A stretch of DNA of 64,000 nucleotides. Source: Candidatus Aminicenantes bacterium (GTDB lineage Bacteria; Acidobacteriota; Aminicenantia; Aminicenantales; UBA4085). Shown here piece by piece: positions 1 through 64,000 of the stretch. The stretch lies in contig JAPKZJ010000020.1 in the NCBI GenBank assembly GCA_026393855.1, forward strand, positions 1-64,000. The letters run 5' to 3'. Position 1 is the first letter of the stretch, and each line of letters begins with the position of its first letter. The notes under the pieces were generated by a model, which saw only the letters and a list, made by a program, of their open reading frames with translations, searched no databases and was not told where the DNA came from. The translations under genes were made by a program, and so were the position numbers.

Positions 1-2604
1 GACTTCCACATCAGACCGGGACCCCTCGACAAAGACCGCGTCGCCGATATAGATGCACGATCCGGCCGGCTCGGCCCCAACCGGATCGCGGTAGATCTTC
101 ACGCCCGTCACTTCGATGTCATCGAGCGCCCAACCCGTTACCGGAATCGATCCGCTTATCCCCGTGGTGCCGTCGAGCGGTGTGTCGAAATAGCCGAAAG
201 GCGGGGCAGTCGTCCCCTGGGCATATGCGTTCAGTTCGATATCGATCAACTGAGGGGAATTGTCCGCTGCCGGGTCGGAAACCTGGATGAGTCCGGCATA
301 TTTTCCGGCGATTAAAGCGGCAGGATTGACGCCGACTTGAAGAAGGCCGTTACCGCTCCCCGCCCCCGGTAGAAGTTGGATCCAACTTGCTGTCGCCGAA
401 GCCGTCCATTGAAGGGCTCCCGAACCCTGATTTTTTATTTGCACGGTCTGGGGTCGAGGACCAGATCCTCCGGCGATAGCGCCGAAGGTCATCCGGTTGC
501 GGCTTAACGAAATCGAGGGGGGATCATATGTCGAAAAAAGGCCCGTATTCGTTCCGGCATAGACCCGGCTTGAGTCGGAAGGATCGACGCCCAGGCAATT
601 GATGGTCAGGTTATCGAGGCCGGCGTTGAAAGCCGTCCAGTTGACCCCTCCATCGACGCTTCGGAAAACACCGCCTCCATCGGTCCCGGCATAGATTGTG
701 CTATGAAAGCGGGGATCGACGGCGATGACCTTGACGACGAGATTTGACAAGCCGTTGTTGATGGCCGTCCAATGGGCGCCCTCATCGCTGCTCTGGAACA
801 TGCCGCTGGCCGTTCCGGCATAGAGGACGGCCGGGGAATTCTCGGCCAGAGCTAAGGCAAGGATATTCAAATCCGCCAAACCCGAATTCACGGCCGTCCA
901 ATTCGCCCCGGCGTCGGTGGACACGTAAACACCCGCGCTTTTCGTGCCGGCGAAGAGAAGGGCCGGCGTTTGAGGATGAATCACCAGTACAGACGCCGGC
1001 GGTACGTTGAGATCGGTCCAGGTCGACCCGCCGTCCGAGCTTTTGGCGACTCCCTGCGAGCTCGGCGCATAGAGGACGGACGGATTTTTCGGATCGACGG
1101 CGAGGCCGTATTTATACGCCCCGTTGCTTGAAAGACCGCTCCAATGATCGCCTCCGTCCGAGGATTGATAAAGGGTAGTAGTGAGCGGCAACTTCAAAAC
1201 GAATTCATTGACGTACGCATAAAGCTTGGCCGGAGAAGAGGGGTCGCCGGATAAAAACACGAGATTACGAGAACTAACCGGCAAAGTGAAAAGGTTCAGT
1301 CCATCGTTTTTGATCTGCCACGACGCCCCCCCCGTCATGCTTCGAAAGACGCCGGCTAAAGGAAATACCACTCCGGTTCCGACATAGATAGGAGCAGCGG
1401 CCAATGGCGGCAAGACCAGGGATATGACGGGCCCTGAGCTTGGCAATCCGGCTGAAGAGGGATACCAGGTTGTTCCGCCGTCATATGTTTTCGAGATCCC
1501 AAGGGGCGCCCTTCCGATCCAGAGAATGTTAGGCTCTTGTCCGGAGAGTGCGATATCGTAGAATCCCGACGCGCCTTCAAGGCCCTTCATGATCAGTGCC
1601 CAGGAACGGCCTCCATCGCGGCTCTTGAGCAATATAGGCGATATTTGGCTGACGTATATGCTATCGACAGCAAGGTAGAGGGTATTTGGCTCCTGGGGAT
1701 CGATCACGATTTTTTCTTGGCCCTCTGTCTCGTAGAGACAAATCCAAGACAAGCCTCCATCAGTGCTTTTATAAAGTCCTTGATAGGTTCCGGCATAGAC
1801 GATCGAGGAAGATTTCGGGTCGACGGCGATGGAAGAGACGAATTGATAACTCCCTAAAAATATGCCGGCATCGGCGCCAGTCCAATTGGCTCCGCCATCA
1901 ACGCTTTTCCATAGCGCTGCGCCAACGGATGGGTACGAAGCGGGGTATCCGCCGATATAGATGACGGCTGGGTTCTGTGGATCGAAAGCGATAGTCCGAA
2001 CTCCGTGGATGGCGATCCCGAGCCCCGTCCAGGTCTTTCCTCCATCCGCGCTTTTTAAGGCGCCCTCGGAGCAGCCCGCATAGAGGGTCAAAGAATCGGC
2101 CGGGGATGCGACGAGAATACTGATGCCGCTCGGGCCTGGAGGCAATTTCGTCCAAGTGGCCGCCCCATCCGTGGACCGATAGACTCCGGATGATAATCCT
2201 AAATAGAGAAAGGACGGCCTTTGGGGATCGATGGCTAAGGCGGCTTCAGATTCAGGTTGTGCCGGCAATCCCTCCCCTGCCAGCTGCCAGTTGGCGCCTC
2301 CATCAGAACTTTTGTACACTCGCCCCTGTTGAGTAATGGCATAAACTACAGACGGCCGCTGCGGATCGACGATAATTTGGCTGACGGAGAGGCAGCCGGG
2401 CCCCAGGCTCTGCCAATGAGGTTGGGCCGCTGACCGGATGGCCGCGGATAGTGAGGAAAAAGCCGGCGTATTCCCCTCCAAAACAAAGCGCTTCCCGGCC
2501 TTGTCGTTATCAGGCAAGGAAAACGAATAAACGACACTCCATAAAAGCACGATAATAAACGCAGAAGTTCGCCGCAGGAATTTCGATCCGACAATGGAAT
2601 TCAT
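1..2604 (-). CDS. Secreted BNR/YCF48-type beta-propeller protein with BACON-like module (C-terminus beyond window)
   Basis: The frame is open without a stop from ATG 2604 to the left edge (868 codons), so the C-terminus is missing. Residues 1-30 form a signal peptide or anchor (basic start, then AFIIVLLWSVVYSF). Residues 60-650 hold about 13 repeats of the type YKSSDGGANW and FRSVDGGVNW, alternating with VDPxxPxxxYAGT strands. This is the sortilin/BNR/YCF48 propeller pattern, suggesting one or two multi-bladed propellers. Around residues 680-780 lies an all-beta domain (ISLSRNRMTFGAIAGG to GALQWTASATASWIQL) resembling BACON. It is followed by a module FDTPLDGTTG...IPVTGWALDDIEV often seen in acidobacterial secreted proteins. 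The start is preceded by a run of nine G that must act as the Shine-Dalgarno. The substrate is unknown. Likely surface or periplasmic binding or scaffold protein. Confidence 0.88.
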   Translation of the reverse strand, partial: MNSIVGSKFLRRTSAFIIVLLWSVVYSFSLPDNDKAGKRFVLEGNTPAFSSLSAAIRSAAQPHWQSLGPGCLSVSQIIVDPQRPSVVYAITQQGRVYKSSDGGANWQLAGEGLPAQPESEAALAIDPQRPSFLYLGLSSGVYRSTDGAATWTKLPPGPSGISILVASPADSLTLYAGCSEGALKSADGGKTWTGLGIAIHGVRTIAFDPQNPAVIYIGGYPASYPSVGAALWKSVDGGANWTGADAGIFLGSYQFVSSIAVDPKSSSIVYAGTYQGLYKSTDGGLSWICLYETEGQEKIVIDPQEPNTLYLAVDSIYVSQISPILLKSRDGGRSWALIMKGLEGASGFYDIALSGQEPNILWIGRAPLGISKTYDGGTTWYPSSAGLPSSGPVISLVLPPLAAAPIYVGTGVVFPLAGVFRSMTGGASWQIKNDGLNLFTLPVSSRNLVFLSGDPSSPAKLYAYVNEFVLKLPLTTTLYQSSDGGDHWSGLSSNGAYKYGLAVDPKNPSVLYAPSSQGVAKSSDGGSTWTDLNVPPASVLVIHPQTPALLFAGTKSAGVYVSTDAGANWTAVNSGLADLNILALALAENSPAVLYAGTASGMFQSSDEGAHWTAINNGLSNLVVKVIAVDPRFHSTIYAGTDGGGVFRSVDGGVNWTAFNAGLDNLTINCLGVDPSDSSRVYAGTNTGLFSTYDPPSISLSRNRMTFGAIAGGSGPRPQTVQIKNQGSGALQWTASATASWIQLLPGAGSGNGLLQVGVNPAALIAGKYAGLIQVSDPAADNSPQLIDIELNAYAQGTTAPPFGYFDTPLDGTTGISGSIPVTGWALDDIEVTGVKIYRDPVGAEPAGSCIYIGDAVFVEGSRSDVEV

Positions 2605-2606
2605 TT

Positions 2607-2615
2607 CCCCCCCCC
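2607..2615 (-). promoter_or_regulatory. G9 homopolymer serving as ribosome binding site
   Basis: Nine consecutive C on the + strand (G9 in the mRNA sense) lie two bases before the ATG at 2604. No other Shine-Dalgarno-like sequence is visible, so the tract itself must pair with 16S rRNA. Slippage here would change SD strength or spacing. Confidence 0.5.
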
Positions 2616-2629
2616 GTTTTTTCATCCAA

Positions 2630-2854
2630 TTAAGGACCAGCCGTAGCCTTGATCTGGGCCAACCTAAGCCCCGCCCGCTCGGCCGTCCGGCGCTCGGCGA
2701 GCACCCAGCCCGTCACGGCGATCGAGGACCAGACTGTCGCGCCATTCGCCGGCGTGTCGAACGAACTAAAAGGAAGATCAAGAATCCCCAGATACAGCCG
2801 CTTTCTCGACACGCCCTTTGTTTGAAAATGGCAAAGCCGTTTCTGGTCAGACAT
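2630..2854 (-). pseudogene. Remnant of the C-terminal module of a BNR-type secreted protein
   Basis: A 74-codon frame contains SFDTPANGATVWSSIAVTGW. This aligns with YFDTPLDGTTGISGSIPVTGW in the adjacent large gene, and it then diverges into low-complexity sequence (LAERRTAERAGLRLAQ). It looks like the decayed end of a related gene, with the propeller part missing. A GGGGG before ATG 2854 could still allow translation of a small protein, but no signal peptide or complete domain is left. The domain match is seen in the sequence; that it is a remnant is inferred. Confidence 0.5.
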
Positions 2855-2975
2855 ATCGGGTCCCCCTTCGGTAAATAGAAATTAGCACAGCCAAACGGAG
2901 GTGTCAAAGCACCGTGCCCCCCCGTCCGGAAGCGGCGCGTCCACGAGCGCCCGGCCCCCAACCCGTCCTGCGGAT

Positions 2976-3004
2976 TTGACAAATCCTCGTCCCCGTTTTA
3001 GAAT
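2976..3004 (+). promoter_or_regulatory. Sigma70-type promoter of the TetR-efflux operon
   Basis: TTGACA (2976-2981) and TAGAAT (2999-3004) are separated by exactly 17 bp, 26 bp upstream of the TetR start. It is the best consensus promoter in the window and likely drives the whole efflux operon. Confidence 0.75.
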
Positions 3005-3030
3005 AGAAAACGATTTTAGTCGAAAGGACC

Positions 3031-3606
3031 ATGATGAGCAAAGACGACATCATTCGAGCGGACATCCTGCGGGCCGCGGAAGCCCTGTTCCAGAAATGGG
3101 GGTTGAAGAAGACCACCATGGAGGACATCGCCAAGGCGACCGGCAAAGGGAAGAGCACGCTCTATTACTATTTCAAGGACAAAGAGAAAATCCTCCTCGC
3201 CGTTCTGGACGGCCAGGTCGCCCGGATCCTCGAGTCCGCCCGGCGGGAAGTCGACAAACAGAAGACCGCCAAAGGGAAGCTCATGGCCTACGTCTCCACA
3301 ACGTTCAAGGAGATCCGGGACACCATGACGCTGTTCGACGTCATGCGGGGGGAGGTCAAGATCGACAACGAATTTATCCGGAATATCCGCAAGAAGCACG
3401 ATATTCTCGACGAACAGATCATGCGGTCCATCCTGGAGTTCGGCTTCAAGCGCAAGGAATTCAAAGCCGCCTCCGCCCGGAACATCGATGCCCTCACTCG
3501 TGCCCTGCTCGGCATCAAGCGGAGCCTGCTGATTAACGTCTTTGTCGAGAACGACGACCAGGAGCTCATCCGCCTCATCCTGGACCTGACGTCCCGAGGC
3601 CTGTAG
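3031..3606 (+). CDS. TetR/AcrR family transcriptional regulator
   Basis: Protein of 191 aa. Residues 8-55 form the TetR helix-turn-helix (ADILRAAEALFQKWG, then TTMEDIAKATGKGKSTLYYY), including the typical STLYYYFKDKE end of the recognition region. The rest is a variable helical ligand-binding domain. AAAGGA lies at 3023-3028. ATG 3031 is followed directly by ATG 3034, and the second has the better SD spacing, so the protein may be 190 aa. It stands at the head of an MFP-RND-TolC operon, 50 bp before the adaptor gene and behind a consensus promoter. The likely role is autoregulated repression of the pump, relieved by a pump substrate. The ligand is unknown. Confidence 0.93.
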   Translation: MMSKDDIIRADILRAAEALFQKWGLKKTTMEDIAKATGKGKSTLYYYFKDKEKILLAVLDGQVARILESARREVDKQKTAKGKLMAYVSTTFKEIRDTMTLFDVMRGEVKIDNEFIRNIRKKHDILDEQIMRSILEFGFKRKEFKAASARNIDALTRALLGIKRSLLINVFVENDDQELIRLILDLTSRGL

Positions 3607-3656
3607 CTTCGGCCCGACCCGAAGAAATCATCCGTCCATGTGACAGGAGAAGGAAT

Positions 3657-4691
3657 ATGCGCAAACCCAATATTTTCTTGAGCGGCCTGGCCCTGGTCCT
3701 GCTTGCGGCTGCTTGCGGCACGCCCCCCGAGGCCCTCCCGGAGGCCGTCAGCGTCGAGGTCCAAAAAGCCCGGCCCGCCGATGAAGCGCAGGATCTCGCG
3801 TACAGCGGGACCATGGAAGCGTCGACGTCCATCCCGCTGAGCTTCGCCTCCGTCGGAACCGTCGTCCGCGTGCTGGTGGCCGAAGGCGACGCCGTCCGAA
3901 AGGGGCAGCTTCTCGCCGAGCTCGACCCGGCCTCGTTCCAGAATGCGTACGACATGGCCCTGGCCGCCCGGGCGCAGGCGGAGGACGCCTATCGCCGGGT
4001 CACGCCGATGCACAAGAACGGCACGTTGACGGACGTGAAATACGTGGAAGTGGAGACCGGCGTCCAGCAGGCCCAAGCCGCCGCGGGCATGGCCAAGAAG
4101 GCCCTGGATAATTGCCGGCTTTATGCCACGACCGACGGTTTTGTCGGCAGCCGCTCTTTGGACCCCGGCATGGTCAGCCTGCCGAATATCGCCTCGATCA
4201 CGATCGTCAAGATCTCGAAAGTCTTCGCCCGGGTCGCCGTGCCGGAAAACGAGATCGCCCGGATCAAAAAAGGCGCGCCGGCGCAAATCCATATCGGCGC
4301 CCTCAGGGCGCGGGAATATGCGGGAACCATCGAGGAAATCGGGGTGATGGCCGACGTCTTGGCCCACACCTATAAGATCAAGATCGGCATCGCCAACCCG
4401 GAGGGAGTCATCAAGCCCGGGATGGTTTGCAACGCCGTCCTGCGCTTCCCCGGCGAAGCCCGCGGACTCGTCATCCCCAACCAGGCCCTGCTGGTCGACG
4501 AAACGGGCCGCCATTTCGTGTACGGCGTCGACGCCGCCAAGCAGGAAGCCTTCATTCGATACGTGCAGATCGGGAAGCTCATGAAGGACGGCATCGAAAT
4601 CACGGCCGGGCTCACCGCCGACGACCTGGTCGTCACGGCCGGGCACCAGAAGCTGGCCGACCGCTCGTCCGTGAAAATCGTCCATTCCTGA
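3657..4691 (+). CDS. RND efflux periplasmic adaptor (membrane fusion lipoprotein)
   Basis: Protein of 344 aa. Residues 1-21 are a lipoprotein signal with lipobox LAAAC, so it is probably lipid-anchored facing the periplasm. The HlyD/AcrA order follows: a lipoyl half-motif (GTVVRVLVAEGDAVRKGQLL), a short alpha-hairpin (residues ~95-145), the second lipoyl half (LYATTDGFVGSRSLDPG), then beta-barrel and membrane-proximal domains. It bridges the RND pump encoded next and the TolC-like channel. AGGAGAAGGA precedes the start and the stop is 20 bp before the RND start. The hairpin is shorter than in AcrA. Substrate cannot be read from the sequence. Confidence 0.93.
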   Translation: MRKPNIFLSGLALVLLAAACGTPPEALPEAVSVEVQKARPADEAQDLAYSGTMEASTSIPLSFASVGTVVRVLVAEGDAVRKGQLLAELDPASFQNAYDMALAARAQAEDAYRRVTPMHKNGTLTDVKYVEVETGVQQAQAAAGMAKKALDNCRLYATTDGFVGSRSLDPGMVSLPNIASITIVKISKVFARVAVPENEIARIKKGAPAQIHIGALRAREYAGTIEEIGVMADVLAHTYKIKIGIANPEGVIKPGMVCNAVLRFPGEARGLVIPNQALLVDETGRHFVYGVDAAKQEAFIRYVQIGKLMKDGIEITAGLTADDLVVTAGHQKLADRSSVKIVHS

Positions 4692-4711
4692 CCAGCGGAT
4701 GGCATCGAACC

Positions 4712-7700
4712 ATGAAAAACAAAAAGTCGTGGCTGGAGATCCTCCTCGGTCTGAAACAGATTTTGTTCCTTTTCGTCGGGCTCTTCGTTCTTGTTGGAAT
4801 CCTGGCGCTGATCAAGATGCCCCGGGATGAATTCCCGGAATTCAAAATCCGGCAGGGAATCGTCATCGGCATCTATCCGGGCGCGTCCTCTCTCCAAGTG
4901 GAGGAACAGCTTACGTCCAAGGTCGAGGAATATCTGTTCCAATATCACGCCGTCAACCGTTCCAAAACCTGGTCGATGTCCAAAGAAAACGTCATGGTCA
5001 TCTACGTAGACGTCTCGGAAAAGGAGAAGAACCCCGACGAGTTCTGGCTGAAGCTCCGTCACGGGCTCAACGAATTGAAAAAAGAGCTGCCGTCCGGCGT
5101 GAATTCCCTGACCGCGGACAACGACTTCGGCTCGGCGTCGGCGGTGCTGTTGGCCGTCCAATCCGATACGAAAACATACCCGGAGCTCGAGGCCTGCCTG
5201 GAGCGGTTCGCAAGCGACGTCCGGAAGGTCGAGTCGGTCTCCCGGGTCAAACAATACGGGATGCGGAAAGAGCAGGTCAGCGTCTATGTCGACGACGCCA
5301 AGCTGACCCATTCCGGGATCAAGCCGCTGCTCCTCCTGGCGGCCCTCCAAGCGCAAAGCTCCGTCGGATACGCCGGCGAAATCGACGACGGGAAGCTTGT
5401 CTACCCGATTCATGTCCCGTTGGCCTATAAAACGGAAACGGATATCGCCAATCAGATCGTCTATTCCGATCCGGCGGGGAACGTCGTCCGGCTCAAAGAC
5501 GTCGCGCGGGTCGTCCGCGAATATGATGAGCCGGATTCCGATGTCCGCGTCAACGGGAAAAAGTGCCTCCTTGTCTCCCTGGAAATGCACAGCGGGAACA
5601 ATGTCGTCCAATTCGGCCGGGAGGTCGGCCGGGTGATCGACGAGTTCACGAAGTCGCTCCCTCCCGACATCCGGCTGATCAAGATTTCGGACGTCCCGAA
5701 CGCCGTCTCCACGGCCGTCACGTCCTTTTTGAAGGAATTCGCCATCGCCGTCATCGCCGTCATTCTGGTGACGCTCATCCTGCTGCCGACCCGGGTCGCG
5801 CTCGTCGCCGCCTCGGCCATCCCGATCTCCATTCTCTCGACGCTCGGGATCATGTGGGCGGCGGGCATGGACCTGCAAACCGTTTCCCTCGCCGGCCTGA
5901 CCATCGTTCTCGGGATCGTCGTGGATGACGCCATCGTCATCATCGACAACTATGTCGAAAAGCTGGACCATCAAGTCCCCAGGGACCAGGCCGCCTCGCA
6001 AGCCCCCCGGGATCTGTGCGCCTCGGTCTTCACCGCCACCCTGATCATCATCGCCTGCTTCATCCCGATCCGCTTCTTTATGAAGGGCTCCGCGGCGGAC
6101 TTCCTGCGGTCTCTGCCCTTGGCCATCGGGATTCCGCTGGCCCTGTCGCTCGTCGTCTCGGTCGTGATCGTCCCGCTCCTGTGCTACGACCTGATCAAGC
6201 GGGGCGTCAAGGGCGATGCTTCGAAAGGCCGAAGGGCGGCCTTCCTGAACGGGGTGCAGGCCTATTACGACCGCCTCATCGAAAAGGCGTTCCGGAAAAA
6301 AGCCCTCGTCGTCGCGGTCGGCGCGGCCTCGCTGGTTCTGGGCCTGGTCATCCTGGCCGGCACGCCGCAGCAGGCCTTTCCCAAGATCGCCCGCAATCAA
6401 TTCGCGGTCGAAGTGGCCCTGCCCGAAGGAACCTCGCTGCAGCAGACGGATGCCGTGATCCGAGACCTCGAGGGACTTTTGAAAAACGACCCCCGGGTTC
6501 GAGTCGTGGCCTCATTCGTCGGGACCAGTTCGCCGCGCTTCCACGCCCTCTACGCACCGCAGTTCCCGTCCAAGAATTACGGACAACTGGTCGTGCTGAC
6601 GGAATCCAACGACGCCACGGAAGCCATTCTCGACGAATACAGCCGGAAGTATCGCCAACGCTATCCGATCGCGGAAATCCGTTGGAAACAGCTGGAATTT
6701 TCGCCGATCATCGTGCCCATCGAGGTCCGCATCTCGGGCGACAGCATTCCGGCCATCAAGGGCGTGGCCGACCAAGTCCAGGCGATCATCCGCCCCGTCC
6801 CGGGCGTCTACTCGACCACCACGGACTTCCGGCAGCCCCTGCAAACAATCAACCTGGACGTCCGGCGGGACGAAGCCGCGCGCATGGGGTATTCGACCTC
6901 GCTCATGAATTATTCGCTGATGGTCGGGACGAAGGGATTTCTCGTCGCCACGGTCTGGGAAGGGGACACTCCCGTCGCCGTCAAGCTGAAAGTCGACAAG
7001 AAGACGAAAACGGCCGTCGCCGATATCGCCAATCAATACGTCACATCGCCGTTCGTCGTGTCGTCCGTCCCCTTGCGGCAGCTGGCCGATCTCAAGCCCG
7101 GATGGACCGAAGGAGTCATCATCCGGCGAAATGGCGTCCGAACCATCACCGTGCAGGCGGATGTGGACCGGGGACTCTACGCCTCGCGCATCATCAAAAA
7201 GATCAAACCGGCCATAGACGCCTTGCCCTTGCCGCCGGGCGTTCACATCGAATACGGCGGCGAGCTCCAGAACATCATCGAATACATCACGCCGATCTAT
7301 TACGCCTTCCTGACGAGCGTCATCATGATCTTCCTGATCCTGATGGTCCATTTCCGCAAGATCAAGACGTCCCTGCTGATCATGGCGACGATGCCGTTGA
7401 CCATTTTCGGCGCCGCGCTGGGGGTGTTCATCACCGGATATCCGTTCAGCGCCATGGCCTTCATCGGGGTGATCGGCCTGACGGCGATCGTCATCCGGAA
7501 CGGGATCATCTATGTCACCTACGCGGAGGAGCTGTGCGCGGAGCACGGCCATACGGTGGAAGAAGCGGCTATCGCCGCCGCCAAGCGGCGGATGCGCCCG
7601 ATCTTCCTGACCGCGAGCGCGGCCGCCGTCGGCGTCATCCCCATGGTCCTCAGCGGATCGTCGTTGTGGGGCCCGATGGGAGCGGTCATCTGCTTCGGAT

Positions 7701-7804
7701 TGATGGCCGCCCTGGTCCTGACCCTGCTGGTCCTTCCGGTGCTTTACTATTATGCCCATAGGCCCCCGAAACGTCCTTCGCCGGCCGCAGGAGAGGCGTC
7801 ATGA
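4712..7804 (+). CDS. RND family efflux transporter permease
   Basis: Protein of 1030 aa, the usual RND length. ATG 4712 (MKNKKSWLEILLG) was chosen because it gives the standard short N-terminus before TM1 and starts 20 bp after the adaptor stop. TM1 (residues ~12-32) is followed by a large periplasmic porter domain, TM2-6 (about 335-500) with GIVVDDAIVIIDN in TM4 bearing the proton-relay aspartates, a second porter domain, and TM8-12 at the C-terminus. It should use the proton gradient to move substrates out through the adaptor and outer-membrane channel. It overlaps the next gene by ATGA. Whether it is of the drug, lipid or solvent type cannot be decided from sequence alone. Confidence 0.95.
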   Translation: MKNKKSWLEILLGLKQILFLFVGLFVLVGILALIKMPRDEFPEFKIRQGIVIGIYPGASSLQVEEQLTSKVEEYLFQYHAVNRSKTWSMSKENVMVIYVDVSEKEKNPDEFWLKLRHGLNELKKELPSGVNSLTADNDFGSASAVLLAVQSDTKTYPELEACLERFASDVRKVESVSRVKQYGMRKEQVSVYVDDAKLTHSGIKPLLLLAALQAQSSVGYAGEIDDGKLVYPIHVPLAYKTETDIANQIVYSDPAGNVVRLKDVARVVREYDEPDSDVRVNGKKCLLVSLEMHSGNNVVQFGREVGRVIDEFTKSLPPDIRLIKISDVPNAVSTAVTSFLKEFAIAVIAVILVTLILLPTRVALVAASAIPISILSTLGIMWAAGMDLQTVSLAGLTIVLGIVVDDAIVIIDNYVEKLDHQVPRDQAASQAPRDLCASVFTATLIIIACFIPIRFFMKGSAADFLRSLPLAIGIPLALSLVVSVVIVPLLCYDLIKRGVKGDASKGRRAAFLNGVQAYYDRLIEKAFRKKALVVAVGAASLVLGLVILAGTPQQAFPKIARNQFAVEVALPEGTSLQQTDAVIRDLEGLLKNDPRVRVVASFVGTSSPRFHALYAPQFPSKNYGQLVVLTESNDATEAILDEYSRKYRQRYPIAEIRWKQLEFSPIIVPIEVRISGDSIPAIKGVADQVQAIIRPVPGVYSTTTDFRQPLQTINLDVRRDEAARMGYSTSLMNYSLMVGTKGFLVATVWEGDTPVAVKLKVDKKTKTAVADIANQYVTSPFVVSSVPLRQLADLKPGWTEGVIIRRNGVRTITVQADVDRGLYASRIIKKIKPAIDALPLPPGVHIEYGGELQNIIEYITPIYYAFLTSVIMIFLILMVHFRKIKTSLLIMATMPLTIFGAALGVFITGYPFSAMAFIGVIGLTAIVIRNGIIYVTYAEELCAEHGHTVEEAAIAAAKRRMRPIFLTASAAAVGVIPMVLSGSSLWGPMGAVICFGLMAALVLTLLVLPVLYYYAHRPPKRPSPAAGEAS

Positions 7805-9141
7805 AAAAGGCGGCCTGGATCATCATTGTCGGGCTGTGCGCCCAAGCGGTTTATGCGCAGCGTCCGCTGACCCTGGAGGAGAGCAAACGGCTGGCTCTTC
7901 AGAACAACGGGCTCATGAAGAACAGCGACCTCGAGACGGAGGCCGCCCGGCAGGCCCGAAAAGCCGCTTTCACGAGCTATTTCCCGACTATCAGCGCGAG
8001 CGGATTCAGCTTCGACGCGCAAAAGGCTCTCATGGAGATGACCTCGTCGGGGGGAAATCTTCCCGTCTACAACGGGAATCCGGCGACGCTGCCTTTGGCC
8101 ACGCAATTCGCCTATTTCCCGAGCACGACGACGGGTCTGCTGAAGTCCGCCACCATGGGGATGATCAACGTGGTCCAGCCGGTTTTCGCCGGCGGCCGGA
8201 TCGTGAACGGCAACAAGCTCGCCTCACTGGGCGTGGAGGCCGGCGAATATAAAACAGATCTTTTACGCAACGATATCCTGCTGAAGACGGAAGAGCAATA
8301 CTGGCTCCTCGTTTCGCTGGAGGAAAAGCTCAAGACGATCGGGACCTACGAAGCCTTCCTCGACAGTCTCCTCCGCCAGGTGGAGGACGCCTATGCCGCC
8401 GGCCTCGTCATGAAAAACGATGTCCTGAAAGTCAAGATCAAGCGGTCCGAGCTCCTGGTCAACAAGTCGAAAGCGGAAAATGGGAAAAATCTCGCGCTGA
8501 TGGCCTTCTGCCAGCACCTCGGCATCCCGTTCGACCCGGCGATGGCCCTAACGGATTCGTTGACCTCGGCGATTCCCGATCTCCCCGCCCATGTCGAAGC
8601 CGCGCAGGCGGTCAAGACCCGGCCCGAATTCAAGCTGTTGGGAGCATCGGTCCGGGCCGAAGAGCTTCAATCCCGGATGAAGCTGGGAGAATTTCTTCCC
8701 CAGGTCGCCGTGGGCCTCAGCGGCCTCTATACGAAATCCGACGAGCAGAAAGGGCGAACGATCGGACTCGTCTATGGGACGATCTCCATCCCGATTTCCG
8801 GTTGGTGGCAAGCCGCTCATGCGTTGAAGGAGCGCAGGATCAGGGAACAGATCGCGGGCAACAGCCTGACCAACAATTCCGAATTGCTCCTGCTGCAGAT
8901 GGAAAAAGCGTGGCAGGATCTCTCCGACGCGCATCGACAGGTGCTGTTGAGCCGGGAAACAAAGGCCCAGGCCGAGGAAAACCTGAAAGTCAATCAGGAC
9001 GGCTATGCCAACGGAATGATCGGAGTCTCCGACTGGCTGGAGGCGCAGGCTCTGCGGCAACAAGCCGACGATCAATGGACGGAAGCCCTGGCGGCCTACC
9101 GGGTCAAGCGGATGACCTATCTCCAGGTGACGGGCCGGTAG
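7801..9141 (+). CDS. TolC family outer membrane efflux protein
   Basis: Protein of 446 aa, starting inside the stop of the pump gene (ATGA), so translation is probably coupled. A signal peptide (MKKAAWIIIVGLCAQAVYAQ) is followed by RPLTLEESKRLALQNN, the usual first motif of OEP repeats. Two OEP units follow, with coiled-coil helices (residues ~25-60, 140-215, 280-345, 350-440) and strand segments such as GMINVVQPVFAGGRIVNG. It should trimerise into an outer-membrane barrel and periplasmic tunnel completing the TetR-controlled pump. The operon order regulator-adaptor-pump-channel makes this a self-contained system. Confidence 0.93.
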   Translation: MKKAAWIIIVGLCAQAVYAQRPLTLEESKRLALQNNGLMKNSDLETEAARQARKAAFTSYFPTISASGFSFDAQKALMEMTSSGGNLPVYNGNPATLPLATQFAYFPSTTTGLLKSATMGMINVVQPVFAGGRIVNGNKLASLGVEAGEYKTDLLRNDILLKTEEQYWLLVSLEEKLKTIGTYEAFLDSLLRQVEDAYAAGLVMKNDVLKVKIKRSELLVNKSKAENGKNLALMAFCQHLGIPFDPAMALTDSLTSAIPDLPAHVEAAQAVKTRPEFKLLGASVRAEELQSRMKLGEFLPQVAVGLSGLYTKSDEQKGRTIGLVYGTISIPISGWWQAAHALKERRIREQIAGNSLTNNSELLLLQMEKAWQDLSDAHRQVLLSRETKAQAEENLKVNQDGYANGMIGVSDWLEAQALRQQADDQWTEALAAYRVKRMTYLQVTGR

Positions 9142-9219
9142 CGGAAAAATGGCCTATAATAAGAGAAGCCGGAGGGAAGAAATCGCCCTCCGCCGGCGTC
9201 CAATAGTCGAGACAGAGCA

Positions 9220-9612
9220 ATGAAAAAGATCAAATGGCCCGCCATGCCTTCGACTTCCCAGATCCTCTGGGGGGCGTTTTCCACACTAGTCCTCGCTTAC
9301 GGCTTTTGGCTTGTATCCCCGTTTTTCAAGATCGAGCCGGCCGACTATCTCCGGGCCGGGAAGCTGGCCCTCCGCCTGGCCGGAGGGCTCTTCATCTTCA
9401 TGATCTACGCCGGCAAATGGTCGTTCGACATCTTCGCCCCGCAAGGCCTGGCCAAGAAAGTTTCCGGCCTTAAATCGGCCGGCCTGATCATCTTCGACCT
9501 CTTGCTCGTCTGCTTTATGATCTTCATCGTCGCCCAGGCGGCATCCCTCTTCCTGCAGAACGGGATCGCCCAGGACGAGAAGAACCAAAACACCATTACA
9601 ACCAACTACTAA
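9220..9612 (+). CDS. Small integral membrane protein, function unknown
   Basis: Protein of 130 aa with three predicted membrane helices (residues ~14-32, 48-64 and 84-108) and a short polar C-terminal tail (QDEKNQNTITTNY). I do not recognise a family. It follows the TolC gene by 78 bp. That gap contains a TATAAT (9155-9160) without a clear -35 and a GC-rich hairpin (GGAGGG at 9171-9176 pairing with CCCTCC at 9186-9191), so it may have its own weak promoter or be attenuated from the efflux operon. Only AGAGCA stands before the ATG as a weak SD. A convergent gene follows. Confidence 0.7.
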   Translation: MKKIKWPAMPSTSQILWGAFSTLVLAYGFWLVSPFFKIEPADYLRAGKLALRLAGGLFIFMIYAGKWSFDIFAPQGLAKKVSGLKSAGLIIFDLLLVCFMIFIVAQAASLFLQNGIAQDEKNQNTITTNY

Positions 9613-9681
9613 AAATCGGGCTGCGCGGCGCCTCGAAAACCGTCCCACGGCTTCACGGCGCCCCACCAGCAACACAAGCGC

Positions 9682-9715
9682 AAAAAAGCCCAGGGCAGGC
9701 CCGGCGCCTGCCCTG
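9682..9715 (-). terminator. Intrinsic terminator of the first propeller gene
   Basis: CAGGGCAGG (9691-9699) and CCTGCCCTG (9707-9715) form a 9-bp stem with a 7-nt loop. Read on the minus strand it is followed by GGC and a run of six T (9682-9687). It lies 23 bp after the stop of the minus-strand gene. On the plus strand it may also slow the convergent transcript. Confidence 0.65.
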
Positions 9716-9738
9716 CTTTCAGCCCCCACCCTCATGGT

Positions 9739-11853
9739 TTACTTGCCGGCTTTCGCCGTCGGCAGGAAGTTCTCCATCGCCCACAGCTCTCCCGTCGGTC
9801 CACTTGACAACGTCACGGCGAGCTTCGTCCCATCGGGACTCCACGCATCCTGACTCCTGCCGGTGAGAATGTCCAATTTTCCCGTCTTGATCGTCTTCTC
9901 CCAGCTCCCATCGACCGCGATCACTCTCACCTCCGCCTTGTTTGGTTTCACCGTTCGATCAACAAAGTGGTACTCGATCATACGACCATCGGGGGACCAA
10001 ATTGGCGATAAAATATAAGCTTTATCTTCGCTCAGCGTAACCAGAGCTCTCTTTTCCTGATCTTTGAGATCGGACACCACAAGCTTTATCTCTTTTTTTA
10101 CGGAATCGGACTGCCCATAGGCCATTCGCGTGCGATCAGGCGAGAGTTGCATCATGGCGATATCCCAGCCCCTGTTGACACTTCTTTCCAGAATCCGTTT
10201 CTCCTTCGTGCGTACGTCGATCGCAATCAACTCAGGATTCACCTCTTGATCAAAGGGATTTTTCTGTTCGTCCTTCACCATGTATCGAAGGCACAGGAAC
10301 TCCTTGCCGTTCAAGGACCAACCTAGTGGTCTAAGGAGTGGGCTTGGGATGAGGGTGTCACTCTCGAAAATGGTTGACAATTTACCGGACTCAAATGAAT
10401 AGAGATAAACCCCGCTTTTGGCCGGCTGTCCAACAGAGGAAAGTGCGATCGATTTGCCATCTGGAGACCAAGACATCCAAGCGATCCAATTCATCCCGGT
10501 TTCAATACATTCTTCACGACCATCTTCGAGAGTGCGAACGCAGAGGAGATCGGAGTTGCGCACATATGCGATCTTCTTCCCATCGGGCGACCATGCCGGC
10601 GTATTATGTTTTCCGTAGTGTGAGGTAGTGATAAGCTTCGGAACTCCCGGCGATTCCCCAGTCATCGGATTTACATCCAAAGTATAAACATCGTTCATTA
10701 CGATTGAGACGTTATAGACAAGCTTACCGGTCCGAGTCATCTTCTTGCTTTTATTCCCGAAGTCCCCCTGCACGAGGAAAGGCTCGCCCGCCGTCTTTGC
10801 GTTCCGAATTGGAACAGCCCACAGATCCCAGCTTCCTCGTCTGTTACTGCTGAACACGACGTACTTGCCGTCGCGGGACCATGCCGCTTTCCCGTCTTCA
10901 GCAGGTGAATCTGTCAGGCGAGTTTTCTCACCCGTCGCGACCGAATATGCGAAAAGATCGCGGTTCCCCTTTTCTATAAGATCGTAAACAATGGACTTGC
11001 CGTCCGGCGAGAAGCTTGCGACCCCAGCTTCCCCCCCTTCAGCGGCCACGAATTGACCAAGCTTGCGAGTTTCGATGTCAAACACTCCATAGCCGGCAAA
11101 GGTGCCATTACTGCCCTTCCTTAACATACAGACAACACTCTTCCCGTCGGCTGACCAGTCCTGGGCAAAAGGGTATGTCAGTGGGTTCGAGTAGATGATC
11201 CGACTTTCGCCGCTTTCAATATTTCCGATCCTCAGATCATGCACCAACATCGGCGCGCCATAAGTATAGACAACTTGTTTCCCATCAGGCGACCAGACTA
11301 GATCTACGGCGTAGTCTCCCTCTCTCTCTCCAAATTTCACAACAGTTTTGACTATGCCGGTCTTGAGATCTTTCACCAGCAGGTTGCCCTCCCCCCCTCT
11401 ATACACAACTTGCGTTTCATCGGGTGATAGCTTCCCTCCCGAGCCTGTTCCTGACAACAGGAGCTTGACCGACCTCTGGTTGCTTGCCTCGCCGTTTTTT
11501 CCTGCAATTAAGGCAAGTCGAGTACGGGCGACCTTCACCGCCTCGCTTTGTTCCGGATAGTTCTCCACGACTTTCTGAAACGCTTCCTGGGCCTGCTTCA
11601 GGCCCAATTTCTCGTAGCAGATGCCGAGGTGGAGCTGGGCCTGGGCCGCCGGCAGACGGCTGCCCGGAAACTCTGCCAGGAGCTTTTGATAGGATTTGAT
11701 CGCCGCCTCGATATTCCCCTCCACCTCTTCCTGATGGAGTGCGGCGCCGAGAAGGACGTCCGCGGATTGGGATTTCTGGGCCGCCGTGTCCGGCGGGGAC
11801 AGGACAATGGACAGGGCCAGGGCAAGCAGCGGAAGAATCATCGACTTTTTCAT
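9739..11853 (-). CDS. Exported TPR-beta-propeller (TolB/PD40-like) protein of cassette 1
   Basis: Protein of 704 aa. ATG 11853 was chosen because AGGAGGTG stands 5 bp upstream and a clear signal peptide follows (MKKSMILPLLALALSIVLS). Residues ~30-115 form TPR-like helices (IEAAIKSYQKLLAEFPGSR, LHLGICYEKLG, AFQKVVENYPEQSEAV). Residues ~130-690 carry ten or so WD40-like PD40 strands (SPDGKQVVYTYG, SRDGKYVVFSSNRRGSWDLW, SPDGKKIAYVR). The C-terminus LWAMENFLPTAKAGK is shared, with small changes, by the other cassette propellers. It is expected in the periplasm. It follows the response regulator gene and has its own repeat block at 11905-11948. There is no enzymatic motif; binding or a co-sensor role is inferred. 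Confidence 0.9.
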   Translation of the reverse strand: MKKSMILPLLALALSIVLSPPDTAAQKSQSADVLLGAALHQEEVEGNIEAAIKSYQKLLAEFPGSRLPAAQAQLHLGICYEKLGLKQAQEAFQKVVENYPEQSEAVKVARTRLALIAGKNGEASNQRSVKLLLSGTGSGGKLSPDETQVVYRGGEGNLLVKDLKTGIVKTVVKFGEREGDYAVDLVWSPDGKQVVYTYGAPMLVHDLRIGNIESGESRIIYSNPLTYPFAQDWSADGKSVVCMLRKGSNGTFAGYGVFDIETRKLGQFVAAEGGEAGVASFSPDGKSIVYDLIEKGNRDLFAYSVATGEKTRLTDSPAEDGKAAWSRDGKYVVFSSNRRGSWDLWAVPIRNAKTAGEPFLVQGDFGNKSKKMTRTGKLVYNVSIVMNDVYTLDVNPMTGESPGVPKLITTSHYGKHNTPAWSPDGKKIAYVRNSDLLCVRTLEDGREECIETGMNWIAWMSWSPDGKSIALSSVGQPAKSGVYLYSFESGKLSTIFESDTLIPSPLLRPLGWSLNGKEFLCLRYMVKDEQKNPFDQEVNPELIAIDVRTKEKRILERSVNRGWDIAMMQLSPDRTRMAYGQSDSVKKEIKLVVSDLKDQEKRALVTLSEDKAYILSPIWSPDGRMIEYHFVDRTVKPNKAEVRVIAVDGSWEKTIKTGKLDILTGRSQDAWSPDGTKLAVTLSSGPTGELWAMENFLPTAKAGK

Positions 11854-11904
11854 TATGCACCTCCTGACTTCGAGGACATCATGAGGCACCCGCGTCTTCT
11901 TTGC

Positions 11905-11948
11905 TCCAAGCCTGGGTCAAGCCTGGGACAAGCTTCGGTCAAGGTGTC
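11905..11948 (-). promoter_or_regulatory. Direct-repeat operator of cassette 1 before the propeller gene
   Basis: Four 11-bp units read on the + strand: TCCAAGCCTGG, GTCAAGCCTGG, GACAAGCTTCG and GTCAAGGTGTC. They share the GTCAAG core with the site before the cassette 1 kinase. The 11-bp period is that of PhoB/OmpR boxes. A weak -10 (CATGAT, 11878-11883) is 21 bp away, one helical turn farther than in the other cassettes. Confidence 0.6.
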
Positions 11949-11967
11949 CACCCTTAGCCCAGACTTC

Positions 11968-12651
11968 TTAACCATCGAAGCGGTACCCAAGGCCCCGGAC
12001 ACCGATCAGGAACTTCGGTTTTTGGGGATTCTCCTCCAGCTTGTTGCGGAGGTTATTGACATGGGTATAGATGACCCGGTCCGTCAGGACGGCGTCGCGC
12101 CCCCAGACCTCTCCCAGCAGGTCGTCGATCGACAGGACCTGGCCGCGGTGCTCCAGGAAAACCCGCAGAAGCTTGAACTCCACGGCGGTCAGATCGATCT
12201 TCCCGCCCCGGCGCGAAACCGCACATCGGGCGAAGTCGACGGTGAAGTCGGCAAAACGATGGACCGCGCTTGGCTCCGCATCGTTTTGGGAGCGGCGCAG
12301 GACCGCCTTGATGCGGGCCAGGAGCTCGCGTCGGCTGAAGGGTTTGGTGACGTAATCGTCCGCCCCGAGCTCAAGGCCCACGACTTTGTCCACCTCCTGC
12401 CCTTTGGCCGTAAGCATGATGATCGGAGTGCGGTCGCCCCGCAAATGGGCTTCGCGGCAGACGCTGAAGCCGTCCATCCCGGGCAGCATCAGGTCGAGCA
12501 GGATGAGGTCGAACTTGCCTTCGAGGATCCGGCTCAAGCCCGCCGTGCCGTCCTCGGCGACTTCCACGACAAACCCCTCGATCGCCAAGTCGTCGCGCAA
12601 GCCCGTCGCGATCGTCGGCTCGTCCTCCACGACCAAAATGCGTTCGTTCAT
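11968..12651 (-). CDS. OmpR/PhoB-type response regulator of cassette 1
   Basis: Protein of 227 aa. Receiver domain at 1-120, with the acidic pair E9/D10, phosphoacceptor D53 (LILLDLMLPGMDG), a Thr in MLTAKG and Lys in TKPFSRREL. A winged-helix DNA-binding domain of the Trans_reg_C type covers ~130-225 (LTAVEFKLLRVFLEHRG, DRVIYTHVNNLRNKLE, IGVRGLGYRFDG). It starts one base after the kinase stop, with GGAGGA as SD, so the two are cotranscribed. It is the natural candidate to bind the GTCAAG repeats at 14742-14774 and 11905-11948. Confidence 0.95.
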   Translation of the reverse strand: MNERILVVEDEPTIATGLRDDLAIEGFVVEVAEDGTAGLSRILEGKFDLILLDLMLPGMDGFSVCREAHLRGDRTPIIMLTAKGQEVDKVVGLELGADDYVTKPFSRRELLARIKAVLRRSQNDAEPSAVHRFADFTVDFARCAVSRRGGKIDLTAVEFKLLRVFLEHRGQVLSIDDLLGEVWGRDAVLTDRVIYTHVNNLRNKLEENPQKPKFLIGVRGLGYRFDG

Positions 12652-12652
12652 C

Positions 12653-14686
12653 TCATCCTCCTCCCCGAACCGGCGCGGCCGGAAGCCGGATGATAAAGTC
12701 GCTGCCTTCGCCGGCCCGGCTCCGGCATTCGACCGTGCCGCCGTGGGCCGTCACGACATGTTTGACGAGGCTGAGCCCGAGTCCGACCCCCTTGACCCGC
12801 TTCGAGATTTCGGCTTCGGCCCGGTAGAACCGGTCGAAAATATGCTTTTGGTCATGTTCGGAGATTCCGACTCCTTTGTCCCGAACGGAGATCTTGACGG
12901 CGTCGCCCTCGGCCCCGGCATCGAGCCAGACGGTTTTCGAGCCGGGCGAGTACTTCACGGCGTTGTCGAGGAGGTTGCGGACCGCGGACCCCAGGGCCTC
13001 TCTGTCGGCGGAGATCAGGGGCAGTCCGTCCGGAATGTCCGCTTCGACCGCCGCACCATTCGCGGCGAACTCGGTCACGAAATCCGCGACCACCGTCCGC
13101 AGCCACGGGGTAGGATCGAGCGGCGCGAACCGGTATTCCTTGCGTCCCTCTTCCATCCGGGAAAAATCGAGGATGTTTTCAACCAAACGAGAAAGGCGGT
13201 CGCTTTCCTGGACGATCATCTTGAAATAGCCTCGCTGCTTCTCCGAGTCGGGCACTCGCCCGTCGAGCAGCATGCTGCCGAGCTGCCGGATCCCCGTCAG
13301 GGGGGAGCGGAATTCGTGGGAGACCGTCGAGACGAAGTCCGCCCGCAACCGGGCGATCTCAAGCTCCCGCTTGACGATCCGGACCGTGAGGTAGCTCCCA
13401 AAGGCAAGCATGATCGTGACAAAACCCAGCATCGCCAGGGACAGAGTCCGTTTTTGCCTGATGTCCGCATAAATCCCCTCCGGCCGTCCGGGCCAGATCT
13501 GAAGCAGCCACCGGGCCCCATCGATCCGAAGATCACGCGTTACGGCGAAGGGAGGGGGCACCGGGGGCGATGATCCGAAAACCGCGGAGCCGTCGGCGGC
13601 GAACACGACGGCTTCAAGGTCCTTCGCCCGAATCGCCAAGATCCGGGGCCACCAACGCGACGCTAAAACGTCTGCGGAGACAAGGACCGCGGCAAAAGGA
13701 TCCTTATTCAGGAAAGCGAGATACCTATTCCTTTCGCCGGGAAAAACCGTCCTAGGATCGTTCAGGAAGTCCTCGGCGGCGCGGGAGAGAGCCAACCGAC
13801 GCCCCTCGGCCGCCTGGAGACGGTCGAATTCGCCGACTTCCACACGGCTGTCACGGCACCAGGTCCGGCCGAGCTCGGAATAATAGAGGTATCGGGGCTT
13901 GTCCAGGAGCCATTTTCCCGACGCCAGATCCCGATAGAAGGCCATGGCCGTCCGGGCCAGGTCGGCCGTATCACCGCGCTCGGAGGCCAAGGCACAAAGC
14001 TCGGCCTGGGCGATGAGGTCCGAAGGAAGCCCCCCGATCCAAACCGCGGCCAAGCGTCGGAGGTCCCGGTAAGCGCCGGCGGCCTCCTCGAGCCGGCCGG
14101 CTTTGCGGAGCGTCCGGGCCAGGCGTTGAAGGATCAGCGGGCGCGACCCGGCAGCGGCCGAATCGAGCAGGCCCCGGTACGCTCGGATGGCACTCGGATA
14201 GTCTTTTTGAGCGATCTCCAGGGATTCTGCTTCGGCCAGGCCGACCGGCGGTCGGCTTAGAGCGGTTGGGGACGTTGCGGGGCTCCGGGGAACAAATAAT
14301 AGAGCGCCGGGGGGAAACACCTCGATCTTTTCATCGGCTAATGACAGAAAAACGCCGCCGCCCGGTTCCGAGAAGGCTTGTCCGATGAACTCTGGGAAGA
14401 AGCCGACAGCTAGCGGCTTCTCCCGCGAAGCCGCCGACCGCACCGTATCGCTCCACTCTTGGAACTCCGCCTCCAAGTCGCGGCTGATTTCCGCCGCGGT
14501 TCTTTCCAGGCTCTCGCGTGTCCGCTGCCTGGCGAGCTGGCTCTCCTGGCGCAGAACGCGCAACGCGAAAACGCCGAGAAGCGCGCCCGGGAGCAGGACG
14601 AAAAGAGCAAAGACCGCGATGAGTCTCCGGCCGGGACCCCGGAAGGAGCCCGGCCGTGCGGGACGACGAGGCGAAGCATGCGACAT
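12653..14686 (-). CDS. Membrane sensor histidine kinase of cassette 1 with TPR-like extracytoplasmic domain
   Basis: Protein of 677 aa. ATG 14686 is preferred over an upstream TTG because that TTG lies inside the operator repeats. TM1 is at ~20-40 (LIAVFALFVLLPGALLGVFAL). A ~380-residue extracytoplasmic region follows with TPR-like helices (ALEIAQKDYPSAIRAYRGLL, LARTLRKAGRLEEAAGAYRDL). TM2 lies near 410-430. Then come HisKA with phosphoacceptor His in TVSHEFRSPLTGI and HATPase_c with N-box NLLDNAVKYSPG and G-boxes DKGVGIS and GVGLGLSLVKHVV. It should phosphorylate the adjacent regulator. The TPR repeats suggest a protein or peptide ligand rather than a small molecule, but this is inference. 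Confidence 0.92.
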   Translation of the reverse strand: MSHASPRRPARPGSFRGPGRRLIAVFALFVLLPGALLGVFALRVLRQESQLARQRTRESLERTAAEISRDLEAEFQEWSDTVRSAASREKPLAVGFFPEFIGQAFSEPGGGVFLSLADEKIEVFPPGALLFVPRSPATSPTALSRPPVGLAEAESLEIAQKDYPSAIRAYRGLLDSAAAGSRPLILQRLARTLRKAGRLEEAAGAYRDLRRLAAVWIGGLPSDLIAQAELCALASERGDTADLARTAMAFYRDLASGKWLLDKPRYLYYSELGRTWCRDSRVEVGEFDRLQAAEGRRLALSRAAEDFLNDPRTVFPGERNRYLAFLNKDPFAAVLVSADVLASRWWPRILAIRAKDLEAVVFAADGSAVFGSSPPVPPPFAVTRDLRIDGARWLLQIWPGRPEGIYADIRQKRTLSLAMLGFVTIMLAFGSYLTVRIVKRELEIARLRADFVSTVSHEFRSPLTGIRQLGSMLLDGRVPDSEKQRGYFKMIVQESDRLSRLVENILDFSRMEEGRKEYRFAPLDPTPWLRTVVADFVTEFAANGAAVEADIPDGLPLISADREALGSAVRNLLDNAVKYSPGSKTVWLDAGAEGDAVKISVRDKGVGISEHDQKHIFDRFYRAEAEISKRVKGVGLGLSLVKHVVTAHGGTVECRSRAGEGSDFIIRLPAAPVRGGG

Positions 14687-14741
14687 CCGATCACCCGTCG
14701 TCCAGTTTAACACCCTACGGGAGAGTTTGCGCCTCCGGCGG

Positions 14742-14774
14742 GTCAAGATTCGGTCAAGATTCGATTAAGGCTCG
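14742..14774 (-). promoter_or_regulatory. Direct-repeat operator of cassette 1 before the kinase gene
   Basis: Three 11-bp units on the + strand: GTCAAGATTCG, an identical GTCAAGATTCG, and ATTAAGGCTCG. The block begins 5 bp after the stop of the upstream propeller gene and ends 55 bp before the kinase start. The core matches the site at 11905-11948. A possible -10 (TAGGGT, 14712-14717) is 24 bp from the block. Confidence 0.65.
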
Positions 14775-14779
14775 CGGGG

Positions 14780-16849
14780 CTACTTGCCGGCCTTCGCCGG
14801 CGGCAGGAAGTTCTCCAGCACCCACAGCTCGCTCTTGGACCCTTCATTGATGCTGAACGCAAAGCGGCGGTTGTCCGGGTGAAGCGTGAAGGACGCCATT
14901 TTTGGAACGGAGAGATCCAGCTTCAGCGGCGTCCCACCCTGCGTCGGAACCCGCCAGATTTCACTGCTCGCAGTACCGGTTGCCTTCGCGATGATGTAAC
15001 GGCCGTCCCTCGTCCACCTCAGCTCGTATTCCTGCGCCAAACCGCGAAATAGCTCCCGCGGCTCCCCTCCGCTGAGGGACACGGTCTTTACAGCGCCTTT
15101 CACCTGGAACACCACTTCCCGGCCGTCCGGCGAGAGGTCGTAGTACCATGTCTTTCCTTTGACACCTTTGACAACTTCCGACTCCTCACCGGTGTCGAGG
15201 TTGCGTTTCTTGATGCTTGGTCCGTCCGTCCCCCCCCTCACGAATACCAGGGTTTTCCCATCCGGGCAGAGAAGGGGGGCCCAGAATGGTTCACCTACCA
15301 ACTTAGTGATCGCGCTTGTTTCAGTGTCAATTCGGAAGACGCCACCTTCCGTTCCCGTAATCCCGGCCGCGATGACGGAACGGCCGTCCGGCGCCCAGGA
15401 GGGCATGGCAACGCCACGAAGACGCGGCGACAGAAAGCGCTCTTCCCCGGTTGCGGTGGACCGGATCGTGAGGATGTTGTTTCCGGGACCCCACTGACCC
15501 CGACGTGAAAGGTAGGCCAAGTTCCTGCCGTCGGGTGACCATGTTAGCTCTGACGGTGGGCCGGTATACCGCGTCGTGACCGGCACGGGTGGCACGAGTA
15601 CCTTGCCGGTTTCAAGGTCGACCGCACCGTTGTAGAGGCCACCGAAACGGGTGTCAGTCTTGTAATAAAGGGAGCCGTCGGGTGCAAAGCCAAGAACGTT
15701 TGAATAATAAGAGCCACTACCGAAGTCCTTTTTCAGCAGTTCTGGTTCTCCTTGCTGCTTTCCCCCGGTGATGGGAACGGACCAGAGGTCCCACGTCCCC
15801 GAGCGGTCGCTGAGGAAGAGAAGGCTGCTCCCGTCCGGGGTCCATCCCAGCAGTTGATCCTCCGCGGGATGCCCGGCAACAACCACCTCATTCCGCCCAT
15901 CGGGGGTCATCAGGAAGACGTCGCCCTGGGGTGGGCTGCCCTCACGCACGAAACTGAACGCGACATATCGCCCATCGGGCGAGAAACTGGCCCTTTCAAA
16001 CAAGAACCAGCCCGAAGTAAGACTCCTCAGGACGCGCATCGAGCCGTCCGCTGTCGAGATCAGCGTCAGTTCAACCCTTTTGCTACGCTCGTTAAAGTCA
16101 CGGAGGCGAAGTGCAAGGATGGACCCTGCGTCAGGCGACCAGACCAAGGGTAGGACGTGATGATCGTCTTTCTCATTACAACTGTAAAGTGTGCGAAGGC
16201 CCGAACCATCCAGATTTCTAATCCGCAGTTGATGAGGGCCCGTCGTATCGTATGCGATTTGTTTTCCGTCGCGTGAGAACGCTTGGTTCTCGGAGGACTT
16301 GTCAGTCTCGCTCCAAGGCCCCTTATTTTTGATTCGGCTCGTCTGTCCGCTGGCGATTTCGAACTGAATCAAGTCACCCGTATCCCAGTCTAACCCTCTG
16401 ATATACTTGCCATCCGCGGTCAGGACCTCACCGACGCCGGAGGCGTCTGTCAAGACCTTGCGCACCTGGAGTCCGGTCGGTTTGGGAATGGCAGCAGCCG
16501 CCCCCGAGGACATCAGGGCGAGTTTTTCCCGGGCGATCCTCACCGTTTCGGATTGTTCGGGATAATCGTTAATGACCGACTGAAAGGCTTTCTGGGCTTC
16601 CGTCGCACCGGCCTTTTGGTAACAGAGGCCGATATAGAGCTGTGATTTCGCGGCGGACTCGCGTTCCTTGGGAAATTTCTGAACGATCTCTCGAAAAAGC
16701 TTGATGGCCCCATCGAGGTCCCCGAGGCTTTCCATCGTGTACTTGGCCTTCTCGAACAAGGCCTTCGCATCCGGCGCGCTCTGGGCTCCGAACGCCAGAA
16801 GAAAACTGAAGAAGATCGCCCCCACCCCCATGATTCTTGTTCTCATCAT
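14780..16849 (-). CDS. Exported TPR-beta-propeller (TolB/PD40-like) protein of cassette 2
   Basis: Protein of 689 aa. ATG 16849 has GGAAGGAG 5 bp upstream and opens a signal peptide (MMRTRIMGVGAIFFSFLLA); the longer frame upstream would run through the operator. TPR-like helices lie at ~28-110 (LDGAIKLFREIVQKFPKE, LYIGLCYQKAGATEAQKAF). A PD40 propeller follows at ~125-675, with SRDGKQIAYDTTG, SPDGRYVAFSFV, LLFLSDRSGTWDLWSVP and SPDGRNLAYLSRRG. The C-terminus is LWVLENFLPPAKAGK. Architecture and tail match the other cassette propellers, but the repeats are diverged, so the duplication is not recent. The likely location is the periplasm. Confidence 0.9.
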   Translation of the reverse strand: MMRTRIMGVGAIFFSFLLAFGAQSAPDAKALFEKAKYTMESLGDLDGAIKLFREIVQKFPKERESAAKSQLYIGLCYQKAGATEAQKAFQSVINDYPEQSETVRIAREKLALMSSGAAAAIPKPTGLQVRKVLTDASGVGEVLTADGKYIRGLDWDTGDLIQFEIASGQTSRIKNKGPWSETDKSSENQAFSRDGKQIAYDTTGPHQLRIRNLDGSGLRTLYSCNEKDDHHVLPLVWSPDAGSILALRLRDFNERSKRVELTLISTADGSMRVLRSLTSGWFLFERASFSPDGRYVAFSFVREGSPPQGDVFLMTPDGRNEVVVAGHPAEDQLLGWTPDGSSLLFLSDRSGTWDLWSVPITGGKQQGEPELLKKDFGSGSYYSNVLGFAPDGSLYYKTDTRFGGLYNGAVDLETGKVLVPPVPVTTRYTGPPSELTWSPDGRNLAYLSRRGQWGPGNNILTIRSTATGEERFLSPRLRGVAMPSWAPDGRSVIAAGITGTEGGVFRIDTETSAITKLVGEPFWAPLLCPDGKTLVFVRGGTDGPSIKKRNLDTGEESEVVKGVKGKTWYYDLSPDGREVVFQVKGAVKTVSLSGGEPRELFRGLAQEYELRWTRDGRYIIAKATGTASSEIWRVPTQGGTPLKLDLSVPKMASFTLHPDNRRFAFSINEGSKSELWVLENFLPPAKAGK

Positions 16850-16885
16850 CCGGCTCCTTCCCGACAACGTTCCTTTGGCGCTCCC

Positions 16886-16942
16886 AATATAGCCGGCTGA
16901 TGTGTCGAAGTTGTCAAGCCAGTGTAAAAGATTGTCAGACAA
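16886..16942 (-). promoter_or_regulatory. Cassette 2 operator-promoter before the propeller gene
   Basis: Repeat units on the + strand: TGTGTCGAAGT (16901), TGTCAAGCCAG (16912), TGTAAAAGAT (16923) and TGTCAGACAAG (16933). The middle and end match the site before the cassette 2 kinase almost base for base (CAGTGTAAAAGATTGTC in both). TATATT (16886-16891) lies 9 bp from the block, with no -35. The block overlaps the stop codon of the response regulator gene. Confidence 0.68.
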
Positions 16943-17618
16943 GACGATATCCCTCGCCATAGACGGAAAGGATGTGCTTCGGATGGGCCGGATCCTCCTC
17001 GATCTTCTTTCTCAATTTCAGGATGTGATTGTCGACCGTCCGGGTGGTCGGAAATTTTTCATACCCCCAGATCTTCTCCAGCAACGCCTCCCGGGTGACG
17101 ACTTCGCCCTCGTGCTCGATCAAGTGCTTGAGGATGCTCATCTCCAACGACGAAACGTCAGTCCATTTCCCTTTTCGTTGGACCTTGAATGCGGCGAAAT
17201 CTACATCGCAGGAGCCGATCCGGTAGCGGGATCCCGCCGTCCGGCCGCCCGCCTTCGCCCGACGCAGCAAGGCCTTGACTCTCGCCTGCAGCTCCCTAAG
17301 CCCGAACGGCTTGATCATGTAATCGTCGGCCCCGATCTCCAATCCGACGACCTTGTCCGCCTCCTCACCCTTGGCGGTTAACATGAGAATCGGGATCGCG
17401 GACCCGGTCTTCCGGATCTCTCGGCAGACTTCGAGCCCGTCCATCTCCGGCATGCGGATGTCGAGGAGGACGAGATCGGGTGTTTCCGTCAAGGCGAGGT
17501 GCAACCCCTCCTTGCCGTTCGCGGCCAGAATGATCTCATAGCCCTCATCCGCCAGGTTGAGCTTGAGACCCTTGGCCAAGTCCTCTTCATCCTCGACGAT
17601 CAGAATCTTTTCGTTCAT
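16935..17618 (-). CDS. OmpR/PhoB-type response regulator of cassette 2
   Basis: Protein of 227 aa. ATG 17618 overlaps the kinase stop (ATGA), which fixes the start and implies coupled translation. The receiver has D10, phosphoacceptor D53 (LVLLDIRMPEMDG), MLTAKGEEADK and IKPFGLREL. The winged helix at ~130-226 includes TRTVDNHILKLRKKIEEDP and SVYGEGYRLV. The recognition-helix region differs clearly from regulators 1, 3 and 4, in keeping with the different operator (TGTCAA/TGTAAAA) of this cassette. The stop codon lies inside the operator of the following propeller gene. Confidence 0.95.
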   Translation of the reverse strand: MNEKILIVEDEEDLAKGLKLNLADEGYEIILAANGKEGLHLALTETPDLVLLDIRMPEMDGLEVCREIRKTGSAIPILMLTAKGEEADKVVGLEIGADDYMIKPFGLRELQARVKALLRRAKAGGRTAGSRYRIGSCDVDFAAFKVQRKGKWTDVSSLEMSILKHLIEHEGEVVTREALLEKIWGYEKFPTTRTVDNHILKLRKKIEEDPAHPKHILSVYGEGYRLV

Positions 17619-19726
17619 GGCCTGTACTCTCCCCCGGGCTCGGCCAAGATCGGCAGGTAAACTGAGAACTCGCTCCCCTTCCCGCCTTCGCTCCGCGCCT
17701 CGACCCGGCCGCCATGGGCTTCGACGATGTGCTTGACGAGGGTCAGGCCCAGGCCGCTTCCGCCCGCGCCGCCGGACAGATCGTTTCCGCCGCGGTAGAA
17801 TTTGTCGAATATCCGGGGCAGGTCCGCCGGGGCGATCCCGCTGCCCTTGTCGGCGATCCGGAGAACGGCCCAGCCGTTCTCGATCGAAAGACGGATGCCG
17901 ACATCCTTCTCGCGCGGCGAGAATTTTATGGCGTTGCTTAACAAATTGACGACGACGCTGGCCATCGCTTCGCGGTCGAACCGCACTGCCGGACAATCGG
18001 CTGTGATCTCCTCTCGGATTAAAAAGCCTTTCTTTTCCAGGTGATAGCGATAGGAGGCCACGGTTTCCCGCACCACGGTCGCCAGGTCTCCAATCCGGAA
18101 ATCGAATTCCTTCCGGCCCATCTCGATCCTGGAAAAATCAAGAACATTGTTGATCAGATGGGACAGCCGTTCGCTCTCCTTGGCGATGATCTTCAAAGCA
18201 TCCTTCTTTTCCGGATCGCCCAGGTTCGGCTTTTGCTCCAAAGTCTCGGCATACAGCCGAATGAGGGTCAACGGCGTCTTGAGCTCGTGGGAGATGGTAT
18301 GGACGAATTCCGTCTTCCGGGCCGTGAGCTGGGCTTCGCGGGAAATATCTCGGACCACCAAGCCGGCGCCCAAGGCCATCAACCCGACCACGATCAAAAT
18401 GAGCAGCCCATAAAAGACGTTTTCCCGGACAGCGGCCCGGTCGAAATCGAGCATGGCGGGCTGGGAAACAATCAGCTTGAACGGCAGCGGAAATTCGCGA
18501 AACGAAAACGAGATCGTGCCCGCCGCGGGCGCGGGAAGACCCGCGGATTCTCCCTGTCTCTCGGAGAGAATGTCTTTTCCCGCTCGATCCGTGAGGCTCA
18601 CCGTCACGCCGGAGCTTTTGTCCAGGCCTTCCATGGCTGATGGAACAATGCGCTTTAATAGCGATTCGGCGTCCCAACACACTCCGGCGATCATCGGGCC
18701 TCCTGCGCCCGAGCGCGGGGCAGGCGCGAAGGAAACGAGACAGGAACCGTTTTCGCCCGGCAGAAATAAGCGTCCCGGACGGTCCCGGGAGATAGAAGGA
18801 TCGAGGGCGGACGCTTCCTTGATCCGGAGCACGACCGAGGTTTGGAGAAGGTCGCGAAATCGCAGATCCTCCAGGAATCCGGTCGCGCGCTCCTTCACCT
18901 GCTGATAGGACTTTTCGAGATCCGGGTTAAGGTGCCCCTTGATCCGCGGCTCGAGGATGGCCTCGATCGCGAATCGGAAAAAGTGATAGCCGGCCAGATC
19001 GAGCGGCCAGGCCCCCTCATCCATTTTTCGCCTCAGCTCGATCAGGCCGGAGAGCCTGCGATCCTCGTTCCCCCGTAGTCCTTCGATGTCCGCGCTGCGC
19101 ATCGCGGCGATGATCCCGAAGGGATGGCCGGAGGCATCCGTCAGCCGCCCGTACTTGGCGGCCAATTCATCGAAGTCCGCAAGAGCCCCCGCATAGTCCC
19201 GGAGCGCGATCCGGCACCGGCCTCGGGCCATCCGGGCCAGGGCCCGGCACCGGTCCGAGGTCGAGGCCGCGGCCGCTTTTCCGTACAACTCGGCGGCCAG
19301 CCGAAAATCCTTTCGTTGGAATTCCGCCTTCTCCGCTTCGGTCCAATGGCTTCCGCCCGCTCGACCATCCGCCCCCTCGGAACAGGAGAACGGAGCTTCA
19401 TCTTTCTCGGCGATTTCCGGATTCAGGATCCTAAAATCGGCGTCGAGAAGGAATACCCGGCCCGCGGCCGCGTCGGAGGGGGCGTCCTTGCCTCCGGCCA
19501 GCCTGTCCCGTTCCAAGCCGCGAATCCTGTCTTCAATGGACTTCAGGGCCGCTTCGCCGGAAAGAAAGAGGCTCATGCCGTAGAGCTTGCGGGCCGCGTC
19601 CCGGCGTCTCGAGAGGGAAGTGAACCCCAGATACCCGACAACGAGCGAAGGGAGGATGGCGGAGATCAAGACGATCCATACGATCCTGCGCCGTCCGGAT
19701 GCTTTCCGAGTGACTGAGGTCGCCAC
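17615..19726 (-). CDS. Membrane sensor histidine kinase of cassette 2
   Basis: Protein of 703 aa, beginning at GTG 19726; no ATG precedes TM1. TM1 (IVWIVLISAILPSLVVGYLGF, ~14-34) is followed by an extracytoplasmic region of ~390 residues with TPR-like helices (RKDFRLAAELYGKAAAAS, ALARMARGRCRIALRDYAGAL). TM2 lies near 435-455 (NVFYGLLILIVVGLMALGAG). HisKA carries the His in TISHELKTPLTLIRL, and HATPase_c has NLLSNAIKFSPRE, DKGSGIAP and GLGLTLVKHIVEAHGG. The kinase core is of the PhoR/WalK type and differs most from the other three. The putative mRNA start lies ~20 nt upstream, with a weak GGGAA as SD. The signal is unknown. Confidence 0.92.
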   Translation of the reverse strand: MATSVTRKASGRRRIVWIVLISAILPSLVVGYLGFTSLSRRRDAARKLYGMSLFLSGEAALKSIEDRIRGLERDRLAGGKDAPSDAAAGRVFLLDADFRILNPEIAEKDEAPFSCSEGADGRAGGSHWTEAEKAEFQRKDFRLAAELYGKAAAASTSDRCRALARMARGRCRIALRDYAGALADFDELAAKYGRLTDASGHPFGIIAAMRSADIEGLRGNEDRRLSGLIELRRKMDEGAWPLDLAGYHFFRFAIEAILEPRIKGHLNPDLEKSYQQVKERATGFLEDLRFRDLLQTSVVLRIKEASALDPSISRDRPGRLFLPGENGSCLVSFAPAPRSGAGGPMIAGVCWDAESLLKRIVPSAMEGLDKSSGVTVSLTDRAGKDILSERQGESAGLPAPAAGTISFSFREFPLPFKLIVSQPAMLDFDRAAVRENVFYGLLILIVVGLMALGAGLVVRDISREAQLTARKTEFVHTISHELKTPLTLIRLYAETLEQKPNLGDPEKKDALKIIAKESERLSHLINNVLDFSRIEMGRKEFDFRIGDLATVVRETVASYRYHLEKKGFLIREEITADCPAVRFDREAMASVVVNLLSNAIKFSPREKDVGIRLSIENGWAVLRIADKGSGIAPADLPRIFDKFYRGGNDLSGGAGGSGLGLTLVKHIVEAHGGRVEARSEGGKGSEFSVYLPILAEPGGEYRP

Positions 19727-19753
19727 GTCTGATTCCCGGGCCGAATCTTAACA

Positions 19754-19800
19754 AATATCTCCACGCAAATGTCAAAACAGTGTAAAAGATTGTCTAACCA
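19754..19800 (-). promoter_or_regulatory. Cassette 2 operator-promoter before the kinase gene
   Basis: Units TGTCAAAACAG (19770), TGTAAAAGAT (19781) and TGTCTAACCA (19791) on the + strand are nearly identical to the propeller-gene site 2.9 kb away. The -10-like GATATT (19754-19759) is exactly 10 bp downstream of the block in the direction of transcription. Confidence 0.68.
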
Positions 19801-19818
19801 CGGCGGCGAAAACGACGA

Positions 19819-19923
19819 GGCAGGCGCGGCGGCAGGGGCCCCAGCCTTGGGCTGGGGATCCTTTCCGCCGCACTCGCCCGTGGATACAACTCACGGGCGA
19901 GTGCCGACACCTCGACGCCTGCC
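19819..19923. repeat. Structured intergenic element with nested hairpins
   Basis: Outer arms GGCAGGCG (19819-19826) and CGCCTGCC (19916-19923) enclose two strong hairpins. One is CCCCAGCC / GGCTGGGG (19839-19857, 3-nt loop). The other has 13-bp arms beginning GCACTCGCCCGTG (19870-19882 with 19892-19904). The 3' border, CCTGCCCCGCTTTCAGCCCCCACC, recurs with one change at 9707-9730 beside the terminator of propeller gene 1. This suggests a dispersed REP-like or terminator-derived element in the 354-bp gap between the propeller 3 gene and kinase 2. No coding potential is seen in the gap. Confidence 0.55.
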
Positions 19924-19979
19924 CCGCTTTCAGCCCCCACCTCTTGGCGGCAACATCAAACCCTTTGTCCTGAGCCTTA

Positions 19980-20036
19980 ATACTACCGCCCCAATGTCAG
20001 GATCGTATACGCATTATTGTCAGGATTGTGTTTGAT
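19980..20036 (-). promoter_or_regulatory. Orphan operator-promoter resembling the cassette 4 propeller site
   Basis: TGTCAGGATCG (19995) and TGTCAGGATTG (20018) are spaced 23 bp, with TATACGCATTAT between them. This closely follows the site before propeller gene 4 (TGTCAGGCC, TATGCGCGTTAT, GGTCATGATTG, same spacing). TAGTAT (19980-19985) is 9 bp from the block. It lies 45 bp beyond the stop of propeller gene 3, where a kinase promoter would be expected, but the next gene (kinase 2) is 250 bp away and has its own site. Confidence 0.55.
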
Positions 20037-20080
20037 TTTGGCTAATACGGCATCCCGGACGGCAGGGGATCGGTTCTCGG

Positions 20081-22183
20081 CTACTTCCCGGCTTTCGCCG
20101 GCGGCAGGAAGTTTTCCATGGCCCAGATCTCCCTGACGGGCTTTCCGGACGTGAAGACGATCCGCCGGCCGTCCGGGTGCAGCTGCAGATCACGGAACTC
20201 CATGCCTACGTTGATCTTCTTGGCTTCTCCACCCACCGTATCCGCTTGCCACAGCTCGCGTTTCTCGTCTTTGGTCCCGCTGGCCGTTCTTTTGACGAAC
20301 AGGATGCTCTTGCCGTCAGGAGCCCAGGCATGCCTGGCGAAAGTTTCGAGCTTTCCCAGGAGAAGATCCCGTGGTTCACCGCCCGCCGTTGGAACGATCC
20401 GTATGACGTACCTCTGCTCCGCCAGACTATCCGCCGTGCTGAAGGACAGATATCTCCCGTCGGGTGAGACCGCCATGCCGCCGATATCCAAGATGCCCGC
20501 GCCCGGGTTCCGGTAGAATTCTTTTTCCTGTCCGGTCTCCAGGTCATACTTGATGATCGGCGTCAGCTTTTTAATCCATTGAAAATGGACATAATAAACC
20601 GACTTCCCGTCGGGCGAAACCGCAAAATCCTTGATCAATGAATCCGACCAACCGCTTCGGGCCAAAAGAGTCTGCTTGCCGGTTCGGATGTCGATTTTGA
20701 AAAGGCCCTGGTTTGTCGCGTCGCCCATCGTGGCAAACACCGCACCGCCGTCCGCCGCCCAATGCATCCTCCAGAAGGAGCCGGTGGCCAGCGGGATTTC
20801 CCGCTCTTCTCCCGTCTGTTCGGAGCGAAGGCACAGGAAGTACGAGCTTTGGGACGCAGTCCCCGCAAGGCGTTCCGAAACATAGGCCAGGAATTTGCCG
20901 TCGGAGGACCATTCCGCAGAGGAGTTGGCGCCGACCACGCGCTGGGGGACTTTCTTCGGCAGCGCGGCAACGATCCCCTTGGCTAGATCCAGGGAGCCCT
21001 CAAAAACATCAACGACGTTGACCCCGAGGCTATAATAAAAAGAGCCCCCGTCGGCAAATCCCAGGGGCGATATCTGTCCGATATCTTTCCTGACCAGGGT
21101 CGGCTCGCCTTGAGGCTTCCCATCAGCGACGGTAAGGGCCCAGGCATCCTGCGTTCCTGTCCGGTTACTCGCAAAGAGGACCGTGTTAGTTCCCGGCACC
21201 CAGCCGAGGAGCTGATCGTCGGCGGAATGCTTGACTAGCGGGAACGCCTGTTTTCCGTCTATGGAATATATGAAAATATCGCGTTCCGGAGACCCATCCT
21301 TCGGCCGGTTGTCATAGACAATGAATTTCCCGTCCGCGGAATAGCCTGCATCCCAAGACGATGAAGAGATCGGCTCTTCAGCCGAGCCAAGGGTCGTCAA
21401 CGAACCATCGGCCACAGAAACCAAGGCCAGCCTCTCGGGCTTGGAGCCATCCTTGGGAACAACGGCAAGAATGGACCTGCCGTCGGGGGACCAATCCAGT
21501 GGCCAGACCGGTCCCAAAATTCGGGGCTCGGATCCGTCAATTCCGATGATCCTCAGCTCAAGACCGGCGTCTTTGGTCATCCAAGCATAAGCGATCTTTT
21601 TTCCGTCAGGAGACCACGTCGTATCCAGGGCCATTTCGGAAGTCGACCAGTTCCCCTTGCTGGTCAGCCGCCGCATCCGCCCGCTCGCAGCTTCCCAAAG
21701 GGCCAGATCGCCTGAATCGGGGTCCATCATGGAAAGGTATCGGCCATCCCGAGAAGGCGATTCGGAGCCGGCCCGACCGGAACCCGGACCTGACCAGACT
21801 CTCCGAATCGTCATCTCCGCGCCGGCCGTCCGGCTGGACGTTCCGGCCAATACGGCCAGCCGGGACCGCGCGGCCTGGGCCTGTTCGGACTGGTCCGCAT
21901 ATTGCCGCACGAGCTGCTCATACGCGCTGCGCGCTTCCCGTGTGTCCGTATCGCCGAGCTTCTCATAACACTGGCCCATCCGCAGCAGGGCGGTCGCAAC
22001 CGTGGCCCGCCCGGTGCCGGGCTGAGCGGCGATCTTCCTGTACAGCTCGATGGCGCCTTTCAGATCGCCCTCCACGACCTCTTTGTTGATCGCGGATTGG
22101 AGCTGCAGATTGTTGCGGTCGCTTTGCGGACCGCCCAGCAACAGTGTCGCACCCATCATCATGGCCAACAAAAGCTTGTTCAT
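20081..22183 (-). CDS. Exported TPR-beta-propeller (TolB/PD40-like) protein of cassette 3
   Basis: Protein of 700 aa, with GGAGGTGG 4 bp before ATG 22183. A short signal peptide (MNKLLLAMMMGATLLLGG) precedes TPR-like helices at ~25-115 (LKGAIELYRKIAAQPG, ALLRMGQCYEKLGD, AYEQLVRQYADQSEQ). The PD40 propeller at ~125-690 contains SPDGKKIAYAWMTKDAG, SPDGRSILAVVPKDG, VLFASNRTGTQDAWAL and SPDGRYLSFSTADS. The tail is IWAMENFLPPAKAGK. It is closest to propeller 4 in the TPR part (MGQCYEKLGD in both). Exported, probably periplasmic; no catalytic motif is visible. Confidence 0.9.
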   Translation of the reverse strand: MNKLLLAMMMGATLLLGGPQSDRNNLQLQSAINKEVVEGDLKGAIELYRKIAAQPGTGRATVATALLRMGQCYEKLGDTDTREARSAYEQLVRQYADQSEQAQAARSRLAVLAGTSSRTAGAEMTIRRVWSGPGSGRAGSESPSRDGRYLSMMDPDSGDLALWEAASGRMRRLTSKGNWSTSEMALDTTWSPDGKKIAYAWMTKDAGLELRIIGIDGSEPRILGPVWPLDWSPDGRSILAVVPKDGSKPERLALVSVADGSLTTLGSAEEPISSSSWDAGYSADGKFIVYDNRPKDGSPERDIFIYSIDGKQAFPLVKHSADDQLLGWVPGTNTVLFASNRTGTQDAWALTVADGKPQGEPTLVRKDIGQISPLGFADGGSFYYSLGVNVVDVFEGSLDLAKGIVAALPKKVPQRVVGANSSAEWSSDGKFLAYVSERLAGTASQSSYFLCLRSEQTGEEREIPLATGSFWRMHWAADGGAVFATMGDATNQGLFKIDIRTGKQTLLARSGWSDSLIKDFAVSPDGKSVYYVHFQWIKKLTPIIKYDLETGQEKEFYRNPGAGILDIGGMAVSPDGRYLSFSTADSLAEQRYVIRIVPTAGGEPRDLLLGKLETFARHAWAPDGKSILFVKRTASGTKDEKRELWQADTVGGEAKKINVGMEFRDLQLHPDGRRIVFTSGKPVREIWAMENFLPPAKAGK

Positions 22184-22200
22184 CTTCCACCTCCGCGAAT

Positions 22201-22259
22201 AGTGTACGCGGCGCTGATCAGAGTCGAATCGGAGATCGATCTGATTTCGGTCTGAGTTT
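22201..22259 (-). promoter_or_regulatory. Cassette 3 operator-promoter before the propeller gene
   Basis: Four 11-bp units on the + strand: GATCAGAGTCG, AATCGGAGATC, GATCTGATTTC and GGTCTGAGTTT (22216-22259). The pattern is RTCNGA every 11 bp, as in the cassette 3 kinase site. TACACT (22201-22206) lies 9 bp downstream of the block, and the start codon is at 22183. Confidence 0.65.
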
Positions 22260-22265
22260 GCGCGG

Positions 22266-22940
22266 TCAACCGTCGAAGCGGTATCCTTGGCCGCGCACGC
22301 TCACGATGTAGCGGGACACATTGGGAACCGGTTCGATCTTCCGCCTCAGGTTCATGATGTGATTGTCGATGACCCGATCGGTGGGGCTGCTGTCGGGCCT
22401 CCAGACCTCGTCCAACAGCCGTTCCCGGGTCAGGAGGCGGCCGCGCCGGCGGATGAACGTCGCGAGTAGCTTGAACTCCAGCGGGGTCATGTCCAGGGCC
22501 GCGCCCGCGCGGCGCACTTCGGCGCGCGTGAGGTCCACCTCCACATCGCCGAACCGGTAGACCTCCGGGGCCTCCTCGGAGGCGCGGCGGAGGATCGCTT
22601 TGACCCGGGCCCGCAGCTCGAGCGGGCTGAACGGCTTGGTCACATAGTCATCCGCGCCCAGCTCCAGCCCGAGAACCTTCTCGGCCTCCTGGGCCTTTGC
22701 GGTGAGCATGATGATCGGAGTGCGGATCCCCGCGTGCCGCAGCTCCCGGCAAACCGCCAGCCCGTCCTTGCGCGGGAGCATCAGGTCGAGAAGGATCAGA
22801 TCGAAGGCCTCCCGGCCGGCGCGCCGCAAGGCGGTTTCCCCATCCCCGGCTACCTCCACGGCATAGCCCTCAAGCTTGAGGTCGTTCTTAAGCCCCAGGG
22901 CGATGGCGGGCTCGTCTTCGACGACGAGAATCTTGGCCAT
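22266..22940 (-). CDS. OmpR/PhoB-type response regulator of cassette 3
   Basis: Protein of 224 aa. The receiver has D9, phosphoacceptor D52 (LILLDLMLPRKDG), MLTAKAQEAEKVLG and TKPFSPLELRARV. The winged helix at ~125-222 has LTRERLLDEVWRPD, TDRVIDNHIMNLRRKIE and SVRGQGYRFDG. ATG 22940 follows the kinase stop by 3 bp with GGGGAG as SD. It is more similar to regulator 4 than to 1 or 2. It is predicted to bind the RTCNGA-type repeats at 24954-24997 and 22216-22259; the latter begins 6 bp after its stop codon. Confidence 0.95.
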   Translation of the reverse strand: MAKILVVEDEPAIALGLKNDLKLEGYAVEVAGDGETALRRAGREAFDLILLDLMLPRKDGLAVCRELRHAGIRTPIIMLTAKAQEAEKVLGLELGADDYVTKPFSPLELRARVKAILRRASEEAPEVYRFGDVEVDLTRAEVRRAGAALDMTPLEFKLLATFIRRRGRLLTRERLLDEVWRPDSSPTDRVIDNHIMNLRRKIEPVPNVSRYIVSVRGQGYRFDG

Positions 22941-22943
22941 GGC

Positions 22944-24929
22944 TCACTCCCCTTCGGGCAACCGGACCGTGAAGGTGCTCCCCTGGCCGGGCCGGCTGTC
23001 CACCGTGATGTCTCCCCCGTGGGCGTTCGCGATCTGGCGCGCCATGGCCAGCCCCACGCCCGCTCCGCGGATACCGGCGGTCTTCGCGGCAGTACCCCGG
23101 ACAAATCGTCTAAAGATCAGCTTCTGTTCGCTCTCCGAAATCCCCAGACCCTGGTCGCGCACCCGGATCACCACGCGCCGGTCTTCTCGGCCCAGCTCCA
23201 CGCGAATGGGGGAGCCGTCGGGAGAGTACTTGACGGCATTGTCGAGGAGGTTGCTGATCACGCAGCCGAGCGCCGCGGGGTCGGCGCGCAGGCGCGGCGC
23301 CGAACCGTCGGTGTGCATGGCGATCCTGCCCCCGTTCGCCCCAGCGTCGCGCCGAAATTCCTCGATCACGGAGCGCAGCCACTCGGTCGCATCCAGCGGC
23401 TCGAAACGGAAGGGCATCTCGCCGGCTTCCAGGCGGCCGAAGGTCAGCAGCCCCTCGACCAGCCGGTGCAGGCGCTCACTGGCCTGGGCCAGGGCACGGT
23501 AGTATTCCTGGCGGTCTTCGTCACTTTCCACCCGCCCGCTCACCAGCAATTCGCTCAGCTGCCGCAGCGCGGTGATGGGGGTGCGGAACTCGTGGGAGAC
23601 CGAAGCCACGAAATCCGATTCCAGCCGCGCCACCGCCACCTCGCGGGACGCCGCGCGCCCGATAAAATACGCTCCAGCCAACACCAGCAGGAACAGGGTG
23701 GCGAGCCCGGTCACAACGAGCCGCCTCGCCGCCCACCCGGCCGTGGCCGCGCCGCCCGCCGAAACGGCGTGCAGAGTCCAGGGAAGCTGCGCGGAGGAAG
23801 CCAGGCGCACGGCCTGGGCTTCGCTTCCGTTCGGCAGCCGGCCCGACACGGCCCGGCCGTCGGAATCGGTGAGGACGACACGCGCATCGAAACGGCCGAG
23901 CGTCGGCAGAAGCGGCTCCAGCCATTGCGATTCCAACGTGCGCCGACCCAAGGCAAAGACCGCCAGACGTTCGGGCGTGCCCCGCCACGCCAGCAGCACC
24001 GGCTGGTCGGCCTGCCAGAAAATACGGCGGCCGGCGATGGTGTCTTCAGCGCGGCGAAGGGACCGCCATTCTGCCCACATCGATCCGGCGGCCGCCGACG
24101 CAGCCAAGGCCTCGGCCGGTTCCAGCGAGGTCAGGCCCATCCCTCGGCAAGCCTCGCTCAAGTAGAAGTCGTAAGCGGCCCGATCGATGCGCCACTTGCC
24201 GCCTCGAAGCGCTGCCGACAGCGCCGCCGCCTCTCGCCGCGCCGCTTCCACGTCCTTCTGCTTTTCGAACGCGAGCAGGCGCGCCTCCCGGGCCACAAGC
24301 TCCGCCGGCAAACCCGCCACGGGCGTCGATCCGGCCCGGGTCAGCTCGTCGTAGGCGGCCAAGGCTTCGGTCGCCAGCCCGCTTTTCCACAAATTCCGCC
24401 CGAGGCGGGCTTGGGCTTCGGCGCGGACGGCGGGGTCAGCGTGGCGGGCCAGCGGACGCAAGGCGGCGACGGCCTTGGCATAGTCCTGCTTCTGGAACTC
24501 CAAAGCTTCCGCGGCGGCAAAAGCGGGGTGCCCCGCCGCCGGCGTTGTCGGGGTGTTCGGGTAAAACAACAGCCGGTGCTCCGGGTAACATTCCAAGTCG
24601 TTCGGACGGATGATCAAGAGCAGGCTGTCTTTGGGCAGTCCCGCAGCGTACTCCGCAGCCTGCGCGCGCAGCTGGGCGGCAGCCGCCGTGCTCAGACGCA
24701 TCAAGCGGCTTTCGAGCTGGGAGAGGTTTTTTTGCAGGGCGGCGACGGCCAGGTCCGCGGCATTCTCCCGCTTCTCCTCGAGGCGCTGTCCGGCCAGAGC
24801 GCGGTCCTGCCGCATCAGCTGCCAGCCCATCCAAGCCAGGGCCGCGACCAGCAGGAACGTGATGGCAAAAAACATCACCAACAGGCGCGAGCCGGGCCGG
24901 AGCCGGGCTTTTCGGGCTTTCAGCGGCAT
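22944..24929 (-). CDS. Membrane sensor histidine kinase of cassette 3
   Basis: Protein of 661 aa. TM1 is at ~15-35 (LLVMFFAITFLLVAALAWMGW). An extracytoplasmic region of ~350 residues holds TPR-like helices (EALEFQKQDYAKAVAALRPL, QARLGRNLWKSGLATEALAAY). TM2 lies near 400-420. HisKA has the His near residue 446 in SVSHEFRTPITALRQL. HATPase_c has NLLDNAVKYSPD, DQGLGIS and GAGVGLAMARQIANAHGG. A TATAAT ends only 8 bp before ATG 24929 and no SD is visible, so the mRNA may be nearly leaderless. It should phosphorylate the regulator encoded 3 bp downstream. Confidence 0.92.
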   Translation of the reverse strand: MPLKARKARLRPGSRLLVMFFAITFLLVAALAWMGWQLMRQDRALAGQRLEEKRENAADLAVAALQKNLSQLESRLMRLSTAAAAQLRAQAAEYAAGLPKDSLLLIIRPNDLECYPEHRLLFYPNTPTTPAAGHPAFAAAEALEFQKQDYAKAVAALRPLARHADPAVRAEAQARLGRNLWKSGLATEALAAYDELTRAGSTPVAGLPAELVAREARLLAFEKQKDVEAARREAAALSAALRGGKWRIDRAAYDFYLSEACRGMGLTSLEPAEALAASAAAGSMWAEWRSLRRAEDTIAGRRIFWQADQPVLLAWRGTPERLAVFALGRRTLESQWLEPLLPTLGRFDARVVLTDSDGRAVSGRLPNGSEAQAVRLASSAQLPWTLHAVSAGGAATAGWAARRLVVTGLATLFLLVLAGAYFIGRAASREVAVARLESDFVASVSHEFRTPITALRQLSELLVSGRVESDEDRQEYYRALAQASERLHRLVEGLLTFGRLEAGEMPFRFEPLDATEWLRSVIEEFRRDAGANGGRIAMHTDGSAPRLRADPAALGCVISNLLDNAVKYSPDGSPIRVELGREDRRVVIRVRDQGLGISESEQKLIFRRFVRGTAAKTAGIRGAGVGLAMARQIANAHGGDITVDSRPGQGSTFTVRLPEGE

Positions 24930-24937
24930 CGCGAAGA

Positions 24938-24997
24938 ATTATAGCCCCGCTCCGGTCTGAAGGCTATCTCGCTTCGGTCAGGATTCAGTCAGATTGG
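24938..24997 (-). promoter_or_regulatory. Cassette 3 operator-promoter before the kinase gene
   Basis: Four 11-bp units on the + strand: GGTCTGAAGGC, TATCTCGCTTC, GGTCAGGATTC and AGTCAGATTGG (24954-24997). A perfect TATAAT (24938-24943) lies 10 bp downstream and the -35 position is occupied by the first unit. This is the clearest example of PhoB-like promoter geometry in the array. Confidence 0.72.
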
Positions 24998-25007
24998 CTT
25001 CGGCCGG

Positions 25008-25058
25008 CTACTTGGCGGTTTTCGCCGGAGGCAGGAAGTTCTCCAGAACCCAGAGTTC
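25008..25058 (-). pseudogene. Seventeen-codon tail of a lost cassette propeller gene
   Basis: The minus strand reads ELWVLENFLPPAKTAK and a stop. This is the conserved C-terminus of the cassette propellers (LWVLENFLPPAKAGK in cassette 2). The frame upstream hits a stop almost at once, so only the tail survives. It sits directly before the kinase 3 operator, exactly where a complete propeller gene would end (compare the gene ending at 14780, just before the kinase 1 operator). The 156 bp between it and the ATPase gene show no other feature. Confidence 0.75.
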
Positions 25059-25214
25059 GCCCCAAACGCATCAGCGCGCCGGCCCGGATCAGAGAATCCT
25101 TCGAGAGTGCCAAGGCGCGGAAAACGGCGGCCGCAGCTTAGAGCGAGGCATCCCTTCCTCCCCGGATCGCTATGGCTCGATTATAGCCGCAAGGCCCGTC
25201 TTTGCCATACAGGA

Positions 25215-26369
25215 TCAGCCTCCGTAATTCCATTCTTCTCTGATATCGACCAACGGCAAGGCCGTGACCTTCTCGTCCAATCGATAGCGCTCCTTGCCCG
25301 GATAAACAATCCAGACATGAGCCGGCGAGAGATCTCGGAGCGAGGAATGGAGAGACGCCGTCATCCGAGGCGCATCGGCAAATTTGAATTCCACTCCCCA
25401 AAGCTTCCCGTGCTTCCGCCAGACGAGGTCAAGCTCGGCTCCCGCATGGGTCGACCAGAAAAAGAAGGAAGCGTCGTCAAGTCCCACGCTCCGGCAGACG
25501 CTATTCAGGGCGAATCCTTCCCAAGACGCGCCGAGCTTGTTGTGGGAGGTCAGATCGTTTTCATTCTCGATCATCATCAGCGAATGGAAAAGCCCCGAAT
25601 CGTGAAGGTAGATCTTGGGTTTCTTGACCAGCCGTTTGCCGACGTTTTCGTGCCAGGGTTGAAGGATGCGGATCATCAGGGCGCCCGCGAGGATCTCCGC
25701 GTACTTCCTCACAGTCACGTCGGACATCCCGAACGACCGGCCGAGCTCCGCATAATTCAGGACCTGGCCGTGATAATGGGCCAGCATGGTCCAAAATCGG
25801 CGCAGCGATGCTGCGGGAATTTGGAAACCGAGCTGAGGCACGTCTCTTTCCAGAAATGTCGCAATATAATTGGATCTCCATAAAAAGCTCGCCTCATCGT
25901 CGGCCGCCAGGAAAGCCGGAGGCAATCCTCCACGAAGCCAGAGTTTTTTCCAGCTCTTGGCTCCGACGTCCCAAGGCGCCAAACCGCCGAGATGATGATA
26001 GCCGATCCGGCCGGCCAAGGATTCCGAGCTCTGCCGGATCAAGTTCACGGAAGCGCTGCCTAAGACCATGTATTTTTGCTCGGGCTTGCTGTCGACAAGA
26101 TGCCGGAGCAACGGAAAAATCTCCGGACGGCGTTGAATCTCGTCAATGATGATTAAGCCTTCGGCCTCTTCCAAAGCCATTCTGGGATTATCGAAACGAA
26201 CCAGTTCGCTGGGATTCTCGAGGTCGAAGTATTGGCCCGATGGAAACGACTTGGCCAGCGTCGTCTTGCCGCACTGGCGGACGCCGATCAATCCAACGAC
26301 GCGGAATATCTTGAGTAGGTTTTCGATTCTTTCCCGGTCCCCGGTTCGAGGCAAGAAATGCGGAGCCAT
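25215..26369 (-). CDS. AAA family ATPase with DUF4143 domain
   Basis: Protein of 384 aa. ATG 26369 has GGAGGT 4 bp upstream; an in-frame ATG 12 bp earlier overlaps that SD. The N-terminal AAA_14 domain has a Walker A-like motif GLIGVRQCGKTTLA (residues ~24-37), Walker B LIIIDEIQRRPE and a sensor-like Ser in MVLGSASVNLI. The C-terminal DUF4143 domain (~180-340) contains FLERDVPQLG and the nuclease-like AELDLVWRK...WGVEFKF. Such proteins are common, mobile, and often sit in accessory regions; their function is unclear. It interrupts the cassette array between propeller 4 and the remnant tail, so it was probably acquired after the array formed. Confidence 0.9.
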   Translation of the reverse strand: MAPHFLPRTGDRERIENLLKIFRVVGLIGVRQCGKTTLAKSFPSGQYFDLENPSELVRFDNPRMALEEAEGLIIIDEIQRRPEIFPLLRHLVDSKPEQKYMVLGSASVNLIRQSSESLAGRIGYHHLGGLAPWDVGAKSWKKLWLRGGLPPAFLAADDEASFLWRSNYIATFLERDVPQLGFQIPAASLRRFWTMLAHYHGQVLNYAELGRSFGMSDVTVRKYAEILAGALMIRILQPWHENVGKRLVKKPKIYLHDSGLFHSLMMIENENDLTSHNKLGASWEGFALNSVCRSVGLDDASFFFWSTHAGAELDLVWRKHGKLWGVEFKFADAPRMTASLHSSLRDLSPAHVWIVYPGKERYRLDEKVTALPLVDIREEWNYGG

Positions 26370-26482
26370 GGATACCTCCATAAACACTATCGCGAATAAT
26401 GATTGAAAAGTCAAATGTTGTGTATGAGATTTCAAGCGTCAGCCAGAGGGGGGTCGAGGCCCTATTCCATGAAAGAGAAGAA

Positions 26483-29134
26483 TCAACGGCTCTGGTTTCT
26501 ATGCGTCGGCAGCCCGGCCTGATAGTGTTGCCGTATTTCATTTGCGGAAAGCACCCTCTCGTAAAGCGCCGCTCCGTCGACTGTCCCATTGAAGCGGTAG
26601 GAAGGCACTCCGAAAAGCGTCGACAATCCAATATATAAAGGCTCCGTCGGCCGGGCCAGGATCGATTGCGTGATCGCTCCCGTCTTCATCAGGGCGCCGT
26701 TCAGGTAAATGCTGGCGCTCCTGGAGGAATAGACCGTGCCGGCCACGTGATACCAGGTGTTAGGATGCAGGACCGCATCGCCGACGATGCACTCGATGCT
26801 CCAGTCCCCTGACTCGCCGAAAGATGTATGGCAGTGCCTGATCCCTAGGTGGAGCCTCCCCTCGGTATTGAGGTATATGGCACACGAGACCCCGTCGTAG
26901 TTATGGGTCCCCTTTACCGCGATGGCCTGCAGTTCGGGCCCGAGACTCGAGAAATTGATCCAGGCCTCCAGCGTCACCTCGTCCAGAAATTCGGGGACCG
27001 GTCCGGCTTTCGTGGCCGGCAGGACGTTCTCCATGACCCAGACTTCGGGTTTCCTTCGCCCGGCCTGGAACGCGACGCTCTTTCCGTCGGGGTGGATGCG
27101 CAGCCCGGAAGCTCCGTCCCCAAAAGCCATATCCGAGGCCAAAACGCCGACATTATGCGCCTCTTGACCTCGCGGGGAGGCTCGCCAAAGCTCCAGCCGG
27201 AAGGAGCGCGGAGCGGCTTCGACCGTCTTGGCAAACAACAGGTATCGTCCATCGGGCGTCCACACCAGCCCATCCCGTCGAACGGCTTCGCGCCCGCTCA
27301 GCCGAAGGAGCTCGCGTGCATTTTCGCCTTGGGCCGATACGATTCCGAGCCGATCGCAAGAACCGTTCCATCGGCGGGATCGAGCCGTGAAAGCCAATTC
27401 GAGGCCGTCGGGGGAGAGCGCCAGGTTGGTGACATCCTCTCCCGGAGAAAGACGATAGATTTCCTTCTCGCTTCCCGTGGCCGGGTCGCGCTGCAGGATG
27501 CGGGGAGCCGCATCGGCGAAGGCAAAGCCGGCTCGGGTGAGGTAAAAGGATTTCCCGTCGGGCGCCCACTGGCCGTCCAGCGTATCCGTTTCGGGATTGC
27601 TCGACAGAATGGCCCGGGCGTCCCCGTTGCGCGCATCCATCTCGTAGAACCCCATGTGGTGGTGCAGCTTGTCGAAACCGGAGACGAGTATCCCCTGTCC
27701 GCCCGGGGTCCAGCGCGCGATCCGCAGGCGCTCCAGGTCTCGCGGAGCCAAGAACTCGCGATCCCCTCCCGCGCTGAGCGAGCGGATGCAAAGGGTCCAG
27801 CGGTCGGCGCTTCGGTTCGAGAAGTAGGCCAGCGATCGTCCGTCGGGAGAATACAGCGGCAGCCGGTTCCGGCCGGCGAAGCGCTCGTTGATCAAGGCCG
27901 GCGCGGCCGTCATTCGCGAAGCCGTCGGATCGAGCTCGACGACATAAGCGTCCGTCCCGCCGCTTTCGACTCCATAGTATAACGACCCGCCGCGGGTGAA
28001 GCCCAGCGGCTCCGCAGGCTCCATCTCGGGTCGGATCGAAACAGGCTGCCCCGCGGGCTTGCCGTCGGCGATCCGGAGGAACCAGGCGCCCCATTGGCCG
28101 GCCCGGTCGCTGGCGAAGAGGACGCCTCGCCCGTCCGGCGCCCACCCGAGAAGCTGGTCGTCGGCGGGATGCTCGACCAGCGTGACCTCACGGCTGCCGT
28201 CGGCGGCCAGAAGGAAGATGTCGCGGCTTTCCGAGTCTTCGCGCGGAGGACAATCGTAGGCGATGAACCGGCCGTCCGGGGAGATGCCGCGAGGCTCGGG
28301 CCGGCGGGAGCCCAGCGCCTGCAGAATCCGCGCGGAACCGTCCCCGAGGGAGATCAAAACGATCCGGTTGACCTCGATCCCGGCGGATTCGTCCTTCGTG
28401 GCGGACGCGGCAACGATGCGGGCGCCATCCGCCGACCAGACGCAGGGCTTGAGGGAGACGAGTCGATCGCTCCGGAAAAAGATCCGCTCTCCGGATCCGT
28501 CCAGATTGATCAGCCTTAGTTCAAAAAAGCCGTCCCCGGAGGATCGAGCGTAAGCCACCTTCTTGCCGTCCGGGGAGATGAGGGAACGGCCGGCCGGACT
28601 CTGAAGGTCCGCTGAGGCCTTCCCCAGCTCCCGAGTCTCTCCAGTGGACAAATTCCGAAGGGAAACGGCGCCACTCGCCTGGTTCGTAAACGTCAGAAAT
28701 CGCCCGTCCCAGGAAGGCGCACCATCGGTATTCACATCGGAGCCCGCCCAGACCCGGCGCACGGCCAGGGGAGGAACTTCGGCTGGGCGGTTCAACGCGG
28801 CCAGCCGCGCCTTGGCGGCGTCGACGGTTTCCTTCTGATCGGCGAAGTCCCGCACCACCCGATCGTAGGCCTGACGCGCCTGGGCATCGCCCAGCTTCTC
28901 ATAACACTGGCCCATGCGGACCAGAGCCTTGGCTGCCACGGCGCGATCGCCGTCGCCGGCGAGCTTCCGGTACAGCTCGATGGCGCCCCTCAGATCGCCG
29001 TCGACGGTCTCGGCCTTGATCGCCGCCTGAAGGGCCACCTCCGCTTGATTGGCCTTCGCCTGGTTCGCCGGGAGTCCGGAAGACAAGGCCGCGCCAAGCA
29101 GCCCGGCCAACAGGATCCATGGCGCCCTCTTCAT
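26483..29134 (-). CDS. Exported TPR-beta-propeller protein of cassette 4 fused to a LamG-like lectin domain
   Basis: Protein of 883 aa, about 180 longer than the other cassette propellers. GGAGGATGG precedes ATG 29134. The signal peptide (MKRAPWILLAGLLGAALSSG) is followed by TPR-like helices at ~30-115 (LRGAIELYRKLAGDGDR, ALVRMGQCYEKLGD) and a PD40 propeller at ~125-700 (SPDGKKVAYARSSGDG, GVLFASDRAGQWGAWFLR). The usual tail appears as VWVMENVLPATKAG but reads on into a concanavalin/LamG domain (~705-875: EVTLEAWINFSSLG, NTWYHVAGTVYSSRSASIYL, FNGTVDGAALYERVLSANEI). LamG domains often bind glycans. The fusion joins exactly at the ancestral C-terminus, next to the disturbed ATPase region. Confidence 0.9.
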   Translation of the reverse strand: MKRAPWILLAGLLGAALSSGLPANQAKANQAEVALQAAIKAETVDGDLRGAIELYRKLAGDGDRAVAAKALVRMGQCYEKLGDAQARQAYDRVVRDFADQKETVDAAKARLAALNRPAEVPPLAVRRVWAGSDVNTDGAPSWDGRFLTFTNQASGAVSLRNLSTGETRELGKASADLQSPAGRSLISPDGKKVAYARSSGDGFFELRLINLDGSGERIFFRSDRLVSLKPCVWSADGARIVAASATKDESAGIEVNRIVLISLGDGSARILQALGSRRPEPRGISPDGRFIAYDCPPREDSESRDIFLLAADGSREVTLVEHPADDQLLGWAPDGRGVLFASDRAGQWGAWFLRIADGKPAGQPVSIRPEMEPAEPLGFTRGGSLYYGVESGGTDAYVVELDPTASRMTAAPALINERFAGRNRLPLYSPDGRSLAYFSNRSADRWTLCIRSLSAGGDREFLAPRDLERLRIARWTPGGQGILVSGFDKLHHHMGFYEMDARNGDARAILSSNPETDTLDGQWAPDGKSFYLTRAGFAFADAAPRILQRDPATGSEKEIYRLSPGEDVTNLALSPDGLELAFTARSRRWNGSCDRLGIVSAQGENARELLRLSGREAVRRDGLVWTPDGRYLLFAKTVEAAPRSFRLELWRASPRGQEAHNVGVLASDMAFGDGASGLRIHPDGKSVAFQAGRRKPEVWVMENVLPATKAGPVPEFLDEVTLEAWINFSSLGPELQAIAVKGTHNYDGVSCAIYLNTEGRLHLGIRHCHTSFGESGDWSIECIVGDAVLHPNTWYHVAGTVYSSRSASIYLNGALMKTGAITQSILARPTEPLYIGLSTLFGVPSYRFNGTVDGAALYERVLSANEIRQHYQAGLPTHRNQSR

Positions 29135-29152
29135 TGTCCCATCCTCCCGCCC

Positions 29153-29208
29153 ATCATATTACGGCTCCATTGTCAGGCCATTATGCGCGTTATGGTCATG
29201 ATTGGGTT
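29153..29208 (-). promoter_or_regulatory. Cassette 4 operator-promoter before the propeller gene
   Basis: TGTCAGGCC (29171) and GGTCATGATTG (29195) flank TATGCGCGTTAT. TAATAT (29156-29161, gap 9 bp) or TATGAT (29153-29158, gap 12 bp) can serve as -10. The orphan site at 19980-20036 shares sequence and spacing. Confidence 0.6.
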
Positions 29209-29211
29209 TTT

Positions 29212-29886
29212 TCAGCCGTCGAACCGGTATCCCAAGCCTCGAACGCTTATGATATATCGAGGATTCGCGGGCTCCGGCTCAATCTTCTTCCGTAGGGTCA
29301 CGATATGATTGTCGACGACGCGGTCGGTGACGAACGCGCCTTGTCCCCAGACCAGATCCAAAAGTCGATCGCGGCTCAAGACCTTGCCCGCGTTGCGGAC
29401 CAGCGCGGCCAGCAGCTTGAACTCGAAGGCCGTCAGCCCCACTGGCTGCCCGGCGCGGCGCAGCTCGCATCGTCCGAAGTCCACTTCGGCGTCCCCGAAC
29501 TTGTAATTCGGCGGTTCCTCGTCTCCCCTGCGGCGGAGGGCCGCCTTGACCCGGGCCCGCAGCTCGCGCGGGCTGAATGGCTTGGTCACGTAATCGTCGG
29601 CCCCGATCTCCAGCCCCAGCACTTTTTCCGCTTCCTGGACCTTGGCGGTCAGCATGATGATCGGCGTCTTGATGCCGTCCCTGCGCAGCTCTCGGCAGAC
29701 TTCGAAGCCGTCCTTGCCCGGCAGCATGACGTCCAGCAGGACCAGGTCAAATACCTGCTTCCGCAGGCGCTGCAGGGCGCTTTCGCCGTCCGATGCGATC
29801 TCCACATCATATCCTTCGGTCTTCAAATCGACCTGCAGGCCAAAGGCGATTCCGGATTCGTCTTCCACCACGAGGATTCGCTTCAT
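29212..29886 (-). CDS. OmpR/PhoB-type response regulator of cassette 4
   Basis: Protein of 224 aa. ATG 29886 overlaps the kinase stop (ATGA). The receiver has D9, phosphoacceptor D52 (LVLLDVMLPGKDG), MLTAKVQEAEKVLG and TKPFSPRELRARV. The winged helix at ~125-222 has LSRDRLLDLVWGQG, TDRVVDNHIVTLRKKIEPEP and SVRGLGYRFDG. It is very like regulator 3, and their operators are the most alike of the four (GGTCAGGATT in both). Cross-talk between cassettes 3 and 4 is therefore the most plausible case. Confidence 0.95.
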   Translation of the reverse strand: MKRILVVEDESGIAFGLQVDLKTEGYDVEIASDGESALQRLRKQVFDLVLLDVMLPGKDGFEVCRELRRDGIKTPIIMLTAKVQEAEKVLGLEIGADDYVTKPFSPRELRARVKAALRRRGDEEPPNYKFGDAEVDFGRCELRRAGQPVGLTAFEFKLLAALVRNAGKVLSRDRLLDLVWGQGAFVTDRVVDNHIVTLRKKIEPEPANPRYIISVRGLGYRFDG

Positions 29887-31838
29887 GCTTTCTTCTCCAG
29901 CGGAAGGAGGATGGTGAACGTGCTGCCGCGGCCGGGCTCGCTCTCCAGACGGATCTCGCCGCCGTGGGCATCGACGATGTGTCGAGCCATGGCCAAGCCG
30001 ATGCCGGTCCCTTGGACATGGGCCGCCCGGGAGCCCGAACCCCGCACGAACCTCTCGAAGATCTTCTTCTGCTCCGAGACCGGAATGCCCAGGCCCCGGT
30101 CCCGGACACGGATGGCCAGCCCGGACTTTTCCCGGGCCATCTCGACCCAGATCGTCCGGCAATCCGGAGAATACTTGACGGCGTTATCGAGCAGGCTCCG
30201 CAGCGCCAGGCCGAGGGCGGCCCGATCGGCGCGAACAAGCGGCAGATCGGCGTCGAGCGCCAGGTCGATATCGCAGCCCTGGGCGGAGGCCAACCCCCGG
30301 AACTCGGCCACCACCTCGCCGGCCCAGGCGCCCGGGTCGAGAGGCTCGAAGCGATAGTGGAACGCGCCCGCCTCGATGCGGCCGAAGTCCAGCAGCGACT
30401 CGACCAGCCTCTGCAGCCGCTCGCTTTCGCGGGACAGGATGCCGTAGGATTTTTGCCGCTGACCGGGCTCGTGAATCCGCCCTTTGGCCAGCATCTCCGA
30501 GAGCTGGCGCAACGAGGTCAGCGGGGTTCGGAATTCGTGGGACACGGCCGACACGAACTCGGACTGCAGCCGGGCCACGGCCCGCTCGCGGTCGATGGAG
30601 CGCATGATGAAATACGTCCCGGCCAGGAGAAACAGGGCCAGCACCGCGAAGCCCGCGAACAGCAGGCGGCGCCGCCCGACCACGCCCACGGCGTCGGCGC
30701 CGGGGTCGGGGCTGGTGGCGTGGAGAGTCCCGGGCAGCCTGGTGTCGGGCGCCGTCCGCACGGCCCGCGGACCGCTTCTGTTGAACGATCCAATCATCAC
30801 CTGCCCGTCCTCGTCGATCAGAGCCCCTTGCACCAGACGGCCCTGCAAGACCGGCGTCCACGCCGAACCGAGGTAAGCGGGCCCCGCCAGCACCGCGGCC
30901 AGCCGATCCGGAGTCCCCTCCCACGAGACGAGCACCGGGCGGCCATCGATCTTCAGAATCCGGCGCCCCTTCGTCTCGGGCCCGGCCCACCACTGGCCGT
31001 AGATCGAATCCGCGGCCGTTGCCAGCGTCAACGCGTCCCGTTCCCGCTCGGTTGGAAGACCGGCCTCGAGCCACCGATCCGCTTCCCCCCGATAGAATTC
31101 CCAGACGGGCCGGAGCAGATTCCAGCGGCCGCTCCAAAGGGCCGTCCGCAGGAGCGAGGCCTCCCGCTGCAGCTCGGCGCGCCGGCCCATCGCTTCCAGC
31201 ACCGTACTGCGCGCTTCACGCGCCGCCAGCTCCGCCGGCAGTCCCAGGGCGGGCGACCGGCCGAACCGGGCCAGCTCGTCATAGGCTTGCAGGGCCTCTT
31301 CGTTGCGGCCGATCTTGCGGAGGTTCCGGCCCAACCGCAGCCAGGCGCCGGCGCGCACGCCGGGATCCCGCGATCCGGTCAGATCCCGAAAGACGACGGC
31401 GGCCCGAGCCGGATCGCCGCGCCGGAACTCCAGTGTCTCGCCCGCGGCAAAGACCGCCGCCTCGGGCCCTTCGGAATCGGGGAGCGCGGGATAGAAAAGC
31501 AGGCGGCCGGGCGGGAAAGCCTCCACGGCATTCTTCGTCCCTCGCAGGACCAGCACGTTGTCGGGCGGCTCCTTCGCGCCGGGCCCGGGGACGGCGCCCC
31601 GATAGCTTTCCAGATCCATCAGGCTTTGCTGCAAGACGACGGCCATGTGGTCCGCCGCGACTTCCAGGCGGTCCTGGAAGCGCTGCCCTTCGAGCGCCCG
31701 GTCCTGCTTCAGCCATTGCCAGCCGAACCAGGCCAGGGCGGCGCCGATGACGAGCATGAGGCCGAAAAAGACCGCCAGGGTGCGGCCGGGGGGCCGTTTC
31801 CAGCGGGCTATGCCCATAGGTCGCCTCGCATCCGCCAT
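29883..31838 (-). CDS. Membrane sensor histidine kinase of cassette 4
   Basis: Protein of 651 aa from ATG 31838; an in-frame ATG at 31817 with GAGG upstream is an alternative if the mRNA begins near 31841. TM1 is LAVFFGLMLVIGAALAWFGW. The extracytoplasmic region of ~350 residues has TPR-like helices (ETLEFRRGDPARAAVVFRDL, WLRLGRNLRKIGRNEEALQAY). TM2 is LLFAGFAVLALFLLAGTYF. HisKA has AVSHEFRTPLTSLRQL; HATPase_c has SLLDNAVKYSPD, DRGLGIP and GTGIGLAMARHIVDAHGG. Close to kinase 3 in sequence and layout, so these two cassettes are probably the latest duplication. It is the first gene of the array in the direction of transcription. Confidence 0.92.
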   Translation of the reverse strand: MADARRPMGIARWKRPPGRTLAVFFGLMLVIGAALAWFGWQWLKQDRALEGQRFQDRLEVAADHMAVVLQQSLMDLESYRGAVPGPGAKEPPDNVLVLRGTKNAVEAFPPGRLLFYPALPDSEGPEAAVFAAGETLEFRRGDPARAAVVFRDLTGSRDPGVRAGAWLRLGRNLRKIGRNEEALQAYDELARFGRSPALGLPAELAAREARSTVLEAMGRRAELQREASLLRTALWSGRWNLLRPVWEFYRGEADRWLEAGLPTERERDALTLATAADSIYGQWWAGPETKGRRILKIDGRPVLVSWEGTPDRLAAVLAGPAYLGSAWTPVLQGRLVQGALIDEDGQVMIGSFNRSGPRAVRTAPDTRLPGTLHATSPDPGADAVGVVGRRRLLFAGFAVLALFLLAGTYFIMRSIDRERAVARLQSEFVSAVSHEFRTPLTSLRQLSEMLAKGRIHEPGQRQKSYGILSRESERLQRLVESLLDFGRIEAGAFHYRFEPLDPGAWAGEVVAEFRGLASAQGCDIDLALDADLPLVRADRAALGLALRSLLDNAVKYSPDCRTIWVEMAREKSGLAIRVRDRGLGIPVSEQKKIFERFVRGSGSRAAHVQGTGIGLAMARHIVDAHGGEIRLESEPGRGSTFTILLPLEKKA

Positions 31839-31847
31839 CGCCCCCCC

Positions 31848-31896
31848 ACCATACACTCGGCCGGGTCAGGATTGGATGGAGATTGGGTCAGGATTC
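31848..31896 (-). promoter_or_regulatory. Cassette 4 operator-promoter before the kinase gene
   Basis: Three 11-bp units on the + strand: GGTCAGGATTG, GATGGAGATTG and GGTCAGGATTC (31864-31896). TATGGT (31848-31853) is exactly 10 bp downstream of the block. Confidence 0.68.
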
Positions 31897-31952
31897 TGTT
31901 TTTCCCGGGCGGCTTGGCATTGGCCATCGAGTTTTCAGGGCCCTTTCTTGAC

Positions 31953-31975
31953 TTCTTGACAAGATAAGTCAAGAA
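31953..31975. promoter_or_regulatory. Inverted repeat before the PAS kinase gene
   Basis: TTCTTGAC (31953-31960) and GTCAAGAA (31968-31975) form a perfect 8-bp inverted repeat with a 7-bp centre. It overlaps a possible promoter (TTGACT 31948-31953, 17 bp, AAGAAT 31971-31976) for the plus-strand kinase gene. It could be a dimeric repressor site. It lies 57 bp from the divergent cassette 4 operator. Confidence 0.45.
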
Positions 31976-32000
31976 TGAAAACTCTCGGACGGAGGGAGTG

Positions 32001-33221
32001 ATGCCAACGCCTCTCGCCCCAAAGGACAAGCGCTCGGAGCTGGCCCTGCGCGAAAGCGAGCGTAAGTACCGCGAGCTCGTGGAGAACGCCAACAGCATCA
32101 TCCTGCGCTGGAAGCCCGACGGGCAGATCCGCTTCCTGAACGAGTTCGGGCAGCGGTTCTTCGGCTACACGGAGGCCGAGCTGCTCGGCCGCTCCGTCAT
32201 GGGCACAATCGTTCCCGACGCCGAGAGCGACGGCCGGAGCCTGAAGCCGCTGATGGACGAGATCGGCCTCAACCCGTCGGCGCACGAGCAGAACGTCAAC
32301 GAGAATATGCGCCGCGGCGGCGAGCGCGTCTGGATCGCTTGGACCAACAAGTTCACGCTGGACCCGCGGGGCCGGGTGACGGAAATCCTAAGCATCGGCC
32401 AGGATATCACGGCCCGCAAGCGGGCCGAGGAGGAGCTGCGGGCCATGCAGGCCGGCCTGGAACGGCGCGTCGCCGAGCGGACCGCGGAACTGGTCGTGGC
32501 CAAGGAACGGGCCGAGGAATCCGACCGGCTCAAGTCGGTCTTCCTGGCCACCATGTCCCACGAGTTGCGGACCCCGCTCAATTCGATCATCGGCTTCACC
32601 GGTCTCCTGCTGCTGGACGCGGCCGGGCCGTTGAACGAGGAGCAAACCCGGCAGCTCCGGATGGTCAAGGACAGCGGGCAGCATCTGCTGGCGCTCATCA
32701 ACGACGTGCTCGACATCTCCAAGATCGAAGCCGGCCGGTTCGAGATCCGCGACGAGTCGTTCGATCTGCCCGCATCCATCCGGAAAGTCCTCTTGGCCGT
32801 TCAGCCCCTGGCCGACAAAAAGGGCTTGGGGCTGGAAGCGCGGGTCGCGGCGGAGGTGGGCCGGATCCGGAGCGATCGCCTCCGGGTCGAGCAGATCCTG
32901 CTGAACCTGCTGGACAACGCCGTCAAGTTCACCGACCGCGGCGAAGTGAGCGTCGACTGCCGCCTGGACGGGGAGCGGATCGTGACCCGGGTGAACGATA
33001 CCGGGATCGGCATCAAGCCGGAGGATATCGCGTCCCTCTTCCAGCCCTTCCATCAGATCGACGGCGGCCCGGCACGGCTGCACGAGGGGACGGGCTTGGG
33101 CTTGGCCATCAGCCGCCGGCTCGTCGAGCGCCTGGGCGGGGTCCTCTCGGTCGAGAGCCGCTGGGGGCGTGGGAGCACGTTCCAGTTCACGCTCCCGCTC
33201 GGCTCGGACCTCGCGTCCTGA
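32001..33221 (+). CDS. Soluble PAS sensor histidine kinase
   Basis: Protein of 406 aa. GTG 31998 and ATG 32001 are both possible; ATG has the better spacing to GGAGGG. No membrane segment is seen, so it is cytosolic. A PAS/PAC domain spans ~18-140 (ERKYRELVENANSIILRWKP, SIGQDITARKRAEEEL). A short coiled coil links to HisKA at ~170-235 (His in ATMSHELRTPLNSIIGF), then HATPase_c at ~280-400 (NLLDNAVKFTDRG, DTGIGIKPED, GTGLGLAISRRLVERLGG). The kinase core resembles that of the kinase at 41867 (both MSHELRTPLNSI, GFTGLLL, DISKIE). No regulator is encoded on its strand. The convergent REC-HD-GYP gene ends 9 bp away and is a possible partner. Confidence 0.93.
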   Translation: MPTPLAPKDKRSELALRESERKYRELVENANSIILRWKPDGQIRFLNEFGQRFFGYTEAELLGRSVMGTIVPDAESDGRSLKPLMDEIGLNPSAHEQNVNENMRRGGERVWIAWTNKFTLDPRGRVTEILSIGQDITARKRAEEELRAMQAGLERRVAERTAELVVAKERAEESDRLKSVFLATMSHELRTPLNSIIGFTGLLLLDAAGPLNEEQTRQLRMVKDSGQHLLALINDVLDISKIEAGRFEIRDESFDLPASIRKVLLAVQPLADKKGLGLEARVAAEVGRIRSDRLRVEQILLNLLDNAVKFTDRGEVSVDCRLDGERIVTRVNDTGIGIKPEDIASLFQPFHQIDGGPARLHEGTGLGLAISRRLVERLGGVLSVESRWGRGSTFQFTLPLGSDLAS

Positions 33222-33230
33222 CCGACGCGA

Positions 33231-35480
33231 TCAGGCCTCCGTCAGCTGATAGCCCTTCTCTCCGAAAAGCCGCAGGCAGGCCTCCGCTACCCCTGGGTCG
33301 TAGAGGATGCCTTGATTCTTCACGATTTCATCGAGGGCGGCCTGAATCCCCAGGGCCGGACGATAGGGTCGATGGGAGGCCATGGATTCGATCACATCCG
33401 CAACGCCGAGAATGCGGGCTTCAATGAGGATCTCATCCCCTTTCAGGCTTCTGGGATAGCCGGAACCGTCGATGCGTTCATGGTGCTGGTAGGCGATCTC
33501 CGCCAACGGCCAGGACGATTCCACGGTCTTGAGGATCTCGTAGCCTCTTTTGGCGTGCTCTTTGATCAAGGCGAACTCGATGGCCGTCAGCTTGGTGGGC
33601 TTGGACAAGATCTCCGCGGGAATGGACATTTTCCCGATGTCGTGGATGGACGCAGCCAGCCGAATGCCTTCGATCTTGTCCTGGGGCAAGCCCATTTCCG
33701 CGGCGATGGCACAAGCCAGATGGGCCGACCGGATCTGGTGTCCGGCCGTATAGGGATCCCTGGCTTCGACGGCCGAGACCATGACCCGAATGGTCGTGTT
33801 GACGGCTTTTTTCAAGCTCTCGACGGTCCGGAGGAGCGCTCGCTCCACCTCTTTGCGCTCGGTGATATCCTCGGAGATGCCCAGCAAAAACGCGGGTTCT
33901 CCGTCCGCGGATAGGATCGGCACTTTTTTAGTGTGCAGGACGCGCTCGCCCTTGGCCCGGGTTTGCAGGGGCTCCTCCGGGATTTCCACGAGCTCCCGGC
34001 CGCGCAGAACCTCCCGGTCCTTGGCCGCGAAGAAGTCCGCCTGCTCTCGCGGGAAAAAATCGTAATCGTTCTTGCCCAGCAGGTCTTCTCTCGAATAGCC
34101 CAGCAGCTCCTCGCCCGCCCGGTTGTACCGGACGAATCGGAGTTCCTTGGCGTCCTTGATGAAGATCATATTCGGGATATTCTCGACGATCGAGTCCAGA
34201 AACGCGTTCATCCGGCGCAAATCCTCTTCGGCTTTCTGGCGCTCGGTCATATCGACGATCGCCCCCAGAAGCCCCGTTGGCCGGCCGAACGAATAGACGA
34301 CTCGCGAGAAGACGATGGCCGGAAAAACGGACCCATCCAGCCTCCGCAGGAGATACTCCGTTCCGCCCAACGACTCGCCTTTCAAAAGCCTTTGGATGTT
34401 CTCGCGCGATTGGGCGATGCCTTCGGGCGAAAGCAGCTGCCAGGCCCTGAAGCCTTTTTCCAAATCCTCGCGGGTGCCTCTAAAAGTCTCGATCATGGCC
34501 CGATTGGCCGCCGTGATATTCGCCTCAAAATCCATCTCATAGACCGGGATCGGCAAAAAATCAAACAATCCGTGGTATTTTTTTTCGCTCTCCCGAAGAT
34601 CCTCCTCGGCCTGTCGGCGCTTGGTAATATCGCGGGCCACGGCGATCACGCCTACGATGACGCCCTCACGCCGCATGGGAGCCCCGCTGACTTCGCCGGC
34701 GACAATCGAACCGTCTTTGGCGATCAACCGATAAGTCGTCGCCGAAATCGTCTCCCCCGAAAAAACCGAACGGATCTCATCTAAAGCCCGCGGAAAAGAA
34801 TCCGGACCGAGAACTCTGGCCAAGTCCGAAACCGGATGGCCGATAAAATCTTGCGGCCCATACCCCAAGACCCTCTCCACGCTGGGCGATACGGCGGAAA
34901 TCGTGAAATCCGCGTCGATCCGAAAAATGATGTCCGTCATGTTTTCAAAAATCAGCCGGTATTTCTCCTCCAAGGCGGTCCACTTTTGATTCGCGATCTC
35001 CAGATCCAGCATTTTCTTTTCGAGCTTTTTAAACAGGATCTCATCGTGCCCCCGGAAAAACTCGGCGTCTTCGCCCAAAGACGGCGCCGCCGCCCGCCCG
35101 GCGCGGGGACTTTTGCCCAGCACCTCCATCAATTGATTCATCAAGATTTCCGGACCCAGGGGCTTGATGAGGAATCGTTCCGCCCCGAGCCTCAAGGCAA
35201 ACGCCTCGTCTCTCGCTTCCGTATAGGTGGCTGTGTAAAAGACAAAGGGGATCTGTTTTAATCGATCGTCCGACTTCCATTGCTGGCACAAGGTGTAGCC
35301 GTCCATCACCGGCATCAAAATGTCCGCCACAATCATGTCCGGAAGATCGAGGCGGGCCTTGGCCAGAGCTTCTTCGCCGTTGGCCGCGGAGATCACGTCC
35401 CAGCCATGGGCCCGGAGCAGGGTCTCCAGATAACAAAGATTGGAGCTGTTGTCGTCGACGATCAAAACTTTCGCGTTCAT
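33231..35480 (-). CDS. Response regulator with PAS domains and HD-GYP output
   Basis: Protein of 749 aa, with GGGGAG before ATG 35480. Order: receiver ~3-122 (DDNSSN near the N-terminus, phosphoacceptor Asp in MIVADILMPVMDGY), a coiled segment, three PAS/PAC units at ~175-300, 300-425 and 425-550 (EEKYRLIFENMTDIIFRID; ARDITKRRQAEEDL; GISEDITERKEVERAL), and HD-GYP at ~560-745. The HD-GYP motifs are complete: SIHDIGKMSIP, HH in IAYQHHERIDGSGYP, and RILGVADVIESM. This family degrades cyclic di-GMP to GMP. Input would come from a kinase acting on the receiver and from PAS ligands. It is an RpfG-like regulator with unusually many PAS inputs. Confidence 0.93.
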   Translation of the reverse strand: MNAKVLIVDDNSSNLCYLETLLRAHGWDVISAANGEEALAKARLDLPDMIVADILMPVMDGYTLCQQWKSDDRLKQIPFVFYTATYTEARDEAFALRLGAERFLIKPLGPEILMNQLMEVLGKSPRAGRAAAPSLGEDAEFFRGHDEILFKKLEKKMLDLEIANQKWTALEEKYRLIFENMTDIIFRIDADFTISAVSPSVERVLGYGPQDFIGHPVSDLARVLGPDSFPRALDEIRSVFSGETISATTYRLIAKDGSIVAGEVSGAPMRREGVIVGVIAVARDITKRRQAEEDLRESEKKYHGLFDFLPIPVYEMDFEANITAANRAMIETFRGTREDLEKGFRAWQLLSPEGIAQSRENIQRLLKGESLGGTEYLLRRLDGSVFPAIVFSRVVYSFGRPTGLLGAIVDMTERQKAEEDLRRMNAFLDSIVENIPNMIFIKDAKELRFVRYNRAGEELLGYSREDLLGKNDYDFFPREQADFFAAKDREVLRGRELVEIPEEPLQTRAKGERVLHTKKVPILSADGEPAFLLGISEDITERKEVERALLRTVESLKKAVNTTIRVMVSAVEARDPYTAGHQIRSAHLACAIAAEMGLPQDKIEGIRLAASIHDIGKMSIPAEILSKPTKLTAIEFALIKEHAKRGYEILKTVESSWPLAEIAYQHHERIDGSGYPRSLKGDEILIEARILGVADVIESMASHRPYRPALGIQAALDEIVKNQGILYDPGVAEACLRLFGEKGYQLTEA

Positions 35481-35556
35481 GGCGCTCCCCTGTTCGGCTG
35501 ATAAGCCGAGATCGTTCCGCCGTCTCTATGGAGAGGACCGAATCAAGCGCGCGGGT

Positions 35557-35829
35557 TTAAATCCCCATATCGCCCAGGGCCTTGAGCAATTGGTTCATCA
35601 AGGCCGTAATCGTGGGGTGGGATGCCTCGAAATATTGGACCGAGTCCTGCAGGCTTTCCCGCAAGCGGACATGATGGGCGGGCGGGACGTCGCCGGTGCT
35701 CTGAAGGATGCGATGGATGTCGCCGTCTAGCCGCTGGAGCGAATCCCGCGCGGAGTCGTCGACCACCGGGGCGTAGCGCAGCTCGTCGCGCAGTTTGACC
35801 AGGGTTTCATTCAGGCTGTCGTTGTCCAT
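35557..35829 (-). CDS. DUF4404 family small protein
   Basis: Protein of 90 aa from ATG 35829 (AAGGA upstream). It is all-helical and acidic (LNETLVKLRDELRYAPVVDD, DSLQRLDGDIHRILQS, SVQYFEASHPTITALMNQLL), matching the usual length and pattern of DUF4404, whose function is not known. It lies 76 bp upstream of the HD-GYP gene on the same strand and may be cotranscribed with it. No membrane segment or signal peptide. Confidence 0.72.
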   Translation of the reverse strand: MDNDSLNETLVKLRDELRYAPVVDDSARDSLQRLDGDIHRILQSTGDVPPAHHVRLRESLQDSVQYFEASHPTITALMNQLLKALGDMGI

Positions 35830-35924
35830 GGGTGTGTCCTTAGTCGCGATCATAGCACAAAGCCGCCGGCCGAAGAAAAAGGGATCATCTCCCATCTCCG
35901 GGAAACGCGGTTCGGAGTATCGTC

Positions 35925-36167
35925 CCGGCGGCGCGGGTTCACCACTCCTTTTTACGCCAATCCGCTCGGCGCCTCGGAACTCCGCATTCGAGATCTCCCG
36001 GTTTTAGTGACCACCCACTCCGTTTCGATTCCGCTAGATGGTCGCGTGCTCAAACAGCCCTCGGCGGCCGTTGGCTGCCCTCGCGGAGAGGCGTAAAAAG
36101 CCGGAACCCGCGCGGTTTCGCCGTTGGCCGACACCCCGAACCGCTGATGTTTCCTGGAGATGGGAGA
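35925..36167. repeat. Intergenic repeat of ~240 bp, copy A
   Basis: This segment matches 55939-56190 in the same orientation and order. Shared blocks include GGCGGCGCGGGTT, GGAACTCCGCAT, CCCACTCCGT, TCGCGTGCTCAAACA, CCCGCGCGGTTTCGCCGTTG and GGAGATGGGAG. The blocks are joined by diverged spacers with small indels. In this copy the minus-strand reading frame is broken (TAG after LFEHATI). It fills most of the 437-bp gap between the DUF4404 and DUF1801 genes. The rest of the gap holds a TATAAT (36196-36201) without a clear -35, probably the -10 of the next gene. Confidence 0.65.
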
Positions 36168-36266
36168 AGAACCAGAAAAAATCCCCGCCTCGTCATATAA
36201 TATCCGCGAGGACTCCCAGATAACAGGGAGCCGGCCCGACAACCCGGCGGCCAGCGGAGAAGCGCC

Positions 36267-36662
36267 ATGAAACAATCCCCTGCGAAAGCGAAACCCAAGC
36301 GCGGCGGCCCGGCCAAAAGCGTCGACGCCTATCTGGCGGCCGTCCCGGCGAAGGAGCGGGCCGTCCTGCAAAAGCTGCGCGCGACCATCAAATCTGCGGC
36401 ACCCAAGGCCGAGGAGATGATCAGCTATGGAATCCCTTCTTTCAAACACCAAGGATACTTGGCGGGTTTCGCGGCGTTCATGGCCCACCTCAGCTTTTTT
36501 CCCGGCGCCACCGTCAAAGCCTTTAAGGAAGAGCTGAAAGACTACGACACCGCGACGGGGACGGTCCACTTCACGGCCGCCAAGCCGCTTCCGGCGGCCC
36601 TGGTCAGGAAGATCATCAAGGCCCGGATCAAAGAGAACGAGGCGCGAGCGGCCAAACCTTGA
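36267..36662 (+). CDS. DUF1801 family (YdhG-like) protein
   Basis: Protein of 131 aa. A basic N-terminal tail (KAKPKRGGPAK) precedes the DUF1801 domain at ~17-125 (VDAYLAAVPAKERAVLQKLR, APKAEEMISYGIPSF, HLSFFPGATVKAFKEEL, LVRKIIKARIKENE). YGIPSF and the short-chain helix pattern are typical of the family, which includes YdhG and shows weak kinship to iron chaperones. The real role is unknown. The 3' end overlaps the convergent GH120 gene by 35 bp. A TATAAT lies 65 bp upstream. Confidence 0.88.
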   Translation: MKQSPAKAKPKRGGPAKSVDAYLAAVPAKERAVLQKLRATIKSAAPKAEEMISYGIPSFKHQGYLAGFAAFMAHLSFFPGATVKAFKEELKDYDTATGTVHFTAAKPLPAALVRKIIKARIKENEARAAKP

Positions 36663-38469
36663 GCCGGATCCGCCCGGAGCCGGGATTCTCGAACGGGCCG
36701 GGCGCGGGGTTCGATTCGGAGCGAGCCTTGGTCCAAAAATCCGTCGCGATCCGAATCGGCGAACCGTCGGCCCGCTCATAGGGCAAGTCGGGGATCGTCG
36801 CCCGTCCCAGCAGCGCCGTGGTCACCAGCGGCCGCATTCGCGCCGACCAGGCCGGATCGAAGGCCATCTCTAGATAGAACCCGTCCGGCGCCTCGACCAG
36901 CTTGATCGCCGCATCGAAATCCGGCTGGACCAGCGGGTCCGTCTCGAACTTGGAAGGCTTGGCGCCGCCAAGGAAAACATTCCCCTCCATCTTCACGGGC
37001 AGCGGGGTTTTATCGTAAGGGGTGAGGTCTCCGCGCTTGGCGAACAGGTTGTTGTAATAGCGGTCGTCGCCGTAGGGATTGTCGTGCATCCCGGCCAGCT
37101 CGGTGGAATGGGCCTTGTGGTACGGCGTCTGCCGGGCGTCGAAAGGATTGATATGGAGCGATCCCGCGATGAGGTTGTGGACATAGGCTCCGCCCTGCGA
37201 AACATCGAGCAGGGTCCTGGTCGAAAGGAAGATGTTGTTGTCGACCAGGAACGGCCCGTGATCAACCTCGACGAAGAGGTCCTGGTCCAAGTTGTCGTGG
37301 AAGAGGTTGCCGGAGACGCGCGTCCCCTGGGCCATCCAGTCCAGCCACAGCCCGCGGATCGCCCGATAGATGTGGTTGCCGCTGATCTCGACGTCGATCG
37401 CGGCGTGAAGCTTGATGCCCGCCATCTCGGCGCCGGTGAAGAGCGCCCGGACATGGATATCGTGGATGACGTTGCCGGTGACCGTGCTGAACGCGGCACC
37501 CAGGCTGCCGACGATGCCGGCCTGCTCGCAGTGCGAGATGACGTTGTTGCGAACGACGTGCCCGCCGATCTTCGCCTTGCTCCAGCCGTTGGCCAAGGCG
37601 CGCTCGATGGTCTTGACGTACCCCTCGGCCGTGTCGCTCGAAGTATTGTCGAATTTGTCGCCGTGCTTGCCGAGCGCGATGCCCGAGCAGATGGAGTGGC
37701 TGACAACGTTGTCCTCGATGATCCAGCCCTGGCTCCAGTTCGTCCCGATCAGGCCGACCTGCTCGGCCGTCGGCGGCGCCCAAGGTGTCGCCGCCTGCCG
37801 CAGGATGAAGCCGCGGACCGTCAAGTAATTGACGCCCGTCTTTTCGGGATAGAACACCGCCCGGCGGACGTTGATCTCCACGAGCCGGGCGTTGGGGTCG
37901 GCCCCTGGAAACTGGGCCCAAATCGTCGTCGCCTCGCCTTCGACCTTGGCAAACCAGAGCGGCGCAGTACCGGCGGGCTTTAAAGCCTCATCCAGGGTCG
38001 CCGCCTCGGCCAGCCATTCGCCGTCGAGGTAGACGGCTCCCGTATGATGGGGGCGGCCCTTGGGATCGAACCAGTCGCCGCGGATCAGGTCGGCGTAGGG
38101 ATTGAACGCGCCGAAAAGGGCGTTCGGGATTCGCGCCTGCCAGGTATCGCCCTGAACCTTGCGCCAGCCTTTGACGATCTCCGAGCCCTTGATCTCGACC
38201 CTTTCGCCGGGCGCGGCCCGGAAGACGATCCGCTTGGAGTCGGAGGTGCCGCCGCGAATCGGATTGACGCGCTCGCGATAAATGCCTGCGTGCACGGTGA
38301 CGATGTCGCCCGGCTGGGCCAGCTCGGCGGCCCGCTGAATGGTACGGAGAGGGGCGGCCGGAGTCCCGGCGTTATGATCCTTGCCGTTGACGGCGACATG
38401 AATTTCCGCGGCCAAAACGGCCGACGCAAATAAAGTCAGGGCGGCTAGGCCTACGACGGCTTTTCGCAT
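36628..38469 (-). CDS. GH120-like beta-xylosidase, right-handed parallel beta-helix
   Basis: Protein of 613 aa with a signal peptide (MRKAVVGLAALTLFASAVLAA); GGGAGGAC precedes ATG 38469. The body is a beta-helix whose segments recall the GH120 beta-xylosidase of Thermoanaerobacterium: EINVRRAVFYPEKTGVNYLT, ATPWAPPTAEQVGLIGTNWS, GWIIEDNVVSH, AGIKLHAAIDV, GLWLDWMAQGTRVSGNLF and FVEVDHGPFLVDNNI. By that comparison the catalytic pair would be D377 (in LWLDW) and E401 (in FVEV); this relies on memory of the family and needs an alignment. It should release xylose from xylo-oligosaccharides outside the cytoplasm. No other xylan gene is nearby. Confidence 0.8.
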   Translation of the reverse strand: MRKAVVGLAALTLFASAVLAAEIHVAVNGKDHNAGTPAAPLRTIQRAAELAQPGDIVTVHAGIYRERVNPIRGGTSDSKRIVFRAAPGERVEIKGSEIVKGWRKVQGDTWQARIPNALFGAFNPYADLIRGDWFDPKGRPHHTGAVYLDGEWLAEAATLDEALKPAGTAPLWFAKVEGEATTIWAQFPGADPNARLVEINVRRAVFYPEKTGVNYLTVRGFILRQAATPWAPPTAEQVGLIGTNWSQGWIIEDNVVSHSICSGIALGKHGDKFDNTSSDTAEGYVKTIERALANGWSKAKIGGHVVRNNVISHCEQAGIVGSLGAAFSTVTGNVIHDIHVRALFTGAEMAGIKLHAAIDVEISGNHIYRAIRGLWLDWMAQGTRVSGNLFHDNLDQDLFVEVDHGPFLVDNNIFLSTRTLLDVSQGGAYVHNLIAGSLHINPFDARQTPYHKAHSTELAGMHDNPYGDDRYYNNLFAKRGDLTPYDKTPLPVKMEGNVFLGGAKPSKFETDPLVQPDFDAAIKLVEAPDGFYLEMAFDPAWSARMRPLVTTALLGRATIPDLPYERADGSPIRIATDFWTKARSESNPAPGPFENPGSGRIRLKVWPLAPRSL

Positions 38470-38563
38470 GACGTCCTCCCGGGAATCGTTTCCGATCGTC
38501 CCGGACGATAATGCGCCGCCGCGCCGCCTGTCAAGCCGGCGGACCGACGAGACCCGATCGGCG

Positions 38564-39073
38564 TCAGCCCATGCCCCCCGCGATCGCTCCGGGATCCACG
38601 CCCGTTCCGGGATGCCCGGAATCCGACTCGCGCTTCCAGATCAGCAGCGTCAGCCAGATCACGAACAGCTTGAGGACAAGGGGAAGCTCGTCAAGCATTT
38701 TAATCCGGGCTTGACGCGTCAGAATCCCTTCGGGCTCGATCGTGCCGACGACGACGCCCCCCTCCGACAAAACCATGGCCCGGCGCACCGGCGACAAGGC
38801 TTTGAGAGTGAACGCCCGTCCTTCAAGCTCGATCTCAAAGGACCGGAGGAGGGCGCTCGGCTTCACGGCCCGAGCCAGGGGCAGCCCCTCCTTTTCAAGG
38901 ACAAAGGCGCCGAGGAGGCTTTCACGGAACACCCGATACTCGACGTTCCCCGCGCAGACCGCCCCCCGCTCTCGCCAGGACGAAAGCCTCGCCTCTCCCA
39001 GGGGTTGATCGGCGTCATCCCGGACGTCGAAATCCCAGGCCAACCAGGCTTTGGGCACGGCGTGCAAAATCAT
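38564..39073 (-). CDS. Hypothetical protein with C-terminal membrane helix
   Basis: Protein of 169 aa; AAAGGAG stands 5 bp before ATG 39073. The N-terminal ~120 residues are beta-rich (EYRVFRESLLGAFVLEKEG, LLRSFEIELEGRAFTLKALS, AMVLSEGGVVVGTIEPEG), a pattern reminiscent of LURP1/tubby-like scramblase folds. A hydrophobic segment follows at ~130-147 (LPLVLKLFVIWLTLLIW), then a short polar tail. No signal peptide, so the beta domain should be cytosolic and anchored by the tail helix. The fold suggestion is tentative. It is transcribed away from the TonB receptor operon. Confidence 0.65.
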   Translation of the reverse strand: MILHAVPKAWLAWDFDVRDDADQPLGEARLSSWRERGAVCAGNVEYRVFRESLLGAFVLEKEGLPLARAVKPSALLRSFEIELEGRAFTLKALSPVRRAMVLSEGGVVVGTIEPEGILTRQARIKMLDELPLVLKLFVIWLTLLIWKRESDSGHPGTGVDPGAIAGGMG

Positions 39074-39255
39074 TCGGCTCCTTTCCCGCGTTCCGCCGTC
39101 GCCGCGGAAAGCGGACCGGCTTGGGTCCAGGGTAGCTCTTCTTCTTGGCGAACGTCAAGGATCGAACCCGACGCCTTGCGCGGAGGGGTTCAAGGTGATA
39201 AGTTATGAGAAATAGGGATCGTACGTGGCGTTCCTAGTCCCAAAGGAGCCCGGCG

Positions 39256-41253
39256 ATGAAGAGTCGTTTTTTAGCCGGCCTGATCGCCTTTGTCGTATTC
39301 GCCTCACCTCTCCTCGCCCAAACCAAGGAAAAAACGCTGGACGAGCTTCTCTCGCTCGATATGACCGATCTGGCCAATTTGAAAGTCGTCTCGGCCCTCA
39401 AAAGCCTGGAGATGATCAACCGGGTCCCGGCCACCGTGCGCGTGATCACCGCGGAACAGATCCGGGACAACGGGTATTTGACCTTGGAAGACGCCCTCGC
39501 CGATCTGCCCGGTTTTCAGTTCCGCAACATCCTGGGCTTCAACAGTTATGCCTTCATCAGGGGCGTGCCCAGCCAGAACAACAAGATTCTTCTCCTGGTC
39601 GACGGGATCCAGACCAACGAGCTGAATTCCGGAGGCTACTACGGCGGCGGGCAGTATAACCTGGCCAACGTGGACCGGATCGAGGTCGTCTACGGCCCCG
39701 CGTCCGCCCTTTACGGCACCAACGCCGTTTCCGGCATCATCAACATCATCACCCTGGATCCGAAGGACGCCCCGGGCGGCCGGGCTTCCGTCCTGGCCGG
39801 CAGCTACCGCACCTATCAAGCGGACGTCCGCTATGCCGCCTATGGCAAGAAGGCGGACTTCGGATTCAGCATCGCGGGCATGCTCAAACGGAGCGACAAG
39901 GCGGACCTGAAAGGCGCGGCCGGCGACTTCAACTGGACCGAGAACATGGAGAATTTCGAGAACGACGCCTCGCTCGACGCCCGCGTCCGGTACAAGAATT
40001 TCAGCGCCGGCTTGATGTTCCAGGACAAAGACGCCTCTTACGCGACCGCCCAGATGGGCCTCACCGCTCCCGGGATGACGCCGATCAGCGACCACGGCGT
40101 GAATTGGCACATCCGATTTCTAAACACCTGGGCCGCCTATGCGTATGATCGGGCCAAGACTTGGTCTATTCGATCTACGGTCTATTACCGGGACACCACC
40201 GTCCTTGACGATACGATCCCGATCATCGAGCTTCCGACGTCGGATGCCCCGGGCCGGCAGTCTCGGTATTATCGTCCGAACCACTCGATCGGAAACGAAT
40301 CCCAGCTTCGCTGGACGCCCGACGCCCGCTGGCGCCTATCGTTCGGCCTCGTCCTGGAGCAGGAGCGTTTGGCCGAGACGATTTCCATCAGCCAAAGCGT
40401 GGCCGCGGACATGCGCCCCGCCGTCCCGGCCGCTCCGGATATGTTGACGAACAGCCTGATCAGCCTCTATGCCCAATCCCAAACCTCTCTTTCAAAAACC
40501 ATCGACCTGTTCCTCGGCCTGCGGCACGACGAGAGCAGCTACTACGGCGCGGTGACGACGCCGCGCCTCGGATTCGTTTTCAACCAGGGCAAGCTGACCA
40601 CCAAAATCCTTTATATGCAGGCCTTCCGGGCTCCGAAGCCCTGGGATTACACTAACGGCATAGGCAATCCGGACCTGGGACCGGAAAAGATCGCTTCCTG
40701 GGAGGCCGCCGGCGGCTGGTCTTTCTCTCCCCACCTCCGGTTCGACGTCTCGGCCTACCACAACCGCCTTTCCAACCTCCTGGTCCGGGAGAGTCAAGGA
40801 GATCAATTCCGGTGGATCAACGCCGGCGCTTTAACGACCGACGGATGCGAAACCGGACTGGAATTCCGCCAGGGCCGGCTGAAGGCCTATCTCAACTACA
40901 CCTACACCCGATCCATAAACGCCCTCGATGAGCAGGCGCCGGAAATCGCCCCCCACGGCGGCAACGCAGGGATTCTCTACGCCTTCACGCCGCGCTTCCG
41001 GATCAGCCTTCGCGGCCAATATCTCGGCCGGCGCAAGAACTCCAAGATCATCCCAACCACGGGGAACGATCGGATTGACGCCGCGCTCCTCCTTCACGCG
41101 GCCCTGACTCTTTCCCTTCCCTGGGGGATCGACTGTCAGCTCGTCGTCAACAATCTGCTGGACGCCGTCTACTATCACCCCTCCATCCTGCCGCCCAGCC
41201 GCTATCGTCAGCCCCAGCGCAGCATCCGGTTGTCCATGGGGTACGCGTTTTGA
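39256..41253 (+). CDS. TonB-dependent outer membrane receptor
   Basis: Protein of 665 aa. Signal peptide MKSRFLAGLIAFVVFASPLLAQ. The plug domain is at ~45-165 (VPATVRVITAEQIRDNGYLT, GFNSYAFIRGVPSQNNKILL, VEVVYGP-like VDRIEVVYGPASALYGTNAV). A beta-barrel follows to the C-terminus, which ends in RLSMGYAF with a terminal Phe. The short region between signal and plug (KTLDELLSLDMTDLANLKVV) resembles that of colicin I/FepA-type receptors paired with YfiR. It is the first gene of a run of five overlapping genes leading to two kinases. It could import a siderophore or other ligand, or act as a sensor; the substrate is unknown. Confidence 0.93.
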   Translation: MKSRFLAGLIAFVVFASPLLAQTKEKTLDELLSLDMTDLANLKVVSALKSLEMINRVPATVRVITAEQIRDNGYLTLEDALADLPGFQFRNILGFNSYAFIRGVPSQNNKILLLVDGIQTNELNSGGYYGGGQYNLANVDRIEVVYGPASALYGTNAVSGIINIITLDPKDAPGGRASVLAGSYRTYQADVRYAAYGKKADFGFSIAGMLKRSDKADLKGAAGDFNWTENMENFENDASLDARVRYKNFSAGLMFQDKDASYATAQMGLTAPGMTPISDHGVNWHIRFLNTWAAYAYDRAKTWSIRSTVYYRDTTVLDDTIPIIELPTSDAPGRQSRYYRPNHSIGNESQLRWTPDARWRLSFGLVLEQERLAETISISQSVAADMRPAVPAAPDMLTNSLISLYAQSQTSLSKTIDLFLGLRHDESSYYGAVTTPRLGFVFNQGKLTTKILYMQAFRAPKPWDYTNGIGNPDLGPEKIASWEAAGGWSFSPHLRFDVSAYHNRLSNLLVRESQGDQFRWINAGALTTDGCETGLEFRQGRLKAYLNYTYTRSINALDEQAPEIAPHGGNAGILYAFTPRFRISLRGQYLGRRKNSKIIPTTGNDRIDAALLLHAALTLSLPWGIDCQLVVNNLLDAVYYHPSILPPSRYRQPQRSIRLSMGYAF

Positions 41254-41294
41254 GGAGAGCGGCCTGGAACGGAGCCGGCGGAGGCCGCCCGCCG

Positions 41295-41870
41295 GTGAGG
41301 AGACGATCGCTCGCCCTCCGCCTCGCGACCGGCCTCGTCTTGTCCGGATGCCTCGCCGGCGGCGCTTTTGGTCAGGCCGTCGGCAACCCGCCCTCTTCCG
41401 AATACGACGTCAAAGCGGTCTTTCTCTACCATTTCACCCGGTACGTCGCATGGCCGGAGGACGCGCCCGCCGAGGCCGTCTCAATCGTCGTCTTCGGCGA
41501 GAGCGAAATCACGGCTCCGTTGCTGGAGATCGCCAAGAAAAAGACCGTCGGCCCGAAGCCGCTTCTCGTCCGGCAATGCCTCGATCCGACCCAGATAGGC
41601 CGCCCCCAGATCCTGTTCATCGCCAAATCCGAGACCGCCCGGCTGGCCCAGATTCTGAAAGAGACGGAAGGGAAGGATGTCCTCACCGTCGGCGAGGCGG
41701 CCGGTCTGGCTCGGGAGCAGGGCGTCGCCGTCAACTTCGTGCTGCGGGAAGAAGCCGTCAAGTTCGAGATCAGCGAAAAAGCCGTGAGCAAAACCCGGCT
41801 GAAGATCGGGTCGCAGCTCTTGAAGCTGGCCATCCTCGTCGACGCCCGGGAAGGGAAGATCCGGCCATGA
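41295..41870 (+). CDS. YfiR family (DUF4154) periplasmic protein
   Basis: Protein of 191 aa from GTG 41295, chosen because it opens a compact signal sequence (RRSLALRLATGLVLSGCLAG) with a possible lipobox LSGC and has GGAGG upstream. A TTG at 41250 overlapping the receptor stop is the alternative. The mature part is YfiR-like: EYDVKAVFLYHFTRYVAWPE, VFGESEITAPLLEIAKKKTV, QILFIAKSETARLAQIL and a C-terminal LLKLAILVD. YfiR is known to hold a CHASE8-type membrane partner inactive. Here the next gene encodes a kinase with such a periplasmic region. It overlaps that gene by ATGA. Confidence 0.85.
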   Translation: MRRRSLALRLATGLVLSGCLAGGAFGQAVGNPPSSEYDVKAVFLYHFTRYVAWPEDAPAEAVSIVVFGESEITAPLLEIAKKKTVGPKPLLVRQCLDPTQIGRPQILFIAKSETARLAQILKETEGKDVLTVGEAAGLAREQGVAVNFVLREEAVKFEISEKAVSKTRLKIGSQLLKLAILVDAREGKIRP

Positions 41871-43765
41871 AGTTCGAGGATCTGTCCATCAAGAAGAAGC
41901 TGATCCTTCTGCCGCTTCTGGTCGCCTTCGCCGTCTTGGCCCTGTCCGCAGGTTTCAATGTTATTAATGAAGCGCGCGCCTCCCGCGCGGCTATCCGGGC
42001 CAAGCTGACCTCCTTGGCCGACATGCTCGGCACCAACTGCACCTCGGCTTTGAATTTCCGCGATCCCGCGGACGCCGCCAAAACCCTTCGGTCCCTGGCC
42101 GCCGAAACCGCCGTGACCCGGGCCTGGATCTTGGACGGAACAGGCCTTGTCTTTGCGGAATACGGCAGGCCCGTTCTCGGGGGAACCCTCCCCCGGGCCG
42201 AGGCGGGCGACTTCGAGGCCAGGCGGGGCCGGACCTACACGCTGTCGCGCCGGATCGTCCAGGATAGCGAACGGCTTGGGACGATCGTTTTGCGCTACGA
42301 CTTGGGCGAGGACCAAAAAAGATTGTTTCGCGGCTATCTCCTGGCCGGAGCGGCCTTGGCCGGAGGGATGGCGATCGCCTGGCTCCTGGCGATCCTGGCC
42401 CAACGAACCCTCTCGACCCCCATCCTTCGCCTGGTCGATGTCATCGGCCGCGTCTCCCGGACCAACGACCTATCGATCCGCATTCAAGAGCCCCGAAGGG
42501 ACGAACTCGGCGTGCTCTACCGGGGCTTCAACGCCATGCTGGCCATGATCCAGAACCGGGAAAAGGATCGGGATCAGGCGGAGTCGGCGCTCCGCGAAAG
42601 CGAATCCAAGTACCGCACGCTGGTTGAGAACGCCAAGGACGGCATCGTCATCATCCAGGACGACCGCTTCGTCTTCGCCAACTCCAGTCTGGTGGCCATG
42701 TCCGAGAGCCCCTTGGAAGAGCTCATCGGAACGCCCTTCCTGCAACACGTCGCGGAGGAAGAGCGGGAGAAGCTGGCCTATTACTATTCCAACCGGCTGC
42801 GGGGCGTCGTTTCCGCCGCTATGTATGAGACGATCTTCGTCACCAAGACGGGCCTGCGCATCCACGCCGAGGTCAACGCCGCCGTGATCTCCTTCCGGGG
42901 CCGGCCGGCCGACCTGGTCATCATCCGGAACATCAATGAGCGGAAAAAGATCGAAGCGGAGATCAAAGCCCTCAACGAGAGTCTCGAGCGCCGGGTCGAG
43001 GAGCGGACCCGCGAGCTGGCGGCGGCCAACGAGCGCCTGATCGAGCTGGACCGCCTCAAGAGTCTATTCTTGGCCTCCATGAGCCACGAGCTGCGCACAC
43101 CGCTCAATTCCATCCTGGGGTTCACCGGTCTGCTGTTGATGGGAATGTCGGGCGCCTTGTCCGACGAACAGACGCGGCAGCTGGCCATGGTCGAATCCAG
43201 CGCCAAACATCTTCTAGACCTGATCAACGAAATCCTGGACATCTCCAAGATCGAATCCGGCCGCGTGGATTTGGATATCGCGCCGTTCTCCGTCGCCGAG
43301 CTGACGGAGGAGACCGTCAAGGCGGTAATGCCCCTGGCCAAAGCCAAAGGCTTGGACGTGACGGCGAGCGTCCCCGCGGGCCTGGTCCTGCAGAGCGACC
43401 GGCGCCGGGTCAAGCAGGTGTTGATGAACCTGCTGGCCAACGCCGTCAAATTCAGCGAAACAGGCGACGTGCGCGTCGACGCCGGCGCCTCGCCGGACGA
43501 GCTCACGATCAGCGTCACCGACCGAGGGGTCGGCATCCGGCCCGAGGATATCGGCAAACTGTTCAATCCCTTCGGGCAGATCGACATGTCCTCGACCAAG
43601 CGGTATGAAGGGACCGGATTGGGATTGTATCTGAGCAAGAAGATCTTGACCATGCTCGGCGGGTCCATCGGCGTCAAAAGCGAGTACGGCAGCGGCAGCA
43701 TCTTCACCTTCAGCCTGCCCCTGCACTGGAAGGAGAATCCTAATGCCGACAGCACTCATCATTGA
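41867..43765 (+). CDS. Hybrid-free sensor kinase with CHASE8-like, HAMP and PAS domains
   Basis: Protein of 632 aa starting at ATG 41867 within the YfiR stop. TM1 ~13-33 (LILLPLLVAFAVLALSAGF). The periplasmic region ~35-150 is CHASE8-like (LADMLGTNCTSALNFRDPAD, AKTLRSLAAETAVTRAWILD), the sensor type found in YfiN. TM2 ~155-178, HAMP ~180-232, PAS ~245-360 (YRTLVENAKDGIVIIQDDRF), coiled coil, HisKA (His in ASMSHELRTPLNSILGF) and HATPase_c (NLLANAVKFSETG, DRGVGIRPED, GTGLGLYLSKKIL). In YfiN the output is a GGDEF cyclase; here it is a kinase. YfiR from the previous gene probably controls it. The last 23 bp overlap the next gene. Confidence 0.9.
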   Translation: MKFEDLSIKKKLILLPLLVAFAVLALSAGFNVINEARASRAAIRAKLTSLADMLGTNCTSALNFRDPADAAKTLRSLAAETAVTRAWILDGTGLVFAEYGRPVLGGTLPRAEAGDFEARRGRTYTLSRRIVQDSERLGTIVLRYDLGEDQKRLFRGYLLAGAALAGGMAIAWLLAILAQRTLSTPILRLVDVIGRVSRTNDLSIRIQEPRRDELGVLYRGFNAMLAMIQNREKDRDQAESALRESESKYRTLVENAKDGIVIIQDDRFVFANSSLVAMSESPLEELIGTPFLQHVAEEEREKLAYYYSNRLRGVVSAAMYETIFVTKTGLRIHAEVNAAVISFRGRPADLVIIRNINERKKIEAEIKALNESLERRVEERTRELAAANERLIELDRLKSLFLASMSHELRTPLNSILGFTGLLLMGMSGALSDEQTRQLAMVESSAKHLLDLINEILDISKIESGRVDLDIAPFSVAELTEETVKAVMPLAKAKGLDVTASVPAGLVLQSDRRRVKQVLMNLLANAVKFSETGDVRVDAGASPDELTISVTDRGVGIRPEDIGKLFNPFGQIDMSSTKRYEGTGLGLYLSKKILTMLGGSIGVKSEYGSGSIFTFSLPLHWKENPNADSTHH

Positions 43766-44123
43766 AGACAACGAGAACAATCTCTACATGATGCGGTTCA
43801 TTCTGGCCAAGCTGGGCTATGCGGTCTTGGAGGCGAGGGACGGCGCGGCCGGGGTCGAGATGGCCAAGGCCCACCGGCCCGACCTGATCCTGATGGACAT
43901 CCAATTGCCCGTTTTGGACGGATACGCCGCCACGCGGCGGATCCGGCAGGACGACGCGCTCAAGGCGGTTCCCATCATCGCGGTGACGTCCTACGCCATG
44001 GTCGGGGACAAGGAGAAAGCCCTGGCCGCCGGCTGCACGGCCTATGTCGAAAAGCCGATTAACCCACCCGCCTTCATCAAAGTCCTGGAGCGCTTCCGGC
44101 AAGCCGGCGGAGAAACCCCATGA
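43743..44123 (+). CDS. Single-domain response regulator (DivK/CheY-like)
   Basis: Protein of 126 aa consisting only of a receiver: acidic IIEDNENN, phosphoacceptor Asp in LILMDIQLPVLDGYAA, AVTSYAMVGDKEKALAAGC and Lys in VEKPINPPAF. It overlaps the preceding kinase by 23 bp and the following gene by ATGA, so the three are translated together. With no output domain it probably shuttles phosphate between the two kinases or to another protein, as in phosphorelays. Confidence 0.93.
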   Translation: MPTALIIEDNENNLYMMRFILAKLGYAVLEARDGAAGVEMAKAHRPDLILMDIQLPVLDGYAATRRIRQDDALKAVPIIAVTSYAMVGDKEKALAAGCTAYVEKPINPPAFIKVLERFRQAGGETP

Positions 44124-45664
44124 ACATCCTCATCGTCGACGACCTGGAGGAGAACCGCTATTTCCTGAAATACCTTTTTTCGGGAACGGGCTTTCGTACG
44201 GAGGAAGCGGCCAACGGCAAGGCGGCCCTGGACTTCCTCGAGACGGGGACCTGGGATCTGGTCATCTCGGACATCCTGATGCCGGTCATGGACGGGTACC
44301 AGCTCTGTCGGCGGATCCGCGCGGACGAGCGGTGGCGGAATCTCCCGTTCATCTTCTACACGGCCACCTACATCGATCAAAGGGATGAGGAATTCGCCAT
44401 GACCCTGGGGGCCGATCGGTTCTACCGCAAGCCCCTCGATCCGCGAGTGTTAATGAACAACGTCCGCGGGCTTCTGGAGGAGGTCGCTCGGAGCCGGCCC
44501 CGGCGGCCGGCCGCGCCGGCGGATGAAGCCGAGGTTCTCAGGCTTTACTCCGAACGCTTGGTTCACAAACTCGAGGAGAAAATAGCCCGTCTGGAGCAGG
44601 AGACGGCCCAGCGCAAGCACGCCGAAGAGGCGCTCCGCCAAAGCGAGCGGCAATACCGCCTGATCACCGAGAACACCGTCGACGTCATCACCGTCCTGGA
44701 TATGAACCTGCGGATCACGTATGTCAACTCCTCGATCGTCCGGCTGCGGGGCTACACGCCGGAAGAAGCCCTGGCCCAAACCCTCGACCAGGTCATGACG
44801 CCCGAGTCGAAAGCCCTCGTCTCCGGCATCCTGATCGAAGAGATGGAGCTGGAAGCCAAGGAGGGCGCGGAACCGACCCGCTCGCGCAACGTCGAGCTGG
44901 AAGAGTACCGCAAGAACGGGACGACGGTATGGACGGAAGTCAGCCTGTCCTTCATCCGCGACGAGGACCTGCGGCCCACCGGCATTCTGACCGTCTCGCG
45001 CGACATTTCCGAACGGCGGCGGGCGGAAGCGAAAATCCAGGCCTCCCTGAAAGAAAAAGAGGCTCTTCTCCGCGAGATCCACCACCGGGTCAAGAACAAC
45101 ATGCAGATCATCTCCAGCCTGGTCAACCTCTCGGCCCGCAACATCAATGACCCAGCTTGTGTGGAGGCCCTGCGCCAGATTCGCCGGCGGGTTCGTGCCA
45201 TCGCCGCGGTTCATGATAGCCTGTATCGATCGCCGGACTTGGCCCAAATCGACATCGGGAACTATCTGCGCGACATGGTCATCCACTACGCCCAGGCCTA
45301 CGCCGTGGACTCGGCCCGCATCACCATCACGCCCGAGCTGGAGACGATCGGGCTCCCCATCGAAACGGCGGTCCCGGTCGGGTTGATCGCCGGCGAGCTG
45401 ATCGGCAACGCCATGCGGCACGCCTTCGCCGATGGCCGGCGCGGCCGGCTGAATATCGGGCTGCGGCGCCTGCCGGACGGCCAAGTCCTCCTGGCCGTCC
45501 ACGATGACGGTATCGGGGTGCCGCCGGAATTCGACTTGAAAAAAGCGGAATCCATGGGTATGGTCATCGTAAATTCCTTGACCGACCAGATCAGCGGCCG
45601 GTTCGAGCTCATCCGCGACGGCGGAACGGAATTCCGGCTCACGTTCCGGGCGCAAAGCGCCTAA
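44120..45664 (+). CDS. REC-PAS histidine kinase of the HisKA_2 type
   Basis: Protein of 514 aa. The N-terminal receiver ~1-120 (LIVDDLEENRYFLKYLFSGT, Asp in LVISDILMPVMDGYQLC, RKPLDPRVL) is followed by a coiled coil, a PAS/PAC domain ~170-300 (YRLITENTVDVITVLDMNLR, VSRDISERRRAEAK), HisKA_2 ~305-385 with EIHHRVKNNMQIISSLVNL, and HATPase_c (GLIAGELIGNAMRHAFADG, DDGIGVPPEFD). This LytS/HWE-like kinase group differs from the HisKA group of the first kinase in the operon. Its own receiver may be phosphorylated upstream, so the operon can encode a relay. The output target is not encoded nearby. Confidence 0.92.
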   Translation: MNILIVDDLEENRYFLKYLFSGTGFRTEEAANGKAALDFLETGTWDLVISDILMPVMDGYQLCRRIRADERWRNLPFIFYTATYIDQRDEEFAMTLGADRFYRKPLDPRVLMNNVRGLLEEVARSRPRRPAAPADEAEVLRLYSERLVHKLEEKIARLEQETAQRKHAEEALRQSERQYRLITENTVDVITVLDMNLRITYVNSSIVRLRGYTPEEALAQTLDQVMTPESKALVSGILIEEMELEAKEGAEPTRSRNVELEEYRKNGTTVWTEVSLSFIRDEDLRPTGILTVSRDISERRRAEAKIQASLKEKEALLREIHHRVKNNMQIISSLVNLSARNINDPACVEALRQIRRRVRAIAAVHDSLYRSPDLAQIDIGNYLRDMVIHYAQAYAVDSARITITPELETIGLPIETAVPVGLIAGELIGNAMRHAFADGRRGRLNIGLRRLPDGQVLLAVHDDGIGVPPEFDLKKAESMGMVIVNSLTDQISGRFELIRDGGTEFRLTFRAQSA

Positions 45665-45737
45665 CGGCCGCGCCCGTATTCTCTTGCCCATGTAGCCCGC
45701 GCGCCGCAAGGGACTCCTATAGGGCGAGGAACGGCGA

Positions 45738-45767
45738 TTGACAATCCCGCGGCCCGGTTGTTAGAGT
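45738..45767 (+). promoter_or_regulatory. Probable promoter of the peptidase gene
   Basis: TTGACA (45738-45743) and TAGAGT (45762-45767) are 18 bp apart and end 19 bp before the start codon. They resemble the TetR and threonine synthase promoters (TAGAAT). Confidence 0.6.
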
Positions 45768-45786
45768 AGACGGCACGAGGTTCGCC

Positions 45787-46710
45787 ATGCACTCCCAAGC
45801 CCCCGCCGCCCGCCGCGCGAACGTCCCGCCTTGGCGAACCGCCCTGTTATGCGCCGGGATCGTCTGCCTCGCCGCCTGCATCCCGGTCGTCAAGGCCGTC
45901 CTCCGCACTCCGGATGTCGACATCAACGCCCTGGAGAAGGACATCGTGACCAAGCTGGCCGGGCAGGTCGAGATCAAGCCGGGGATCAAGATCGCCGCCC
46001 GCGCGGCGATCGAGGACAAAAAGCTGGCCCGCGCCTACCTGATCGAAGTCTGGCAGGGGCTCGGGCTCACCGTCCAGACGCAGGACTACAGCGCCGAGGG
46101 ACAGAACATCTACGCCGTCGTCGGCCCCGCGGATCCGGCGACGGAGACGATCGTCTTCGGCGCCCACTACGACTCGGTCCGCAACGGGCCCGGCGCCAAC
46201 GACAACGCCACGGGCACGGCCGCCGTCACGGCCGCCGCGGCCCGCCTGTCGGACCTGAAGCCTCTCACCCGCCGGATTATCTTCATCCTCTTCGACGAGG
46301 AGGAGCGGGGCATGCGGGGGAGCCGCGCTTTCGCCCAGAAGCTCAAGGACGAAGGCGCCAAAATCCATTCCGTCCACACCATCGACCAGATGGGCTGGGA
46401 TAAGGACGGCGACCGGGCCGTCGAGCTCGAGATCCCGTATGACGGCGCGCTCGATCTCTACACGGGCGTCGCCTCGAAGATGACGCCCCCCATCCCGCTC
46501 CTCGTGACCAAGGAGGGGGGCTCCGATCATTCGGCTTTCCGACGGCTGGGCTTCAAGGCCGTCGGCCTGACCGAGGAGTATCATCACGACGACACGACCC
46601 CGTTCATCCACCGGCCCGGCGATACGGCCGAGACCGTGGACTTCGCCTATCTGGCCAACACGACGGACCTCGTCCTCCGGGTCCTGACCCTCCTGGCCCA
46701 GGGCAAGTGA
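45787..46710 (+). CDS. M28 family zinc metallopeptidase (probable lipoprotein)
   Basis: Protein of 307 aa. Long basic N-region, then a hydrophobic segment ending in a lipobox-like CLAAC (Cys31), so it is probably anchored in the envelope. The M28 zinc ligands can be placed: H127 (FGAHYDSV), D139 (GANDNATG), E172 in LFDEEERG, D200 (IDQMGWD) and H275 (PFIHRPGDT). Families of this type are aminopeptidases or glutamate carboxypeptidase-like enzymes acting on peptides. The upstream promoter is good. The alanine racemase gene starts 11 bp after the stop, so the pair may be an operon linked to peptide or cell-wall amino acids. Confidence 0.92.
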   Translation: MHSQAPAARRANVPPWRTALLCAGIVCLAACIPVVKAVLRTPDVDINALEKDIVTKLAGQVEIKPGIKIAARAAIEDKKLARAYLIEVWQGLGLTVQTQDYSAEGQNIYAVVGPADPATETIVFGAHYDSVRNGPGANDNATGTAAVTAAAARLSDLKPLTRRIIFILFDEEERGMRGSRAFAQKLKDEGAKIHSVHTIDQMGWDKDGDRAVELEIPYDGALDLYTGVASKMTPPIPLLVTKEGGSDHSAFRRLGFKAVGLTEEYHHDDTTPFIHRPGDTAETVDFAYLANTTDLVLRVLTLLAQGK

Positions 46711-46712
46711 GG

Positions 46713-46720
46713 CCCCCCCC
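46713..46720 (+). promoter_or_regulatory. C8 tract between Shine-Dalgarno and start of alanine racemase
   Basis: GAGG (46709-46712, overlapping the upstream stop) is followed by eight C and then ATG 46721. The tract makes up the whole SD-to-start spacer, so gain or loss of a C would change the spacing without touching the protein. Confidence 0.5.
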
Positions 46721-47857
46721 ATGCCCCTCGATGAGATCCGCTACAAGACTTGGGTCGAGATCGACCCGGCCGCCTTCCGCCACAACATCCGCGCCTGCCG
46801 GGCCCTGCTCCAGCCGCGCACGGGATTATGGCTCGTCTGCAAGTCGAACGCCTACGGCCACGGCCTCGTGCCGCTGGCGACGATGGGCCAAAAGCTCGGC
46901 GCGGACGGCTTTTGCGTGGACAGTGTGGTCGAAGGCAGCCGCCTGCGCGAGTCCGGCGTCACCAAGCCGATCCTGGTGCTGGGGCCGACCCTGCCTTACC
47001 TCCTGCCCTCGGCCGCCGAGCATGCTCTCCACCTGACCGTATCGGGATGGGAGGCGCTCGACGCCCTGGCCAAGGCAGCCAAGCGGCCGGGCTATCACCT
47101 TAAGATCGACACGGGCATGCACCGGCAGGGCTTCTACCCCGCCGACCTGCCCAAGGCTTGGGCCAAGATCCGCAAGGCCCGGCTCCAGTCCGGACTGGCC
47201 GGCGTCTACACGCACTTCATGGCCGCCAAGGACCCCGGGTATCCGGGCTCGGCCCGGGCCCAATATGACGAATTCCGGAAAGCCCTGGCTTTTCTGAAAA
47301 CCGCCCCCGGCCGACCGGCGCACGTGGTCTCGCACTGCGCGGCCAGCGGCGCGGCGTTGCTCGACCGACGCTACCATCTCGACGCGGTCCGCTTCGGGAT
47401 TTGCCTCTACGGGCTGTGGCCGTCCAAGGAGCTCGAGATGCGGTTCGGCGGCGAGATGCAATTCCGCCCCGTCTTGTCGTGGCGGAGCATCGTCTCCGAG
47501 ATCAAGCCCGCCCGCAAGGGGTCCTTCGTCGGCTACGACATGACCGAGCGGCTGGATCGCAACTCGAAGCTGGCCATCATCCCGATCGGCTACTGGCACG
47601 GCTACGACCGCGGCCTGTCCGGGAACGGCGAAGTCCTGATCAACGGCCGGCGGGCGCGGGTCCGGGGCCGGATCTCAATGGACATGATCATCGTGGACGT
47701 CACCGATGCCCCTTGCAAAGTCGGGGACATAGCGACTTTAATCGGCACAGACGGAAAACATACCGTCACCGCAGCCGAGCTCGGTGTGCGGATCGGCACG
47801 ACGGCCTATGAGATGCTGACTAGGATCAACCCGCTGGTCAAAAGAATCGTTCTCTGA
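46721..47857 (+). CDS. alr: Alanine racemase
   Basis: Protein of 378 aa, normal family length. PLP-binding lysine K41 lies in VCKSNAYGHG and the second catalytic base is probably Y272 in FVGYDMTER. Other family signatures are LKIDTGMHRQGF, SHCAASGA, DAVRFGICLYGL, PIGYWHGYDRG and GRISMDMIIVD. It converts L- to D-alanine for peptidoglycan in the cytoplasm. It follows the peptidase gene by 11 bp with GAGG as SD and a C8 spacer. The convergent HemW gene ends 6 bp after its stop. Confidence 0.95.
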   Translation: MPLDEIRYKTWVEIDPAAFRHNIRACRALLQPRTGLWLVCKSNAYGHGLVPLATMGQKLGADGFCVDSVVEGSRLRESGVTKPILVLGPTLPYLLPSAAEHALHLTVSGWEALDALAKAAKRPGYHLKIDTGMHRQGFYPADLPKAWAKIRKARLQSGLAGVYTHFMAAKDPGYPGSARAQYDEFRKALAFLKTAPGRPAHVVSHCAASGAALLDRRYHLDAVRFGICLYGLWPSKELEMRFGGEMQFRPVLSWRSIVSEIKPARKGSFVGYDMTERLDRNSKLAIIPIGYWHGYDRGLSGNGEVLINGRRARVRGRISMDMIIVDVTDAPCKVGDIATLIGTDGKHTVTAAELGVRIGTTAYEMLTRINPLVKRIVL

Positions 47858-47863
47858 CGCCGG

Positions 47864-48982
47864 CTAAATCAACCGCGCCAAGATCGCGTTCGAGACGAGC
47901 AGGCGCTCCTCGGGAATCCAAATCCGGCTCCCCTCGCCGGCCAACAAGCCGTCTTCTTTGAGCCGTGCGATCGCCGCGCCCGTCGTCGCAGCGAAATCGA
48001 TGCCGAACCGGCGCTCCAGGGCCGCCAAGTCCACTCCCTCGACCAGCCGCAATCCGGCCGCCATGGCTTCGCGGGCTGACGCCTCTGGCTCGAGCCGAAC
48101 AATCTCCCGACGCGGATCGCACCCTGCCTCCAGTCCGGCCAGCCAATCCTCCAGCCGATCCGCATTCGTCCATCGTTCGGCCCCGATATGGGACGCGGCC
48201 GAAGGACCCAAGCCGAGAAAGGGCTCGTAGCGCCAGTACTTGAGGTTGTGGCGGCATTCGAACCCGGGACGGGCGAAATTCGAGATTTCATATCGACGCA
48301 GGCCGAGCGAAGCCAGGCCCCGAGCCAGAAATTCGAAGGCGTCCGCCGCGGCGTCGTCCTCGACCGGGTGCTCCCGCAGGATCGCTTCGAACGGAAGCCC
48401 TTCCACGTTTTCAAGCAGATAGACCGAGACGTGATCAGGCCGCAAGCGCGAGACGGCCTCGAGCGTCTTCTCCAGGCCGGCTTGGGCCTCCCCGGGCGCG
48501 CCGGCCATCAAATCCAGGCCGAGGGAGAATCCGCTCGAATCCGCGGCTTGGGCAACGTATCGCTCGGCCTCGGCCGCGGTCGCCTCCCGGCCGAGGACTC
48601 CGAGGACGGCATCGTCGAAGGATTGGACGCCGACGCTCAAGCGCGTGACACCGGCCCGGGACAAGCCGGAGAACGATCCCGGCCCGATTCTGGTCGAGGG
48701 ATTAGCCTCCAGGGTGAACTCGAGCGGTTCGAGCCGCAGGCGCTCGCGAAGGCCGTCGATGAGCGGGACCAATTCGTCGGGATCGATAAGCGACGGCGTC
48801 CCGCCTCCGAAATACAGCGTGTCGAAGCGCAGGCCGAGCCCTGCGGCGGCCTCGGCTTCTTTGAGGACGCCGGCGGCCCAAGCCAGAGCGCTTCCCCGGT
48901 CATAGGAACGGCTGGCGAAATGGCAGTAGGGGCATTTCGCCCGGCAAAAAGGGAAATGGACGTAGAGGCCTGCTTTTTCCAT
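47864..48982 (-). CDS. hemW: HemW-like radical SAM protein
   Basis: Protein of 372 aa from ATG 48982 (MEKAGLYVHFPFC); GGGGGA lies 8 bp upstream and earlier ATGs give unlikely N-termini. The radical SAM cluster motif is CRAKCPYC at residues ~14-21, followed by DTLYFGGGTPSL, FTLEANPST, RLSVGVQSFDD, LGLDLMAGAPGE and SVYLLENVEGLPF. The C-terminal HemN-like domain includes YEISNFARPGFECRHNLKYW and a winged-helix end. HemW proteins bind SAM and an Fe-S cluster and are thought to deliver haem; they are often misnamed coproporphyrinogen oxidase. The Cys set here (CxxxCxxC without the fourth Cys) fits HemW. Confidence 0.92.
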   Translation of the reverse strand: MEKAGLYVHFPFCRAKCPYCHFASRSYDRGSALAWAAGVLKEAEAAAGLGLRFDTLYFGGGTPSLIDPDELVPLIDGLRERLRLEPLEFTLEANPSTRIGPGSFSGLSRAGVTRLSVGVQSFDDAVLGVLGREATAAEAERYVAQAADSSGFSLGLDLMAGAPGEAQAGLEKTLEAVSRLRPDHVSVYLLENVEGLPFEAILREHPVEDDAAADAFEFLARGLASLGLRRYEISNFARPGFECRHNLKYWRYEPFLGLGPSAASHIGAERWTNADRLEDWLAGLEAGCDPRREIVRLEPEASAREAMAAGLRLVEGVDLAALERRFGIDFAATTGAAIARLKEDGLLAGEGSRIWIPEERLLVSNAILARLI

Positions 48983-49159
48983 GAGCATTCCCCCGACGGT
49001 CATGCCGTGCCGCTTCAGCAACCCGGAGACGGGAGAGAATCTATTATCGCCCCGCCGTCAAGAAAAAGGAAGAAATCGCATCGCCGCTAGTCTAAAATAC
49101 GCCTACCGGTTCATCGTCCGTTCATGCGACCTCGCATATTTAACGCCAAGGGTGAAAGC

Positions 49160-50581
49160 GTGAAAAGAGCCCATGCGAGCCTGATTCTTTTAAGCCTCCT
49201 CCTGGCCGCCGGCGCCGGCTGTGTCCGTTACACGCCGCGTCCGGTCACGGCGGCAGCGGTCCTGGATGATTTCGAAGCCCGCCGTCTGAATTCGCCCGAA
49301 TTCGTCGCCTTCCTTAAAATGAACGCGGACCGGGACTGGCCGCCGGCGGCCTGGGACCTGACCGCCTTGACCCTGGCGGCGTTCTACTATCACCCCGACC
49401 TGGACGTGGCCCGGGCCCAATGGGCCACGGCCCAAGCCGGCCGGATCACGGCCGGCGAACGTCCCAACCCGACCGGCAGCATCCTGATGGGCTACAACTC
49501 CACATCCCCCACTTCCGAGGTCACGCCCTGGATCCCCGAGGCCGCCCTGGAGATCCCGATCGAGACGGCCGGCAAGCGCGGCTATCGCATCGCCCAGGCC
49601 AAGAATCTGTCGGAGGCCGCCCGCCTCAACATCCTGTCCGCCGCCTGGGAAGTCCGCAGCCGCCTCCGCCAGGCCTATCTCGAGCTCTACTCGGCCCGCG
49701 AGACGGAAGCCCTCCTCGGGCGCCTGCGGGAGGCCCAGGCGGAAAACGTCCGCATCCTGGAGGCCCAGCTTGCCATAGGTGAAGCCTCGCCCTCCGACGT
49801 CACCCAGGCCCGCATGGCCTTGGCTTCCAGCCGGCTGGCCGCCCTAGATGCGGCCCAGCAGAGCGCCCAAGCCCGGGTCAAGCTGGCCGATGCGATCGGC
49901 GTTCCGGCCGCGGCGCTGGACGGCGCTCCCCTGTCCTTCGACAGCCTGCTCCGCCCGGCCGCCGACCTCCCCGCCGTCGAGATCCGCCGCCGGGCCCTGG
50001 TGAACCGGGCCGACATCCTCTCCGCCCTGGCCGAATACGCGGCCGAAGATTCCGCCCTGCGGCTGGAGATCGCCAAGCAATATCCCGACTTGAGCCTCGG
50101 TCCCGGCTTCCAATTGGATCAAACGGACGCCAAGTGGTCGCTGGGCCTATCCCTCGTCCTGCCCCTGCTCAACCGCAACAAAGGCCCGATCGCGGAGGCC
50201 GAGGCGAAGCGGGCCGAAGCGGCCGCCCGCTTCCAGGCCCTGCAGGCCAAAGTGCTGGGGGAGATCGAAAGCGCGGCCGCCGCGGCCCGCCTGGCCGGGG
50301 AGAAGGCCAAGGCCGCCGACGACCTGTGGCGGAACCTGCAGAAGAGCGAGGCCTCGACCGCCGCCCGCTACCAGTTGGGGGAGATCTCCAAGCTCGAGCT
50401 CATCGGGTTACGGATCGAGCTGGCCGCCGGCGAGCTGGCCCGGCTGGAGGCGCGGATCAAGGCCCGGCAGGCGGCCGGGGAGCTCGAAGACGCTGTGCAA
50501 AGCCCGCTCGACGGCGACGGCTGGGTTCTGAAAACACCGGACCGGCCCGCCGGCCCGGTCAAGGAGCGCAAGGATGAATAA
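49160..50581 (+). CDS. TolC family outer membrane efflux lipoprotein
   Basis: Protein of 473 aa from GTG 49160, chosen because it opens a lipoprotein signal (VKRAHASLILLSLLLAAGAGC). Two OEP repeats follow, with PDLDVARAQWATAQAGRITA, long helices at ~180-260 and 350-450 (SEASTAARYQLGEISKLELI), and a strand segment PDLSLGPGFQLDQTDAKWSL. AGGGTGA is the SD. Unlike the first efflux operon, here the channel gene comes first. It overlaps the adaptor gene by 8 bp. The substrate is unknown; the layout and lipobox recall CusC/NodT-like channels. Confidence 0.92.
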   Translation: MKRAHASLILLSLLLAAGAGCVRYTPRPVTAAAVLDDFEARRLNSPEFVAFLKMNADRDWPPAAWDLTALTLAAFYYHPDLDVARAQWATAQAGRITAGERPNPTGSILMGYNSTSPTSEVTPWIPEAALEIPIETAGKRGYRIAQAKNLSEAARLNILSAAWEVRSRLRQAYLELYSARETEALLGRLREAQAENVRILEAQLAIGEASPSDVTQARMALASSRLAALDAAQQSAQARVKLADAIGVPAAALDGAPLSFDSLLRPAADLPAVEIRRRALVNRADILSALAEYAAEDSALRLEIAKQYPDLSLGPGFQLDQTDAKWSLGLSLVLPLLNRNKGPIAEAEAKRAEAAARFQALQAKVLGEIESAAAAARLAGEKAKAADDLWRNLQKSEASTAARYQLGEISKLELIGLRIELAAGELARLEARIKARQAAGELEDAVQSPLDGDGWVLKTPDRPAGPVKERKDE

Positions 50582-51668
50582 ACGACGGACCTGGACCGCC
50601 CTTATTCTATTGATCGCGGCCGGACTGGTTGTGGTCTTCCTGATCACGAAAGCCAAGTCCGGCGGCGCCGCAGAAGGCGAAGTCGTGGAGGCTGATGTCG
50701 CCGTCCACCTCGGGACCATCCAGCCCGCCACCCTCCACCTCTTGATCACCGCTTTCGGCAAGGTCGAGCCCGAGCCGGCCATGGCCGGCCGCATTCCCGC
50801 CGACTCCGAGATCGCCTCGCCGACGGCCGGGATCGTGGCCCGCGTCGAGTGCGTCGAAGGCCAGCGGATCAATCGAGGCGCGGTCCTCTTCCGCCTGGAT
50901 GGCCGGGTGGCCGAAGTGGCCCTGGAGAAAGCCAAGAAGGCCCTGGCCTTCGCCGAGGACAATTTCGAGCGCCAGAAGAAGCTCCTGCCGGTTGAGGGGA
51001 CATCGAAAAAAAGCTACCTCGAGGCCGAACAGCAGCTCAACGCGGCTCGGGGCGATCTGCGCGCCGCCGAGACCGGCCTGGCCCTGCTGGCCGTGACCGC
51101 GCCGCTTGCCGGCACCGTCGTCAAGATCAACTCCGAGCCGGGCGAGGCCGTCGAGGCCAACACCGTGCTGGCGGTCATCATCGACCTCGACCGGCTGGTG
51201 GCCGCGGTCCGAGTCCCCAGCGCGGAAGCGGTCGGCCTCAAAGCCGGACAACCCGTCCGTTTTGAAAACAGCAACGCCGCCGGCGCCGTGACCTACGTCG
51301 GCGCCCAGGTCGACGAAGCGACCGACACTCTGCCGGTGCGGATCTCGATCCCGGCCGGGGCCGGGTTCCGACCCGGTCAGTTCCTGAGCGTCCATATCGT
51401 CAGCCAGGAGAAGGCCGGATGCCTGGCTGTGCCCGAAGCCGCCGTCATCGCCGATGCTGTGGGCAGCGGGGCCGGGACGATCGTCCTCATCCAGGGCGAC
51501 AAGGCCGTCCGCAAGCCGGTCAAGCTCGGCCTGCGCGAAGGCGGCCTGATCGAGGTCGAGGGCGAAGGCCTCAAGGCCGGTCTGGCCATCGTCACCGAGG
51601 ACGCCTACGCGGTCCCGGACGGGGTCAAGATCCATCCCGTCGAAGCCGCGGCCAAGGCAGGCAAATAG
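50574..51668 (+). CDS. RND efflux periplasmic adaptor protein
   Basis: Protein of 364 aa. One N-terminal membrane anchor (TWTALILLIAAGLVVVFLI, ~5-23) without a lipobox. Lipoyl halves ADSEIASPTAGIVARVECVE and LLAVTAPLAGTVVKINSEPG flank a helical hairpin at ~115-170 (ALEKAKKALAFAEDNFERQ, EAEQQLNAARGDLRAAET). Beta-barrel and membrane-proximal domains follow (AVPEAAVIADAVGSGAGTIV). ATG 50574 lies within the end of the channel gene, and the pump gene begins 6 bp after the stop, so all three are tightly coupled. It links the inner-membrane pump to the channel. Confidence 0.93.
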   Translation: MNKRRTWTALILLIAAGLVVVFLITKAKSGGAAEGEVVEADVAVHLGTIQPATLHLLITAFGKVEPEPAMAGRIPADSEIASPTAGIVARVECVEGQRINRGAVLFRLDGRVAEVALEKAKKALAFAEDNFERQKKLLPVEGTSKKSYLEAEQQLNAARGDLRAAETGLALLAVTAPLAGTVVKINSEPGEAVEANTVLAVIIDLDRLVAAVRVPSAEAVGLKAGQPVRFENSNAAGAVTYVGAQVDEATDTLPVRISIPAGAGFRPGQFLSVHIVSQEKAGCLAVPEAAVIADAVGSGAGTIVLIQGDKAVRKPVKLGLREGGLIEVEGEGLKAGLAIVTEDAYAVPDGVKIHPVEAAAKAGK

Positions 51669-51674
51669 CCCGTC

Positions 51675-54600
51675 ATGAATACAAAGACGGCCCTTGGGCA
51701 ATTCGCCACCCGGCATTCCCTGTCGATCGCCTTCATCTGCCTGGCCCTCTGCCTGGCCGGGGCCTTCACGGCCCTGAACATCTCCTCGTCGGTCTTCCCC
51801 CAGACGAACTTCCCGCGCGTCGTCGTGCTCGTCGATAACGGCGTCATGCCCGCCGATGAGATGATGGCCACGATCACCCGCCCGATCGAAGAGGCCATGA
51901 AGGACATCCGCGGCGTGGTCACGGTCCGCTCGGCCACGGGGCGCGGAGCGGCCGAGATCAGCGTTTTCTTCACCTGGAACGTCCCGATGATCGAATCGGA
52001 GCTCTATGTCCTCAGCCGCTTGTCCCAGATCCGAAGCACTTTGCCGGCGACGGCCGAAACCTCGGTCTTCCGCCTGACCTTCTCGGCCTTCCCCATCATC
52101 GGAGTCAGCCTGACCAGCCCGGTCCGCTCGATCACCGAGCTTTGGGAGGCGGCGCGCTACAATCTCAAGCTACGCTTCCTGCGGATTTCCGGGGTCGCCC
52201 GAGTCGACCTCGTCGGCGGGCGCAGCCCCGAATACCATGTCATCGTCGACCCGGTCCGGCTGGGCGCGGCGGGGCTTTCGTGGCCCGAAGTCACCGAAGC
52301 CCTGATCCGGAACAATTTCGTGGCTTCGGCCGGGATGCACGAGGAGAACCATACGCTTTATTTGACGGTGGTCGACGGGCGCGTCCATTCGATCCCGGAC
52401 ATCGAAAACTTCGTCGTCCGCTCGGCCGCGGGCCATCCCGTCCGGATCAAGGATTTCGCCCGTGTCGAGCGGGGGCCGGAGCCCGTGTTCAACGTGGTCA
52501 CCGCCGACGGTGAGAACGCCGTTCTGCTCAACGTCCGCAGCCAGCCCGACGGCAGCACCCTGGAGATCGCCAAGCGGCTGCGGGAGGAGCTCAAAACCTT
52601 AAAAACCGAGCTTCCATCCGACATGAAGCTGGCCTTCTTCTATGATCAATCCGAGATCGTCCGTTCCTCGGTCGCCAGCGTCTGGGAGGCGATTCTCTTC
52701 GGCCTGGCCCTATCCGTGTTCATCCTCTATGCCTTCCTCAAGAACTGGGGCACGACCCTGGTGGCGACGCTGGTCATCCCGGTCACCGTTCTGATCACGC
52801 TTCTGTCGATGAAGATCACCGGGCTGACCTTCAACCTGATGACGCTGGGCGGCATCGCCGCGGCCATCGGCCTGGTCATCGACGACGCCATCGTCGTGGT
52901 CGAGTCCATCCACGCCAAGCGGACATCCGGGAAATCCCGGTTGGAAGCCGTCCAAGAAGGGCTCGGGGAAATCATCCATCCCTTGATCGGCTCGACCCTG
53001 ACCCCCGTCGTCGTTTTCATCCCCCTGGCTTTTCTCGACGGGATCACCGGCGTCTTCTTTCGCGCCCTAGCCCTGACCATGGTCGTCTCCCTGCTGATGT
53101 CCCTGGTTCTTGCCGTGACCCTGACGCCCTCGCTGGCGGCCTGGCTCATCCGGCCGGGCCGGAAGGAGAGCCGAGTCCCGGCCGGAGAGCTGGGCGGCCC
53201 CTGGCTCTCCCGCGTCATCCGCGTCTACGAGGCGGGCGTCCGCTGGGCCTTGCGGCACGCCTGGCCGACCATGGCCGTATGCGGCTTCGTCTTTCTGGCC
53301 GGGGTTTTTATTTATAACCGGCTCGACAGCGAATTCCTGCCACCGATGGACGAAGGCGGTTTCGTCATCGATTACTTCACGCCCCCGGGAACGAGCCTGG
53401 CGGAAACGCATCGCCAGCTCCTGCAGGCAGAGACGATCCTACGGACGGTTCCCGAGCTGGAAAGCTATTCCCGCCGCACCGGGGCGCGGTTGGCGCTGTC
53501 CATCGCCGAGCCGAACACGGGCGATTTCCTGGTCAAGCTGAAGCGCGATCGGCGGAGAAAGACCGAAGACGTCATCTCCGATCTGCGCCGGCGATTCAAC
53601 GCCCAGCTTCCCGGGATCAACTGGGAATTTCCGGGCATCTTGGGCGACCTCATCGGCGATCTGATGTGGGCGCCGCAACCGATCGAGATCAAGATCTTCT
53701 CCACCAATCCGGCCTTCCTCAAGCAAAAAGCGCCCGAGATCGCCGAATCCTTGGGCAAGATCAAGGGAGTCGTCGACGTTTTCGACGGACTTGTCTACAC
53801 CGGGCCGACGATCAGCCTAAGGGTACGGTCCGTCGACGCATCCCGGTTCGGCCTGACCGCCGAAGACATCACGGCCGCCGCCGGCACGGCTATGCTGGGC
53901 CAGACCGCCTCATCCGTGCTGGAGGGCGATCGGGTCGTCGACATCCGGGTCAAGGCCGATCCCAAGCGGATCGAGCGGGTGGCCGGATTGCGCGATCTGC
54001 CGATTCGGACGCCCGGAAGCGGCTTGATCAAGCTGTCGCAAGTGGTCGACGTCGTCGAAGAGCCGGGCCAGCTCGAGCTGCGGCGCGAGGATTCGCGGCA
54101 AGACGTCGCCGTCACCGCCCGGCTCGAAGGCCGCGACATGGGCAGCGCCATGCAGGAGATCCAGGACACGCTGAGCCGGGACAAGACGATCCCCCCGGGT
54201 TCGATCGAATACGGCGGGCTTTATGAGCAGCAGCAGAAATCGTTCAAGAACCTGGTCCTCGTCCTGCTCATGGCCATCTTCCTCGTCTTCACCGTGCTGC
54301 TCCTCGAGTTCGGCTCCTTCTACGAGCCGCTGGCCATCGTCTTCGGCGCCGTGCTGGCGCTGTTCGGGACGGTCCTGGCCCTGTGGCTCACCGGCACCTC
54401 GCTCAACGTCGTCTCGCTTCTGGGCGCCATCATCGGCATCGGCATCGTGGCCAAGAACGGCATTCTGATGCTCGACTTCGTCAAAAACCTCCGGGCCGAG
54501 GGCCTGGGCCTGGCCGAGGCTCTCGTCCGCTCGGGCCGCCGCCGTCTGCGGCCGGTCCTGATGACGTCCCTGGCCGCCGCCCTGGGCATGCTGCCGCTGG

Positions 54601-54743
54601 CCTACGGCATCGGCTCGGGCGCGGACATGCTCAAGCCGCTGGCGGTCGCCGTCATCGGCGCCTTATGCATCTCGGTCGTGCTCTCGCTGGTGGCCACTCC
54701 GACCGTCTACTTTTTGTTCCTACGCTATCGAGATAAAGAATAG
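51675..54743 (+). CDS. RND family efflux transporter permease
   Basis: Protein of 1022 aa. TM1 ~13-32, porter domain, TM2-6 at ~335-490 with IGLVIDDAIVVVESIHAKRT in TM4, second porter domain (MDEGGFVIDYFTPPGTSLAE), and TM8-12 with GIGIVAKNGILMLDFVKNLR. The FxxMDEGxF motif and single Asp pair fit heavy-metal/acriflavin-type pumps; the Met pairs of CusA were not seen. It uses the proton gradient to export substrate through the adaptor and channel encoded just upstream. The TAG stop codon is part of a 22-bp inverted repeat. Confidence 0.95.
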   Translation: MNTKTALGQFATRHSLSIAFICLALCLAGAFTALNISSSVFPQTNFPRVVVLVDNGVMPADEMMATITRPIEEAMKDIRGVVTVRSATGRGAAEISVFFTWNVPMIESELYVLSRLSQIRSTLPATAETSVFRLTFSAFPIIGVSLTSPVRSITELWEAARYNLKLRFLRISGVARVDLVGGRSPEYHVIVDPVRLGAAGLSWPEVTEALIRNNFVASAGMHEENHTLYLTVVDGRVHSIPDIENFVVRSAAGHPVRIKDFARVERGPEPVFNVVTADGENAVLLNVRSQPDGSTLEIAKRLREELKTLKTELPSDMKLAFFYDQSEIVRSSVASVWEAILFGLALSVFILYAFLKNWGTTLVATLVIPVTVLITLLSMKITGLTFNLMTLGGIAAAIGLVIDDAIVVVESIHAKRTSGKSRLEAVQEGLGEIIHPLIGSTLTPVVVFIPLAFLDGITGVFFRALALTMVVSLLMSLVLAVTLTPSLAAWLIRPGRKESRVPAGELGGPWLSRVIRVYEAGVRWALRHAWPTMAVCGFVFLAGVFIYNRLDSEFLPPMDEGGFVIDYFTPPGTSLAETHRQLLQAETILRTVPELESYSRRTGARLALSIAEPNTGDFLVKLKRDRRRKTEDVISDLRRRFNAQLPGINWEFPGILGDLIGDLMWAPQPIEIKIFSTNPAFLKQKAPEIAESLGKIKGVVDVFDGLVYTGPTISLRVRSVDASRFGLTAEDITAAAGTAMLGQTASSVLEGDRVVDIRVKADPKRIERVAGLRDLPIRTPGSGLIKLSQVVDVVEEPGQLELRREDSRQDVAVTARLEGRDMGSAMQEIQDTLSRDKTIPPGSIEYGGLYEQQQKSFKNLVLVLLMAIFLVFTVLLLEFGSFYEPLAIVFGAVLALFGTVLALWLTGTSLNVVSLLGAIIGIGIVAKNGILMLDFVKNLRAEGLGLAEALVRSGRRRLRPVLMTSLAAALGMLPLAYGIGSGADMLKPLAVAVIGALCISVVLSLVATPTVYFLFLRYRDKE

Positions 54744-54810
54744 GGGGACACCATACATAACCCCCGATCTTTTCTTATTGAGATAGGTGGTTATGTATGG
54801 TGTCCCCCTA
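54741..54810. repeat. Perfect 22-bp inverted repeat element
   Basis: The left arm 54741-54762 starts TAGGGGGACACCATAC and the right arm 54789-54810 ends GTATGGTGTCCCCCTA. The arms are exact reverse complements over 22 bp, with a 26-bp AT-rich centre. The left arm begins with the stop codon of the RND gene. A T-rich stretch follows, so it can act as a terminator. The GGGGGACACCATA motif resembles palindromes left by REP-associated IS200-like transposases; this link is from memory. Confidence 0.8.
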
Positions 54811-54845
54811 TTTATTAAAGCCGGTCCAAGAAAAAGGAGAACTCG

Positions 54846-55880
54846 ATGACGAAGAAAAGCCTGATCGTGCTCTTTCTGCTGGTTCTGACCGCGACGGGAT
54901 TCGCCGCGGGTCCAACCTATCGGTTGCTGAAGTCGATTCCGGTCGGGGCCGACGGCGGATGGGACTACCTGTCCGTCGACGCCGCCGCCCGCCGGCTCTA
55001 TGTCTCGCACGCCACGAAAGTCGTGGTCATCGACATGGACAAGGACGTGGTCGTCGGCGAGATCGCCGACTTACCCGGCGTGCACGGCTTCGCCCTGGCG
55101 CCCGAGCTCGGCCTCGGCTTCGCCAGCAACGGCCGGGAGAACAAGGCCTCGATCGTCGACCTGAAGACGCTCAAGACGATTGCCAAGGCCGACACGGGCG
55201 AGAACCCCGACTGCATCCTCTACGTCCCCGGTCACGAGGAGGTCTACACCTTCAACGGCCGCGGCCAGTCGGCCACGGTCTTCGAGGCCAAGACGGGCAA
55301 GGTGATCGCGACTATTCCGCTCGGCGGCAAACCCGAGTTCGCGGTCTACGACCCGGCCGCGGACCGGATCTACAACAACATCGAGACCAAGAGCACGGTC
55401 GTGGCCATCGACGCCAAAACCCATACGGTGGCCGCCGAATGGCCGCTGGCTCCGGGCGAGGAAGCCTCGGGCATGGCCATCGACCTGAAGAGCCACCGGC
55501 TCTTCATCGTCGCCGGCAACAAGCTGATGATCGCCATGGACGCCGCCACGGGTAAGATCGTGACCACCGTGCCCACCGGCGACGGCACCGATGCCTGCGT
55601 CTACGACGCCGGGACAGGTCTGGCCATGGCCTCTGCCGGAGAGGGCTTCGTGACGATCGCGAGCTACACGGCGCCCGACAAGCTGACGGCCGTTCAGACC
55701 CTGACGACGGCCCGGGGAGCACGGACGATGACGCTCGACCCCAAGACGCACAAGATCTATCTCTCCGCCGCCGAGTACGAAGAGGCGCCGGCGCCCGTCG
55801 CCGGCCAGCCCGCGCCGCGGCCCAAGATGAAGCCCGGATCGTTCAAAGTGCTGGTGTACGGACCGGGCCGGGCATCATAA
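54846..55880 (+). CDS. Exported YVTN-family beta-propeller protein
   Basis: Protein of 344 aa; AAGGAGA before ATG 54846. Signal peptide MTKKSLIVLFLLVLTATGFAA. The remainder is a seven-bladed YVTN-type propeller: GWDYLSVDAAARRLYVSHAT, VVIDMDKDVVVGEIADLPGV, EAKTGKVIATIPLGGKPEFA, IDAKTHTVAAEWPLAPGEEA and MDAATGKIVTTVPTGDGT. The last blade carries a proline-rich insert (APAPVAGQPAPRPK). No catalytic residues are visible. It probably works in the periplasm as a binding or recognition protein. It stands alone between the RND gene and the threonine genes. Confidence 0.88.
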   Translation: MTKKSLIVLFLLVLTATGFAAGPTYRLLKSIPVGADGGWDYLSVDAAARRLYVSHATKVVVIDMDKDVVVGEIADLPGVHGFALAPELGLGFASNGRENKASIVDLKTLKTIAKADTGENPDCILYVPGHEEVYTFNGRGQSATVFEAKTGKVIATIPLGGKPEFAVYDPAADRIYNNIETKSTVVAIDAKTHTVAAEWPLAPGEEASGMAIDLKSHRLFIVAGNKLMIAMDAATGKIVTTVPTGDGTDACVYDAGTGLAMASAGEGFVTIASYTAPDKLTAVQTLTTARGARTMTLDPKTHKIYLSAAEYEEAPAPVAGQPAPRPKMKPGSFKVLVYGPGRAS

Positions 55881-55938
55881 GCCCCGCGCCGTTTTTTGGA
55901 TTCATCTACATCTCCGGGGCCTGCGTCACGATGATCGG

Positions 55939-56190
55939 ACCGGCGGCGCGGGTTTTTCACGCCTTTTTTGCGCTTCTCTTCTCGGCGCCTGCGGAACTCC
56001 GCATGTTTGACCTCTCTGATCTGCATGATCACCCACTCCGTATCGTTCCCAATGATCGTCGCGTGCTCAAACATCCCTCGGCGCCCGTTGGGTGCCCTCG
56101 AAGAGGTTCGCAAAAAAGTCTAAACCCGCGCGGTTTCGCCGTTGTCCGATCACCGTGCCGCCTGACCATCCCCCGGAGATGGGAGTTGAC
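55939..56190. repeat. Intergenic repeat of ~240 bp, copy B
   Basis: The partner of 35925-36167, with the same block order and orientation. In this copy the minus strand has an open frame from ATG 56074, preceded by GAGGG, reading MFEHATIIGNDTEWVIMQIR and then a basic stretch (RRRREEKRKK). It may once have coded a ~50-residue peptide, or the frame may be chance. It fills most of the 362-bp gap before the threonine synthase promoter. Confidence 0.65.
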
Positions 56191-56194
56191 TCTT

Positions 56195-56224
56195 TTGACT
56201 CACTGCCGGGGGGTGCATTAGAAT
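56195..56224 (+). promoter_or_regulatory. Promoter of the threonine synthase operon
   Basis: TTGACT (56195-56200) and TAGAAT (56219-56224) with an 18-bp spacer lie 18 bp before ATG 56243. The -10 is identical to that of the TetR promoter at 2976-3004. Confidence 0.65.
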
Positions 56225-56242
56225 CGTCCCCCGAGGTCCCTC

Positions 56243-57733
56243 ATGCGCTATATCGGAACCCACGCCAATCACCCCTTCGCCTCCGCCTCCGAGGCCGTCC
56301 TGCTGGGCATGGTGCCGCGGGGCGGGCTGTTCGTGCCGGAGACGATCCCCGCCCTCGACGCGGACACGCTGGCCCAGACGTCCTATCTCGAGACGGCCCG
56401 CCGCATCATGGCGCCGTATTTCTCCGACTTCACGCCTGCCATCCTAGACGCCTGCCTGCGCAAGGCCTACAACGAGACGACCTTCGACGTCCCCGACGTG
56501 GTCGATCTGCGCCCGCTCGGCCGGCGGCGCTTTCTGCTCGACCTCTGGCACGGCCCGACGGCCGCCTTCAAGGACGTAGCACTCCAGCTCATGCCCCAGC
56601 TTACGGCCACGGCCAAAACGCTGACCGGCGACAAGACCCACACTCTCATCCTGGTCGCCACCTCGGGCGATACCGGCAAGGCCGCCCTGGAGGGCTACAA
56701 GAACGCCGAGGGCATCTCGATCGTCGTCTTCTATCCCCACGGCGGGGTCAGCGAGGTCCAGCGCCTGCAGATGGCCACGACCGACGGCAACAACACCAAG
56801 GTCTTCGCTGTCCGCGGCAATTTCGACGACTGCCAGACCGGCGTCAAGGCGCTGTTCATGGACTCGGCCCTGCGCGACTACCTGGCCGGCAACAGCATCA
56901 AGCTGTCGACCGGGAACTCGATCAACTGGGGCCGGCTGGCTCCCCAGATCGTTTATTACGTCCGGGCTTACGCCCTGCTCCAAGCGCGCGGCGAGATCCG
57001 GCCCGGCGAGGAAGTCGACATCTGTGTCCCAACCGGCAACTTCGGCAACATCCTGGCCGCCTGGTATGCGCGGGCCATGGGCCTTCCGGTCCGGCGGCTC
57101 TTTTGCGCTTCGAACAAGAACAACATCCTGACCGATTTCTTTCAGACCGGCGTCTACGACACCCACCGCGAGTTCCACCGGACCTCTTCGCCCTCGATGG
57201 ACATCCTGATCTCGTCCAACCTGGAGCGCTTCCTGTTCGAGCTGACCGGCCGCAACGCCGAGAAGATCAAGACCTGGTTCACCGAGCGCTTCCGCAAGGG
57301 GGTCTTCGAAGTGGACGCCGAAACCAAGACGGCCATGGACGCGTTGGTCGTGCCGGGCTGGGCGGACGAAGCCCGGGTTTTTGCCGAAATCAAGAAAGTC
57401 TATGAGGAAACGGGGCGGATCATCGACACGCATACCGCGGTGGCCTCGGCTGTATCGCGGGACAGGGGGGCGGCCGACGGGCCGGCCGTGATCATCGCCT
57501 CCACCGCCAGCGCCTTCAAGTTCGGAAGCGACGTCCTGGCCGCCATCACCGGCAAGGCCGAGCCCGACGAATTCGCGGCCATCGAGCGGCTGAGTGAAAT
57601 CGCCGGCGAGCCGCCGCACCGGGCGGTGCGCGGCCTCAAGGAACGGCCCGTCCTGCACGACAAGGTCCTGACCATCTCGCAGATGCGCGAGGCCGTCATC
57701 GGCTTCGCCGACGGCTTGAGCGGCCGGGCCTGA
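56243..57733 (+). CDS. thrC: Threonine synthase
   Basis: Protein of 496 aa, length of the longer (class I, E. coli/yeast-like) threonine synthases. The N-terminal domain has YIGTHANHPFASASEAVLLG. The PLP lysine is K110 in HGPTAAFKDVALQ. Family motifs are LVATSGDTGKAALEGYKN, GGVSEVQRLQMATTDGNN, STGNSINWGRLAPQIVYYV, VPTGNFGNILAAWYARAMG and SSNLERFLFELTGRN. It converts O-phosphohomoserine to threonine. The next gene, 16 bp on, is a PGM-like protein that may supply the phosphohomoserine. Upstream is a TTGACT/TAGAAT promoter. Confidence 0.95.
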   Translation: MRYIGTHANHPFASASEAVLLGMVPRGGLFVPETIPALDADTLAQTSYLETARRIMAPYFSDFTPAILDACLRKAYNETTFDVPDVVDLRPLGRRRFLLDLWHGPTAAFKDVALQLMPQLTATAKTLTGDKTHTLILVATSGDTGKAALEGYKNAEGISIVVFYPHGGVSEVQRLQMATTDGNNTKVFAVRGNFDDCQTGVKALFMDSALRDYLAGNSIKLSTGNSINWGRLAPQIVYYVRAYALLQARGEIRPGEEVDICVPTGNFGNILAAWYARAMGLPVRRLFCASNKNNILTDFFQTGVYDTHREFHRTSSPSMDILISSNLERFLFELTGRNAEKIKTWFTERFRKGVFEVDAETKTAMDALVVPGWADEARVFAEIKKVYEETGRIIDTHTAVASAVSRDRGAADGPAVIIASTASAFKFGSDVLAAITGKAEPDEFAAIERLSEIAGEPPHRAVRGLKERPVLHDKVLTISQMREAVIGFADGLSGRA

Positions 57734-57749
57734 GCGAAAGGAATCCCCC

Positions 57750-58934
57750 GTGAAATACGCCTTTCTCGTCGGCGACGGCATGGCCGATTATCCCGTCATC
57801 GAGCTCGGCGGGCGGACCCCGCTCGAGACCGCGGCGACGCCCAACATGGACAAGATCACCCGAATCGGCCGCATCGGCCGCGTCCTGACGGTACCGGCCG
57901 GCCTGCCGCCAGGAAGCGACGTGGCCAACCTCTCGCTGCTCGGCTACGACGCGGCGGCGAACTTCGAGGGCCGCGGCCCGATCGAGGCGGCCAGCATCGG
58001 AGTCGAGCTCGACGCGGCCGACACGGCCTTCCGCTGCAACGTGGTCACTCTGCGCGACGGGCTGATGGACGACTACTCGGCCGGCCACATCAACAGCGAA
58101 GAATCGCGGCCGATGATCGCGGAGATCCAGGCCGCGCTCGGCACCGAAACGATCAAGTTCGTACCGGGCATCAGCTACCGGCATCTGACCATCATCCGCG
58201 ACTTCCCGCGGGGGCTCCAATGCACGCCGCCACACGACATCAGCGGCAAGCCCTGGGAGCCGCACCTGCCGAAGGGGCCCGGGCAGAAGATCGTGCTGTC
58301 GCTCATGGAGAAGGCGCGCCCGATACTGGCCGCCAGCGAAATCAATAAAAAGCGCATCGCCGCCGGCAAGAAGCCGGCCACGGATATCTGGCCCTGGGGC
58401 CAGGGCCGAGCCATGAAGCTGGCCACGTTGCGCGAGCGCTACGGGCTGACCGGCTCGGTCATCTCGGCCGTGGATCTGGTGCGGGGGCTGGGCGTCCTGG
58501 CCGGGCTCAAGGTCCGGATGGTGCCGGGCGCCACGGGCTACCTGGGAACGAACTATGCCGGCAAGGTGGCCGCAGCCAAAGAAGCCTTGATGAGCGAGGA
58601 TTTCGTCTATCTTCACGTCGAGGCGCCCGACGAAACCGGCCACGAAGGCGACGTCCACAAGAAGATCCAGGCCATCGAGGAATTCGACAAATACATCGTC
58701 GGGGAGATACTCGCCCTACGCAACGTGATTCCCGACCTGCGGATCATCGTCGTCCCCGACCATGAGACGCCGGTCTCAACCAAGACCCACGCCGGCGGAC
58801 CGGTCCCCTACGCCGTCTGCGGCCCCCTGGTCGTGCCGGGCGCGGCGGCCGTCTACACCGAGCGGGAAGCCGCCTGGGCCCCGGTCGAGCCGGCCGTGGA
58901 CCTGTTCGAGCGCTTCATTCGCGGCAGCTGGTAA
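57750..58934 (+). CDS. Archaeal-type iPGM family protein, probable homoserine kinase
   Basis: Protein of 394 aa of the alkaline-phosphatase superfamily, aPGAM branch. Metal and catalytic motifs: FLVGDGMADYP at the N-terminus, Ser in GLPPGSDVANLSLLGYD, YRHL in ISYRHLTIIRDF, HVEAPDETGHEGD, and the C-terminal PDHETPVSTKTHAGGPVPYA. Annotated generally as cofactor-independent phosphoglycerate mutase. A subfamily of this length that neighbours threonine genes has been proposed as a non-orthologous homoserine kinase (TIGR02535). The 16-bp distance to thrC and the absence of a GHMP-type thrB nearby favour that role here. GAAAGGAA is the SD. Confidence 0.85.
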   Translation: MKYAFLVGDGMADYPVIELGGRTPLETAATPNMDKITRIGRIGRVLTVPAGLPPGSDVANLSLLGYDAAANFEGRGPIEAASIGVELDAADTAFRCNVVTLRDGLMDDYSAGHINSEESRPMIAEIQAALGTETIKFVPGISYRHLTIIRDFPRGLQCTPPHDISGKPWEPHLPKGPGQKIVLSLMEKARPILAASEINKKRIAAGKKPATDIWPWGQGRAMKLATLRERYGLTGSVISAVDLVRGLGVLAGLKVRMVPGATGYLGTNYAGKVAAAKEALMSEDFVYLHVEAPDETGHEGDVHKKIQAIEEFDKYIVGEILALRNVIPDLRIIVVPDHETPVSTKTHAGGPVPYAVCGPLVVPGAAAVYTEREAAWAPVEPAVDLFERFIRGSW

Positions 58935-58971
58935 GGCCGCAAACCGACGTACCGACAATGGACTCGAACTC

Positions 58972-59029
58972 TTGACGTCTGGATATCTCTGATATATTGT
59001 ATATACATTGAACCATTATAGAGATATCC
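58972..59029 (+). promoter_or_regulatory. Promoter and inverted-repeat operator of the toxin-antitoxin pair
   Basis: TTGACG (58972-58977) and TATATT (58993-58998) are 15 bp apart. A perfect 10-bp inverted repeat, GGATATCTCT (58981-58990) and AGAGATATCC (59020-59029), brackets the -10 and ends against the start codon. The palindrome TGTATATACA (58998-59007) lies between the arms. There is no proper SD apart from AGAGAT in the right arm. This is well placed for autorepression by the RHH antitoxin. Confidence 0.7.
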
Positions 59030-59278
59030 ATGTCCGACCAAATGCTCCTCCGCATCGACCCCGAGCTCAAAGCCAAGCTCGACCGCCTGGCGCGGGCCGA
59101 AGGGAAGTCTTCTTCCGGCATGGTCCGCGAGCTGATCGCCAATTACGTTAAAGAGCGGGACATCGGCGGCTATATTGACGGACTTTGGGATCGGGTCGGG
59201 GCCAAGCTCAGGGCCAAAGGCGCCGGACTCGATAAAGTCGGCCAAGCGATCAAGGACGTGCGCCGGCGGCGGCCATGA
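59030..59278 (+). CDS. Ribbon-helix-helix antitoxin
   Basis: Protein of 82 aa. The N-terminal ~45 residues show the RHH pattern: a short strand (DQMLLRIDP), helix A (ELKAKLDRLARAEGKS) and helix B (SSGMVRELIANYVKERD). The C-terminal half (YIDGLWDRVGAKLRAKG to VRRRRP) is basic and probably wraps or blocks the toxin. It overlaps the PIN toxin gene by ATGA. It should dimerise on the inverted repeat just upstream and repress its own operon. Confidence 0.85.
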   Translation: MSDQMLLRIDPELKAKLDRLARAEGKSSSGMVRELIANYVKERDIGGYIDGLWDRVGAKLRAKGAGLDKVGQAIKDVRRRRP

Positions 59279-59682
59279 TCGTCGTCCTAGACACCAATGT
59301 CTTCATCTCTTCCTTCTTCGGAGGAAACCCGCGCCGGATCATCGATCTCTGGAAATCAGGCCGACTGACAATCGGCCTATCCCCCGCTATTTTAGAAGAG
59401 TACGTCGAAGTCCTCGGGCGATTGGGCTTAGCCAACGAACCCGAGCTCAAGGAAATCCTTGAGCTTCTCGCGGGTGGCGCCGGGATTCTTTTCACGGCTA
59501 ATCCCCCGGAGTTGAGGGTCGTGAAAGACGATCCCGACGACGACAAATTCATCGCCTGTGCCGCAGCCCTCAAAGCCGACATCGTCGTCACCGGGGACAA
59601 AGCCCTGCGCAAGGTCGGCTCGTTCGGCGGGATTCGGATCCTGACTCCCGCGGAGTTCCTGAAAGCAATAGATATCTACTAA
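59275..59682 (+). CDS. PIN-domain toxin (putative TA system ribonuclease)
   Basis: Protein of 135 aa of the PIN type often labelled putative toxin component (COG1569-like). The acidic active-site residues are visible: D6 in VVLDTNVFISS, Glu in SPAILEEYVEVL, and Asp residues in DDPDDDKFIACAAAL and IVVTGDKALR. Such proteins cut RNA with Mg or Mn. It is translated from an ATG overlapping the antitoxin stop. The pair is preceded by its own promoter and is followed by an unrelated gene, so it forms a two-gene module. Confidence 0.9.
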   Translation: MIVVLDTNVFISSFFGGNPRRIIDLWKSGRLTIGLSPAILEEYVEVLGRLGLANEPELKEILELLAGGAGILFTANPPELRVVKDDPDDDKFIACAAALKADIVVTGDKALRKVGSFGGIRILTPAEFLKAIDIY

Positions 59683-59778
59683 TCCTCATCGCCGTATTTT
59701 CGAGTCAGGATAAGAGCGCACCAGAGCCACTTCAAAAAAAAACAGCTGTGGCATAATCGTCTCCTATGAGAGGGGACC

Positions 59779-60900
59779 ATGAATAAAGCTTTCGTTCCGC
59801 TAATCGCCGGCGTTCTATTTTCGATGACTTCGCCGGCTCTACCCCAGACAATCGTCGAAAATCCGGCCAAGCCCGATAACCCGCGTGCCGGACGCGTCGT
59901 CAAGCTCGAAGAGGTCATGCGGATCGAGGACACGGGGAAAGATTTCTATATCAAAGCCGCTTACGGCCTGAAAGCGGCTCCCGACGGTTCGGTTTTCGTC
60001 CGGGACGGACAGGATCAGCTACTCCAATTCGATCCCCAAGGACGTTTCATCCGCAACCTTATGAAGAGGGGCCAAGGGCCTCGCGAGATGACCGGCATTT
60101 CGGATTTTCTCGTAACTGTAGACCAGATCATCCTTTTTGGAAATCCGCCCAAGCTCCTGGCCTTTGATCACTCCGGCAATTTCATCAATGAAATTGGCCT
60201 TCAATCGGTCGCTCGCGGCCCTATGAAGCTGATCCTCGCCTCGGGCAAGGGATTCTTCTTCTCTCGCAGCGGGCGCCCCGATCCGAAGGCCGGGTCGGGC
60301 TGGCAAGACATTCCTCAAGAAATCGTGAGCATCTCCTTAAACGGAGAGAAATCCGAAACCCTCGGAAGCTTCGCGACGCCGGCCCATGTCAATGTCATCC
60401 CTTCCGGCGGGATCAGCATGACCGGTTTTCTAAGCATGCTTTATGCGCCATTGGATGCTCATTCCATTGCTCTTTCTCACACCTCGGAGTACCTCGTTAA
60501 AGTATTTGATATTGAAGCTCGCGCCTGCCGAACAGCCTTCCGCCGGTCATACGAGCGGCAGCGACGGGAATCCACCGAAGCCGCGGGCGGCGTACGAGGT
60601 TCGGGGGTCACACTGATCGATCTTCCTCCCTTCTTGAACGACATCTCGCGAATCCATGCGATCGACGGTCGCATCTGGATTCAGACCTCGACGACGGATC
60701 CAAAGAAAGGCATCCTCTTCGACGTATTTACGACCGAAGGGAAGCTCATCGATCAGTTTTTTTTGAAATGGACGAACAGCGATATTAAGCCCAACGCCTC
60801 CGGAAAGGCCTTCGTCTTCTCCGGCGGCCATGTCTATTTCGACGACCGGACCGAGGACGACCTGGTCGTCATCCGCAAGTGTCGAATGATCGGGCTTTAA
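59779..60900 (+). CDS. Exported 6-bladed beta-propeller protein
   Basis: Protein of 373 aa. Signal peptide MNKAFVPLIAGVLFSMTSPALPQ. The body has NHL/6-bladed repeats: YGLKAAPDGSVFVRDGQDQL, LQFDPQGRFIRNLMKRGQGP, LLAFDHSGNFINEIGLQS and IHAIDGRIWIQTSTTD. GQGPREM and the layout match the 6-bladed beta-propeller family that is numerous in Bacteroidota and Aminicenantes-like genomes. AGGGGA is the SD. A CATAAT with an upstream TG (59749-59757) may be an extended -10. No partner gene is evident. Confidence 0.82.
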   Translation: MNKAFVPLIAGVLFSMTSPALPQTIVENPAKPDNPRAGRVVKLEEVMRIEDTGKDFYIKAAYGLKAAPDGSVFVRDGQDQLLQFDPQGRFIRNLMKRGQGPREMTGISDFLVTVDQIILFGNPPKLLAFDHSGNFINEIGLQSVARGPMKLILASGKGFFFSRSGRPDPKAGSGWQDIPQEIVSISLNGEKSETLGSFATPAHVNVIPSGGISMTGFLSMLYAPLDAHSIALSHTSEYLVKVFDIEARACRTAFRRSYERQRRESTEAAGGVRGSGVTLIDLPPFLNDISRIHAIDGRIWIQTSTTDPKKGILFDVFTTEGKLIDQFFLKWTNSDIKPNASGKAFVFSGGHVYFDDRTEDDLVVIRKCRMIGL

Positions 60901-60945
60901 GCATTAGGACAGCCGATCGGCCGACCACCGCAGGGCCTGGGTTTC

Positions 60946-60954
60946 TGATATAAT
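60946..60954 (+). promoter_or_regulatory. Extended -10 promoter of the small protein/nucleotidyltransferase pair
   Basis: TGATATAAT (60946-60954) has a perfect -10 with the extended TG but no -35 at 17 bp. It lies 24 bp before ATG 60979. Confidence 0.5.
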
Positions 60955-60978
60955 AGGAATAGGACTTCGTATCCAGTC

Positions 60979-61218
60979 ATGGTCAAAAATGCCGCCCTCC
61001 TTCGGAAATTCGAGCGGGGCTACGTCCGGGCGGAGAAGCCGAACCACCGGCAGGCCCTAAAAATCGCGGCCGCTCTACACACAGAATTCTCCTCTCTCGA
61101 AAGATGGTCCAGCCGTGATCCTCTGGACGGGATCGACGTTAAAATCCGTATCGCCAAAGCCGTCAATCATGTTCGAACGACTCCTCGGCAAAATCGCGGC
61201 CGCGCTCAACAAACATAA
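60979..61218 (+). CDS. Small partner protein of a nucleotidyltransferase
   Basis: Protein of 79 aa. Its core (KFERGYVRAEKPNHRQALKI, ALHTEFSSLERW, DPLDGIDVKIRIAKAVNHVR) matches a common but unnamed family of small proteins with the signature DPLEGIEVDIRIAKALN, usually encoded just before a nucleotidyltransferase. The last 50 bp overlap the next gene, so the tail after NHV is probably not conserved. A role as antitoxin or regulator of the transferase is inferred from pairing only. Confidence 0.7.
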   Translation: MVKNAALLRKFERGYVRAEKPNHRQALKIAAALHTEFSSLERWSSRDPLDGIDVKIRIAKAVNHVRTTPRQNRGRAQQT

Positions 61219-61732
61219 GATCCCCTATATGGTCATAGGGGGCCAAGCCGTACTTGTCTATGGGGAGCCCAGGGCGACGAAAGACATTGATGTCACCTTG
61301 GGCCTGGGAATCGAAGGCTTGCCCCGTCTTCTCGACGTCCTTAAAGCCGCGAAATTCCGCTGTCTTGTCCCCGATGTCGAAGACTTCGCCAAGAAAACGA
61401 TGGTCGTTCCCGCCCTTGATCCCACCTCAGGGATCCGGATCGACTTCATTCTTTCTTTCTCTGAATACGAGCGGACGGCCATCGGCCGCGCCCGCCGGAT
61501 TAAAGTCGGCCGCGCCTTCGTCAGCTTCGCGTCTTTGGAAGACCTGGTCGTCCACAAGATGGTTGCGGGACGGCCGAGGGATATAGAAGATATCGAATCC
61601 GTCCTCCTGAAGAATCCGCATTACGATGCGGCTTTCATACGCGAACGCCTTAAAGAGTTTGACATTGCGCTCGATTCGGATCTTTCCAGCCGGTTTAAAA
61701 TGATCGAAAACGGCCTCCGCGCTGCCCGTTAA
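61169..61732 (+). CDS. Nucleotidyltransferase (AbiEii/DUF6036-like)
   Basis: Protein of 187 aa from ATG 61169 (MFERLLGKIAAAL). The polymerase-beta-like core has IPYMVIGGQAVLVYGEPRAT, the catalytic pair in KDIDVTLG, and a third acidic residue in IRIDFILSFSEYE. LEDLVVHKMVAGRPRDIEDI is the usual helical end of the family. Proteins of this type act as toxins or modify tRNA ends in several systems, but its target cannot be stated. It is encoded with the small protein before it. The downstream reductase gene starts 73 bp later. Confidence 0.87.
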   Translation: MFERLLGKIAAALNKHKIPYMVIGGQAVLVYGEPRATKDIDVTLGLGIEGLPRLLDVLKAAKFRCLVPDVEDFAKKTMVVPALDPTSGIRIDFILSFSEYERTAIGRARRIKVGRAFVSFASLEDLVVHKMVAGRPRDIEDIESVLLKNPHYDAAFIRERLKEFDIALDSDLSSRFKMIENGLRAAR

Positions 61733-61805
61733 TGTCTTGTCAGGCAACACTTCAGCCTTTCATAGCGTATCTGATATTGTTTGTCTCATATTCAAGGAGA
61801 ACTGC

Positions 61806-63170
61806 ATGACCCGCTTCGCCGCTAAAAGCCCGAATCCCCGCTCGTCGCTGACCCGCCGCGGCTTCCTCGGCACCGCGCTCGGCGCGGTCCCCGCCGCCGC
61901 CCTGCTCGGGCAGGACGCCCGCCCGCAGGCGCCCGCGCAAGCCGCCGCCCCGTCCCGGATCAAGGAGTACCGGACTCTCGGCCGGACGGGTTTCAAGGTC
62001 TCGGACATCGCCTTCGGGGCCGGGCCTCTCAACAACGCCAACGTCCTGGCCGCGGCCCTCGACCGCGGCATGAACTACATCGACACGGCCGAGCACTATG
62101 TCAACGGCAATTCCGAGCGGGCCATCGGCCAGGCCCTCAAGGGCCGTGACCGGTCGAAAGTCTTCCTGACCACCAAGCTCAACATGGTCTACGACAAGCG
62201 CATTGACAAGGCCGCCCTCCGCGACCGCTTCATGAAATGCCTGGAGCGGCTGGGGACGGACTACGCCGACTGCCTGATGATCCACCTCTGCCCGCTGGCC
62301 CTGGTCAAGCACGAGCCTTACCACGAGCTGATCAAGGAGCTCAAGGCCGAAGGCAAGGCTCGCTTCTCCGGCCTCTCCAGCCACGGCGCGGATTATTCCT
62401 TGAGCGGCCGCATCGACGACCCTGTCGAGACCGTCATCATGGCCGCGGCCGAGGACGGGCGCTTCGACGTCGTCCTCTGCACGTACAACTACCTCAAGGA
62501 CGAAGCCGGCGACCGGATGCTCAAGGCCTGCGCCGCCAAGAACATGGGCGTGACGCTGATGAAGATGAACCCGGCCCTGACCAACGCCGAGGAGGCCGAG
62601 ATGCTGACCCGGCAGCGGGAGCGGTACAAATCCCAAGGCAAAGACCTGCCCGAGGCGCTGGTCAAGCTGGCCCAGGTCAGCGCCGAGCGAACGGCGGCCA
62701 CTGAGGCCTTCCTCAAGAAACACGGGCTGGCCGGCCCCGAGCAGTCCCGCGACGCCGCCCTGCGCTACTGCCTGAACCGGCCCGAGGTCCACTGCGTCTG
62801 CCCCAGCATCAACAGCTTCGAACAGCTGGACTCGTACATCGCCATCTCCGGGACCAAGTTCGAGGCCCGCGAGGCCGAGATGCTGGCCGACTGCCGCGAG
62901 ACGCTCGGCGGCACCACCTGCCGGATCGGCTGCGGCGAGTGCCAGCCCGCCTGCCCCAACGGCGTCCCGGTGGCGGCGATCATGCGCTACGACTACTACT
63001 TCCGGATCGTGCAGAGGGAAAAGGCGGCCATGACGGATTACGCGGCCCTGGCGGGCGTCGACGCGGCGGCGTGTGCGGCATGCACCGGCCCCTGCGAGGC
63101 CGCCTGCCCGCACGGCGTTCCGATCCAGGGCAAGCTCGTCCTGGCCCACGAACGCCTGACCCTGCCGTAA
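61806..63170 (+). CDS. Tat-exported aldo/keto reductase with C-terminal Fe-S cluster motifs
   Basis: Protein of 454 aa; AAGGAGA precedes ATG 61806. The Tat signal has the twin arginine in LTRRGFLGTALG, with AAALLG as hydrophobic core. The aldo/keto reductase barrel ~45-385 has the tetrad Asp and Tyr in NYIDTAEHYVNGNSE, Lys in FLTTKLNM and His in CLMIHLCP. The C-terminus carries two cysteine clusters, CRIGCGECQPACPNGV and CAACTGPCEAACPHGV, typical of 4Fe-4S binding. It probably reduces a carbonyl compound outside the cytoplasm using electrons passed through the clusters. The substrate is unknown. Confidence 0.93.
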   Translation: MTRFAAKSPNPRSSLTRRGFLGTALGAVPAAALLGQDARPQAPAQAAAPSRIKEYRTLGRTGFKVSDIAFGAGPLNNANVLAAALDRGMNYIDTAEHYVNGNSERAIGQALKGRDRSKVFLTTKLNMVYDKRIDKAALRDRFMKCLERLGTDYADCLMIHLCPLALVKHEPYHELIKELKAEGKARFSGLSSHGADYSLSGRIDDPVETVIMAAAEDGRFDVVLCTYNYLKDEAGDRMLKACAAKNMGVTLMKMNPALTNAEEAEMLTRQRERYKSQGKDLPEALVKLAQVSAERTAATEAFLKKHGLAGPEQSRDAALRYCLNRPEVHCVCPSINSFEQLDSYIAISGTKFEAREAEMLADCRETLGGTTCRIGCGECQPACPNGVPVAAIMRYDYYFRIVQREKAAMTDYAALAGVDAAACAACTGPCEAACPHGVPIQGKLVLAHERLTLP

Positions 63171-63181
63171 AGTGATCTCTT

Positions 63182-63362
63182 GTCGTCCCGAGGAGCGCCG
63201 AAGGCGTGACGTGGGGACCTCTCTTAAGAAGGATGAGGTTGCCACGTCGCCGCTATGCGGCTCCTCGCAATGACGGATTGATGCAGAGCGTCTCTCTTGC
63301 CACGTCCCTGCTCCGGCAGGTCCTCGCAACGACAATCACTCAGCCTGGGACTCGCAATGACA
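63182..63362. repeat. REP-like palindromic repeat cluster
   Basis: The arm 63182-63221 (starting GTCGTCCCGAGGAGCGCC) is an imperfect reverse complement of 63235-63274 (ending CGGCTCCTCGCAATGAC). A third, shorter copy of the second arm lies at 63298-63333 (TGCCACGTCC ... GGTCCTCGCAACGAC) and a last fragment at 63350-63362 (ACTCGCAATGACA). Such CTCGCAATGAC palindromes are spread over many bacterial genomes. It fills the 242-bp gap, which otherwise shows only an AGGA before the next start. Confidence 0.8.
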
Positions 63363-63412
63363 CTTTGTCACATGTATCATATGGAGGTTATTCGGATTCA
63401 GGACGAATCACG

Positions 63413-64000
63413 ATGCCTAGAAATCACTCCCGCCCGCGGGATGAGCGGCACTGCAAACGCAGCTTCCTTGTCGCTTGCCTCTCGCTCTCCGCACTTTGCG
63501 GGGCCGCAGCCGGGCAGAATCTCGATTTCCGCGGCCAGCTCTCGTTCTGGCTGGCCGGCCACGACCGCCCGGCCTCCGAGGGCGCGGCGGGGCTTCGCTA
63601 CATCCCCTCGTTCTCATTGAAAAAGGACCTCGGCCGCGGCTCGAGTCTGGATGCGGAAGTCTCGCTCAATACCTATGTTTCGCTGCAGGGTCCCACGTTT
63701 GCTTCCGCGGCGGGAAACGCCGGCCTCAAGCCCTATCGGGTCTGGGCCCGCTTCTCGACGGCCCGCTTCGAGGCCCGGATCGGTCTGCAGAAGATCAACT
63801 TCGGCTCGGCGCTTCTCCTGCGTCCGCTCATGTGGTTCGACCGCATCGACCCCAACGATCCCCTCCAGCTTACGGACGGCGTCTATGGCCTGCTTCTGAA
63901 ATACACTTTCAGCGGCGAGGCCAACGTCTGGCTGTGGGGCCTCACCGGCAACGACGAAACCAAGGGCTGGGAAGCGGTTCCTACTCGCCGCGGGCAACCC
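63413..64000 (+). CDS. Probable outer-membrane beta-barrel protein (C-terminus beyond window)
   Basis: The frame from ATG 63413 stays open for 196 codons to the right edge. A signal peptide follows a basic start (KRSFLVACLSLSALCGAAAG). The mature part alternates hydrophobic and polar residues in short strands ending in aromatic residues (LDFRGQLSFWLAG, AGLRYIPSFSLKKDLGRG, LDAEVSLNTYVSLQGP, RVWARFSTARFEARIGLQKI, VYGLLLKYTFSGEANVWLWG). This is typical of an outer-membrane barrel or alginate-export-like porin. AGGA lies 8 bp before the start. No closer family can be named from the visible part. Confidence 0.75.
   Translation, partial: MPRNHSRPRDERHCKRSFLVACLSLSALCGAAAGQNLDFRGQLSFWLAGHDRPASEGAAGLRYIPSFSLKKDLGRGSSLDAEVSLNTYVSLQGPTFASAAGNAGLKPYRVWARFSTARFEARIGLQKINFGSALLLRPLMWFDRIDPNDPLQLTDGVYGLLLKYTFSGEANVWLWGLTGNDETKGWEAVPTRRGQP

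Follow-up and report, generated by a model that had tools for sequence, protein, structure and literature searches.

A MITE family with ISL3-type ends and a conserved hairpin interior in a Candidatus Aminicenantes genome

What is the intergenic repeat of which two diverged copies lie about 20 kb apart in the genome of a Candidatus Aminicenantes bacterium? The window, a stretch of 64,000 nucleotides, is part of contig C20 (JAPKZJ010000020.1) of a 3.68 Mb genome that is 95% complete. A preliminary description placed the copies at 35925-36167 (copy A) and 55939-56190 (copy B) and suggested a structured RNA, a MITE-like element or a decayed small gene. The repeat is real: copies A and B align with 76% identity over ~250 bp (E = 1.5e-39), far beyond chance. 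We hold with considerable confidence that both are members of a MITE family of about a hundred copies with ISL3-type ends, the interior of which would be a structural cassette selected for its folded form.

The two copies and their family

Copy A is a complete ISL3-type MITE of 292 bp (35882..36173), assigned to subfamily A from terminal inverted repeat (TIR) matches and alignments, and oriented on the minus strand, the better-folding strand and the one that bears TGTTTGAGC. The left TIR, GGATCATCTCCCATCTCCGGGAA (35882..35904, plus strand), includes a match to the 21-mer of the TIR at 35882-35902, and its outer 14 nt are those of the ISL3 element in locus L253. The right TIR (36151..36173, minus strand) matches the 21-mer at 36153-36173. 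The unit is flanked by the target-site duplications AGAAAAAG (35874..35881) and AGAAAAAA (36174..36181), which are identical at 7 of 8 positions and are identified on the basis of the family-wide 8-bp test described below. The hairpin core (35947..36101, minus strand) corresponds to positions 1-155 of R1, our covariance model of the core (170.6 bits, E 5.8e-40). Copy B is a complete, older unit of ~295 bp (approximately 55898..56192, minus strand) that belongs to subfamily D; its duplication is no longer clear, and its core lies at 55963..56118 on the minus strand (162.3 bits, E 7.3e-38). With both TIRs included, the units are thus longer than the intervals first proposed.

Each copy lies upstream of a plus-strand gene, as had been noted (DUF1801 at 36267 for copy A, threonine synthase at 56243 for copy B). 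This is not a rule, however: copy A is flanked by two divergently oriented genes, and the strands of neighbouring open reading frames show a mixed arrangement among 60 copies of the family. Threonine synthase is preceded by an element of the copy B subfamily both in this genome (G000) and in the related genome G002 (L049), so copy B is probably older than the split between the two.

The repeat is not limited to two copies. We identified ~40 scored copies in the genome by blastn, and R1, built on 28 copies, gave 106 matches at E <= 0.001, spread over many contigs, only two of them in the contig of the window. The 50 complete units and the shorter derivatives range from 54 to 535 bp, mostly 290-301 bp. 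The family is short, multicopy, dispersed and without a transposase gene, as is required of MITEs. Close matches to the core outside this genome come from records titled Acidobacteriota, and further relatives were found in the order (see below). Neither further copies nor covariation had been named as the outcome that would point to chance retention of an old duplication; we found both copies and covariation.

Two other repeats are nested in copies of the MITE. A REP-like palindrome of ~52 bp (CCTCGTAGGGACGTCGCTTCGACAGTCCCCGCGAGG) occurs in L007, L008, L009, L011, L031, L093, L097 and L100, at several different positions of the hairpin and with as many as three occurrences in a single copy (L093). 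A second repeat of ~105 bp (CATGCAGCCGAAGGCGC ... GCGCCTTCGG) is nested in L036, L057, L094, L095, L096 and L101, and looks like another small mobile element.

Ends, insertion sites and the likely mobiliser

The units end in terminal inverted repeats (GGWTCWTCTCCCATCTCCGGG...). With 3 mismatches allowed, the 21-mer GGTTCTTCTCCCATCTCCGGG has 66 matches in the genome and its reversed control 0. Across 50 units, the 8 bp to the left and right are identical at a mean of 4.38 of 8 positions, compared with 2.94 +/- 0.22 when the right flanks are shuffled (6.5 SD above shuffled, with 0 of 2000 shuffles as high as observed), and the signal peaks at a duplication length of 8. Duplications are exact in 4 of the 50 units and identical at 7 of 8 positions in 10, and have decayed in many copies. 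The 8-bp flanks are 83% A+T, versus 41% farther out. Derivatives of 54, 119, 122 and 127 bp have kept their ends and lost the interior. Given the inverted-repeat ends and the A/T-rich duplications with a fixed length of 8 bp, the sequence makes a solid case that the element is a MITE, a non-autonomous transposon, as the preliminary description had considered.

Species of the genus differ in which sites are occupied. The copy at L027 is absent from G002, judging by spacing (conserved flanks 185 bp apart, versus 491 bp). The intergenic DNA has diverged too far for the exact empty site to be aligned base by base. The DUF4404 gene that adjoins copy A is without an upstream element in G001, and in G002 has an upstream unit with its own TTTTATTT duplication (L052/L255, G002:C103). 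Copy A and this G002 unit, upstream of the same gene in two species of the genus, belong to different subfamilies and have separate 8-bp duplications, which suggests that they were inserted independently close to a single promoter region.

The ISL3 transposase (PF01610) was not found by Pfam search in this genome, at 95% assembly completeness, or in G002; it has matches in 28 of 79 genomes of the order. Where ISL3 ends in the order could be read together with a duplication, they start with GG.TC and are flanked by 8-bp duplications (agtttaat, ttttaatt, attattta, gaaaaagg). ISL3 elements of ~1.35 kb in G041 and in G005, the latter from the same taxonomic family as the genome of the window, have the ends GGATCATCTCCCATTTAG and GGATCATCTCCCGATTAG and encode a PF01610 transposase; copy A begins GGATCATCTCCCAT. 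The outer 14-16 bp of the MITE and of these elements from family and order relatives agree, and past this point the ends differ. On the strength of this common outer end, ISL3 is the likely source of the MITE ends. As PF01610 was not found in this genome or G002, the mobiliser has to be deduced from relatives; it was likely an ISL3 transposase acting in trans. We predict that such a transposase bound the ends and moved units into A/T-rich intergenic sites, and that its gene has since been lost from this genome or is missing from the assembly.

Compared with known systems, the MITE shares with ISL3 insertion sequences (DDE_Tnp_ISL3, PF01610) of the order the outer repeat GGATCATCTCCC(G/A)AT and the A/T-rich 8-bp duplications. 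It differs from them in size (~290 bp versus ~1.35 kb), in the lack of a transposase gene, in its end past ~16 bp, and in having a conserved hairpin as its interior. In the QMITE2 elements of Coxiella burnetii, duplications of 7-9 bp flank TIRs of 23-29 bp that enclose a core, and the predicted fold is very stable; MITEs tend to insert into A/T-rich intergenic regions (PMC10969869). The acidobacterial element resembles QMITE2-like bacterial MITEs in its duplications, TIRs, core and stable fold, but has a core that evolved in a compensatory manner among subfamilies and is found again in other genera, between different ends. The kind of element is already known; it is the conserved, exchangeable interior that is distinctive.

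A folded interior

The fold predicted for the whole element from 36 complete units is a single long hairpin that bears a small side stem and ends in a branched tip. At its 97 pairs, standard pairs occupy 90.4% of cells versus 39-46% with the partner slid, a control that overstates the difference because the structure was predicted from the same alignment. Two-sided changes, the count of which is the safer measure, occur at 40 of the 97 pairs versus 27.5 +/- 2.5 in shuffles, a test that is inflated by relatedness, and the covariation score is 0.222 versus 0.126. The tip includes a stretch of bases (TGTTTGAGCA) that are mostly unpaired and do not vary among copies that differ elsewhere. A conserved structure in the interior is well supported by these comparisons, and the conserved interior is the unusual part of the element.

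Of the structured RNA proposed earlier, the structure is borne out by this strong covariation. The consensus energy is lower on the minus strand. The comparison of G.U with A.C changes is suggestive with a structure predicted from one strand, but when only pairs predicted on both strands are counted it gives 30 against 19 events (p = 0.15), which singles out neither strand and does not tell RNA from single-stranded DNA. Rfam 15 has no match to the window region up to E = 10, and related loci have none that reaches a gathering score.

The core is found inside other ends. In G035, from another family of the order, the same core occurs in a 375-bp unit with the ends GGTTCATCACGTTTTTGAGTACC, and one copy has a perfect 8-bp duplication (AATTTTTT); an ISL3 element in G021 has an end (GGTTCATCATACTAATGAGTACCT) similar to that of the G035 unit. 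R1 identified multi-copy relatives in G013, G042, G015, G025 and G028, and none in the 291 remaining genomes sampled from the phylum. In G013, G042 and G025, which were read in detail, the ordered internal-loop modules (GAAGCGAC, GGTTTAGCC, TGTYTGAGC, GCGAGTTCC or GCGGAGTTCC, and GGCGTTAAAAACC) are common and the stems differ. Compensatory stem changes across subfamilies, together with the same core in a MITE of another family with other ISL3-type ends, are consistent with a structural cassette that is under selection for its folded form and carried as cargo. Such a cargo would act most likely as a transcribed hairpin RNA, and less likely as single-stranded DNA for the transposition or replication machinery.

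The way stops and indels are distributed across copies leads us to reject the decayed small gene (MFEHATIIGNDTEWV...), which we find barely credible. Its minus-strand frame is open in copy B and broken in copy A, as first reported, and in subfamily D it stays open for ~50 codons, with several copies reading alike (FEHVMIIGNETEW...). However, subfamilies A and B include many copies that stop at the same codon, directly past FEHATI, the subfamilies differ by single-base indels that shift the frame near the same place, the variable positions track the stems, and no Pfam family matches the frame. Very improbable, too, is a family of free-standing structured RNA genes that multiplied through recombination instead of being a transposon. 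Strong covariation and the conservation of internal loops and tip across the order would suit such genes, but TIRs with 8-bp A/T-rich duplications, ends that match ISL3 and deletion derivatives that retain these ends contradict them. Families besides ISL3 also produce 8-bp duplications, and a DDE transposase of one of these (e.g., of the IS1595 or IS256 types) may have moved the MITE, in agreement with the lack of an ISL3 gene in this genome, where the transposase search covered PF01610. We consider this improbable, given that 14-16 bp of the ends match those of ISL3 elements in the same taxonomic family and order and that the variant ends in G035 resemble another ISL3 end (L071).

It is conceivable, although we lean against it, that the element is an ordinary ISL3 MITE with a functionless interior, in which the arms are only extended inverted repeats that owe their complementarity to intrastrand template switching or to a recent spread from a few master copies. 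The complementarity of the arms could result from copying between them instead of from selection on the fold. Subfamilies share blocks of changes, as from master copies, derivatives without the core exist, the strand comparison gives p = 0.15, and MITEs often fold into stable stem-loops (PMC10969869). A functionless interior accounts poorly for unpaired tip and loop bases that are invariant in copies differing elsewhere, and for the fact that the same core recurs in other genera with stems that differ, and between other ends.

Similar hairpins in other phyla

The tip of the core resembles a motif, TGTYTGAGCGNAGCGAGTT, that caps long hairpins in Pseudomonadota, Bacteroidota, Fusobacteriota and Bacillota. 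The motif is present in 87 stretches of viral contigs, on plasmids of Variovorax, Ilyobacter and Parabacteroides (and of Butyrivibrio, with one difference), and in two other Acidobacteriota. In many of these places the motif sits at the top of a long hairpin: all 8 flanking positions are paired, with a one-base offset, in 11 of 86 occurrences versus 0 of 2000 mismatched pairings. About a third of the 86 are hardly paired at all, and these probably match by chance or within coding sequence. The hairpins of other phyla were not detected by R1 and have no family match in Rfam, and a scan of viral contigs for GNGCCGAGGGNTGTTTGAGC gave no match. Because R1 misses these hairpins, the tie to the core draws on motif and architecture, and we treat it as a lead rather than as proof of homology.

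Long intergenic hairpins at L162-L177 and L263-L266, from several phyla, have the tip TGTYTGAGCGNAGCGAGTT in common and differ in their stems. Many such hairpins are followed by a pseudoknot-like stretch (e.g., CCTTGATTTTTGGTTACTTTTCATCAAGGAAAAGTAAC). At L264, L265 and L266 (G133, G174) the upper hairpin GACGCACGCGCGTGCTGTYTGAGCGAAGCGAGTTCACGCGCGAAGGAG is common, and the lower stems differ, each being almost fully complementary.

Skipping-rope RNA (RF02924) is a long bacterial hairpin and was tested on account of these hairpins. It has a pseudoknot (Rfam 14 paper). None of 20 genomes and records scored above its gathering threshold, and the viral and plasmid records that bear the hairpins gave no match at all to RF02924.

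A more speculative proposal, which we think rather unlikely as it stands, is that the core is a member of an undescribed and very widespread class of bacterial hairpins with the tip TGTYTGAGC-(GNA or longer loop)-GCGAGTT, in which stems vary from copy to copy yet always pair, and a pseudoknot-like stretch commonly follows. Capture of one member between ISL3 ends in this order would then have led to about a hundred copies. Searches on the motif string and on MITEs in Acidobacteria found no description in the literature covered, from which most subscription journals are absent.

The repeat is thus explained as one of about a hundred ISL3-type MITEs in an acidobacterial genome. That their conserved, covarying interior is carried between different transposon ends suggests a structural cassette with an independent function. 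If tied to the similar hairpins of other phyla, it would point to an overlooked class of bacterial structured elements.
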